Assembly (NCBI GenBank): GCA_016223045.1
Contig: JACRPT010000111.1
Coordinates: 1-41,143 of the forward strand
DNA: 41,143 bases
Origin: Candidatus Eiseniibacteriota bacterium
GTDB lineage: Bacteria; Eisenbacteria; RBG-16-71-46
Direction of reading: 5' to 3'
Below, in pieces: positions 1-41,143 of this stretch. Numbering within the stretch: the first letter of the stretch is position 1; every line of letters starts with the position of its first letter. The notes beneath the pieces are model-generated. The model was not told the DNA's origin. It searched no databases and saw only the letters and a list, made by a program, of their open reading frames with translations. A program made the translations under genes and the position numbers.

Positions 1-499
1 GCGCGGGCGACGGCGAGCACAACTGAACGCGCGGGCGCGTTCGTCCCGCGTTCCCGGGAACGGACTTGCGCTGCTTCACGGCAGAGCGGAGGAGTCCCCC
101 GATCTCACATCCACCCGGACCGATCCACAGCGCAAGCCCGGACCCGAGCGCGCGCTCGGGACGCCGGCGCGGGAAACGTGATTCCCGTTGCCTCGGATGA
201 TGACCGCTGCTTCAGGGGGCATGATCGCGGTCGCGGAGGGGGAAGCGGAGCGACCCGACGACGGCCTTGATGGGGCCTGAAGACACCAAGATGGTAGGCT
301 CCGGGCCGCCGCGGAAGCAACACCAAAGTTGCATCGCCGCCGCTTCGTCCGGCGCCGCGCGCCCCGGACCGTACGCCGCCGGCGCGGCACGCAGGCGGCG
401 CAGCACGCGGCCGGCGCAGCGCACGGCCGGCGCAGCGAGGTCCCGGCGCGCTGCGCACTCCCGACGCGGCACGCGCGCGGCGTGCCTCCGGCGACAGGC
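1..499. other. Left-edge stretch without a convincing gene
   Basis: Open frames here are GC-driven and have no recognisable protein character. The stretch contains a perfect 14-bp palindrome (CGTTCCCGGGAACG, 49-62) and, around 350-470, several imperfect repeats of a GGCGCAGC-type word. A weak minus-strand promoter-like pair (TTGCTT, 18-bp spacer, TACCAT near 290-320) points toward the left edge, but no gene follows it inside the window. Confidence 0.5.
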
Positions 500-528
500 T
501 TGAGGCCGGGTGGGAGGCGGGTTAGAGT
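500..528 (+). promoter_or_regulatory. Promoter of tnaA, giving a nearly leaderless mRNA
   Basis: -35 TTGAGG at 500-505, a 17-bp spacer, and -10 TAGAGT at 523-528. The ATG of tnaA follows only 9 nt after the -10 box, so transcription should begin within a few bases of the start codon. There is no room for a Shine-Dalgarno. GGCGGG (516-521) and CCCGCC (529-534) form an inverted repeat around the -10 box. Confidence 0.6.
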
Positions 529-537
529 CCCGCCGTC

Positions 538-1938
538 ATGCGCCTCCCCGCCGAGCCCTTCCGCATCAAGGTGGTCGAGCCGCTCCGCCGCGTTTCGCGC
601 GAGGAGCGCGAACGACTCATCCGGGAGGCCGGGCTCAACATCTTCGCGGTGCCGGCGGACAGCATCTCCGTGGACCTGCTCACCGACAGTGGCACCTCGG
701 CGATGAGCGACCGCCAGTGGGCGGGGCTCATGATGGGCGACGAGTCGTACGCGGGCAGCCGGAACTTCTTCCATTTCCGCGACACGGTGCGCGAGATCTT
801 CGGCTACCCGCACGTGATCCCGACCCACCAGGGCCGCATGGCCGAGAACCTGCTGTTCTCGACCGTGCTGAAGAAGGGCGACGTGGTGCCCAACAACAGC
901 CACTTCGACACCACGCGCGCGAACGTCGAGCACCAGGGCGCGGAGGCCCGCGATCTCGTCATCGCCGAGGCGCTGGACCCGGTGCGCCACCACCCGTTCA
1001 AGGGCAACCTGGACCCGGTCAGGCTCGACCGCACGCTGGGCGAGCTGGGCCGCGAGCGCGTGCCGCTGGTGATGATCACGATCACCAACAACTCGGGCGG
1101 CGGCCAGCCGGTCTCGATCGCGAACGTGCGCGAGGTGCGCGCCGTGTGCGACCGCCACCGCGTGCCCCTGTTCTTCGACGCCTGCCGCTTCGCCGAGAAC
1201 AGCTGGTTCATCCGCGAACGCGAGCCCGGCTACGCGAACCGGTCCATCCGCGAGATCGCGCGCGAGCTGTTCTCGTACGGCGACGGCTGCACCATGAGCG
1301 CCAAGAAGGACGGGCTCGTCAACATCGGCGGCTTCCTCGCCATGAAGAACGCGGAGTGGGCCGAGCGCATCACCAACCTCTTGATCCTGGTCGAGGGTTT
1401 CCCGACCTACGGCGGGCTCGCCGGCCGCGACCTCGAGGCCATGGCGATCGGGCTCGAGGAGGTGCTCCACGAGGACTACCTCGCGTTCCGCATCGGGCAG
1501 GTCGCGCATCTCGGCGAGATGCTCGAGCAGGCCGGCGTGCCGATCGTGAAGCCCGTCGGCGGCCACGCCGTCTACCTCGACGCCCGGGCGTTCCTGCCCC
1601 ACGTCCCGCAGTCGCAGTACCCGGGCCAGGCGCTGGTGGTGGCGCTCTACCGCGAGTTCGGCATCCGCGCGGTCGAGGTGGGAAGCCTGATGTTCGGCCA
1701 TCGCGATTCGCAGACCGGCGAGATGGCGTATCCGCAGCTCGAGCTGGTGCGCCTGGCCGTCCCGCGCCGGGTCTACACCACCGAGCACATGCGCTTCGTC
1801 GCCGAGTCGGTCATCGAACTCTACCAGCAGCGCGACCGCCTCAAGGGCCTGCGCATCACCTACGAGGCGCCCGTGCTCCGTCACTTCACCGCGCGGCTCG
1901 AGGAGTTGAGCGGCGCGGAGGCTGCCGCGATCCGCTAG
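538..1938 (+). CDS. tnaA: Tryptophanase (beta-eliminating lyase)
   Basis: A 466-aa PLP enzyme of the tryptophanase / tyrosine phenol-lyase family, which cleaves L-tryptophan to indole, pyruvate and ammonia in the cytoplasm. It aligns by eye over its whole length. The PLP lysine is K257 in the S-A-K-K-D motif. The residues that separate the two enzymes are tryptophanase-like: D124 (Thr in tyrosine phenol-lyase), V381 (Arg in TPL) and H449 (Phe in TPL; His463 in E. coli TnaA). The start region P-A-E-P-F-R-I-K resembles TPL, so the protein is a mosaic, but the substrate pocket argues for Trp. No tnaC-like leader or transporter gene is adjacent. The ATG sits directly behind a -10 box. Confidence 0.92.
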   Translation: MRLPAEPFRIKVVEPLRRVSREERERLIREAGLNIFAVPADSISVDLLTDSGTSAMSDRQWAGLMMGDESYAGSRNFFHFRDTVREIFGYPHVIPTHQGRMAENLLFSTVLKKGDVVPNNSHFDTTRANVEHQGAEARDLVIAEALDPVRHHPFKGNLDPVRLDRTLGELGRERVPLVMITITNNSGGGQPVSIANVREVRAVCDRHRVPLFFDACRFAENSWFIREREPGYANRSIREIARELFSYGDGCTMSAKKDGLVNIGGFLAMKNAEWAERITNLLILVEGFPTYGGLAGRDLEAMAIGLEEVLHEDYLAFRIGQVAHLGEMLEQAGVPIVKPVGGHAVYLDARAFLPHVPQSQYPGQALVVALYREFGIRAVEVGSLMFGHRDSQTGEMAYPQLELVRLAVPRRVYTTEHMRFVAESVIELYQQRDRLKGLRITYEAPVLRHFTARLEELSGAEAAAIR

Positions 1939-1999
1939 ACGTCGCCGTTCGAACCGCGCACGGACGCGCCCCGCGCCTCCGTGCGGCTCCGAGGCCATC

Positions 2000-2719
2000 A
2001 TGACCAGCATCAATCGAGGATTCGCCCTCACCTGGCTGGGTCACAACTCGTTCAAGCTCGTCAGCCGCGGCGCGAAAGTCGTGCTCATGGACCCGTGGGT
2101 GGAGGGCAACCCCGCCTGCCCGAAGGAGCACAAGGCGTTCGAGAAGATCGACGTCATGACCATCTCGCACGGGCACGGCGACCACATGTCCGACGCGGTC
2201 ACGCTCGGCAAGAAGTTCAAGCCCGTGATCGTCTGCAACTACGAGATCCACCTGTTCCTGACCAGGAAGGGCGTCCCCGGCACCTCGCCCATGAACAAGG
2301 GCGGCACGCAGGAAGCGGCGGGCCTCAGGTTCACCATGGTCCACGCCACGCACTCGAGCGGCATCGAGGACGGCGGCCAGGTCATCTACGGCGGCGAGGC
2401 GTGCGGCTACGTCGTGACGCTCGAGGACGGCACGAAGATCTACCACGCCGGCGACACCGCCGTGCACGCCGACATGGCCCTGATCGGCGAGCTCTACGCC
2501 CCCGACATCGCGCTGCTCCCGATCGGCGACCTGTTCACCATGTCGCCGCGCGAAGCCGCGGTGGCGGCGCGCATGCTCCGGCCCAAGTGGATCGTGCCGG
2601 CGCACTACGGCACCTTCCCCGCGCTCACCGGCACGCCCGAGGCGCTGCGCGAGGAGCTGAAGAAGCAGAAGGTGGACGCCGAGGTGGTGGCGCTGAGGCC
2701 GGGGGAGACGCTGGCCTAG
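2000..2719 (+). CDS. UlaG-like metal-dependent hydrolase (MBL fold, UPF0173)
   Basis: A 239-aa metallo-beta-lactamase-fold hydrolase of the UPF0173 / L-ascorbate-6-phosphate lactonase-like group. The metal site is intact: W-L-G-H-N near the N-terminus, H57-G-H59-G-D61-H62, a later H-A-G-D-T, and P-A-H-Y-G-T-F near residue 200. The gene starts 61 nt after tnaA on the same strand and may be co-transcribed. The substrate is unknown for most members of this group and nothing here identifies it; the family call is firm, the function is not. Confidence 0.88.
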   Translation: MTSINRGFALTWLGHNSFKLVSRGAKVVLMDPWVEGNPACPKEHKAFEKIDVMTISHGHGDHMSDAVTLGKKFKPVIVCNYEIHLFLTRKGVPGTSPMNKGGTQEAAGLRFTMVHATHSSGIEDGGQVIYGGEACGYVVTLEDGTKIYHAGDTAVHADMALIGELYAPDIALLPIGDLFTMSPREAAVAARMLRPKWIVPAHYGTFPALTGTPEALREELKKQKVDAEVVALRPGETLA

Positions 2720-3942
2720 GGTCCCGTCGCCGTCACCACCGCGAGGATGTCGTAGAGCGCGTGCACCGTCATCGCCACGGTGGTGCCCGCGCGGCGGCGG
2801 ATCGCACCCAGCAGCAGGCCGAGCGCGAAGATCACGACCAGCCCGTACCACGAGTACTGCACGTGGAGCGCGGCGAAGAGCAGCGAGCTCAGGACGATGC
2901 CGAGCCTGGGCTGCAGCGCGCCGCGGATCGTGATCTCCTCGCCGATCCCGGCGCTCAGGCCCAGCAGCACCAGCTGCGGCATGCTCAGGTGCTCGGCGAG
3001 CGCGCTGGTGAAGGCCTGGTCGGCCTGCCACAGCACGGGGAACAGCACCTTCTGGAGGCCCTCGGTGGCGCCGTTGAAGAGCCACAGCGCGGCGACGCCG
3101 GCCGCGATCACGATCAGGTTCCCGCGTGCGAAGCGGCGCAGGCCGAGGCGCTCGAGCGCCTCCGGCCACGAGCGCCGCACCAGGAAGCCCACCGCCGCGA
3201 ACGCGAGCACGACGTAGCCGAGCAGCCCGCCGCCGAGCCCGCCCGGGGTGATGAACGCGTCGGGCCTCTCGAGGATGGCGTCGAGCGACTGCCGCAGCGC
3301 GAACCACGCCGGGACGCAGAGCAGGAGTCCCGCCAGCACGAGCTGCGCCGCGAGCCGGAGCGTGTGGCCGCTCGCCGGCGTGCGGAAGCACAGCCGCGCC
3401 AGCCGGTCGGCCACCGGCGGGACGCCGGCGAGCAGGCTGACCGCGGCGCCCAGGAAGGCGAGCGCGCCGATCCCGAGCCTGAGCGGCGCTGCCAGGTCGC
3501 CGGTGAGGAGCACCTGCGCGAGCGCGACGAAGACCAGCGCGGCGCCCGCGGGGACGACCCACGCGAGCAGGCGGTGCAGGCCGGCCCAGCGCTCGTCGAG
3601 GTCGGCGGCCTGCGCGCTCACGAACAGGCCCGCCACGGCGACCAGCAGCGCCGTCTCCGCCTGGCCGAAGAACAGCGCGCCGGCGCCGGCGGTGGCGAGG
3701 ATCCAGAGCCACGGCAGCAGCCGGGCGCGGTGCGCGGGAGGCCCCGGAGGCGCGCCGTGCCCGTCCGGGGGAAGCGCGGCGGCATCGGGAGCGTCCGGCA
3801 GCAGCGCCCACTCCGGCGGAGCGGTCCCGGCAGCGACCGGCGCTACGGTTGCATCGGCCGCGGGCTCCCGCGCCGCGGGCCCGCTCACCGGCGGGGGCGC
3901 CGCGCCCTCCGGCGTACTCGGTGCTTGATTCTCGTCGTGCAC
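2716..3942 (-). CDS. CPBP-family intramembrane metalloprotease
   Basis: A 408-aa membrane protein with many hydrophobic segments, preceded by an Ala/Pro-rich cytoplasmic N-terminus of about 75 residues. The CPBP (CAAX protease / bacteriocin-processing) motifs are present near the C-terminus: G-I-G-E-E-I-T-I-R-G-A-L-Q-P (the EExxxR box), then F-A-A-L-H, then a third hydrophobic motif ending H-A-L-Y-D. Start chosen as GTG at 3942 because the open frame upstream runs antisense through moaD and because a -10-like TATGCT ends 6 nt before it. It converges on and overlaps the UlaG-like gene by 4 nt. The natural substrate is unknown; such proteins process prenylated or bacteriocin peptides or act in envelope stress. 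Confidence 0.85.
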   Translation of the reverse strand: MHDENQAPSTPEGAAPPPVSGPAAREPAADATVAPVAAGTAPPEWALLPDAPDAAALPPDGHGAPPGPPAHRARLLPWLWILATAGAGALFFGQAETALLVAVAGLFVSAQAADLDERWAGLHRLLAWVVPAGAALVFVALAQVLLTGDLAAPLRLGIGALAFLGAAVSLLAGVPPVADRLARLCFRTPASGHTLRLAAQLVLAGLLLCVPAWFALRQSLDAILERPDAFITPGGLGGGLLGYVVLAFAAVGFLVRRSWPEALERLGLRRFARGNLIVIAAGVAALWLFNGATEGLQKVLFPVLWQADQAFTSALAEHLSMPQLVLLGLSAGIGEEITIRGALQPRLGIVLSSLLFAALHVQYSWYGLVVIFALGLLLGAIRRRAGTTVAMTVHALYDILAVVTATGP

Positions 3943-3948
3943 CGGGCG

Positions 3949-3979
3949 AGCATAGCGGCTCCGCGAAGGGAGCGTCCAA
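3949..3979 (-). promoter_or_regulatory. Putative promoter of the CPBP protease gene
   Basis: Minus strand: TTGGAC (3979-3974), a 19-bp spacer, and TATGCT (3954-3949). The -10 box ends 6 nt before the GTG, again implying a leaderless transcript. The element lies in the short divergent gap to moaD, whose own Shine-Dalgarno (AAGGGAG) overlaps it. Confidence 0.4.
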
Positions 3980-3981
3980 CC

Positions 3982-4227
3982 ATGACCGTCACCGTGCTGT
4001 TCTTCGCCCAGGCGCGCGAACGCGCCGGGCGAGCGAGCGTCGCCCTCGAACTGCCGGAAGGGAGCGGCGTGAGCGAGGCGCTCGCCGCGCTCCGCCGCGA
4101 CTACCCCGCGCTCGAGCCGCTGTGGCCGCACCTCGCGGTCGCGGTGGACGGCTGCCTCGCGCCCGCGGGCGGCACGCTCGCGCCCGGCGCGGAGCTGGCG
4201 CTGCTGCCACCGGTGAGCGGAGGCTGA
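3982..4227 (+). CDS. moaD: Molybdopterin synthase sulfur carrier subunit MoaD
   Basis: An 81-aa ubiquitin-fold sulfur carrier. It begins with the usual beta strand (T-V-T-V-L-F-F-A-Q-A-R-E), contains L-A-L-L-P-P-V-S-G-G and ends exactly at the C-terminal Gly-Gly that is adenylated and thiocarboxylated. It donates sulfur to precursor Z together with MoaE, whose gene lies one gene downstream. ATG at 3982 has a Shine-Dalgarno AAGGGAG nine bases upstream. The molybdenum oxidoreductase at 33.5-35.9 kb is an obvious consumer of the cofactor. Confidence 0.93.
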   Translation: MTVTVLFFAQARERAGRASVALELPEGSGVSEALAALRRDYPALEPLWPHLAVAVDGCLAPAGGTLAPGAELALLPPVSGG

Positions 4228-4231
4228 GGCC

Positions 4232-4897
4232 GTGGCCGCCAGGTCCGCACCGAAGGTCGTCTGCCGGCCGCTCACGCCCGCGCGCTGGGACGATTTCGTG
4301 AAGCTGTTCGGCCCGCGCGGCGCCTGCGCGGGCTGCTGGTGCATGTGGCCGCGCCAGACCGGCGCCGAGTTCGCGCGCCGGCGCGGCAGCGGGAACCGCC
4401 GCCTGATGCGCGGGCTGGTGGCGAAGGGTGAGCCGGTCGGCATCCTCGCCTGCGTGGACGGGGAGCCCGCCGGCTGGTGCGCCATCGCGCCGCGCGGGAA
4501 GTACCCGCGCATCCTGCGCTCGCGCGTGCTGGGACCGCGCGACGCGAGCGCCGCCGCGGGAGCTGCCGACGCGTGGGCTGCGCCCTGCTTCTTCATCGCG
4601 CGCCGGCACCGCGGTCGCGGGCTGACACGGAAGCTGCTCGAAGCCGCGGTGGAGTATGCGGCGAAGCGCGGTGCCACGCTGGTGGAAGGCTACCCGATCG
4701 AGCCGCGCAAGGACCGCATTCCCGACGTGTGGCTCTGGCATGGGCACGCCGCCGTCTTCCGCGCCGCCGGGTTCCGCGAGGTGGAGCGCCGCTCGCCCAC
4801 GCGGCCCATCATGCGGCGCGAGCTCGAGAAGATGCGGGGGAGGCCGGCGTCCGCCGCAGGCACGTCCCGGCGCAAGCCGCGGAGCGCGCGTGGCTGA
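4232..4897 (+). CDS. GNAT-family N-acetyltransferase between moaD and moaE
   Basis: A 221-aa GCN5-related acetyltransferase with the cysteine-rich G-A-C-A-G-C-W-C-M-W motif near residue 30 that marks one GNAT subfamily. The acetyl-CoA loop is seen as A-R-R-H-R-G-R-G-L-T-R-K-L-L-E-A-A, followed by a V-F-R-A-A-G-F-R-E-V motif. GTG start at 4232, with GGAGG (4219-4223) overlapping the end of moaD. Its last 8 nt overlap moaE, so translation of the three genes is probably coupled. The substrate is unknown and no role in molybdopterin synthesis is established for such a protein. Confidence 0.82.
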   Translation: MAARSAPKVVCRPLTPARWDDFVKLFGPRGACAGCWCMWPRQTGAEFARRRGSGNRRLMRGLVAKGEPVGILACVDGEPAGWCAIAPRGKYPRILRSRVLGPRDASAAAGAADAWAAPCFFIARRHRGRGLTRKLLEAAVEYAAKRGATLVEGYPIEPRKDRIPDVWLWHGHAAVFRAAGFREVERRSPTRPIMRRELEKMRGRPASAAGTSRRKPRSARG

Positions 4898-5309
4898 GCT
4901 GGTGCACGAGCCCCTGGACGTGCCGCGGCTGCTGGCCGAGGCGGCGCGGCCCGACTGCGGCGCGGTTGCGCTCTTCCTGGGCACCACGCGGGACCATCAC
5001 GAGGGCAGGAAGGTGGCGCGGCTCGCCTACGAGGCCTACCCCGCGATGGCGCTGCCCGCGCTGGAGTCGCTCGAGCGCCAGGCAGTCGAGCGCTTCGGCG
5101 TGGCGGTCTGCCGCATCGTCCACCGGCTGGGCGAGGTGCCGCCCGCCGAGGTCAGCGTCGTGGTGGTCGTCGCGGCCGCGCACCGCGGCCCCGCGTTCGA
5201 TGCCTGCCGCTGGGCGATGGACGAACTCAAGCGCAGCGCGCCGATCTGGAAGAAGGAGATCTACGAGGGCGGCGGCGAGAGCTGGGTGGAGGGGACGAGG
5301 CTGGCCTGA
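4890..5309 (+). CDS. moaE: Molybdopterin synthase catalytic subunit MoaE
   Basis: 139 aa, catalytic half of molybdopterin synthase, converting precursor Z to molybdopterin with MoaD thiocarboxylate. Typical MoaE stretches: G-A-V-A-L-F-L-G-T-T-R-D-H, then R-I-V-H-R-L-G-E-V-P, then H-R-G-P-A-F, and the active-site block D-E-L-K-R-S-A-P-I-W-K-K-E with both catalytic-type lysines. GTG at 4890 was chosen because it overlaps the GNAT stop by 8 nt and lies just after GGAG. The longer upstream frame is a shadow of the GNAT gene. Confidence 0.92.
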   Translation: MAELVHEPLDVPRLLAEAARPDCGAVALFLGTTRDHHEGRKVARLAYEAYPAMALPALESLERQAVERFGVAVCRIVHRLGEVPPAEVSVVVVVAAAHRGPAFDACRWAMDELKRSAPIWKKEIYEGGGESWVEGTRLA

Positions 5310-5506
5310 CCATCGCGGGCCGCGCTCGGGGAGTAATTCCTCCCGGGATCGGTGCAGGGCCACCGGTCGCGGGAGTCGTGCGGGAGAAGCGAGATCTGCC
5401 GGAGCTGGCCGTGCCGTTCTCCGGCGGCCTGTCGTCCGATCGCAGGTGGTCATCCGCAGTATGGCCGCCATGGCCGAGACCTGTTCCCCTCGGAGAGGAG
5501 TCCGCC

Positions 5507-7936
5507 GTGCGATACATCGTCCCTCTGGTCGTCCTTGTCCTGGCCGCGCAGCCTGCCGGCCTCGCCCACGCCGCCTGGCCGAATGACCCCGCCAGCGGCA
5601 ACGTCGCCCTGTGCACGGCGGGCTACGCACAGGTCGAGCCCAGGGTCGTGGCCGACGGCGCCGGCGGCGCCATCGTCACCTGGACCGACAGCCGCGGGGC
5701 GACATCCGACATCTACGTGCAGCGGGTCAGCGCCACGGGCGTGCCGCAGTGGACCGCCGACGGCGTCGCCCTGTGCACTGCCGCGGGGGATCAGTCGTCT
5801 GCCACGATCGCGTCCGACGGCGCCGGCGGCTCCATCGTCACCTGGACCGATGGCCGGGGGGCGAGCTACGACATCTACGCGCAGAGAGTCAATGCCGCGG
5901 GCGTGCCGCAGTGGACCGCCAACGGCGTCGCCCTGTGCACCGCCACGGGCACCCAGGCGTTCTCTACGGTCGTCGCGGACGGCGGCGGCGGCGCCATCGT
6001 CACCTGGGAGGACGCCCGCGGCGGGGCGACCTGGGACGTCTACGCGCAGCGGGTCAGCGCCGCGGGTGCGCCGCAGTGGACCGCCAACGGCGTCGCCCTG
6101 TGCACCGCCACGAACGACCAGACCTACCCGGTCATCGCCTCCGACGGCGCCGGCGGCGCCGTCGTCACCTGGACGGATCTCCGCGGCGGGGTCACCACGG
6201 ACATCTACGTGCAGCGGATCAGCGCCGCGGGCGCGACGCAATGGGGCGCCAACGGCGCCATCCTCTGCAACGCCGCGAACGGCCAGGCCGCCCCCGCCAT
6301 CACGCCCGACGGCGTCGGCGGTGCCATCGTCGCCTGGACGGACTATCGCAGCGGGACGAACAACGACATCTACGCGCAGCGGATCAGCGCCGCGGGCACG
6401 GTGCAATGGACCGCGAACGGCGCCGCACTCTGCACCGCCGCGGGCAATCAGGTCGCGCCCACGATCACCTCCGATGGGTCCGGCGGTGCCATCGTCACCT
6501 GGTCGGACTACCGCAGCGGGACGAACTACGACATCTACGCGCAGCGGATTGGCGCCTCCGGCGCGTCGCAATGGACCGCCGACGGCGTCAGCCTCTGCAC
6601 CGCCGCGAACGATCAGGCCGCGCCGACGATCACATCGGACGGGGCCGGCGGCGCCATCGTGACCTGGTACGACTACCGCAGCGGGGTGGGCAACGACATC
6701 TACGCGCAGCGGGTCGGCGCCGCGGGCGGGCGCCAGTGGGCCGCCGACGGCGCCGCCATCTGCACCGCTGCGGGCAGCCAGTACTACCCCATGATCGTTC
6801 CCGACGGCGGGGCACCCACCGGAGGTGGGTCCGGGGCCATCATCGTCTGGCAGGACAACCGCAACGGGCCGAGCGCCGACATCTACGCGCAGCGGATCGA
6901 GCGATACGGCTACCTGGGCAACCCCGAGCCGGTCATCGCCGGAGTGAGCGACTATCCCAACGATCAGGGCGGCAAGGTGCGCGTGAGCTGGAGCGCCAGC
7001 TACCTGGACGCCGAGCCCTACAGCGTGGTCGGCAGCTACCTGCTCTGGCGCCAGGCGCCGGCGCTGGTGGCCGAGGCCGCGCTGCGCGCGGGCGCGCGGC
7101 TGGTGGGAGAGGGCGAGGAGCCCGCCGCCGGCGGGCGCGCCTTCCGTGCCGCGGTCTCGGGCGCGCAGACCTACTACTGGGAGTACGTGACCTCGCAGAT
7201 CGCCCAGGGGTTCCCGGGATACAGCCTCGTCACCTCGACCGGATCCGACTCGGTCGCCGGATCGAACCCGTACACGCTGTTCATGGTCGAAGCGAAGCAC
7301 GGCACCGCGACCTCGCACTGGGACTCCGCGCCCGACAGCGGCTACTCGGTGGACGACCTGCCGCCGGCATCCCCGGCGCCGTTCACCGGCACGTACTCGG
7401 CAGGCACCGCGACGCTGTTCTGGAGCCCGAGTCCCGAGGCGGACTTCTACCTCTACCGCCTCTACCGCGGCACCTCGGCGGGCTTCGTGCCCGGCCCCGG
7501 CAACCTGGTCGTCCAGAAGCCCGACCCGGGCTACGCCGACGCCGCAGGCGCGCCGTACTACTACAAGCTCTCGGCGATGGACGTGCACGGCAACGAGAGC
7601 GGATTCACCACGCTGCTTCCGGAAGGGACGGTGGATGTTCCCGGCGGCGCGGCCCCCGCGGAGCTGGTGCTCGCGGCGCCCTCGCCGAACCCCGCGCGCT
7701 CGGAGACGGCGATCCGGTTCGACCTGCCGCGTGTGGCGCGCGTGCGTCTCGCGGTGTACGACGCCGCCGGGCGGCGGGTGCGGCTGCTGCGCGACGGCGC
7801 GCTCGAGGCGGGCACGCACCGCGCGGCCTTCGCGCTGCGGGACGATGCGGGCCGCGCGCTGGCGAGCGGGCTCTACGTGGTGCGGCTCGAGGCCGGGGAC
7901 CGGGTGCTCACGCGGAGGCTGATCGCTGTGCGGTAG
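5507..7936 (+). CDS. Secreted repeat protein with FlgD-Ig-like C-terminal domain
   Basis: A 809-aa exported protein. GTG at 5507 is preceded by GGAGAGGAG and opens a signal peptide (R-Y-I-V-P-L-V-V-L-V-L-A-A ending A-H-A). Residues about 30-465 are eight units of about 54 residues, each with an L-C-T-A start, a D-G-x-G-G-A-I-V-T-W core and D-I-Y-A-Q-R near the end. Fibronectin-like segments follow. The last ~90 residues hold S-P-N-P, V-Y-D-A-A-G-R-R-V and S-G-L-Y-V-V-R-L, as in FlgD-Ig / C-terminal sorting-type domains of FCB-like bacteria. The eighth unit has a family-1 palindrome in frame (G-G-A-P-T-G-G-G-S-G, near residue 436). Function unknown; surface attachment or export by a type-IX-like route is inference. 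Confidence 0.85.
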   Translation: MRYIVPLVVLVLAAQPAGLAHAAWPNDPASGNVALCTAGYAQVEPRVVADGAGGAIVTWTDSRGATSDIYVQRVSATGVPQWTADGVALCTAAGDQSSATIASDGAGGSIVTWTDGRGASYDIYAQRVNAAGVPQWTANGVALCTATGTQAFSTVVADGGGGAIVTWEDARGGATWDVYAQRVSAAGAPQWTANGVALCTATNDQTYPVIASDGAGGAVVTWTDLRGGVTTDIYVQRISAAGATQWGANGAILCNAANGQAAPAITPDGVGGAIVAWTDYRSGTNNDIYAQRISAAGTVQWTANGAALCTAAGNQVAPTITSDGSGGAIVTWSDYRSGTNYDIYAQRIGASGASQWTADGVSLCTAANDQAAPTITSDGAGGAIVTWYDYRSGVGNDIYAQRVGAAGGRQWAADGAAICTAAGSQYYPMIVPDGGAPTGGGSGAIIVWQDNRNGPSADIYAQRIERYGYLGNPEPVIAGVSDYPNDQGGKVRVSWSASYLDAEPYSVVGSYLLWRQAPALVAEAALRAGARLVGEGEEPAAGGRAFRAAVSGAQTYYWEYVTSQIAQGFPGYSLVTSTGSDSVAGSNPYTLFMVEAKHGTATSHWDSAPDSGYSVDDLPPASPAPFTGTYSAGTATLFWSPSPEADFYLYRLYRGTSAGFVPGPGNLVVQKPDPGYADAAGAPYYYKLSAMDVHGNESGFTTLLPEGTVDVPGGAAPAELVLAAPSPNPARSETAIRFDLPRVARVRLAVYDAAGRRVRLLRDGALEAGTHRAAFALRDDAGRALASGLYVVRLEAGDRVLTRRLIAVR
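6809..6834 (+). repeat. Family-1 palindromic element, in frame in the secreted protein
   Basis: Core ACCCACC-GGA-GGTGGGT (6814-6830) inside a longer unit that starts GGGGC and ends CCGG. It adds the residues A-P-T-G-G-G-S-G between D-G-G and A-I-I-V-W, where the other repeat units of this protein have only D-G-x-G-G-A-I-V. The same 26 bases occur, inverted, in the convergent paralogue at 9143-9168. Confidence 0.75.
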
Positions 7937-7952
7937 TCGGGGGGAAGGACGA

Positions 7953-8129
7953 CTACTTCGCGTAGAGCCAGGCCTCCGCTCTCCGCATCGCGTCGCCGGC
8001 GCTGTCGGCCTTGCCACAGTGCGCCCATCCGGCGTACGACACGTACACGTCCCTGCTCGCCGGGTCCCACTTCACCTCGTAGCGCTTGCCGCTCCCGGAC
8101 GTCACGGTCCCGATGACCTGGGCGCTCAT
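7953..8129 (-). CDS. Small hypothetical protein, 58 aa
   Basis: A short gene that is convincing because of a strong Shine-Dalgarno (GGAGGAGG, about 8139-8146) before ATG at 8129 and a non-biased composition unlike shadow frames. It begins M-S-A-Q-V-I-G-T-V, has Y-E-V-K-W-D-P and V-Y-V-S-Y-A-G-W-A-H-C-G-K-A, and ends in a charged Ala-rich helix (D-A-M-R-R-A-E-A-W-L-Y-A-K). It has no signal peptide and one Cys. It lies 40 nt downstream of the secreted paralogue at 8170-10255 and is probably co-transcribed with it; its stop is 16 nt from the stop of the convergent gene. I do not recognise the family. Confidence 0.72.
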   Translation of the reverse strand: MSAQVIGTVTSGSGKRYEVKWDPASRDVYVSYAGWAHCGKADSAGDAMRRAEAWLYAK

Positions 8130-8169
8130 GGGTCTGATCCTCCTCCGGAAGTCGCGGAGAGATGCCCGA

Positions 8170-10255
8170 TCACTTCACCACGCTCACCCGCGCGGTCTCG
8201 CTTGCGCCGTCCTGCGTGATCCGCAGGAAGTAGGCGCCGGGCTTGAGCGCAGCCGTGGACCCGAGGTCCACGGTGTGCGTGCCGGGGCCTTCGTCCACCG
8301 GGACCGAGCGTACGCGGCGGCCGGCGAGATCGAGCAGGTCGAGCGTCGCCGTGCTCCAGCCGGGGAGCGTGAGCCACACCGTGAGGCTCGCCAGTGCCGG
8401 GTTGGGGCGCGTGCCGTGCAGGACGAGCGCGGGCGGCGGCGGCACGGTGAGCGAGGTCTCGCCCCCGATCACGATGACGTCGCCGAGGAGGTAGCTCAGC
8501 CGGTAGTCGTAGCGGCGGCCCGGGAGCACGCCCGCGTCCTCGAACACGATCAGGCCGCGCGCGTCGGCGACCGCGTCCCCGGCGTCGGCCCAATCCCGGC
8601 CCGCTCCGCGCCGCTGGATGGTCGCGATCGTCACCACGCTGCCGGGATCGTGCCAGGTGAGCCGCACGCGCCCGACCTCGAGCTGGGTGCGCACCACCGA
8701 GAGCACCGCCGGCACGCGCGCATCGCCGAGGATGTGCTGGGCATAGATGTCGTAGCGGTTGGCGCCGTCCGGGATGTTGTCGCGCCCGTCCGACCAGGCG
8801 ACCACCGCGCCGCCCCCGCCATCGGGCGCCACCGTCGTCTCGCCCTGCCAGCCCGGCGCCTCGCACAGGACCAGGCCCTGAGCGGGCCATCCCGGCGCCG
8901 CGGCCCCTGCGCCGGTGACGCGCAGGGCGTACGCGTGCGCCGCGGAGTCACCCTGCCATTCGCTCCAGGTGATGATGGCGCCGCCCCCCGTGTCCGGGAC
9001 GGCCGACGCACCGGCCTGATACCCGGCGCTCGAGGTGATGGGAATACCGTCCGCCGCCCACGCGACCGTGCCGCCCGCGGTCACGCGCTGCATGAAGATC
9101 TGGCCGCGGTGGTCGCGGTAGTCCTGCCACACCGCGATCACGCCGGACCCACCTCCGGTGGGTGCCCCGCCGTCGGGCACGAGACCGGCGTGGTACTGCG
9201 CCTCGGGCGCGGTGCACGCCGCCACGCCCGCGCCGCTCCAGCCCGGCGCGAGCGCGCCCGAGCCGGTGACGTGCTGCACGTAGAGATTCGAGGCCTCGGT
9301 GTAGAACCCGCTCATGTCGTTCCAGGTGAGGAACGCGCCGCCCCCGCCGTCCGCGAGGAGCCGCGGATAGAGCTGCTGCGTCGTGCCGGTCGAGACGCGC
9401 GCGCCATCCGCGGCCCAGCCCGGAGCGATGGCCCCCGCCGCGGTGACGCGTTGCGCGTAGATGTCGAAGTCGGTGCCGCGCCGGTCGTGCCAGGCGACGA
9501 TGGCGCCGGACCCCGACCCGGCTTCGCCGGGTGCCCCGACCCGCGCTGGGCGCGGGTACCCCGGTGCCCCGCCGTCGCTCACGATGTCGGGGAATCCCTT
9601 CTCGCCGGGCGTGGTGCAGACCGCGAGCCCGTTCGCCGGCCAGCCGGCGGCGACCGCGCCCGCGCCGGTGAGGCGCTGCACGTAGATGTCGATCCCGGCG
9701 CGCCCGTCCTCCCAGGTCACGTGGACCCCGCCCGCTCCGTCGGGAGCGACGCGCGGATGGAGCTGGAGCCCCGGCGAGGCCGCGATGTCGGCCCCGTTCA
9801 CCGGCCATCCAGGCGCGATCGTCCCGCCCGCGGCGAGGTGCTGGACGAAGACCTTCGGCAGGCCGTTCGGCGTGCTCGCGTTCTCGCGCATGTCTTCCCA
9901 CGCGATGAATGCGCCGCCCCCGCCGTCGGGTGCGAGCGCGGGATCGAGCTGGCTCCCGATCGCGGTGCACACCGGCACGCCGTCCGCGGGCCAGCCGGGT
10001 GCGATGCGGCCGCCGAGCAGGATGCGCTGCGCGTGGAGGTCGGTAGTGGCCGTCCCGGGGGTCATCGTCTCCCACACGACGATGACACCGCCCCCGCCGT
10101 CCGCGATGCTCACCGGGTGGAGCTTCACGGGGGGCGCGGGAGAGCGGCACGCCGCAGGCGGTCCAGGTGGTGTCGAGCAGAGCACGCGCGTCGCACGCGG
10201 CAGCACCGGCCAGCAGCGCGGCGAGCGCGAGCTGGAGGGAGAGATGTCGCGGCAT
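8170..10255 (-). CDS. Second secreted repeat protein, frameshifted after the signal peptide
   Basis: Paralogue of the convergent gene: units with D-G-G-G-G, W-x-D-x-R and Q-R-V/H-V-T-G-A-G-A-x-A-P-G-W, then a C-terminal domain with R-P-N-P, L-D-L-L-D-L-A-G-R-R-V and P-G-A-Y-F-L-R-I, again FlgD-Ig-like. The best start is ATG at 10255 (AGGAGG upstream), giving the signal peptide L-S-L-Q-L-A-L-A-A-L-L-A-G-A. That frame leaves the repeat frame at a C6 run (G6 on the plus strand, 10129-10134). With five Cs the protein would read straight through R-A-P-V-K-L-H-P-V. As sequenced, the long frame (8170-10206) has no signal peptide. It carries in-frame family-1 elements at 9143-9168 and 9506-9570. Confidence 0.75.
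9143..9168 (-). repeat. Family-1 palindromic element, in frame
   Basis: Exact reverse complement of the copy at 6809-6834, and therefore in the same sense orientation relative to its own gene. It encodes G-A-P-T-G-G-G-S-G within a repeat unit of the secreted protein. Confidence 0.75.
9506..9570 (-). repeat. Family-1 compound element (two hairpins), in frame
   Basis: Two adjacent hairpins, ACCCGGC-TTC-GCCGGGT and ACCCGCGC-TGG-GCGCGGGT, each linked to a GTGCCCC or GTACCCC tail as in the other copies. On the coding strand it adds about 20 residues (G-A-P-G-Y-P-R-P-A-R-V-G-A-P-G-E-A-G-S-G) between D-G and A-I-V-A-W. Confidence 0.65.
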
Positions 10256-10299
10256 GCATCCTCCTGGGTGGGTTCGCGTGGGAAGCGACTCGCGGAATC

Positions 10300-11577
10300 C
10301 TACACCAGACCGGACCGCCCGAGCGCGCTGCGGGCTTCGATTCGCACCTCCTCCGACCGGTCGGAGGCCGCGGCGCGCTCGAGTGCCGCACGGACCTGCG
10401 GCCCCGCGGACGCCTCGCCCTTCCGCCCGATCTCGCCCAGCGCCCACGCCGCGTGCGCGCGCACCAGCGCGTCCGACGCGGAGGCGAGCACCGCTGCCAG
10501 CGCGGACGCCGACGCCGCATCCCCGCGATTGCCGAGCGCCACGCACACGTTGCGCAGGAAGCCGTCGCGCCGCGCCCGGCGGATCGGGCTCCCGGCGAAG
10601 AGCGCGCCGAAGCCGTCCTGGTCGAGCGACAGGAACCGCTCGAGCGTCCAGCCTTCGAGCGCGCGCGCGTGGAGCCGGGCCTCGCGCGCCGGCGGGGCGA
10701 AGCGGTTCCACGGGCACACCTCCTGGCACACGTCGCAGCCGAACACCCAGTCGCCGATGAGCGGCCGCAGCTCGACCGGGATCGGGCCGCGGTGCTCGAT
10801 CGTGAGGTAGGAGATGCACCGGCGCGCGTCCACCTGGTACGGCGCGACGATGGCGCCGGTCGGGCAGGCGTCGAGGCAGCGCGTGCAGGTGCTGCAGTGC
10901 CCGTGCGCGGTCGTGAAGGCCGGCTCGAGCCCGTGGTCCGCGGGCGCCGGCGGTGAGCGGTCAGGCTCCGGCGCGAGATTCGGGAGCGCGGTGGGCGAGC
11001 GGCCGGGCTCCGAGGTGTGTTCTCCACCCATCGCCTGCGGCCGGTCGGGTTCCAGCGCCCGATCCACCAGCACTTCGCCCAGCAGGAAGTACGAGCCGCG
11101 CTCTTGCGCGAGCAGCCCCGCGTGCTTCCCGGTCCAGCCGAGCCCGGCGCGCTCCGCCCACGCGCGCTCGAGGATCGCACCGGTGTCCGAGTACCACAGC
11201 GCGCGCGCGCCGGGCAGCGCCTCGCTCTCGATGAAGCGCTGGAACGCGCCGAGCCGTTCGTGCATCACGCGGTGGTAGTCCTCGCCGCCGGCGTAGCGGG
11301 CGATGCGCCCGAGACGCGCGTCGCGCGCCGGGTCGCGCGCGGGCTCGTGGCCGAGCGCCACGCACACCACCGAGCGCACGCCCGCGAGGATGCGCGCGGG
11401 ATCGACGCGGCGCGCGCGGTTGCGCTCGCTCGCGAGCCAGGACATGCCGCCGTGGCGGCCGGCGGCGAGCCAGGCCTCGAAGCGCGCGGCCGCCGCGAGC
11501 GGCTCGACCGCGGCGATGCCGACCCCATCGAAGCCCAGTTCGAGCGCTTTCGCGCGGATGAGTTCGGCCGGCGTCAT
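10300..11577 (-). CDS. queG: Epoxyqueuosine reductase QueG
   Basis: 425 aa. Reduces epoxyqueuosine to queuosine in tRNA using a cobalamin cofactor and two [4Fe-4S] clusters. Recognised by G-G-M-S-W-L near residue 43, A-R-Y-A-G-G-E-D-Y-H, Y-S-D-T-G, the cluster block C-S-T-C-T-R-C-L-D-A-C-P-T-G-A, D-A-R-R-C-I-S-Y-L-T-I-E and C-D-V-C-Q-E-V-C-P-W, then C-terminal HEAT-like repeats. Start ATG 11577. An insert of about 45 residues precedes the first cysteine block and is made of a repeated E-P-D/G-R-S-P phrase (nt about 10925-11065), absent from ordinary QueG. No other queuosine gene is nearby. Confidence 0.92.
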   Translation of the reverse strand: MTPAELIRAKALELGFDGVGIAAVEPLAAAARFEAWLAAGRHGGMSWLASERNRARRVDPARILAGVRSVVCVALGHEPARDPARDARLGRIARYAGGEDYHRVMHERLGAFQRFIESEALPGARALWYSDTGAILERAWAERAGLGWTGKHAGLLAQERGSYFLLGEVLVDRALEPDRPQAMGGEHTSEPGRSPTALPNLAPEPDRSPPAPADHGLEPAFTTAHGHCSTCTRCLDACPTGAIVAPYQVDARRCISYLTIEHRGPIPVELRPLIGDWVFGCDVCQEVCPWNRFAPPAREARLHARALEGWTLERFLSLDQDGFGALFAGSPIRRARRDGFLRNVCVALGNRGDAASASALAAVLASASDALVRAHAAWALGEIGRKGEASAGPQVRAALERAAASDRSEEVRIEARSALGRSGLV

Positions 11578-11599
11578 GTGCCGCGGCCTGTCCCGCTAG

Positions 11600-11751
11600 G
11601 CCGTGTCCGAGAACTCGCCGATGGCTGGGCCCGGCCCCACCTTCGGTGGGTGCCCCGGCGGGTGCCCACGCGGTCGGAGGCACCGCTGCCCGAAGGGCGG
11701 TGGTCCCGCTCGCCCGCCACGCCTTGCCCTCGATGAGTTCTCAGACACGGC
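11600..11751. mobile_element. Candidate MITE with 17-bp terminal inverted repeats
   Basis: GCCGTGTCCGAGAACTC (11600-11616) and GAGTTCTCAGACACGGC (11735-11751) are inverted repeats with one mismatch, enclosing 118 bp with no gene. The interior includes a family-1 palindrome. The right end touches the stop codon of the DUF6600-like gene; the left end is 23 bp from the queG start. No clear target duplication is visible. The size and structure fit a miniature inverted-repeat transposable element, but an operator or bidirectional terminator cannot be excluded. Confidence 0.5.
11631..11667 (+). repeat. Family-1 palindromic element inside the candidate MITE
   Basis: CCCACC-TTC-GGTGGG core followed by TGCCCCGG and a second partial GGGTGCCC. 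This is an intergenic copy, so the family is not confined to genes. Confidence 0.65.
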
Positions 11752-12707
11752 TACTTCGTGCTGTCGGCCGGGGCGCTCTTGCCGGCCGGCGGCTCGCGCT
11801 TCGGCGCGGGCCTGGAGGGCGCCGGGCCCACGGGGCGGATGACGGGCAGCGTTGCGGGCGCGGGGCTCTTCGTCGCCGCGAGCGCGCGGGCCGCGCGCGC
11901 GGCTTCCTCGGCCGCCCTGCGCGTCTGCTCGATCAGGTCGGGCGGCCTGGCCGGCTCCCTCGCGCCGATGCCGGGCGCGGGCTCGCGCGGCGCGCGCAGG
12001 CCCGGAGGGGAAGGCGGCACGACATCCTCGATCTTCACCCGGCTGAGCGGTCCCGCGGCGCGCTCGATCAGTCCGAGCTCGGGTCCGCGGTTGAACCTCA
12101 CGCCGTCGCGCTCGGCGAGATTTTCGATCGGCTTCGGCGCACCCAGCCGCTCGGCGAGCTGGGGCGCGGTGCGCACGCGGGTCTTGAGGTCGGTGGCCGG
12201 CAGCTCGCCCATCGGCACCCACACGAATGGGCCGCCCGGGATCGCGCCCGGCGCCGAGCCGGGCGCCAGGCGCGGCGCCCAGCCGATGTAGTCGTCGGTG
12301 TACTCCCACGACACCCACGCCGGCGCCCACTCGATGCCCGGGATCCACACCCAGCCCTGGAAGCGGTCGAAGAGCCACTGGCCGTAGTGGTAGGTCGCCC
12401 AGCCGAACGGCTCGGCGGAGATCCACACCCAGCCGTAGACGTCGCTGGGCACCCAGAAGCCGTCCTGGTACGGACGGAATACGAGCGGGTTCACCACCGG
12501 GCGGAACACGTAGCCGTACGGCTCGATGAGGATCCAGTCGCCGTAGTCCCCGAGCGCGTCGTAGAACAGCCGGTACTCGGGCCGCAGCCCGGCGCGCGCG
12601 GCGGGCTCGGATTCGCGCAGGGGCGTCAGGCCGACGCCCGCGGCGCAGGAGAGCTGGAGGGCGGCCAGGGCGGCCGCCGCCCCGAGGAGCAGTCTGCGAT
12701 TCCGCAT
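11751..12707 (-). CDS. DUF6600-like envelope protein
   Basis: 318 aa with an N-terminal signal sequence (R-R-L-L-L-G-A-A-A-A-L) ending near C21 in Q-L-S-C-A, possibly a lipoprotein though the lipobox is imperfect. The body is rich in Trp/Tyr/Gly: F-Y-D-A-L-G-D-Y-G-D-W, W-V-P-S-D-V-Y-G-W-V-W-I, E-P-F-G-W-A-T-Y-H-Y-G-Q-W and G-W-A-P-R, as in DUF6600 / FecR-associated proteins. The C-terminal third is Ala/Pro-rich and likely disordered. A TAATAC box ends 4 nt before the ATG, so the mRNA may be leaderless. Function unknown; cell-surface location is inferred. Confidence 0.7.
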   Translation of the reverse strand: MRNRRLLLGAAAALAALQLSCAAGVGLTPLRESEPAARAGLRPEYRLFYDALGDYGDWILIEPYGYVFRPVVNPLVFRPYQDGFWVPSDVYGWVWISAEPFGWATYHYGQWLFDRFQGWVWIPGIEWAPAWVSWEYTDDYIGWAPRLAPGSAPGAIPGGPFVWVPMGELPATDLKTRVRTAPQLAERLGAPKPIENLAERDGVRFNRGPELGLIERAAGPLSRVKIEDVVPPSPPGLRAPREPAPGIGAREPARPPDLIEQTRRAAEEAARAARALAATKSPAPATLPVIRPVGPAPSRPAPKREPPAGKSAPADSTK

Positions 12708-12741
12708 GTTCGTATTACCCCCGCGCGACGGACCAGGTTCG

Positions 12742-14415
12742 CTACAGCCTCTTGTAGTCCGGCCCGCCGCCGCCTTCGGGCGTGACCCAGGTGATGATCT
12801 GGTACGGGTCGGAGATGTCGCAGGTCTTGCAGTGCACGCAATTGGACGCGTTGATCTGGAGCTTGAGCCCGCCGCTTTCGGCCGGGACCATCTCGTACAC
12901 GCTCGCCGGGCAGAAGTGCTGGCAGGGGTTGCCGTACTCCTCGCGGCACCGGGTGGCGCAGACGTTCGTGTCGGCCACGTGCAGGTGCACGGGCTCGTTC
13001 TCGTCGTGCTTGGTCCCCGAGAGATAGACGTCGGCGAGCTTGTCGAAGGTGAGCGTGCCGTCGGCCTTCGGCGGCGCCGGCTTGCCGTTCGGGTGCGCGT
13101 CGTGGAGCTTCCGCATGCGCTCGTGCCCGGGCCGGCTGTGGAGCCGGTCGCCGAACAGGTCGCGGCCGCCCAGCATCATCTGGGACCCGGTGTGCAGCAT
13201 CCCGGCGACGAGCCCGCCGTCGAAGCCCTGGTGGAAGTTGCGGACCTGCTTCAGCTCCGCGACGGCCCACGAGTCGTGGACCCGGCGCTCGTAGCCGGCC
13301 AGCCGCTCCTGCGAGAAGTCGCCGGCGACCAGGCACTCGAACAACGTATCGGCGGCGAGCATGCCCGACTTGATGGCGAGGTGGATGCCCTTGAGCCGCG
13401 CGCCGTTCATGAACCCGCCCGAGTCGCCGCACAGCAGCAGCCCGTCGGCGGCGAGCCGCGGCATCGCCCAGTAGCCGCCCTCGGGGATGGCCTTGGCGCC
13501 GTAGGCGACGGGCTTCCCGCCTTCGAGCAGCGCGCGCACCAGCGGGTGGGTCTTGAAGCGCTGCAGGTTCCCGTGCGGGTCGGTGACGGGATCGCGGTAG
13601 TCGAGGCCGGTGACGAAGCCGACCGCCCAGTGCGAGTCGTCCATGCCGTAGAGGAACCCGCCGCCGAAGGTCTCGCCCGGGAGCGGGAATCCCATGGTGT
13701 GGATGACGCGCCCCTTCCCGGCGCGCCCTGGCGGCAGCTCCCAGATCTCCTTCACGCCGGCCGCATAGACCTGCGGGTTCCGGCCTTCCGTGAGCCCGAG
13801 CTGCTGCTCGAGCACCTTCGCGAGCGTGCCGCGCGGGCCCTCGCACAGCACGGTGGCCTTCGCGCGGCAGTCGGCGCCGGGCTGGTAGGTGGGCTTCTGC
13901 GCGCCGCTCCGGTCCACGCCCTTGTCGCCGGTGCGCACGCCCGCCAGGCGGCCGTCCTCGACGAGCGGGCTCGCGGCCGGCGTCTCGGTCACGACCAGCA
14001 CGCCCTTCTCCTCGGCGATGCCCGCCATCCACGCGACCAGGTCGCCGAGCGAGAGGATGACGTTGCCGTGGTTCGCGAGCATCGGCGGCGCGAACGGCAG
14101 CCGGAACCGCCCGCGCTCCGTGAGGAAGTAGACGTCGTCCCCGGTGACCTCGCTGGCGATGGGGCAGCCGCGCTCGCGCCAGTCCGGCATCAGCTCGGCG
14201 ATGCCGCGCGGGTCCATGACCGCGCCCGAGATGCCGTGCGCGCCCACGTGCTTCGCCTTCTCGAGCACCGCGATCGTGATCTCGCCGAGCGGGTTCCCCG
14301 CGCCGCCCGCGGCGCCGTGCCGCTCGATCAGGTTCGCGAGATGGATGGCGCCGGCGAGGCCCGCCGGGCCGGCGCCCACGAACTGCACGTCGAACTCGAG
14401 GACCTCACGCTCCAT
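12742..14415 (-). CDS. Electron-transfer flavoprotein:ubiquinone oxidoreductase (ETF-QO)
   Basis: 557 aa. Passes electrons from reduced ETF to the quinone pool at the inner membrane face. The FAD Rossmann motif is G14-A-G-P-A-G; G-A-H-G-I-S-G-A-V and L-L-C-G-D-S-G-G-F are family motifs. The C-terminal [4Fe-4S] domain has C-x-H-F-C-P-A-S-V-Y-E preceded by a Cys, and N-C-V-H-C-K-T-C-D-I. The gene lies 35 bp downstream of trxB on the same strand and may share its transcript. No etfA or etfB is in the window. Confidence 0.93.
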   Translation of the reverse strand: MEREVLEFDVQFVGAGPAGLAGAIHLANLIERHGAAGGAGNPLGEITIAVLEKAKHVGAHGISGAVMDPRGIAELMPDWRERGCPIASEVTGDDVYFLTERGRFRLPFAPPMLANHGNVILSLGDLVAWMAGIAEEKGVLVVTETPAASPLVEDGRLAGVRTGDKGVDRSGAQKPTYQPGADCRAKATVLCEGPRGTLAKVLEQQLGLTEGRNPQVYAAGVKEIWELPPGRAGKGRVIHTMGFPLPGETFGGGFLYGMDDSHWAVGFVTGLDYRDPVTDPHGNLQRFKTHPLVRALLEGGKPVAYGAKAIPEGGYWAMPRLAADGLLLCGDSGGFMNGARLKGIHLAIKSGMLAADTLFECLVAGDFSQERLAGYERRVHDSWAVAELKQVRNFHQGFDGGLVAGMLHTGSQMMLGGRDLFGDRLHSRPGHERMRKLHDAHPNGKPAPPKADGTLTFDKLADVYLSGTKHDENEPVHLHVADTNVCATRCREEYGNPCQHFCPASVYEMVPAESGGLKLQINASNCVHCKTCDISDPYQIITWVTPEGGGGPDYKRL

Positions 14416-14450
14416 CCGATGCCTCTCGCGCGGCGCCCGGGCCGCGAAGT

Positions 14451-15452
14451 CTAGGCCGGCTTCACCACCGGCGCGCCCGGCGCGGCCGGCGTCTCCTCCT
14501 GGTGCGGCTGCGCCTCGAGCCAGCGCTCGGCCTCGATGGCCGCCATGCAGCCGGTGCCGGCGGCGGTCACGGCCTGCCGGTAGGTCGGGTCGGCCACGTC
14601 GCCGGCCGCGAACACGCCGGGGACGCGCGTGCGCGTCGTGCCCGGCTCCACCAGCACGTAGCCGCGCTCGTCCGTCGGGAGCTGGCCTTCGAGGAACTTC
14701 GTGTTCGGCCGGTGGCCGATCGCGATGAAGATCCCGTCAATGGCCTGCTCGGTGACCGCGCCGGTCTTCAGGTCGCGCAGCTTGGCACCGGTGACCTTGC
14801 GCGGCTCGTCCTGCCCCAGCACCTCGGCGATCTCGCTGTCCCAGGCGAAGCGGATCTTCGGGTTCTTGAAGGCGCGCTCCTGCATGATCTTCGAGGCCCG
14901 CAGCGCGTCGCGCCGGTGGACCACGACGACTTCGGTGCAGAAACGCGTCAGGTAGCTCGCTTCCTCCATCGCGGTGTCGCCGCCGCCCACCACCATGACG
15001 CGCTTCCCGCGGAAGAAGAAGCCGTCGCAGGTGGCGCACGCCGAGACGCCGAAGCCCATGAACTTCTGTTCGCTCGGGATACCGAGCAGCCGGGCCGACG
15101 CCCCGGTCGCCACGATCACGCTGCGCGCGCGGTAGGAGGCGCCGTTGTCGGCGACGATGGCGAACGGGCGCGCGGCGAAGTCCACGCGCTCGACCAGGGC
15201 CTGGACCATCTCGGTGCCGAAGCGCGCGGCCTGGTCGCGGAAGCGCTCCATCAGCTCGGGACCCAGGATCGGCTCGACGAAGCCGGGGTAGTTCTCGACC
15301 TCGGTGGTGATGGTGAGCTGCCCGCCCGGCTGTGGCCCGGCGATCAGCAGGGGCTGGAGGTTGGCGCGGGCGGCGTAGAGCGCGGCGGTGTAGCCGGCGG
15401 GGCCGGAGCCCAGGATCACGATGTCGACAACGCGGGACAAGGAGTTCTCCAT
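14451..15452 (-). CDS. trxB: Thioredoxin reductase
   Basis: 333 aa from ATG 15452. NADPH-dependent flavoprotein that reduces thioredoxin. FAD motif G15-S-G-P-A-G-Y-T-A, redox pair C139-A-T-C142 in S-A-C-A-T-C-D-G-F-F, NADPH motif G-G-G-D-T-A-M-E-E-A and C-terminal F-A-A-G-D-V-A-D. The longer frame to 15521 was rejected because its extra residues are not conserved and the TAGAAT box would lie inside it. A C-terminal tail of about 20 Ala/Pro-rich residues follows the usual end. Confidence 0.93.
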   Translation of the reverse strand: MENSLSRVVDIVILGSGPAGYTAALYAARANLQPLLIAGPQPGGQLTITTEVENYPGFVEPILGPELMERFRDQAARFGTEMVQALVERVDFAARPFAIVADNGASYRARSVIVATGASARLLGIPSEQKFMGFGVSACATCDGFFFRGKRVMVVGGGDTAMEEASYLTRFCTEVVVVHRRDALRASKIMQERAFKNPKIRFAWDSEIAEVLGQDEPRKVTGAKLRDLKTGAVTEQAIDGIFIAIGHRPNTKFLEGQLPTDERGYVLVEPGTTRTRVPGVFAAGDVADPTYRQAVTAAGTGCMAAIEAERWLEAQPHQEETPAAPGAPVVKPA

Positions 15453-15477
15453 GGATGAGGTCGCCACGAGCGGCCGG

Positions 15478-15506
15478 ATTCTAGCAGGCCGCGCGCAAAC
15501 TTCCAC
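15478..15506 (-). promoter_or_regulatory. Weak promoter candidate for trxB
   Basis: -10 TAGAAT (15483-15478), 25 nt before the ATG, with GTGGAA at 17-bp spacing as a poor -35. Confidence 0.4.
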
Positions 15507-15540
15507 CGGGCGGAGCGCCACCGGTCACAGCACTCGCGTC

Positions 15541-15690
15541 GGGGAAGGAGCGCGACGGAGGCGCCCGCCCGACACCGGCACTCGCGGTCGGCGGCGGGCG
15601 GCAAGGCTTTTCGCTTCGAAGCAGCGAAAGGAGCTTGCCGTCGCAAGCAACCGCCGCGGGGGAAGGAGCGCGACGACGGCACCCGCCCGG
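15541..15690 (+). repeat. Family-2 hairpin repeat, copy A, with an adjoining fragment
   Basis: From CACCGGCACTCGCGG (about 15573) to GGGGGAAGGAGCGCGAC (about 15674), with an inner hairpin GGCAAG...CTTGCC (15600-15639) whose arms continue as TTTTCGC / GCGAAA. A second GGGGAAGGAGCGCGAC fragment at 15541 shows a truncated neighbour copy. It lies upstream of the ferredoxin gene and points in the same direction. Confidence 0.8.
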
Positions 15691-15758
15691 CGTGAGTTCA
15701 CGACAGTGAGATGCGCGAAGGCGGCGTGAGGATGCGCCGCGACCCGAGTGCGCGCGTC

Positions 15759-15787
15759 TTGCGTTTTCGCGAATCGGGTCATAGACT
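15759..15787 (+). promoter_or_regulatory. Promoter of the ferredoxin gene
   Basis: -35 TTGCGT (15759-15764), exactly 17 bp, -10 TAGACT (15782-15787). The leader to the ATG is about 80 nt. Best-formed housekeeping-type promoter in the left half of the window. Confidence 0.65.
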
Positions 15788-15873
15788 GCCGCCTCTTTCC
15801 AAGCACATTCCGTGCGGCGCGGCACTCGTTCCTCGGGGCGGGTCCGGCCGCATCCAGCCGGTTGGAGGCGTTC

Positions 15874-16113
15874 ATGCCGTTCATCATCGCCGAGCCCTGC
15901 ATCGGGGTGAAGGACAAGTCGTGCGTCGAGGTCTGCCCGGTCAACTGCATCTACGAGGGCGAGGACCAGTACTACATCCACCCCGACGAGTGCATCGACT
16001 GCCAGGCGTGCGAGGCGGCGTGCCCGGTGCAGGCGATCTTCCCCGACAACGGCGTGCCCGAGAAATGGAAGCCGTACATCGCGAAGAACCGCGAGTTCTT
16101 CGAGAAGAAATAG
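15874..16113 (+). CDS. Ferredoxin, 7Fe/8Fe bacterial type
   Basis: 79 aa, small soluble electron carrier. Cysteines C9, C17, C21, C25 and C40, C43, C46, C50 form the two-cluster pattern; the wide C9-x7-C17 spacing and the C-x3-C-P-V-N-C-I block are those of the seven-iron ([3Fe-4S][4Fe-4S]) FdxA-like group. GGAGG (15864-15868) precedes the ATG. Function in a specific pathway cannot be read from its neighbours. Confidence 0.92.
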   Translation: MPFIIAEPCIGVKDKSCVEVCPVNCIYEGEDQYYIHPDECIDCQACEAACPVQAIFPDNGVPEKWKPYIAKNREFFEKK

Positions 16114-16208
16114 TCGCGGCCGGGCACCCGCCCGCGCGGGAACCCGGCGCGCACACCCGAGGCGGCGCGACCCGGCGTCGCCTCCGCCGTCTCCCGAGGA
16201 GGAGCCCC

Positions 16209-16778
16209 GTGACCGAGCAGACCCTCCCGAGCCGCGAACAGGCGCTCGCGCTGATCCACGAGTGGATCGCGAACCCCAACCTGCGCAAGCACTGCTACGC
16301 GGTGGAAGCCGCGATGCGCCGCTACGCGCGCGAGCTGGGCGGCGACGAGGAGCGCTGGGGTCTCACCGGGCTCGTCCACGACTTCGACTGGGAGCGCCAC
16401 CCCGACGCCGAGCGCCATCCGGTGCAGGGCGTGGCGTTCCTGCGCCAGAACGGCTGGCCCGAGGACATCCTGCGCGCGGTGCTGGGCCATGCCAGCTACA
16501 CCGGCGTGCCGCGCGACACGCCGATGGCGCGGGCGCTGTTCGCGGTGGATGAGCTGTGCGGCCTGCTGGTGGCGTGCGCGCTGGTGACGCCGGAGAAGTC
16601 GCTCGACCAGGTCGAGGTGGCGTCGGTCAGGAAGAAGATGAAGCGCGCCGATTTCGCGCGGAACGTGAACCGCGAGGACATCGTGAACGGCGCCGCCGAG
16701 CTGGGCGTGGACCTCGACGCCCACATCGCCGCCACGCTCGAAGCGCTGCGCGGCATCAAGGGCGAGCTGGGGCTCTGA
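16209..16778 (+). CDS. HD-domain protein (putative phosphohydrolase)
   Basis: 189 aa. H28 in N-L-R-K-H-C-Y-A-V-E, H57-D58 in G-L-V-H-D-F-D, and the following H-P-D and H-P-V-Q-G give the metal-binding pattern of HD hydrolases; G-H-A-S-Y-T-G-V-P-R-D-T-P is typical of the small HDIG subgroup. GTG start at 16209 is preceded by GAGGAGGAG. It lies 95 bp after the ferredoxin gene. The substrate is unknown. Confidence 0.85.
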   Translation: MTEQTLPSREQALALIHEWIANPNLRKHCYAVEAAMRRYARELGGDEERWGLTGLVHDFDWERHPDAERHPVQGVAFLRQNGWPEDILRAVLGHASYTGVPRDTPMARALFAVDELCGLLVACALVTPEKSLDQVEVASVRKKMKRADFARNVNREDIVNGAAELGVDLDAHIAATLEALRGIKGELGL

Positions 16779-16908
16779 CGACCGCGCGCCGGCGCAGGTC
16801 CGCACCGCGCCGGCTCGACCCGCGCGCCGGCACGCGCCCGGCCGTACCACGCGCCGCGAGCGTCACGCCGACTCGATGTCGGCGCATGCCGGGCACGCGC
16901 GGAGCCAG

Positions 16909-17095
16909 AAAAAAGGCCGACGCCTTTGCCGAATTCGTCGCTCCGGGACTGACTCGTCCCGGGGAGGCGCCCCCAGCTGGCGTCGGCGGTCCTCATCTTC
17001 CGGCCGGCGGTCTCTCGAAGGATCCCGCGCTCGGCCGCACCCACTGAATCCGTGGGCGGAGTTCACGCCGCGACCTGGATTGCATCGTGGCGTTG
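16909..17095 (-). ncRNA. Candidate structured non-coding RNA with own promoter and U-run
   Basis: Minus-strand transcript predicted from a promoter at 17129-17101 to a T6 run at 16914-16909. The 3' part folds by eye into a closing helix GCCGACGCC/GGCGTCGGC (16987-16979 with 16924-16916), immediately followed by the T-run and enclosing CCGGGAC/GTCCCGG (16962-16956 with 16949-16943) or the overlapping GGGG/CCCC pair. Further 5', CCGCCCAC...GTGGGTGCGG makes another hairpin. The only frame through it codes an Arg-rich peptide of no protein character. It is not 4.5S, RNase P or tmRNA as far as I can judge; 6S RNA of about 190 nt is possible but not shown. Confidence 0.45.
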
Positions 17096-17100
17096 GACTC

Positions 17101-17129
17101 ATTTCAATCCCGCGCCCGGCCGGAGTCAA
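17101..17129 (-). promoter_or_regulatory. Promoter of the candidate non-coding RNA
   Basis: -35 TTGACT (17129-17124), 17-bp spacer, -10 TGAAAT (17106-17101). No protein gene lies downstream on this strand before the T-run at 16909. Confidence 0.45.
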
Positions 17130-17460
17130 TGAATCTTTTCAGGCGGGGGTCGGCATGACCATCGGCGGGCCGAACCGGGGCCGCGGCTCCGGGCGACGCC
17201 GCGTCCCGCCGTCCCGCGCCGGCTGCTCCCGCCACGCGGCTTCCCGCGCAGGCCGCCAGTCCTTCCGGAATACGGGCGCGCTCCCGGCGTAATCCGCTGT
17301 AGACGCCGGCCCCGCACAGCGGGAGAATCAAGCCACAGCGACGACCGGCGCGGAGACCATCCCCCGCCGGTCGTTTCGTTCGGGGCCGGAGGGTCTGCGA
17401 TCGCGTCAGGGACGAGCAGCCACAGGATTCGGACCGGGCATACACCACCGGAGGTCAATC

Positions 17461-18183
17461 ATGGCCACCACGACTCCTTCTCTGTCCGAGTTCATGCCCT
17501 ACGGGGCGCCCGAGCTGCAGGGCGTCGCCCGTCCCTACATGGCCCGCGCGTTGCTCGTGAGCAGCGTGTTCTGCACCCTGGCCCTCGCGCTGGCCGGCGC
17601 GACGCTGATGATGTTCGCCCGGCAGCTCCCGGGCGTGCCACGCTCGTTCGAGGTGCGGCTCGAACGGATCCCGGCGCCGCCGCCGCTCGCGCGCGTCGAG
17701 ACGCCGCCGCCGGTGGCGCCCGCGAAGCCGGCACACGTGGCGGCGGGCGTCGCCGTGCCGGTGCCCGACGAGAAGGCGCCGCCAACGACCATCGCGGCGC
17801 AGGATGAGCTGCGCACCGCCGATCCCGGGCTCGAGACCGGCGACGACCGCGGGCAGCTCGTGATCACGGACCCTCTCGATTCGCTCCCGGTGTTCGGACA
17901 CTACCGCTACGTCGAGGTGACGCCCGAGCCGGTGACGCGCGTCAAGCCCGACTACCCCGGCATCGCGAAGGACGCCGGCGTCGAAGGCCTGGTCGTGGCG
18001 CACGCGCTGGTGGGGAAGGACGGCCACGTCCTGGATGTGCGCCTGGACGAGAAGCGCAATGTCCCCATGCTGAATGACGCCGCGCTCGCGGCGCTGCGCC
18101 AGTGGGTCTTCACGCCCGCGTTCGTGAACCAGCACCCGGTGGCCGTGTGGGTGGCGGTGCCGTTCAACTTCACGCTGCACTGA
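17461..18183 (+). CDS. TonB-family energy transducer
   Basis: 240 aa. Cytoplasmic N-terminus, one membrane helix (about residues 28-52), a Pro-rich periplasmic linker (P-P-P-L-A-R-V-E-T-P-P-P-V-A-P) and a C-terminal TonB domain: V-K-P-D-Y-P, G-V-E-G-L-V-V-A-H-A-L-V-G-K-D-G, then A-L-R-Q-W-V-F-T-P-A. It would couple the proton-motive force to outer-membrane receptors, though no exbB, exbD or receptor gene is adjacent. ATG at 17461 follows GGAGGT. The upstream leader contains two strong stem-loops. It converges with the DnaE2-like gene, 26 bp apart. Confidence 0.88.
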   Translation: MATTTPSLSEFMPYGAPELQGVARPYMARALLVSSVFCTLALALAGATLMMFARQLPGVPRSFEVRLERIPAPPPLARVETPPPVAPAKPAHVAAGVAVPVPDEKAPPTTIAAQDELRTADPGLETGDDRGQLVITDPLDSLPVFGHYRYVEVTPEPVTRVKPDYPGIAKDAGVEGLVVAHALVGKDGHVLDVRLDEKRNVPMLNDAALAALRQWVFTPAFVNQHPVAVWVAVPFNFTLH

Positions 18184-18209
18184 AACGTCCGGTCGAACGA
18201 CGCCTCACT

Positions 18210-21200
18210 TCACGCCAGCGCCGTGACGCGCTCGGCGGCGAGCGTGACCGCGCCGAGCGTCTCGTCCACGCGGCCCTCGGCGCGCACCACCTGCGCGCGC
18301 ACCGCCGGCGCGCACGCGCGGTAGGCGTCGGGGAAGAGCGCGCACTCGGCGAGTCCGGTCCGGTCGGCGAGCGTCAGGAACAGCATCGTGCCGCCGCTCC
18401 TGGTCTCGACGCGGCGGTGGGCGCACGGCAGGCCCGCGATCGTGACACGGCGCCCGGCGTGCGCGGCGAGCTCCGCGGCCGGTGTCGCGCCGGCGAGCGC
18501 GGCGCGGTCCACCAGCACGTCGAGCGGGTGCGCGCTGAACCACAGTCCGGTGGCGCGGCACTCGCCGCGCACGCGCTCGGCCAGGTCGAACTCGGGCAGC
18601 TCGGGCACCGCCACGGGCGCGACCGGCTCGGGCGCGAGCGCGCTGCCGTCGGGCGCGACCAGCGCGGGCGGGCGCTCCCGCGCCGGCCGCCGGAGCCGCT
18701 CAGGCGCGCGCGTGCCCGGCCCGCCGCCCGCCGCGACGCGCGCCTCGAGCAGCAGCGAGGGGCGCGAGCGCCCGGTCCAGTCGAGCGCGCCCGCGAGGAC
18801 CAGCGACTCGACTTCGGGGAGCGCGGGACGCACGCGGTCCCCGAGGTCGGCGAGGTTGCGGAACGGGCGGGACGCGCGCTCCGCCATGATGCGCGCGCCG
18901 GTCGCGGCTGCGAGCCCGAACACGCGTCCGAGCCCGACGCGGACGGCGGCGCGAAGGATCTCTCCCCGCCGCTCTCCGCTGCGGACGACTTCCAGCGTCG
19001 TGTCCCACGCCGAGCGGTTCACGCACGGCGGCAGGAACGTGACGCCGGACCCGCACCCGGACCCGGACCCGGACCCCCCTTCGGTGGGTGCCCCGGTGGG
19101 TGCCCCGGCGGTCGCCCGGCGGTCGCCCCGCCTCAGGTCCTCGACGTGCACCCAGGTCGGGTACATGCCGGCGTGGTGGTTGAGGATCACGACCGCCCAC
19201 TCGGTGGGGAAGCGCGCCTTGAGATATGCGCTCTGCCAGCCGAGCGTGCCGTATCCCGCGGCGTGCGCCTTGCAGAAGGCGTAGGCCGCGAAGCGCGCGA
19301 GGTCGCGCCACACCGCGCGCGCGGTGTCCGGGGTCACGCCGCGGCGGGCGGCCAGGCCGACGAAGCCGCGCTCGAGCGCGCGGAACTCCTCGTCGTCGCG
19401 CGCCGCGGCGATGGCGCGGCGCAGGTCGTCGCCCTCGGCGAGCGAAAGCCCGGCGAGCGGCGCGGCCACGCGCATCACGTCCTCCTCGTAGAGGAGGAGT
19501 CCGTGGGTCTCGCGCAGCACCGGCTCGAGCGACGGATGGAGGAAGGCGGCCGGCTCGAGCCCGCGGTGGCGGCGGCAGAACAACTCCTTCAGGCTGGACC
19601 CACCCTCCGTGGGTGCCCCGGCCGGGCCGGGGCGCACGAGCGCGACGGCCGCGATGGTGTCGTCGAGCGTCCTCACGTCGAGCATGCGCAGCAGGTGGCG
19701 CATCGCGGGCGACTCGAGCTGGAAGCAGTTGAGCGTGTCGCCGGAGGAGACGCGCGCCGCGGTGAGCGGGTCGGGATCGGGGAGATGGTCGAGGTCCGGC
19801 ACGGCATCGCGCATGTCCGTCCCGCAGCCGTTCGCCGCGCCGGCTCCGCTGCCGGGGTCGTCCGCGCTGCGGCTGACCGTCGCGCGCACGCCGCCGCAGC
19901 GGGCCGGTGCCCGCCGCGCCAGCTCGATGCACTCGCCGATGGTGGTGAGCGCGCGGTTGCCGAGCAGGTCCATCTTGACCAGCCCGATCCGTTCGATCGC
20001 CCGCATCTCGAACTGGGTGACCACCACGCCCTTGGTCGCCTCCTCCAGCGGCACGTAGTGCGTGAGCGGCCGGTCGGCGATGACGATGCCACCGCAGTGC
20101 ACCGACAGGTGCCGCGGCGCGCCGTCGAGCTGTCCGGCGAGGCGCAGCGCCTCGGCGAGCGGCGGCTCGCGCCAGCGCACCGCGCGCGACTCGGGCAGGC
20201 GCTCGAGCCGCTCCAGGTACGGCTTCTCCAGCTCGCGCGGGATGCGGCGCGCCAGCGCGTTGACGCGCGCGTTGGGCACGCCCAGGGCCTTCGCGGTCTC
20301 GCGGAACGCCGAGCGCGCGCCCAGCGTGGCGTGGGTGGAGATCATCGCCACGCGGTCGCGACCATAGGTCTCGTACACGTGCGCGATGACCTCGTCGCGG
20401 CGTTTCCAGCACAGGTCGATGTCGAGGTCGGGGCAGTCGCGCCGCGACGGGTGCAGAAAGCGCTCGAAGTAGAGCCCGTAGCGCAGCGGGTCCACGTTCG
20501 TGATGCCGAGCACGTACGCGACGATGGAGCCCGCGCCCGAGCCGCGTCCCACGGTGGGGATGCCGCGCGAGCGCGCGAAGCCGACGATCTCGGCGACCAG
20601 CAGGAAGTAGTCGGTGAAGCCGAGCCGCTCGATGATCGCCAGCTCGTCGGAGAGCCGCGCCCGTGCGGCCCCGAGGCGGCTGCTCGCGCTCGCGGACGGC
20701 CGCTCACCGCCGCCGAAGCGGCGGCGGACGCCAGCCTCGCACAGCCGGCGCAGATGCGCCGGGCCGGTCGTCCCGGGCGGCAGCGGCGCGCGCGGGAAGA
20801 TGGGCACACCCAGCTCGATCTCGAGCCGGCAGCGCGCGGCCAGCTCGGCGTTGTTCGCGAGCGCCTCGTCGGCGGCCTCGGGCACGCCGGCGCCCGCGCA
20901 CACCGCGCGCACGCGGCGCTCCCACTCGGCGGGTGAGGCGAGCCACGCGTCGCGCGCGGCGAACGCCGCGGGCGGCATGCGCTCGAGCAGCTCGCCGGCC
21001 GCGGCGGTGACGGCGATGCGGTGCGCGTCCCGGTCGTGCGGGTGGAGCATCGCGCACTCGCCGGTGGCGACCAGTGGCACACGCAGGCGGTGCGCCGCGG
21101 CGACGCGCTCGCCCAGCGCCGCGCGCTCGGCGGGCAGCCCGCGCAGGCCCATCCACAATCCACCGGAGAGCCCGGCCGGGCGCGGGCCGTCGCGATGCGT

Positions 21201-21656
21201 TCCCCGCGCGGCGGGCACGCCGGCGGCGAGCAGCGCGGCGGCGAGGCCGGGCGATTCGACCACGACGTGGAGTCCGGCCCACGATCCGGCGACCGCGCGC
21301 ACCAGGTCGAAGTCGGGCTCGAGGTGGCGCGCGGTGAGCAGCGCGCACAGGTTCGCGTAGCCGCGGCGGTCGAGCGCGAGGAGCAGCGCGCCGGGACCGG
21401 CCCGTCCTGGCGCGCGATCCGCGCCGGCGTGCGCGTGCCCGCCCGGCGCGCTCAGCTCGGCGCCGAGGATGGGCGCGAGGCCCTCGGCGCGCGCCGCGCG
21501 ATAGAAGGCGATCGCGAGATAGAGGTTGTCGCGGTCGGTGAGCGCGAGCGCGGGGTAGCCGAGCTCGAGGGCGCGAGCGATCAGCGCGTCGGGCGACGCC
21601 GTGCCGTGGAGCAGCGAGCCGTGCGAGCGCACGCGAAGCGGGATGAACATCGTCAT
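18210..21656 (-). CDS. dnaE2: Error-prone DNA polymerase III alpha-like protein (DnaE2)
   Basis: 1148 aa. N-terminal PHP-like domain with a degenerate metal site (R-V-R-S-H-G where active PHP domains have H-x-H), then the PolIII palm with catalytic D410-L-D412-I-D414 in D-C-P-D-L-D-I-D-L, G-R-G-S-G-A-G-S-I-V-A-Y, C-F-Q-L-E-S-P-A-M-R and C-terminal OB-type domain. Last gene of a mutagenesis operon with DinB, so translesion synthesis is the likely role. ATG 21656 was chosen because AAGGAG precedes it; the frame upstream is family-2 repeat. Two family-1 elements add linkers near residues 676-687 (P-A-G-A-P-T-E-G-G-S) and 849-871 (G-A-P-T twice plus Gly/Ser pairs). Another lineage-specific insert (R-S-A-D-D-P-G-S-G-A-G region) lies near residue 600. 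Confidence 0.88.
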   Translation of the reverse strand: MTMFIPLRVRSHGSLLHGTASPDALIARALELGYPALALTDRDNLYLAIAFYRAARAEGLAPILGAELSAPGGHAHAGADRAPGRAGPGALLLALDRRGYANLCALLTARHLEPDFDLVRAVAGSWAGLHVVVESPGLAAALLAAGVPAARGTHRDGPRPAGLSGGLWMGLRGLPAERAALGERVAAAHRLRVPLVATGECAMLHPHDRDAHRIAVTAAAGELLERMPPAAFAARDAWLASPAEWERRVRAVCAGAGVPEAADEALANNAELAARCRLEIELGVPIFPRAPLPPGTTGPAHLRRLCEAGVRRRFGGGERPSASASSRLGAARARLSDELAIIERLGFTDYFLLVAEIVGFARSRGIPTVGRGSGAGSIVAYVLGITNVDPLRYGLYFERFLHPSRRDCPDLDIDLCWKRRDEVIAHVYETYGRDRVAMISTHATLGARSAFRETAKALGVPNARVNALARRIPRELEKPYLERLERLPESRAVRWREPPLAEALRLAGQLDGAPRHLSVHCGGIVIADRPLTHYVPLEEATKGVVVTQFEMRAIERIGLVKMDLLGNRALTTIGECIELARRAPARCGGVRATVSRSADDPGSGAGAANGCGTDMRDAVPDLDHLPDPDPLTAARVSSGDTLNCFQLESPAMRHLLRMLDVRTLDDTIAAVALVRPGPAGAPTEGGSSLKELFCRRHRGLEPAAFLHPSLEPVLRETHGLLLYEEDVMRVAAPLAGLSLAEGDDLRRAIAAARDDEEFRALERGFVGLAARRGVTPDTARAVWRDLARFAAYAFCKAHAAGYGTLGWQSAYLKARFPTEWAVVILNHHAGMYPTWVHVEDLRRGDRRATAGAPTGAPTEGGSGSGSGCGSGVTFLPPCVNRSAWDTTLEVVRSGERRGEILRAAVRVGLGRVFGLAAATGARIMAERASRPFRNLADLGDRVRPALPEVESLVLAGALDWTGRSRPSLLLEARVAAGGGPGTRAPERLRRPARERPPALVAPDGSALAPEPVAPVAVPELPEFDLAERVRGECRATGLWFSAHPLDVLVDRAALAGATPAAELAAHAGRRVTIAGLPCAHRRVETRSGGTMLFLTLADRTGLAECALFPDAYRACAPAVRAQVVRAEGRVDETLGAVTLAAERVTALA
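19044..19110 (-). repeat. Family-1 compound element, in frame in dnaE2
   Basis: On the coding strand two GGGGCACCCACC blocks, a GAAGGGGGGTCC block and four GGGTCC-type hexamers in a row. It encodes G-A-P-T-G-A-P-T-E-G-G-S-G-S-G-S-G and sits between the polymerase fingers region and the C-terminal domains. Confidence 0.7.
19596..19628 (-). repeat. Family-1 palindromic element, in frame in dnaE2
   Basis: Plus-strand core ACCCACC-CTCC-GTGGGT with a GCCCCGG tail. On the coding strand it reads A-G-A-P-T-E-G-G-S-S between V-R-P-G-P and L-K-E-L-F, where related polymerases have a short loop. Confidence 0.75.
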
Positions 21657-21662
21657 GTCGTG

Positions 21663-21890
21663 CTCCTTCCCCCGCGGCGGCTGCTTGCGGCGGCAAGCTC
21701 TTTTCGCCGCTTCGCAGCGAAAAGCCTTGCCGCCCGCTGCCGGCCGCGAGTGCCGGTGGCGGGCGGGTGCCTCGGTCGTGCTCCTTCCCCCGCGGCGGCT
21801 GCTTTCCTCGGCAAGCTCTTTTCGCCGTTTCGCAGCGAAGAGCCTTGCCTCGCGCCGCCGGCCGCGAGTGCCGGTGGCGAGCACCCCCGG
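21663..21890 (-). repeat. Family-2 hairpin repeat, copies B and C in tandem
   Basis: Two direct copies, 21663-21780 and 21781-21890, fill most of the 245-bp gap between dinB and dnaE2. Period 118 bp, not a multiple of three. Each has the hairpin arms GGCAAG(G)CTTTTCGC / GCGAAAAGAGCTTGCC on the minus strand. The end of the second copy on the transcript, GGGGGAAGGAGC, lies 6 nt before the dnaE2 ATG and acts as its Shine-Dalgarno. Confidence 0.85.
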
Positions 21891-21901
21891 ACCTCAACTC
21901 T

Positions 21902-23602
21902 TCACTTCGTCAGCGACGGGGTCCTCAGTACGAAGCCGTGCTCGTCCTCGTCGAGACGGCCCTTGAGATGCAGCGCGCGGCCGGAGACCAGGATGCCGTG
22001 GCCGAAGGCGCCGCGCACGCCGTCGAAGGCGCGGTAGAGCGCGGCGCGCCGCCCGGCCTCGCGCTCCTCGAACAGCGCGCCCTGCTCGCCGCCGCCGTGG
22101 ACGAAGCTGGAGAGCGCGAGCCCGACGTGATGGAGCGCGACGCGGCGGGTGAAGAGCCGCGCGAGCAGCTCGAGCGCGAGGCCGAGTACCACCGGGTCGG
22201 CGTCGGAGGGCTGGGCGAGCGTGCGCGCCTGCTCGGCGGACTCGCCGTCGGCGTAGCGCAGCCGCACCGATACGGTGCGCGGGCGGATGCCAAGCTCGCG
22301 CGCGGTGCGGCAGGCCCGGCCGGCGAGGTATTCGAGCATCCCTTCGATCTCGCGGTGGTCGGCGGTGTCGCGGTGGAACGAGGTCTCGCGCGAGATCGAG
22401 TGCGGGATCTCGCGCTCCGAGACCACCGCGGTGTCGCGGCCGCGGCAGCGCTCGTGGAGCAGGCGGCCGGGGGCGCCGAACAGGCGCTCGAGCGTCGCGA
22501 CGGGGAGGACGCGCATCTCGCCGGCGGTGCGGACGTTCATCGAGCGCAGCAGCTTCGCGTGCGCGTGGCCGACGCCGGCGATCTGCTCGACCGGGCGGTC
22601 GCGCATGAAGGCCTCGGCCTCGGCGGCGGTGACGCGCGCGAGACCGTCGGGCTTGACGGTCTTGCCGGCGAGCCTGGCGAGCATGCGGTTGGGGCCGAGC
22701 CCGCAGGTGACGGTGAGCCCGGTGGACGCGAGGATGGCGCGCTTGAGGCTGCGCGCGGCCTCGAGCAGGTCGCGATGCAGGCGCTCGGTGCCGGTGAGGT
22801 CGCAGTAGGCCTCGTCCAGGTAGGTCTCGACGGCGGGGGAGACCTCGCGGCAGCGCGCGAAGATCTGCTCGGCGAAGCAGCGGTAGACCTGGGCGTGACC
22901 CTCGACGATGACGGCCCGCGGGCAGAGGCGCCTCGCCTCGGAGAGCGGCATGCCGGCCTTGAGGCCGAAGCGCCGCGCCTCGTACGAGCACGACGCGATG
23001 ACGCCCGCACCGACGATGACGGGCCGGCCTCGGAGCCGCGGGTCGCGCTGCTGCTCGATCGAAGCGAAGAAGGCGTCGATGTCCACGTGGAGGATGGCGG
23101 GGGAGGCTGATCGGGCTCCTTCCCCCGCGGCGGCTGCTTGCGTCGGCAAGCTCTTTTCGCCGCTGCGCAGCGAAGAGCCTTGCCTCCCGCCGCCGGCCGC
23201 GAGTGCCGGTGGCGGGAGGGTGCCGCGTCGGGCTCGTTCCCCCGCGGCGGCTGCTTGCGTCGGCAAGCTCTTTTCGCCGCCGCGCAGCGAAGAGCCTTGC
23301 CTTCCGCCGCCGGCCGCGAGTGCCGGTGGCTCGCCCGCGCTCCATCGTTCCTCGGGGTGGGGCACGCCGGCGGACCCGAGCATCCCCGCGACGTCGGCGT
23401 CGGTCGTGACCCCATCCCCGAAGCTGGTTGCCGCCACCGCGGCGCGTGTCTCCGCCTCGGGTGCCTTCTGGTTCGTCGCGGAGGGGAGAGACGCGCGATG
23501 CGTCCCGCCCGGCGCCGCGGCGGTGGCAGCCAGGCCCGCCGGGAGCGCGGCGCCGGGAGCGCGCGTGACCGCCCCCGCGCCGGCCTGATCGCGGCCCGCC
23601 AT
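21902..23602 (-). CDS. dinB: DinB-type Y-family DNA polymerase with repeat-containing N-terminal extension
   Basis: 566 aa from ATG 23602. The polymerase core begins only near residue 171: I-L-H-V-D174-I-D176-A-F-F-A-S-I-E, then S-Y-E-A-R-R-F-G, T-Y-L-D-E-A-Y-C-D-L-T-G with the catalytic acidic pair, G-V-G-H-A-H-A-K thumb motif, and a C-terminal clamp-binding Q507-G-A-L-F. Start chosen because TGATG couples it to the stop of the 84-aa gene behind GGAGGGG; there is no ATG, GTG with a ribosome site, or TTG in a good context just before the core. Residues about 89-162 are two in-frame family-2 repeats. Role: translesion synthesis with the DnaE2-like polymerase. The missing Ser before L-D-E-A-Y is a minor oddity. 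Confidence 0.85.
   Translation of the reverse strand: MAGRDQAGAGAVTRAPGAALPAGLAATAAAPGGTHRASLPSATNQKAPEAETRAAVAATSFGDGVTTDADVAGMLGSAGVPHPEERWSAGEPPALAAGGGRQGSSLRGGEKSLPTQAAAAGERARRGTLPPPALAAGGGRQGSSLRSGEKSLPTQAAAAGEGARSASPAILHVDIDAFFASIEQQRDPRLRGRPVIVGAGVIASCSYEARRFGLKAGMPLSEARRLCPRAVIVEGHAQVYRCFAEQIFARCREVSPAVETYLDEAYCDLTGTERLHRDLLEAARSLKRAILASTGLTVTCGLGPNRMLARLAGKTVKPDGLARVTAAEAEAFMRDRPVEQIAGVGHAHAKLLRSMNVRTAGEMRVLPVATLERLFGAPGRLLHERCRGRDTAVVSEREIPHSISRETSFHRDTADHREIEGMLEYLAGRACRTARELGIRPRTVSVRLRYADGESAEQARTLAQPSDADPVVLGLALELLARLFTRRVALHHVGLALSSFVHGGGEQGALFEEREAGRRAALYRAFDGVRGAFGHGILVSGRALHLKGRLDEDEHGFVLRTPSLTK
23116..23336 (-). repeat. Family-2 hairpin repeat, copies D and E, in frame in dinB
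   Basis: Two direct copies starting at 23116 and 23233; the period of 117 bp is exactly 39 codons, so both are read in the same frame. Each encodes a peptide with P-A-L-A-A-G-G-G-R-Q-G-S-S-L-R and G-E-K-S-L-P-T-Q-A-A-A-A-G-E. The hairpin arms are conserved at the DNA level as in the intergenic copies. Confidence 0.85.
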
Positions 23603-23856
23603 CACCCCTCCAGCACCACGGAGTCCAGCCACCAGAGCATGTCGCCGCTCTGGAGCTGGAGCTGATAGACGTCGCCGGTTTCGACCGTCACCGAGAAGCA
23701 GAAGTGCGGGTGCCGCGGCACGCGGTCCACCCAGCGGGCGTTGACCCGCACCACGCGGTGCTCGCGCCCGCGCAGTCGGAACGCGACCGGGGTGACCGCG
23801 CCGCCCTGGAAGTCGGCGCGCACGGTGATGGCCTCATCAATGGCTTCCTGTCTCAT
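23602..23856 (-). CDS. 84-aa hypothetical protein, first gene of the dinB-dnaE2 operon
   Basis: 84 residues starting at ATG 23856 with M-R-Q-E-A-I-D-E-A-I. It contains F-R-L-R-G-R-E-H-R-V-V-R-V-N-A-R-W-V-D and F-S-V-T-V-E-T-G-D-V-Y-Q-L-Q-L, a compact all-beta-looking protein, and ends W-W-L-D-S-V-V-L-E-G. It resembles the small proteins (for example DUF6504-like) that sit beside translesion polymerases in other phyla; that match is from memory and uncertain. The stop overlaps the dinB start (TGATG). Its promoter holds a LexA-type palindrome, so it is probably DNA-damage induced. Confidence 0.75.
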   Translation of the reverse strand: MRQEAIDEAITVRADFQGGAVTPVAFRLRGREHRVVRVNARWVDRVPRHPHFCFSVTVETGDVYQLQLQSGDMLWWLDSVVLEG

Positions 23857-23874
23857 GGGGACCTGGCAGGGCGG

Positions 23875-23903
23875 ACCATACTGCACATATGTGCAGGGTG
23901 CAA
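23875..23903 (-). promoter_or_regulatory. SOS-type promoter with LexA-like operator in the spacer
   Basis: Minus strand: -35 TTGCAC (23903-23898), a spacer of exactly 17 bp (23897-23881), -10 TATGGT (23880-23875). The perfect palindrome CTGCACATATGTGCAG (23881-23896) fills the spacer. Its core TGCAC-ATAT-GTGCA fits the TGCNC-N4-GTGCA LexA box reported for Fibrobacter succinogenes. A repressor bound here would block RNA polymerase directly. It drives the 84-aa gene, dinB and dnaE2. Confidence 0.8.
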
Positions 23904-23935
23904 GAGAGAACTTCGGGAGCCCCGCAGCCGGCGCG

Positions 23936-24095
23936 GCGCCGGGGTTGGCTGCGGCGCGCGGCCGAGATTGGCCGCAGCCTGGCGCCGGGGTTGGCCGTGG
24001 CGCGGCGTCGAGACTGGCTGTGGTGCGAGGGGCCGAGACCGGCTCCGGCCCGACGCCAGGATTGGCCGTAGCGCGGGACGGCCGGGCTGGGCTTA
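23936..24095 (+). repeat. Seven degenerate 23-bp direct repeats
   Basis: A TTGGC-centred word recurs at 23945, 23968, 23991, 24014, 24039, 24062 and 24087: spacings 23, 23, 23, 25, 23 and 25 bp. Units alternate between GCCGGGG-TTGGCCG and GCCGAGA-TTGGCCG types and share a trailing GGCGCG. They fill the gap between the SOS promoter and the first alpha/beta hydrolase gene; a TAGATT box (24094-24099) follows the last unit. Confidence 0.7.
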
Positions 24096-24161
24096 GATTC
24101 CAGCGTTCGTCCATCGGGGCCCGCCCCACACGCGCCCCAGCCCACCCCCAAGGAGGACCGT

Positions 24162-25001
24162 GTGAACGCCCGCCGCCTGCTCGTCACCGTCGCCGCGCTC
24201 GCTGTGCTGCTCGCCGCGCCCCTGGTCGCCGGCCCGCCGCTGGCGCCGAAGACCATGGATCTGGGCCGCGGCCCCACCGTCGTCATCCTCCACGATCTGG
24301 GCGGCACGCGCCTGAACTGGATGCCCACGGTGCGCCGGTTGATCGCCGACCACCACGTGGTGCTCGTGGACCTGCCGGGCCATGGCGACAGCGCGCTGCC
24401 CGATCCGTTCTCGCTCGAGGCCGCGGCGCAGGCGGTGGACCAGGTGCTGGCGAAGCAGAACCCGGACAGCACGGTGCTGATCGGCAAGGGCATGGGCGGG
24501 CTGCTCGCGCTGATCGCGCTGCAGGCGCACCCCGAGCGCGTGCGCGGACTGGTGCTGATCGACGCCGCGGCCAAGCCGCCGATCAAGGTGGACGACCAGC
24601 AGATGAAGATGTTCGTGGAGTGGATGGACCAGAACTACGACGAGTTCGTGAAGACGATCTACACCAAGATGGGCCGCGATTCGGCGCAGGGCGTCGCCAT
24701 CCACGCGCTCGCGGCGCAGACCCCTTCGGTCACGATGAAGGCCTATCTGCGCGCGGCGATGACCGCCGACGGCTCGCAGGTGCTCAGGTCCGCGAAGGTC
24801 CCGCTGCTCTACCTGGGCTCGGACCGCGTGCTCCAGGGCAAGGACTGGGCGGCGGCGGGGAAGGAGATCGGCTTCGACGATCCTTCCCTCGTGCCCTTCA
24901 GGCGCATCGCGAACGCGGGCTACCTGATGCAGCAGGAGCAGCCCGACTCGCTGGCCGCGGCGATCGCCGAGTTCGAGGCACGGGTGATCGCGAGGAAGTA
25001 G
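24162..25001 (+). CDS. Alpha/beta-hydrolase-fold protein lacking catalytic Ser and His
   Basis: 279 aa with an N-terminal signal-like segment (L-L-V-T-V-A-A-L-A-V-L-L). The fold motifs are clear: oxyanion-type H-D-L-G-G, V-D-L-P-G-H-G-D-S, and the nucleophile elbow. The elbow reads G108-K-G110-M-G-G, with Gly where the nucleophile Ser should be, and the catalytic His position is Tyr254 (N-A-G-Y-L-M). The tandem paralogue downstream keeps both (S110, H253). It may therefore be a non-catalytic, binding or regulatory homologue. GTG at 24162 follows AGGAGG. Likely exported or membrane-anchored. Confidence 0.8.
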   Translation: MNARRLLVTVAALAVLLAAPLVAGPPLAPKTMDLGRGPTVVILHDLGGTRLNWMPTVRRLIADHHVVLVDLPGHGDSALPDPFSLEAAAQAVDQVLAKQNPDSTVLIGKGMGGLLALIALQAHPERVRGLVLIDAAAKPPIKVDDQQMKMFVEWMDQNYDEFVKTIYTKMGRDSAQGVAIHALAAQTPSVTMKAYLRAAMTADGSQVLRSAKVPLLYLGSDRVLQGKDWAAAGKEIGFDDPSLVPFRRIANAGYLMQQEQPDSLAAAIAEFEARVIARK

Positions 25002-25011
25002 CGTCCGATCG

Positions 25012-25112
25012 CGCGAGGCACTCGCGGCCGGCGCGGGGAGGCCAGGCTCTTCGCGGCGCAGCCGTGAAAAGAGCTTGCCGACCGCAAGCAGCCGCCGCGG
25101 GGGAAGGAGCGG
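25012..25112 (+). repeat. Family-2 hairpin repeat, copy F
   Basis: Runs from GGCACTCGCGG to GGGGGAAGGAGCGGGAC, with hairpin arms around CCAGGCTCTTCGCGG and GAAAAGAGCTTGCC. It lies between the two hydrolase genes and points along the downstream gene, 100 bp before its start. Confidence 0.8.
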
Positions 25113-25211
25113 GACAAGGCGCCGGTCTGCGCGGCCGGCGCTACAGTCTTCCCCGCGCTCCGCCGATAACTCCGGGGCGTCCCACCCAACCCCGGGACGC
25201 GGCGGGGTGGC

Positions 25212-26060
25212 GTGTCGCTGAGGATCCGCATCTTCATCGTCGCGGTGCTGGCCGTGGTGCTCGCGAGCCTGCGTGGCCTCGTGCCGCCGCCGGCGTCGGT
25301 GAGCGGCGCGTTCGGCCGCGGCAGCACGATTGTGCTGGTGCACGGGCTCGGCAGCCGTGCGCAGCACTGGTTCCCGGTCGCGCGCCTGCTGGCGCGCCGC
25401 CATCGCGTGGTGCTGGTGGACCTGCCGGGGCACGGCCTGAGCGAGATGCCCGAGCCGTTCTCGCTCGAGCGCGCCCGGGTCTCGCTCGACGAGGCGCTGG
25501 CGCGCGAGGGCCGCGACCCGGTCGTGCTCGTGGGCCACTCGCTCGGCGGGCTGGTCGCCGCGGCCGAGGCGTGCAGCCGCCCCGATCGCGTGCGCGCGCT
25601 GGTGCTGGTCGAGACCGCGCTGCGCCCGCAGGTGGAGGGGAAGGAGCGCGCGGCCGTGCTCGAGGCGCTCGACCGCGACTACCAGGGCACGCTGCGGGCC
25701 GAGTACGAGTCGTACGGGTGCGATGCCGCGCAGGGCCGCGCGCTCTACCGCGAGGTCGCGCAGCTCGACCCGGCGATGGTCAGGCAGTGGGTGCGCGTGG
25801 CGCTCACCGCCGATCTCTCGCAGCGCGCCACGTCGCTCATGCCGCCGCTGCTGGTGATCCTGGCTCCGCGCTCGTGGCCGCACGGCGAGCCGTGGTCGGC
25901 GACCGCGGACGCGCTCGGCTACGCGGGCGTGCCGCACGTCGAGCCACTGCGGCTCGAGGGCTGCGGGCACTTCGTCATGCTCGACCGCCCCGCCGACCTG
26001 GCCCGCGCGATCGAACGCTTCGCCGCCTTGCCCGGGGGCGCTCCGCTCGCGGCGCGGTGA
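25212..26060 (+). CDS. Alpha/beta hydrolase, catalytically intact paralogue
   Basis: 282 aa with an N-terminal hydrophobic segment (I-F-I-V-A-V-L-A-V-V-L-A). Contains V-H-G-L-G-S-R-A (oxyanion region), V-D-L-P-G-H-G-L-S, nucleophile elbow G-H-S110-L-G-G and catalytic His253 in G-C-G-H-F-V-M-L-D-R-P. Closely similar in layout to the preceding protein, so the pair arose by duplication. GTG at 25212; the Shine-Dalgarno is weak (GGCGGGG). The substrate cannot be told from the sequence; a membrane-anchored esterase or lipase-like role is inference. Confidence 0.85.
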   Translation: MSLRIRIFIVAVLAVVLASLRGLVPPPASVSGAFGRGSTIVLVHGLGSRAQHWFPVARLLARRHRVVLVDLPGHGLSEMPEPFSLERARVSLDEALAREGRDPVVLVGHSLGGLVAAAEACSRPDRVRALVLVETALRPQVEGKERAAVLEALDRDYQGTLRAEYESYGCDAAQGRALYREVAQLDPAMVRQWVRVALTADLSQRATSLMPPLLVILAPRSWPHGEPWSATADALGYAGVPHVEPLRLEGCGHFVMLDRPADLARAIERFAALPGGAPLAAR

Positions 26061-26191
26061 GGTAGTTGCAGGGGCCTTTGGGTTGCACGCAAGTCTGCCT
26101 GCCGGGGCCCCCCTCCGAATTTGCACCCATGCCCGGGACGTGGGAGGTACAATGTGCCCTCCGCCGAGAGGCCGCCACGCGGGAGGGGCAG

Positions 26192-28004
26192 ATGGAGAAC
26201 AACGTCCTCAAGCACCACGAGATGCTGGTCCTCAAGAACAAGAGCGCCACGGATACCGCGCAGGTACCCGCCTTGGGCGCGACCGTTTCCCTCTACCAGG
26301 CGGGCCCAGTCGTCGCGGAATCCGCCACCCTGCGGTCCATCAACACCGACCCCCCCCTCCGCCCTCGCAGCCGATCAAGATCTACGACGTGCGCAACATC
26401 GCGATCAACGACACCGTGCGGATCGGTCCCACCGGTCCTGAACTCGTGGTCGCGGACGTCGACACGTCCACAGTACTGCCGACCATCTACGTCTGGTACG
26501 ACCTGACCAACAACACCAGCGTAGCGATCCGCACGCGTCTGTACCTCGTCGGCAAGCCCGCCCGCGTGTACTTCGACCCCTACGCCAAGACCGCGGCGCC
26601 ATCCAGCCTTCCGACCGACTCCAACGGACGCGTGGGCTTCTACGTAGCTGACGAGAGGTTCGACTACCTGATCAGCAGCAGCGACTTCACCACGCGCGGG
26701 TTCACAGATGCCGAGGGTGGGTGGAAGGGGTCCGACGTGGGCTGGGTGAACGCAAAGGACTTTCCGACCATCCAGGATGCGGTCAACGCTGCCGCTTGGG
26801 GCGGGGTCGTCTACATCCCTGCGGGCCTCTACCACGAGCGCACGACGCCCTCGTTCACGCAGACGCTCGTCCTGCCGCCGGACCGTCCGGTCCGGCTGGT
26901 TGGCGACGGCCCTGGCGTTACGACCCTGCGAGCAGCGTTCGCGTTCGACCCCAGCTTCGATCCAAACAAGGACTACATTCACCTCACGGGCGACAACCAG
27001 TCCATCGAAGACCTTTCCTTGCTGGGCGGCCAGCAGTCGGGCACGGGAGTCGGCATTCGGATCACGCACCCGGGTACGACCGATCAGGTGATCTACGGCA
27101 CGTTGATCCGGAATTGCCGGATTCACGAGATGCCGGGGTTCGGGATCTTCGTGGGCGACGCGACACGAATCCGCCCGATCCCAACGCCCCCATCAAGTTC
27201 TCCGTCTGGGGCATGTACGAGAACGTCGAGATCAATGGAAATGGGGGCGGTGGTGGCTTTGGGGCGCGCAGCGTGACGACGACTCAGTTCTTCAAGAACT
27301 GCAACATCAAGAACGTCGGCTTCTGCGTGGAGGTCAAGCCATCGCCTCGGCCGGGCTACGTTGGAGCAACTGGCCTGTCGTTTGTCGACTGCATCTTCGA
27401 CGGCCTGAACGCGCGGGCGGTTCGACTGACGGACACGAGTAACGTCGCCTTCGTGAACTGCTGGTTCGAAGGGCGGCTGTATCCGACGCTGGGAGCGGTG
27501 ATCGAAGCGACCGGCAGCTATGAGGGGCTGAGCATCGTCGGCTGCCGATTCGTTCAGATTCTTTATGGCGGGTTGCCCGAGAGCAGGCACTTGTACGCGA
27601 TTCGCATCGCCGGCGTCGGCAGATCCGTTCTGGTCTCGCACATCGTGGTGGTGCTGGGCACGAACACCGCGCCTGACGATCCGCCGCCGCCATACCACGT
27701 GGTGATCGAACCGCCTGCTCCTGGAGGTCCCGGGTCGGAGGTAGTTGTCCTCGGGGGAAGCCTGAGGGATACATCGGGTCTCGAGGACGAGGTTCATCGG
27801 GCGCTGAGGATTTCGGCCGGATCGCCGAAAACGACGCTGCTCGGAACCATGTGGCGCGCGCGGCTGCCGCAGCTCGGGGTTTCCGAACGCAATCTGCTGC
27901 GACAGCCGACGCCGGGGGACATGATCTACAACTCTGACTTGAATCGTCTCGAGTACTACAACGGGACGGAGTGGCGCTATGTAAGCAGCGGCCCTGTTCC
28001 ATAG
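26192..28004 (+). pseudogene. Right-handed beta-helix (tail-spike-like) protein, broken by two frameshifts
   Basis: One protein of about 600 residues is spread over three frames. Frame 1 from ATG 26192 (GGGAGGGG upstream, TACAAT at 26148) gives M-E-N-N-V-L-K-H-H-E to N-T-D-P-P; at a C8 run (26350-26357) the sense moves to a second frame (P-I-K-I-Y-D-V to F-V-G-D-A-T); near 27170 it moves to a third (N-P-P-D-P-N-A-P-I-K-F to Y-V-S-S-G-P-V-P). Both steps equal one missing base. The middle has a pectate-lyase-like start (F-P-T-I-Q-D-A-V-N-A-A) and beta-helix turns; the end G-D-M-I-Y-N-S-D-L-N-R-L-E-Y-Y-N-G-T is like phage fibre tails. Base composition is less GC-rich than its surroundings, suggesting transfer. 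Confidence 0.72.
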
Positions 28005-28076
28005 GAAGAGCGGGTCGTCCGCGCCTGCGGGCGATTTGGCAGAAAGCGGCGAGAAGATCGGTTGTGGGGGTGTGAG

Positions 28077-28769
28077 ATGCGTGGCTGGTATGTTGTTGCG
28101 TGCGTGCTGGGGCTCGCGCTGGGCGCGGAGCCCTGCAGTGCCGTGGGGGGGAACATCGGATGGGACTCCTGTGGCCCGGCGGGGGGATCCAACAAGGACT
28201 TCGCCTGCAATAGCAATGCCGGGGCAGACTCCTTCGTGGTGTCCTTCGTTCCACCGTCGGGACTGCCGCTGATCTACCTGGTCGGGTGTACGGTGGAGAT
28301 ATTCACTGCCGACGGGTCCATCCTGCCGGACTGGTGGCAGCTTCAGGGGGCGGGCTGTCGGCCGTCTTCGTTTGCAGTGACGATGGCGCCGGGTGCGAGC
28401 GCAGAGGGGTGCGACACGATTCCGGTCGCGGTAAGCACGTGGACGTACGCATATGGGCCAGGGGACTTGGTGGCGGCGGTGACGGGAGGCGGCGGTCCGA
28501 TGGCGCCGGGGGTGGAGTTGGTACCTGGGCGAGAGTACTTCCTGGCTCGGATGCGGGTGGATCATCCGGGGACCGTGGGTTCCGATTCATGTGCTGGCTG
28601 CTCGGTGCCGATGAAGCTGGTCGTGTGGACGGTTAGCTTCTACGATGCCCAGGGATTCTCGACTAGGATTACGAGTTGGGACAGGCAGGGGCAGATCACG
28701 TGGCAAGCCGGCTTGGTGCCGGTGATTTCGCGGAGCTGGGGCCAGATCAAGGGGCTTTACCGGCGGTAG
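28077..28769 (+). CDS. Secreted hypothetical protein, 230 aa
   Basis: ATG 28077 opens a signal peptide (W-Y-V-V-A-C-V-L-G-L-A-L-G-A ending C-S-A). The mature part is Gly/Cys-rich with I-G-W-D-S-C-G, N-K-D-F-A-C-N-S-N-A-G, S-F-V-V-S-F-V-P-P-S-G, a repeated L-P-D-W-W-Q and C-A-G-C-S-V-P motif, and W-D-R-Q-G-Q-I-T-W. I do not recognise a domain; it looks like a one-domain surface or extracellular beta protein with disulfides. It lies 72 bp after the beta-helix gene on the same strand and shares its lower GC content. Confidence 0.72.
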   Translation: MRGWYVVACVLGLALGAEPCSAVGGNIGWDSCGPAGGSNKDFACNSNAGADSFVVSFVPPSGLPLIYLVGCTVEIFTADGSILPDWWQLQGAGCRPSSFAVTMAPGASAEGCDTIPVAVSTWTYAYGPGDLVAAVTGGGGPMAPGVELVPGREYFLARMRVDHPGTVGSDSCAGCSVPMKLVVWTVSFYDAQGFSTRITSWDRQGQITWQAGLVPVISRSWGQIKGLYRR

Positions 28770-28945
28770 CCGGGCTGCTGCGCGCACAATGACCGGTGGT
28801 GCTCGACCGCCTGGCCGACCTGGTGCGGGATCGGGCACTCCGCCGCCTCGCCTGAAGGCCAGCCGCTCGCGGCAAGACAGAACTGCCGGCGGTCGCGCCC
28901 GGCCCGGCCGCCGCGGACCGGTCGCCTGCCGTCTGGCCGCGGCGA

Positions 28946-29488
28946 CTATCGCCCTCTATGTCCCACCGTCCCGAGCCGGAACGTGCGCCGTGGCATGGCG
29001 TGCCCCGCGGCCTCGGCCAGGCGCGCGAGCGTGACGTTCTTCCCGGCGTAGCCGTCGAGTGTCACCGGCTCGCCGCCCTGCGGCGGCACCACCACCAGCG
29101 TCGGGAAGCCGGTGATGTGGAAGCGCGCCTGCAGCGAGTCCACGAGCGGCGGGTTCCTGCCCTCCTCGCGCTGGCGGTCCAGCACGCGCACCGGGACGAA
29201 GCGCCCGTTGATGAACGTCGCGCCCTCGGCGTCCGCGAATACCTCGTGCTGCATGGCGCGGCAGGGCGCGCACCACTCCGCGGTGAAGTCGTAGAGCACC
29301 GGCCGGCCCTGCGTCCGCGCCTCGGCTTCGGCGGTCGCGGCCGGGCGCCACCGGACCAGGTCGGGCCGCGACGGGGGATTGCGGCTCTCGTGGATGCCGA
29401 GGGCGACGCGCGCCACCAGCAGCACCGCGGCCACGACCAGCAGCGCGCGCGGGTCGCGGCGGGTCGGGCCGGCGTCACGACGAGGCAT
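28946..29488 (-). CDS. Membrane-anchored thioredoxin-like protein
   Basis: 180 aa: one N-terminal membrane segment (A-L-L-V-V-A-A-V-L-L-V-A), then a thioredoxin fold with the redox pair in A-E-W-C-A-P-C-R-A-M, a following F-I-N-G-R-F-V-P-V-R-V, and cis-Pro in I-T-G-F-P-T-L-V-V-V. The fold resembles the C-terminal domain of DsbD or a periplasmic thiol reductase. Its start overlaps the end of the ABC permease gene by 14 bp, so it belongs to that operon. It could serve cytochrome or envelope protein maturation; this is inference. Confidence 0.85.
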   Translation of the reverse strand: MPRRDAGPTRRDPRALLVVAAVLLVARVALGIHESRNPPSRPDLVRWRPAATAEAEARTQGRPVLYDFTAEWCAPCRAMQHEVFADAEGATFINGRFVPVRVLDRQREEGRNPPLVDSLQARFHITGFPTLVVVPPQGGEPVTLDGYAGKNVTLARLAEAAGHAMPRRTFRLGTVGHRGR

Positions 29489-30185
29489 AGGACAGCTCCC
29501 ACCGGTTGGTGACCGCGATGGCGAGCGCCAGGCACAGCGTGACGGTGGAGAGCCACGAGACGATCTCGAACCACGACACCGCGCCGCCCTGGAGCATCGG
29601 GGCGAGGCTCACCTCGGGCTTGAGGAAGCGCCCGATCTCCTGCGCCCCGCGCGCCAGCGCCACCCAGTGCCTGAACTGGGCGAACGCGCCGAGCGCGGTG
29701 GCCGTGACGTTCGCGACGAGCAGCAGCCCGAGGTCGGCGAGCCCCGGCGCCAGCGAGGAGAGCAGCGCCATCACCGCCGCCATGCCGAGGGCGAGCAGCG
29801 CGTCGCCACCCGCCAGCGCCAGCACGTCGCGCGCCGCCGGCGCGGCCTGGCGCGCCCCCAGCAGGAGCGTGGCGATCGCGATCTGCGTCCACACCACGGC
29901 GATGGTCGCGAGCGCGACCGCGAGCCAGCGGCTGAGCACGTACTCGGAGCGCCGCACCGGGCGCGCGAGCAGGAGCTGGAGCGTGCCGGAGGAGACGTCC
30001 TGTCCGATCATGCCGGCGGCGAACACCAGCGCGGCGCCGTAGCTGTCGCCGAGCAGGGAGAGCCCCGCCGCGGGCATGAACAGCGCGCCCAGCAGTGGCG
30101 GGACGGAGAAGAACAGGAGCAGCGCCACGCGCATCGGGCTGGTGAAACGCTGGCGCAGGGTGGTGGCCACGATGGCGCGGTTCAC
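29475..30185 (-). CDS. ABC transporter permease (ABC-2 type)
   Basis: 236 aa with six likely membrane helices. Contains the ABC-2 hallmarks I-G-Q-D-V-S-S-G-T-L-Q-L-L-L-A-R-P-V-R-R followed by Y-V-L-S-R-W. GTG 30185 overlaps the stop of the ATPase gene (GTGA), showing translational coupling; the longer frame upstream is a shadow of the ATPase. Function is export; the cargo is not indicated. Confidence 0.85.
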   Translation of the reverse strand: MNRAIVATTLRQRFTSPMRVALLLFFSVPPLLGALFMPAAGLSLLGDSYGAALVFAAGMIGQDVSSGTLQLLLARPVRRSEYVLSRWLAVALATIAVVWTQIAIATLLLGARQAAPAARDVLALAGGDALLALGMAAVMALLSSLAPGLADLGLLLVANVTATALGAFAQFRHWVALARGAQEIGRFLKPEVSLAPMLQGGAVSWFEIVSWLSTVTLCLALAIAVTNRWELSYASS

Positions 30186-31117
30186 GCGGAGCCTCCGGGA
30201 GCGGCCGGGCCCTCGAGGAACAGGCGCTCGAGCCGCCCCTCCTCGGACGCGGCCTCGGCCACCGGCACCCCCGCGGCGACCAGCGCCGCGACCAGCCGCG
30301 CGGCGGCCGCGTCGTCGGCCACCGCGAAGCGGGCGAGCGGGGACGCCACCTCGAGCAGCTCCGCTCCGGCGCCCGCCGCCGCCAGCGCGAGCGCCTCGCG
30401 CGTCGGCAGCGCGCCCGCCGCGCGCACGCGCAGCACGCGCGCCGCTGCGGCGCCCGCGGCGAGGGTCTCCATCGCCTCGACCCGGCCCCGGCTCACGAAC
30501 GCCACGCGGTCGCACACGCGCTCGACCTGGTCGAGCTGGTGCGAGTTCAGCACCACGGTCGCGCCGCGCGCCCTGGCCTCGTTGAGCAGCCGCCGGAACA
30601 GCACCACGCCCGCCGGGTCCACGCCCGAGGCCGGTTCGTCGAGGAACACGTAGCGCGGATCGCCGAGCAGCGCCTGCGCCAGCCCGAGGCGCTGGAGCAT
30701 GCCGCGCGAGTACCTGCGGATCGCGCGCGCGCCCGCCGTGGCATCGAGCCCCACGCGCTCGAGCGCGGCGGCGACGTCGCGCGCCCGGCTCGCCGCGGCG
30801 AGTCCGGCGAGCGCGTGGTGGTAGGCGAGGAAGCCGGCGCCGCTCATCCAGCGGTCGAGCGTCAGCCGCTCCGGCAGGTAGCCGGTGACGCGGCGGATGG
30901 CGAGGTCGTCGGGCGCGTGCCCGTCCACCGTGATGCTGCCGGCGTCGGGCCGCAGGAACCCGAGCAGGCAGCCGAGCAGCGTGGTCTTGCCCGCGCCGTT
31001 CGGCCCGATGATGCCGAACACCTCGCCCGGGGCGATGGCGAGCGACACGCCGTCGAGCGCGCGCACCTGCCCCGCACGGTAGGTCCTGGTGAGAGTTTCG
31101 ATGCGGATGCCGGTCAT
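30182..31117 (-). CDS. ABC transporter ATP-binding protein
   Basis: 311 aa. Walker A G38-P-N-G-A-G-K-T, Q-loop region near L-P-E-R-L-T, signature Y-S-R-G-M-L-Q-R-L (in place of the usual L-S-G-G-Q), Walker B Y-V-F-L-D-E-P-A-S-G-V-D-P and the H-loop N-S-H-Q. The C-terminal 90 residues form the accessory domain typical of multidrug/ABC-2 exporters. First gene of the operon with the permease and the thioredoxin-like protein. Confidence 0.9.
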   Translation of the reverse strand: MTGIRIETLTRTYRAGQVRALDGVSLAIAPGEVFGIIGPNGAGKTTLLGCLLGFLRPDAGSITVDGHAPDDLAIRRVTGYLPERLTLDRWMSGAGFLAYHHALAGLAAASRARDVAAALERVGLDATAGARAIRRYSRGMLQRLGLAQALLGDPRYVFLDEPASGVDPAGVVLFRRLLNEARARGATVVLNSHQLDQVERVCDRVAFVSRGRVEAMETLAAGAAAARVLRVRAAGALPTREALALAAAGAGAELLEVASPLARFAVADDAAAARLVAALVAAGVPVAEAASEEGRLERLFLEGPAAPGGSA

Positions 31118-31424
31118 CGAACCTCGCGCGCCCTCACTTCGGCAGCCCGTCTTCCGGGCAGCGGGGGAGAAGAGGCGGGATGGTGCCAGACGGTGCCGGC
31201 GGCCGCAAAGGCCGCACGGGCCTTGTGCCGGGGCGTGGTGCGGTGGGGCCCGCGCGTGTTGGCGCCCCGCGCGCGCCGGGGTGCCGGCGCGCTTCGATCA
31301 GGGGCCGGGGCGTGGTCCCCGCGGGCGCGCACGCTCGTGCTGCGCAGGCAGGCCTCGGCGAAGGAAGCGGGCCAGCACACGACGGCATCGCTTCGGGCAT
31401 CCGGACGGCGGCTGGCGAGGGCTC
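31118..31424. other. Gene-free gap between the FmdE-like gene and the ABC operon
   Basis: A 307-bp stretch with only GC-driven frames. It holds several short GC inverted repeats but nothing I can assign; no U-run terminator or good promoter is visible, although both a stop for the molybdo-operon and a start for the ABC operon are expected here. Confidence 0.4.
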
Positions 31425-32156
31425 CTAGCCGCGCACGCGTTTCCGCACGGTGCGTCCGCGGGCGCTCTCGCGTGGAAGGCGTCGCGGTGCGGGCCCGCGG
31501 CTCGTGGCTTGCGACCGGAGCTTCCCCGCGCTCCGTGGCGTATGGCCGGTGGCGTAGTAGGCCCCGAAGGCGCAGGCGCGGCACCGCACGCGTCCCTTGT
31601 GTATGACTTCGCGCCGGTCGATGACCTCCTCGCCGCACGCTTCACACGTCACCCGCACGCCTGCCTCGCCGAGCAGTTCCGCGAGCGGCGATGTGAGCTG
31701 CACCCGCCGCCAGACGAGCAGCTCGTCGTCGGGCATGCGCTGGTAGCCGACAAGCTGCGCCTGCCACCTGCTCTCCGCGCCCGGCGCGTAACGCGCTGCC
31801 GTGTCGCGCACCTGGGGATGCGGCACGACACGCAGGCAGCGGCCGGTCCTGGTGTCCACGAATGTAGCGGCCACCTTGCCGTAGTCCTCCAGCCGAAGCG
31901 TGCGCTGGCCCACGCTGCAGCCTGCGGCGATGGCGAGCGCGTCCACGAAGCAACCGTCCGTCTCGACGATGGCGATGAGCCGCCGGTCGCGGCGCGGCAG
32001 GCGCAGGTGGAGCTCACGTCCGGCGAGCAGTGCGATGCGCGCGCCCAGTACCTGCCGCGGACACAGGCGCGAGTGGTGCGACATGCTCTCGCGCAGGATG
32101 CGCTTGAGCGTCCGCGCGAAGGGGACGCGCGATCCTGCGCCGACGCGGGCGCTCAC
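31425..32156 (-). CDS. FmdE-family zinc-ribbon protein
   Basis: 243 aa. The N-terminal domain has the FmdE signature (H-H-S-R-L-C-P-R-Q-V-L-G-A-R-I-A, then V-E-T-D-G-C-F-V-D-A). A C-terminal zinc ribbon follows: C-E-A-C-G-E-E-V and R-C-R-A-C-A-F-G. FmdE proteins accompany molybdenum or tungsten enzymes, originally formylmethanofuran dehydrogenase, with an unclear accessory role. GTG at 32156 overlaps the torD stop (GTGA). The basic tail after the ribbon (about 40 residues) is not conserved. Confidence 0.82.
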   Translation of the reverse strand: MSARVGAGSRVPFARTLKRILRESMSHHSRLCPRQVLGARIALLAGRELHLRLPRRDRRLIAIVETDGCFVDALAIAAGCSVGQRTLRLEDYGKVAATFVDTRTGRCLRVVPHPQVRDTAARYAPGAESRWQAQLVGYQRMPDDELLVWRRVQLTSPLAELLGEAGVRVTCEACGEEVIDRREVIHKGRVRCRACAFGAYYATGHTPRSAGKLRSQATSRGPAPRRLPRESARGRTVRKRVRG

Positions 32157-32872
32157 GAGCCCGGTCCCTCGGTGGCCGGGCATCCGCCGGGCAGCGGGTC
32201 GGCGGCGCCCGCGGCGGAATCACGGCCGCCGGCCTCCGAACGGAGGAACGCCACGAGAAACGCGGCGATCGCCGCGTACAGCCCGCCCGGCGCGGCCCGC
32301 GCGATGTCCCGGTGGAGATCCGGCGTCCACGCAAGGAGGTGTTCCGTGAGGAAGAGCCGGTGGCGTTCCATTGCATCGCGCCCATCCGGCGCGCCTGGCC
32401 CACCCGAGACGGCGGCGTGTGCGAGCAGCAGACCGGCGAACTCCAGCTCGCACGCCAGGTGATCGTCGGGGATCTCGCCGAGCCGCTCGACCGCCACGCC
32501 CGCCTCCGCGTAGGCGCGACGCACCGCGTGCGCCGGCTCCTGCATCACGAGCCGTTGCGGCGAGCGGTAGACGGATTCGTACGGTGGCGCCGGCACGTGG
32601 TACGGCCCCACGAAGAGCCGCAGGTGCTCGCGGCGCGCCTCTTCCCAGCCCGGCCAGTCCGGGCCGACGCCAACCAAGGCCTCCCGCAGCCTTCGTCCGG
32701 TCTCCCGCAGCCCGTCGTCCGTTCCGGGCGCCACGGCTTCCGACCCGTCCGAGAGCAGGGCGTGGAGCACATCGCGCCAGCCGTCGCAGTCCTCCGCCCG
32801 CACGCCATCGAGGAACGCGCGGGAGAGGAGCGCGTACGCCGCGATCCGATGCCTGGTCGCGAGCCGGGGCAC
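32153..32872 (-). CDS. TorD/DmsD-family molybdoenzyme chaperone
   Basis: 239 aa, all-helical. Contains R-H-R-I-A-A-Y-A-L-L-S-R-A-F, E-H-L-R-L-F-V-G-P and P-P-Y-E-S-V-Y, then P-D-D-H-L-A-C-E-L-E-F, the TorD family motif. Such proteins bind the Tat signal of molybdoenzymes and guide cofactor loading; the partner is the catalytic subunit encoded just upstream. GTG at 32872, two bases after the Fe-S subunit stop, was chosen; the frame further up runs antisense-like through other genes. Confidence 0.85.
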   Translation of the reverse strand: MPRLATRHRIAAYALLSRAFLDGVRAEDCDGWRDVLHALLSDGSEAVAPGTDDGLRETGRRLREALVGVGPDWPGWEEARREHLRLFVGPYHVPAPPYESVYRSPQRLVMQEPAHAVRRAYAEAGVAVERLGEIPDDHLACELEFAGLLLAHAAVSGGPGAPDGRDAMERHRLFLTEHLLAWTPDLHRDIARAAPGGLYAAIAAFLVAFLRSEAGGRDSAAGAADPLPGGCPATEGPGS

Positions 32873-32874
32873 GC

Positions 32875-33513
32875 TTAGCGGTTCGTGACTTCCGCCATGT
32901 CCGGGGCGGTCCGCCGGGCCTTCCGGAACCGCGTGCTCGGGCGGGTGATGGCGGGGTCGGGGAAGTTCTCGATCTCGCGGACGGCGCCCGGCAGCCGCTC
33001 GTTCGCCGCGACCTCGCCCCAGAAGAGCGCACCGCCGAGACACGACGCGACGCAGGCCGGCTGGAGCCCCGCGTCCAAGCGCGGATAGCACGCGATGCAC
33101 TTCTCGTAGCGTTGCGGCCCGCCGTCCGCGGGTTTCTCGTTGGGCTGGGGGACGCCATACGGGCACGCCTCGCGGCACTGGCCGCAGAAGATGCACGTCA
33201 CCTTGCTCAAGTCGAGCGTGCCGTCCGGCTTGACCCCGACGTCGTTGTAAATGACGAGGCCGTCCTGCTCCCGCTTCACGATGCGTTTCGCGGGGCAGAC
33301 CTTGATGCACGCCGGATCCTCGCAGTGGTTGCAAGCGAGCGAAAGGTACGCGACCACCGGGTGCGGATATCTTCCGCCCTCGTAGGTGTGCACCCTGCGG
33401 TACCGCACGCCCACGTCGGCCCGCCACTGGTTCTTGCAGGCGCCTTCGCACGACCGGCAGCCGATGCAGGCGTCCTGGTCGAAGAAGAAGCCGAACTGCT
33501 TCGTCACCGCCAT
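32875..33513 (-). CDS. Four-cluster Fe-S electron-transfer subunit (DmsB/PsrB type)
   Basis: 212 aa with four [4Fe-4S] motifs: C-I-G-C-R-S-C-E-G-A-C, C-N-H-C-E-D-P-A-C, C-I-F-C-G-Q-C-R-E-A-C-P, and C-I-A-C-Y-P then C-V-A-S-C. There is no signal peptide, so it is presumably carried out by the Tat system with its catalytic partner. Third gene in the operon, 18 bp after the catalytic subunit gene. It would pass electrons between the Mo subunit and a membrane or soluble partner, but no NrfD/DmsC-type anchor gene is present. Confidence 0.92.
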   Translation of the reverse strand: MAVTKQFGFFFDQDACIGCRSCEGACKNQWRADVGVRYRRVHTYEGGRYPHPVVAYLSLACNHCEDPACIKVCPAKRIVKREQDGLVIYNDVGVKPDGTLDLSKVTCIFCGQCREACPYGVPQPNEKPADGGPQRYEKCIACYPRLDAGLQPACVASCLGGALFWGEVAANERLPGAVREIENFPDPAITRPSTRFRKARRTAPDMAEVTNR

Positions 33514-33531
33514 GGCGTTTTCCTCCTTCGC

Positions 33532-35916
33532 TCAGGCCCTGCGGACCCGGACTCCGATTTCCTTGGTGACGGCCTGACCCGAGATGGGATCGGCCTTCCC
33601 TGGCATGAACTGGCCGTCGTCCATGCCCTTCCCCTTCGCGACCGATCCGAGCGCCCAGTGGCCGTAGCCGTGGTGGAGACCCACGACCTCCGGATGGATG
33701 CACTCGGTGACACGCGCCGTGCCCTCGGCCTTCGCGTGCGGGGATTCGACCACGATGCGGTCGCCGTCCGCGATCCCGAGGTTCTTCGCCGTCTCCGTGT
33801 TGATCCAGAGCGGGTTGTCGGGCTTCATCTCCATGAGATAGGGGTTGTTGAACGTCCGCGTGTGCGTGTGCTCGGCCTGCTTCCAGGCAACGAGGGCGAG
33901 CGGATACTCGGACGTCGGCTTGTCCACGGGGTCGGTGTAGGCGGGCAGGGCGTCGTAGCCCTTGTCGGCGAGCTGCTTGCTCACGAGCTCGATCTTCCTC
34001 GACGGCGTGTTGAAACCCTTGATGACGAAGCCACCCGTCGAGAGCCCGACCGCCTTCCCGTCGGGGCCCTTCACCACATGCGTGGCGTCGTCCACCGTGG
34101 AGCCGGCGGGCGGCGTGACCATGCCCGCGTACTTCTTGTAGCTCGTCGAGCCGCCGATCCACACCGCGCCGGGCAGGGCCTTGAGCTCGTCGAGCGTGAT
34201 CCCGATGCCGCCCTTGAGCTCGTCCGAGAGGTACTGCTTGTACGTCATGTCGAATCCCTTGCCGTCCTTGTCCTTCAATTCGAGCTTCCGGCCGAGGGCG
34301 AAGACGAACTCGTACTCTGGCATGCCGCCGATCCATGACTTCACGACCGGCTGGCGGAGCGTGACCGACGGGAACGTGACCCAGTTGCCCGTGAGGTCGT
34401 AGCGCTCGAGGTAGTGGGACCCCGGCACCACGAGGTCGGCCAGGTCCGCGGTCTCGGACATCATCGTGTCGACGGCCATCACAAACTCCATGTTCCGGAT
34501 GGCCTCGATGTTCTTCGCACGGCCGGGGACGCTCATGACCCAGTTCTGCATCACGAACACCGCGGCCTTCACCGGGTACGGCTTCCCCGTGATCATGGCC
34601 TCGCGGGCCTGCACGTAGATGCCGGAGCCGTGCCCGAACGGGAACGTCGTCCCCAGGCCGTCGCTTCGCGCCGCCTTCGGCTTGTCCACGTTAAGTGTGC
34701 GGCGCTTCGCGCCCTTGCGGTCGGGCATGATCATCGTGCCGGGCCGGTCGTAGGCGCCCAGGAGGGCCGGGAGGATGGCGATTGCGCGCGCCCCCTGCGT
34801 CGCGTTCGTGTGGTGGCCCGGGCCCGACCAGGCGTCGATGCACGGCGCCCTGGCCGCCGCGATCTCCTTTGCGAGCCGCTCGATCGTCGCCGCCGGGACG
34901 GACGTGACGTCCTCCGCCCAGCGCGGCGTCTTGTCCCTGACGTACTTCGCATACTCGTCGAAGCCGACCGTCCACTCGCGCACGAACTTCCTGTTGTAGA
35001 GCCCGTGCTCGACGAGGACGTGGCCGATCGCGAGCGCCAGCGCCCCATCCGTCCCGGGGCGAATGGGCACCCACTCGTCGGCCTTGGCGGCGGTGTGCGT
35101 GAACACGGGGTCCACGACGACCAGCCGCCCGCCGCCCTGGCGCCCCTGACGCATCGCCCGCGGCAGCCAGCACCACTTGATCGCGGAAAGCGGGTTCCAG
35201 CCGAAGAGCATCACGTAGTCGCTGTGCGCGAGGTCCGGGAGCGGCCGCTCGTCGCCCATCACGGTGCTGAACCCGCGTTTCCGGGAGACGTCGCAGAGGT
35301 TGCTGTGGTTCAGGTAGTTCGGCGTCCCGAAGAGCTGGCAGAAGTCGGCCTGCGGGTTCACGAAGGAGTGGTCTTCGGAAAACCAGACGAGCGCTTCGGG
35401 GCCGTACTGCTTGCGGATCGCGTCCAGGCGCTCGGCGGCGTAGCCGATCGCCTCGTCCCACGAGATCGCCTCCCACTCCCCCGAGCCGCGCTCGCCCTTC
35501 CGGCGCATCGGGGCCTTGAGGCGGTCCGGGTCGTAGAGCGTCCGGATCCCGGTGTTGCCCTTGGGGCACATCCGCCCGCCATTCACCTTCTCGCGGTGGA
35601 AGTCGTCCGAGATCGCCGCGATGCTAATCGGGTTGTGAGGGCTCGGCGCGATGAAGCGCACCATGCCGTCAATCACGTGGACCTGGATCCCCGTCTGCCC
35701 GCCGCACTGGTTGCAGCACGAGTAGATCCACTCGCCGAGCTCCGCGGCCTCCGCCGGGCGCGCGCCGAGGAGGCGCAGGCCCCCTCCCGCCACGCTCTCC
35801 CAGAAGACCAGGGCCGCGGTGGCGCCCATGCCCTGGAGGAAGCTGCGGCGCGTGAAACCGCCTTTCGGGATTCTCGGGAGCTTCGATTCCAGCTCGGGTG
35901 CTTCCCTGGTGGCCAT
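33532..35916 (-). CDS. Tat-exported molybdopterin oxidoreductase catalytic subunit
   Basis: 794 aa of the DMSO-reductase (CISM) superfamily. Twin-arginine signal F-T-R-R-S-F-L-Q-G at residues 21-29. N-terminal cluster region C67-C68-N-Q-C71 with C117, in which Thr75 sits where the third cluster Cys is usual. The likely Mo ligand is C208 in N-H-S-N-L-C-D, as in polysulfide/thiosulfate-type enzymes. W-N-P and G-T-D-G-A-L-A-L-A mark cofactor binding. The C-terminal cofactor domain contains H-H-G-Y-G-H-W. The electron acceptor or donor is not deducible; sulfur or other oxyanion reduction fits the Cys ligand. Confidence 0.88.
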   Translation of the reverse strand: MATREAPELESKLPRIPKGGFTRRSFLQGMGATAALVFWESVAGGGLRLLGARPAEAAELGEWIYSCCNQCGGQTGIQVHVIDGMVRFIAPSPHNPISIAAISDDFHREKVNGGRMCPKGNTGIRTLYDPDRLKAPMRRKGERGSGEWEAISWDEAIGYAAERLDAIRKQYGPEALVWFSEDHSFVNPQADFCQLFGTPNYLNHSNLCDVSRKRGFSTVMGDERPLPDLAHSDYVMLFGWNPLSAIKWCWLPRAMRQGRQGGGRLVVVDPVFTHTAAKADEWVPIRPGTDGALALAIGHVLVEHGLYNRKFVREWTVGFDEYAKYVRDKTPRWAEDVTSVPAATIERLAKEIAAARAPCIDAWSGPGHHTNATQGARAIAILPALLGAYDRPGTMIMPDRKGAKRRTLNVDKPKAARSDGLGTTFPFGHGSGIYVQAREAMITGKPYPVKAAVFVMQNWVMSVPGRAKNIEAIRNMEFVMAVDTMMSETADLADLVVPGSHYLERYDLTGNWVTFPSVTLRQPVVKSWIGGMPEYEFVFALGRKLELKDKDGKGFDMTYKQYLSDELKGGIGITLDELKALPGAVWIGGSTSYKKYAGMVTPPAGSTVDDATHVVKGPDGKAVGLSTGGFVIKGFNTPSRKIELVSKQLADKGYDALPAYTDPVDKPTSEYPLALVAWKQAEHTHTRTFNNPYLMEMKPDNPLWINTETAKNLGIADGDRIVVESPHAKAEGTARVTECIHPEVVGLHHGYGHWALGSVAKGKGMDDGQFMPGKADPISGQAVTKEIGVRVRRA

Positions 35917-35930
35917 GCCGCACCTCCCGG

Positions 35931-36983
35931 TCAGTACTTGATTTCGAAGTGGCCGAAGGCGACGGTGGTGTTCCTGTTCGCCGTCGTCTCCTTCTCGAAC
36001 CTCTTGGCCTGCACGTCGAGGAAGAGCTTCACGCCGTCGGCGAGCTGCACGCCGACCCCGGCAATGGTCCGGTTCCAGCCGTCATCCACCTTGTCCTTGT
36101 TGGGGTCGAACTGGTCCCAGCGCGCCATCGCCCAGGTCTTTGGCGTGAACTTGACGAGGCCGTAGACGGACGGACCTCCGGATCTCACCGTGGCGGCGTG
36201 CGGGGCGGCCTCATCCCCCACCCACCAGTTGCCGCCCGCGATCGTGAAGCGCGCGTGCTCGTAGGAGGCGTAGGCCACAGCGCGCGTGTTGCGCTGGTCA
36301 GTGTTCCGGTCGTTGAAGTTCCCGAAGGCGGAAAGACGCAGGCCCTTGAGCGTCGCGTTCCCGGGCGCGGGCACGATCGTCACCCGTGCGTGGTAGTCCT
36401 TGAACTTGTTCACCTCGGGCGCGGCGTATGTCTCGCCGTTCATGACGGCGACGTGGTACTCGCCATAGCTCTGGGGCAGGGCACCGCGGAGGGTCACCCC
36501 GAGGTCCGTCGAGGTGAGCTTCTTCTCCGTGTCCATGAAGACCGTCGAGACGAAGCGGTGCTGGAAGATCTTCTCCTCGAAGGGCACCCACGGGAGGTCC
36601 ACCATCCCGAAGCTCACGTCCGCCCTGGGGAAGACCTCCTTGAAGGTGACGTAGGCGTGCTTGAGGCGCACGGCCCAGCCCTTGTAGTACCCGTACTTCG
36701 TGGCTCCCGTGGTGTCGGCGATCGCCTCTTTCGTGTTCTGGTAGATGCCCATCGTCATGCGGAAGGCGACCTTCTCGGCAAGGTTCTCCTGCGCGATGAG
36801 GTACATGCGCTGGATGTCGAATCCGTTCTTGTCCAACGCACCGTCCGACAGGTCCCACGCGTAGTTCGCGTAGACCACGCCCTCGAGCTTCACCTGCTTG
36901 AGGGTCGTCTCGGCGGCCGTGGCGCTCTCGGCAAGCCCGAATGCCGCCAGCACCACCATCGGGAATAGCGCGATCGCACGCAT
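35931..36983 (-). CDS. Outer-membrane porin-like protein, first gene of the molybdoenzyme operon
   Basis: 350 aa from ATG 36983: signal peptide (A-I-A-L-F-P-M-V-V-L-A-A-F-G-L ending A-T-A), then alternating amphipathic beta strands rich in Tyr/Phe/Trp and a C-terminal aromatic (F-G-H-F-E-I-K-Y) typical of beta-barrels sorted to the outer membrane. The layout resembles phosphate-selective (OprO/P-like) porins. GGAGGA precedes the start. It ends 14 bp before the catalytic subunit gene, suggesting it admits that enzyme's substrate. The long upstream frame was rejected because it has no signal or conservation. Confidence 0.78.
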   Translation of the reverse strand: MRAIALFPMVVLAAFGLAESATAAETTLKQVKLEGVVYANYAWDLSDGALDKNGFDIQRMYLIAQENLAEKVAFRMTMGIYQNTKEAIADTTGATKYGYYKGWAVRLKHAYVTFKEVFPRADVSFGMVDLPWVPFEEKIFQHRFVSTVFMDTEKKLTSTDLGVTLRGALPQSYGEYHVAVMNGETYAAPEVNKFKDYHARVTIVPAPGNATLKGLRLSAFGNFNDRNTDQRNTRAVAYASYEHARFTIAGGNWWVGDEAAPHAATVRSGGPSVYGLVKFTPKTWAMARWDQFDPNKDKVDDGWNRTIAGVGVQLADGVKLFLDVQAKRFEKETTANRNTTVAFGHFEIKY

Positions 36984-37345
36984 CTGGTCAGGGTCCTCCG
37001 TGAGAGACAGGTGGCGGCGAGCAGACGGGGCCGGTACGGCGAGATGCGAGGGGACTCGGGTGTCGGCACTCGGTCCCAGGCTGCTTGCTGGCGATCCCCG
37101 CGTCGGGCGCGAACCCCGGCAGCAGGACGATGGCGCTGGAGTCTCGCGGTGCCGGAAGCGGGCATCAATACTCCCAAAGAACCACCGCAGCCCACGGCCT
37201 CCGCAGGCTGGTGCAGCGCGCCCCTGGCCACTGCCCGCCGGCAGGCTCAAGTCGCTCATCTCCACTGCCGATGACATCCGGAGCGAATCCGCCGTGGACG
37301 GAGTCCGCCCGGCGGTCCTTCACTTCCCCGCGGGGTGATCCGACG
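36984..37345. other. Divergent intergenic region, porin gene / GAF gene
   Basis: A 362-bp gap between divergently read operons. On the minus strand a TATTGA box (near 37168) and AT-richer stretch is the only promoter-like spot, without a good -35. No operator palindrome or gene stands out. Confidence 0.4.
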
Positions 37346-37825
37346 ATGGCTGCGGCTCCGCTGATCGAGAAGCTCGACGCCATGGCCCGGAACGGCGCCG
37401 ACCTCCAGTCGCTGCTGGAGGCCGCGGTCGCCGGCCTGCATGCGGCGCACCCGCAGTTCCATTGGACCGGGATCTACGAGCTGTTCGCGGACGGCGCGCT
37501 CAGGCTCGGGCCGTTCGTGGGCGCGCCCACCGAGCACGTCTTCATCGGCTACGGCCAGGGCGTGTGCGGCACCGCCATCGCCGAGCGCCGCAACCTGAAC
37601 ATCCCCGACGTGAGCAAGGCGCCGAACTACCTCGCGTGCAGCACCGAGACCCGCTCCGAGCTGGTGGTGCTGATCCGCTCCGGCGAGGCCATCCACGGGC
37701 AGATCGACGTTGACAGCCACGATCTGGCCGCCTTCGACGAGCAGGCGGTGGCCGCGGTCGAAGCGGTGGCCGACCGGCTGGCGAAGGCGTACGACCTGCA
37801 CAGCACGCCCCACCCGAGCTCGTAG
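37346..37825 (+). CDS. msrC: Free methionine-(R)-sulfoxide reductase (GAF domain)
   Basis: 159 aa, a single GAF domain that reduces free Met-R-sulfoxide. Typical H-W-T-G-I-Y-E-L, G-Q-G-V-C74-G-T-A-I-A-E and Y-L-A-C98-S-T-E-T-R-S-E-L-V. C98 corresponds to the catalytic Cys118 and C74 to Cys94 of the E. coli enzyme; the third family cysteine (Cys84) is absent. Ends D-V-D-S-H-D-L-A-A-F, the usual closing strand. ATG at 37346; 18 bp before the histidine kinase gene. The close gap suggests co-transcription with the sensor kinase. Confidence 0.85.
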   Translation: MAAAPLIEKLDAMARNGADLQSLLEAAVAGLHAAHPQFHWTGIYELFADGALRLGPFVGAPTEHVFIGYGQGVCGTAIAERRNLNIPDVSKAPNYLACSTETRSELVVLIRSGEAIHGQIDVDSHDLAAFDEQAVAAVEAVADRLAKAYDLHSTPHPSS

Positions 37826-37843
37826 CGCACCGCGCTCACCGCC

Positions 37844-39847
37844 ATGGACGGCCCCCCGGCGCAGGACCTCGCGAGCCTCCTCGAGCTGTTCGTCCCCATC
37901 CTCTCGGCCGAGTCGGTCGAGGGCACGCTCGCGGCTGCCGCGCGTCTCGCGGGTGAGCTCTCCGGAGCGCCGGCGGCGGCAGCCTTCCTGATCCAGGGGG
38001 AGGAGCTGGGTGGCGAGGAGTGGTTCCCCGCTGCCGACGCGGTGCGCGCGCGCTTCGGACCGCACCTGCGCCGGCTCGCCGGGGACTCGGCGCGCCGCGG
38101 CACGGCGGTGACCGCGCCGTTCCCGCCCGGGCTGGAGGACGGCGGCGAGCCGCGCGTCCTGCTGCTCGCGGACGGTGGCCGCACGCTGGGCGTGCTGTGC
38201 GTGGCCTGTCCGCCGGCGCACGGCGAGAGCTGCTCGCGCCTCGGCGGGCTCGTCGCCCCGGTCATCGCGCGGCAGCTCGCCGTGCACCGGGACGCGAGGG
38301 AGCAGCGCGCGACGCGCGCCCGCTACGAGCGCTGGTTCCGCCAGCTCGATCAGCACCTCCGCGTCCTCGACCGCGAACGCCAGAAGTTCGCGGCGGTGGC
38401 GGGCCAGTCCGACATCTTCGTGCTCAGCGTCGACCCCGCGGGCGTGGTGCGCTGGACCAATCGCGCCATGGTGCGGCAGCTCGATCACGACTCGCCCGGC
38501 TGGCCCGGGCGCCCGTGCGGGGAGGCGTGGAAGCTGTTCGGCGCGCCCACCGAGGACTTCTGCCCGGTGGCGCGGGCCTTCGAGACGCATCAGACGGCCC
38601 GCCAGGAGTTCCGCCGCGAGGACGCGGACGGTACGCACATCTTCTGCGCCACGGCGTTGCCGATCTTCGGGCCCGACGGCCGCGCGCACGAGGCGCTGGT
38701 GCTGGTGCAGGATCTGACCGGCCTCGAAGTGGTGCGCCGGGTCGAGCAGCGGCTCAGGCACGTGGTGTCGAACTCGCCGATCGTGCTGTTCGCCCTCGAC
38801 CGCGACGGCGTCTTCACGCTCTCCGAGGGCAAGGCGCTCGCGGCGCTGGGGCTCGAGCCCGGGCAGGCCGTGGGGCAGTCGGTGTTCGACCTCTATCGCG
38901 ATCACCCCGCCATCGTCGCGGACGTGCGACGCGCGCTCGCGGGCGAGGAGTTCTCCACGACGGCCGAGGTCGGGCCGCTCACGTTCGAGACACGGTTCTC
39001 GCCGTTGCGTGACGCGGCGGGCGACCTGGCTGGTACGATCGGCGCGTCCACCGACATCTCGGAGCGCCGGCGGCTCGAAGGCCGGCTTCTCCACGCGCAC
39101 GAGATGGAGGTGCTCGGCCGCCTCGCGGGCGGCGTCGCGCACGACTTCAACGACCTGCTCACCGTCATCCTGGGCAACGCCGAGCTGATGCTGTCGCGCG
39201 TGCAGCCGGGGCACCCGCTGCGCCACTGCGCCGAAGAGGTGCAGAAGGCGGGCGCGCAGGGCGCGCGCCTCACCCGCCAGCTCCTCGCGTTCAGCCGGCG
39301 GGAGACCGCGGTCGCGCCGCAGCGACTCGACCTCGACGCGGTGGTGGACGAGATGGGGACCATGCTGCGCCGCGTCGTCGGCCAGGACATCGAGATCGAG
39401 ACGGTCCGATCCTCCGCGCCGGCGCCGGTGCGGGCCGACCGCGCGCTGCTCGAGCAGCTGCTGGTGAATCTGGCGCTCAGCTCGAAGGGCGCGATGCCGC
39501 GAGGCGGGAAGCTGTGTCTCGAGGTCGGCGCGGGCGTCCTGCCGGAGCGGGAGGCCGGCGCGGGCGAAGGCCTGCCCGCGGGCGCCTACGTCTCGCTGAC
39601 CGTGCTGGACACGGGCTGCGGCATGGACGAGCAGACGCTCGCGCACGTGTTCGAGCCGTTCTTCGGCACGGAGGAGCGTGGCGTGGGCGGGCTCGGGCTG
39701 CCGCTCGCATACGACATCGTGCGGCGCAGCGGCGGCGACATGCGGATCGAGAGCCGCGTCGGCGAAGGCACCACGGTCGTCATCCGCCTGCCGCGCGACG
39801 ACGCGGCCGGGGCCGCGGGCGAAGACGAGCTGCGCGCGGCGGCGTAG
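37844..39847 (+). CDS. PAS-containing hybrid-type sensor histidine kinase with degenerate ATPase boxes
   Basis: 667 aa. Residues about 1-155 resemble a GAF-like sensor, two PAS domains follow (about 180-290 and 295-415), then a HisKA dimerisation domain with H433 in G-G-V-A-H-D-F-N-D-L-L, and an HATPase domain. The kinase core is odd: the N-box reads N-L-A-L-S-S-K-G-A-M where active kinases have N-A-R-D-A, and the G2 region is G-V-G-G-L-G-L. G1 (D-T-G-C-G-M) is intact. No transmembrane segment and no receiver domain, so it is cytoplasmic. It may have weak or no kinase activity. Confidence 0.82.
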   Translation: MDGPPAQDLASLLELFVPILSAESVEGTLAAAARLAGELSGAPAAAAFLIQGEELGGEEWFPAADAVRARFGPHLRRLAGDSARRGTAVTAPFPPGLEDGGEPRVLLLADGGRTLGVLCVACPPAHGESCSRLGGLVAPVIARQLAVHRDAREQRATRARYERWFRQLDQHLRVLDRERQKFAAVAGQSDIFVLSVDPAGVVRWTNRAMVRQLDHDSPGWPGRPCGEAWKLFGAPTEDFCPVARAFETHQTARQEFRREDADGTHIFCATALPIFGPDGRAHEALVLVQDLTGLEVVRRVEQRLRHVVSNSPIVLFALDRDGVFTLSEGKALAALGLEPGQAVGQSVFDLYRDHPAIVADVRRALAGEEFSTTAEVGPLTFETRFSPLRDAAGDLAGTIGASTDISERRRLEGRLLHAHEMEVLGRLAGGVAHDFNDLLTVILGNAELMLSRVQPGHPLRHCAEEVQKAGAQGARLTRQLLAFSRRETAVAPQRLDLDAVVDEMGTMLRRVVGQDIEIETVRSSAPAPVRADRALLEQLLVNLALSSKGAMPRGGKLCLEVGAGVLPEREAGAGEGLPAGAYVSLTVLDTGCGMDEQTLAHVFEPFFGTEERGVGGLGLPLAYDIVRRSGGDMRIESRVGEGTTVVIRLPRDDAAGAAGEDELRAAA

Positions 39848-39986
39848 GCGCCGTGGCGCGCGCAAGCCGGTGTCACGAGCCACAGGTCTGCCGTCGCACC
39901 GGGGCGCCGCGGCGCCCGAATGCCGGCGAAGCTCCGACCCGGACCCCTCGCGCTCCTTCGCGCCGGAGTGCGGCCGCGCGCCAGCG

Positions 39987-40017
39987 AAAAGGCCCCGGCG
40001 CTCGGGCACCGGGGCCT
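39987..40017 (-). terminator. Intrinsic terminator of the HU gene
   Basis: Perfect 9-bp stem AGGCCCCGG (39990-39998) with CCGGGGCCT (40009-40017), 10-nt loop, followed on the minus strand by TTTTCGC. It lies 19 bp after the HU stop codon. Confidence 0.8.
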
Positions 40018-40035
40018 CTCGCAATGGTGCGCGGT

Positions 40036-40317
40036 CTACTTGAGGGCCGACTCCTTCATGGCCTTCGCGATCCGGAACTTGAGCACGGTCTTGGCCGGGA
40101 TCTTGATGGGCTCGCCCGTCTGCGGGTTGCGGCCCATGCGCGCCTTGCGCTTCACGACCACGAGCTTGCCGACGCCCGGGAACACGAACCCGTTCCTGGC
40201 CTGCTTCGCAGCGAGGGTCGCGAGTTCCTCGAGGATCTGCGTGCCCTGCTTCTTCGTCAGGTCGAACTTGCTCGCGATGTAGCCGGCGACCTGGGACTTC
40301 GTCATCATCTTGGCCAT
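40036..40317 (-). CDS. hup: HU-family DNA-binding protein
   Basis: 93 aa, histone-like nucleoid protein that bends DNA. Helical half (T-K-S-Q-V-A-G-Y-I-A-S-K) then the beta-arm region with G-V-G-K-L-V-V-V-K-R-K-A-R-M-G-R-N-P-Q-T-G-E-P-I-K-I-P-A-K, the HU signature, and a helical end. ATG 40317 is preceded by AGGAAGG. It is monocistronic with its own promoter (40420-40393) and terminator (40017-39987). An inverted repeat GGCAC...GTGCC (40364-40379) lies in the leader. Confidence 0.93.
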   Translation of the reverse strand: MAKMMTKSQVAGYIASKFDLTKKQGTQILEELATLAAKQARNGFVFPGVGKLVVVKRKARMGRNPQTGEPIKIPAKTVLKFRIAKAMKESALK

Positions 40318-40392
40318 GGTTCCTTCCTCTCCTGAAGTGGGGTACGAGCGACGAATCCGGACGGGCACGTTCGTGTGCCTTAGCCGCGAGTG

Positions 40393-40420
40393 GGTATAGC
40401 AAGCACACCCGCATTTTCAA
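40393..40420 (-). promoter_or_regulatory. Promoter of the HU gene
   Basis: -35 TTGAAA (40420-40415), 16-bp spacer, -10 TATACC (40398-40393). The leader of about 70 nt contains a GGCAC/GTGCC inverted repeat that could be an operator. Confidence 0.6.
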
Positions 40421-40550
40421 AGGACTATTTCGCGCCCGCAACAGTTCCGAGCACGGCTGGCGCGGGCGAAACGTGGAGCATAATCCGGGCCGCGGCTGGC
40501 GCGGCTCGACGCGGGCTCGGCGCGCCGCCTCGCCGCGTCGGCGGTCGGGG

Positions 40551-40748
40551 CAGGAGCGCGCGGCCACGCCACCGCCCGCCACCCGCGCACGGCTGACCGA
40601 CAGGAGCGCGCGGCCACGCCATCGCCCGCCACCCGCGCACGGCTGACCGGCGGGAGCGCGCGGCCACGCCATCGCCCGCCGCGCGCGTACGGCGACCGGC
40701 AGGAGCGCGCGATCACGCCACCTCCCGCGGCCCGCATGCGGCCACCCG
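40551..40748. repeat. Four tandem copies of a 50-bp direct repeat
   Basis: Units begin at 40551, 40601, 40651 and 40700, each starting AGGAGCGCGCG (third CGGGAGCGCG) and continuing GCCACGCCATCGCCCGCC and GCGCACGGCTGACC. Copies diverge from left to right. No recognisable protein is encoded. Confidence 0.8.
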
Positions 40749-41036
40749 GCGGAGGTGTGGGGCCGCCGTGCTCCGCTGCCGCCCCGGGCGGCGCGCTTGC
40801 ATACGGTGTCGGGTGCGGGCGGCGCGACCTGCGCCATCGCCGGGCGCTCTCCCTTCCCGCGAGGCACCCGGCTCAACTCCATCGTGCGACTCAGGCTATG
40901 CGCGTTCCAGCCCCCTGAAAAGCGAACGCCCGGCCCCGACCCGCCTGCGGCGGGTGCCCCCGGGGCCCGGCGGTTTGGCTCGGCGCAACTTCCGAGGCGG
41001 GACTAAATCGTTTCGCCTGAATCGGCGAGGTTGAGG
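40749..41036. other. Gene-free stretch with a family-1 element
   Basis: GC-rich sequence with short frames only. A family-1 palindrome lies at 40929-40969. The AT-richer end (AAATCGTTTCGCC near 41005) may be an edge of a transposable element whose coding part is cut by the window border. Confidence 0.4.
40929..40969 (+). repeat. Family-1 palindromic element, intergenic
   Basis: ACCCGCC-TGC-GGCGGGT core with CCGGCCCCG before and GCCCCCGGGGCCCGG after it. Confidence 0.65.
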
Positions 41037-41143
41037 TCAGGCTGCATGAGCGTACTCCTCGGTCGCGGTGAAGCGGGCCTCGAGCCAGCGCAGCACGGCC
41101 GCGAGCAGAGCGTGCATCGTCCGATGGCGATGGTTGCGGGTGA
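41037..41143 (-). CDS. C-terminal fragment of an unidentified gene (cut by the window edge)
   Basis: An open frame enters from the right edge and stops at TGA 41039-41037. The last residues are M-H-A-L-L-A-A-V-L-R-W-L-E-A-R-F, then T-A-T-E-E-Y-A-H-A-A. The helix-like tail and the AT-richer flank would suit the end of a transposase, but there is too little to identify. Confidence 0.35.
   Translation of the reverse strand, partial: TRNHRHRTMHALLAAVLRWLEARFTATEEYAHAA

Follow-up and report, generated by a model that had tools for sequence, protein, structure and literature searches.

A small, non-autonomous palindromic element has probably multiplied in one Candidatus Eisenbacteria-type bacterium and entered dinB and ybeY in frame, and the repeat is very probably translated within both proteins. 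The window, which is the whole stretch of DNA analysed here (41,143 nucleotides), is contig C86 of this genome (G000), a metagenome bin of 3.88 Mb. In the explanation that we propose, an element with a unit of about 117 nt and one long hairpin would have multiplied in this lineage. One copy would have entered the variable N-terminal extension of DinB without disrupting the frame, 3' of a structured RNA designated R2, and a local duplication of exactly 39 codons would have followed. A further copy would have inserted into the TDVLSF-GD loop of YbeY, again in frame. Ribosomes from the ATG coupled to the upstream DUF6504-like gene would read through R2 and both repeats, giving a DinB protein with an N-terminal tail.

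Repeat units in dinB and their dispersed copies

The dinB open frame was located at 21902-23602 on the minus strand and encoded 566 aa with the Pfam domains IMS, IMS_C, and IMS_HHH_1. It was stop-free from the ATG at 23602, which lies within TGATG, through to the TGA at 21902, and GGAGG was present immediately 5' of this coupled ATG. The Y-family polymerase core, from ILHVDIDAFF to LRTPSLTK, was complete and formed the C-terminal end of the frame (21902-23095, minus strand). The DUF6504-like gene (23602-23856, minus strand; under the Pfam cut-off) was upstream, with its TGA overlapping the dinB ATG, and a dnaE-type polymerase III alpha gene (18210-21656, minus strand) was 3' of dinB. A LexA-like palindrome, CTGCACATATGTGCAG (23881-23896, minus strand), was positioned upstream of this DUF6504-dinB-dnaE operon. 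A similar box was observed directly 5' of dinB in G004. Degenerate 23- and 46-bp repeats were also observed at 23929-24066, in the interval between the divergent dinB operon and hydrolase gene.

Two repeat units were found in the dinB frame on the minus strand. Unit 1 was located at 23112-23228 (hairpin 23112-23210), and its in-frame DinB reading was PALAAGGGRQGSSLRSGEKSLPTQAAAAGEGAR. Unit 2 was located at 23229-23344 (hairpin 23229-23327), in frame and 39 codons 5' of unit 1. This confirmed the initial annotation, which had placed two copies with a 117-bp period in the open frame between the coupled TGATG start and the polymerase core. It had also assigned a 118-bp period to the intergenic copies B (21659-21757) and C (21777-21875), and these were indeed found in tandem on the minus strand before dnaE, with starts at 21659 and 21777. 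The tail of copy B, GGAAGGAG, was 6 nt before the dnaE ATG (21656). Both periods were right, but the contrast between them was not diagnostic alone, since a tandem pair on contig C35 of G000 (19920/20037) also had a period of 117 and yet was located 5' of an ATG. In pairwise comparison, the dinB units were each other's closest copies (97% identity versus 94% for the next best), which showed that they are in-situ duplicates offset by exactly 39 codons. Pairwise identities likewise showed that the two units on contig C3 were in-situ duplicates of each other.

A search of G000 against itself identified 20 full copies at 15 places, with E values from 9e-10 to 6e-21. Two intergenic copies were on the plus strand of the window, at 15574-15672 and at 25014-25113, the latter flanked by two alpha/beta hydrolase genes. 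Three of the 20 copies were genic, and the remaining ones were nearly all intergenic according to a codon-usage gene model, whose calls are approximate. A covariance model search gave no copy in 38 relatives, and blastn gave no convincing match in phage or plasmid records. A single 40-base match was found in G007 (E 1.6e-4). A repeat common to the family, phages, or plasmids was rejected because convincing matches were absent.

The element was a 99-nt hairpin inside a 117-nt unit, and the consensus formed one hairpin from CUCGCGG to CCGCGGG. In this hairpin, 97.2% of the cells were paired and compensatory changes were present at three pairs. The covariation score was 0.113, compared to 0.070 ± 0.006 for shuffled alignments. 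GGCAC(T/C)C was found again at either end of most units, and no target duplication was readable, since the empty sites fall in variable loops. In the six-frame analysis, 14 of 19 copies were stop-free. This was rejected as a sign of selection, because 41% of shuffles were equally open and, at a GC content of 75%, stretches without stops arise often.

The hairpin is most likely a small mobile element. No Y1 transposase gene flanked by the repeat was found, and the contig with the one Y1_Tnp gene of G000 (C75) had no copy. A resident Y1 transposase as the mover was not supported, the gene being single-copy, lexA-linked, and also present in relatives without the repeat. As a separate observation, this single-copy, HUH transposase-like gene (L259, G000:C75, 1399-1890, and L260-L269) was directly 3' of lexA in 11 of 11 genomes checked. 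It was present in 19 of the 20 family genomes, and the LexA-like box of the G000 copy matched that of the dinB operon. It looks like a domesticated SOS-regulated protein.

Other repeats were observed in the window. Tandem coding repeats of 162-165 bp, of the GGAIVTWxDxR type, were present in two neighbouring opposite-strand genes (5602-6898 and 8781-10125), and the two arrays were mutually related through inverted matches. Another small motif, approximately CCCACCTTCGGTGGGTGCCCCG, was dispersed over four positions, 9129-9169, 11617-11657, 19055-19095, and 19580-19620. A tandem array with a 50-bp unit (3.8 copies, 89% matches) was located at 40549-40735.

In-frame insertion and the start of DinB

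The repeat was absent from the DinB of all relatives compared, whether the N-terminus was short or long. The initial annotation had held that the repeat invaded the gene and that the frame was kept, and had named an alignment with relatives as the check. When DinB was aligned in this way, the repeat segment was missing in the relatives. Together with the dispersal of the element in G000 only, this supported the invasion. The keeping of the frame was supported by the open dinB frame and, independently, by the copy in YbeY.

In the case of YbeY, the copy at C158:15278-15372 was in the middle of a 208-codon open reading frame, and the YbeY match (Pfam 4.5e-28) spanned the insert. The HGTLHLAGLDH motif was intact 3' of the insert, and this was the only full YbeY match in G000. 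The spacing from TDVLSF to GD was 74 residues, compared to 17-44 in the seven relatives measured. YbeY relatives of the family aligned in two pieces, leaving query residues ~73-130 unmatched, and the element was found in none of the aligned relatives. The loop is naturally variable, and ~24 more inserted residues here were not recognisable as repeat. An alternative start cannot account for this copy. It is outside the window and provides the decisive support for in-frame insertion. The repeat in dinB and in ybeY is very probably built into proteins by the cell. Genic insertions of a mobile hairpin most likely persist only if they preserve the reading frame and fall within a disordered tail or loop, and the insert itself may be neutral.

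The AlphaFold model gave no confident structure for DinB residues 1-165 (pLDDT about 26-34), partly because the alignment had no rows covering the extension. A confident polymerase fold began at about residue 170, with most of the core at pLDDT >85. In the proposed explanation, the N-terminal tail would span about 168 residues, some 78 of them derived from the repeat, and would be disordered. Predicted peptides that would mark the translated N-terminal part include QGSSLR and SLPTQAAAAGEGAR.

We listed the in-frame starts by the number of codons before LHVD: TTG 19, TTG 58, GTG 91, ATG 97, GTG 115, and ATG 170, the last being the coupled one. It had been claimed that no better start exists between the repeats and the core. 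This held in that no ATG, GTG, or TTG was present there before L-H-V-D, but two TTGs inside the repeats (TTG 19 and TTG 58) had been missed. No other in-frame start separates the upstream extension from the core, and DinB, if made at all, must therefore include some of the translated repeat.

DinB could be initiated at TTG 19, and most of the repeat would then be untranslated. The repeats would in that case be 5' untranslated regulatory hairpins, and the repeat leader would give the ribosome-binding tail GGGGGAAGGAG, a role that it also seems to have at dnaE. The purine tail of the element was indeed just 5' of an ATG in three places, namely dnaE (GGAAGGAG-CACGAC-ATG), ribBA on C36 (GGAAGGA-TTGCG-ATG), and a FAD-binding gene on C35 (GGGAAAGAACCCGCCG-ATG). 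However, the dinB tail had no start codon at a usable spacing, and TTG 19 was preceded merely by GAG, one base away. About 13 repeat codons would still be translated, and the ybeY copy, being in mid-domain, cannot be a leader. We consider this explanation unlikely.

A recruited function of the repeat-derived peptide or hairpin, such as a flexible tether or an RNA processing site, was weighed against mere tolerance. The duplication within dinB preserved the frame, and the coding copies retained hairpin pairing. However, the element was found in one genome only, and the reading frames differed between the two genes, with frame 2 in DinB (PALAAGGG...) and frame 1 in YbeY (TGTRGRRR...). The coding copies also folded worse relative to shuffles than the dnaE copy (z −1.65 and −1.45 versus −4.66). 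Recruitment appeared quite improbable, and a tolerated, translated insertion was preferred.

The R2 RNA and the DinB extension

R2 (23421-23532, minus strand) overlapped the dinB N-terminal extension in the segment 5' of the repeats. It formed a three-way junction with a long basal stem (P1) and two inner hairpins (P2 and P3). A second hairpin domain, of the GGCAUCGCGGGGAUGGCC type (23364-23403, minus strand), was 3' of R2; it was conserved in 10 genomes and degenerate here. R2 was present in 12 of the 20 family genomes, and the model recovered three more genomes beyond those that built it. Matches elsewhere among 146 genomes were weak (E 0.03 or worse). Double changes were observed at 16 of 32 pairs in nine sequences and at 17 of 32 in twelve. 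The covariation score was 0.415, compared to 0.137 ± 0.018 when shuffled and at most 0.075 when slid, and matches on the reverse strand scored far lower. CACGAAC and GGCACCCGUG were conserved as strings. No Rfam match for R2 reached the gathering score in the window, an E-value search of six R2 loci gave sub-threshold, unrelated matches only, and no description of R2 was found in the literature. These results suggested that R2 is a previously undescribed conserved RNA structure.

Five bases were lost together from both R2 stem arms in G019. In G011, each arm of one hairpin was longer by one base, and in G018 one base was lost. In all three genomes the peptide frame was broken but the structure was intact, which indicated that the RNA, not the peptide, was conserved. 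In the aligned extension DNA of nine genomes, pairing was strong and change was nearly equal across the three codon positions, so the extension peptide would be under little constraint. A conserved peptide before the repeats was rejected on both grounds. A dispersed leader segment was also rejected, because it was essentially single copy per genome.

R2 and dinB shared one open frame in all six genomes with R2 directly 5' of dinB. In G002, R2 stayed beside dinB though DUF6504 was located elsewhere. Other genes, TcmP- and DUF5131-like, were between R2 and dinB in G011, G015, G016, and G017. The genes observed in this interval (L030, L032, L037, L195) were named TcmP- and DUF5131 (Gp37/Gp68)-like by sequence motif. 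Cis-regulation of the SOS polymerase operon by R2 is the favoured reading, and R2 may act by sensing something or by pacing the ribosomes that translate through it. R2 resembled the structured cis-acting RNAs of Rfam in its compensatory changes, conserved strings, and fixed place before one operon. In contrast to them, it matched no family and was at least partly inside a translated region in several genomes. The leader of DinB might be dual-purpose, with R2 acting in cis while being translated as the N-terminus; its tolerance of insertions would have admitted the repeat and the in-frame duplication. We put this forward tentatively, as a possibility somewhat short of even.

The DinB of G012 begins MREG-TVLHVDID and that of G003 MMPAATDR-AVLHVDID, both at the coupled ATG, which 6-10 codons separate from the core. 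An ATG was found 4-12 codons before the core, behind other genes, in G015, G016, G017, and G004. In G001, G002, G006, G007, and G013, a long extension without the repeat was in frame with the core. The distance from the core to the nearest in-frame start was 18 codons in G002, 44 in G006, and 46 in G007, which argued that a translated extension predates the repeat. For G010, the nearest relative, the contig breaks off 53 nt before the core, and its extension was outside the comparison. These results suggested that the N-terminal extension, which overlaps a conserved RNA structure, was already present, variable, and translated when the repeat entered it.

It is very unlikely that the region before the core is wholly non-coding and that DinB begins at an unusual codon, ATC or the GTG of H-V-D. 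The segment holds a conserved RNA structure, a feature shared with untranslated regions. However, G006 and G007 were likewise without a near start, and R2 and dinB formed one open frame in six genomes. In addition, G003, G012, G016, G015, G017, and G004 had an ordinary ATG 4-12 codons before the core, and the tail GGAAGGAG was at least 20 bases from the ATC or GTG. An assembly artefact is hardly credible: short-read assembly may miscount tandem 117-nt units, and their number in this metagenome bin could be miscounted, but the units differed at 3% of sites and had unique flanks, ybeY held one copy only, which was in frame, and the bin was 97.6% complete with 0.02% contamination.

Comparison with known palindromic elements

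The initial annotation had likened the repeat to the Rickettsia palindromic elements (RPE). These elements are 105-146 bp long, form long stem-loops, and occur in frame within 19 protein genes (PMC2229807). Roughly half of the elements are genic, with a conserved peptide for each (PMC10969869). Enzyme function survived in the one case tested for RPE and the Wolbachia equivalent (PMC2229807, PMC10969869). Both are hairpins of 100-150 bp in intergenic regions and in frame inside conserved genes (PMC2229807, PMC10969869), and the element studied here was similar, with 20 copies of a 117-nt unit that contains a 99-nt hairpin, and in-frame copies in dinB and ybeY that were found in no relative. In contrast to RPE, it had 75% GC, belonged to an unrelated phylum, had 3 of 20 copies in genes, and was read in two frames, so that no conserved peptide frame was present. 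The likeness therefore held for behaviour and did not extend to membership. By analogy, the element would work like RPE without being classed as one, and the phylum and GC content make sequence kinship unlikely.

REP and the GTAG- or CGTC-tagged palindromes are also dispersed and tandem, with some in genes, often those of replication or repair (PMC3733652). The unit here was far longer than their 20-40 bp. GTAG was found in two and CGTC in six of the 20 copies with flanks, at no fixed end, and the contig with the tyrosine transposase gene (C75) was without the repeat, which differed from REP/RAYT systems. ERIC/RU-1, YPAL/RU-2, and the Correia MITEs are small hairpins with open frames fused to genes in frame (PMC2759123, PMC2229807). 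Those enterobacterial and Neisseria elements are from other phyla, and the long palindrome here had no demonstrable terminal TA or target duplication. No description of such repeats in Eisenbacteria was found in the literature.

Palindromic elements read in frame have been described mostly in Rickettsia, Wolbachia, and certain other proteobacteria. The phylum studied here is uncultured and GC-rich, and the genes concerned encode a repair polymerase and YbeY, which is widely conserved; this suggests that the process does not depend on intracellular genome decay. In addition, the position of R2 where the gene of an error-prone polymerase begins would make post-transcriptional control of SOS mutagenesis testable in this phylum.
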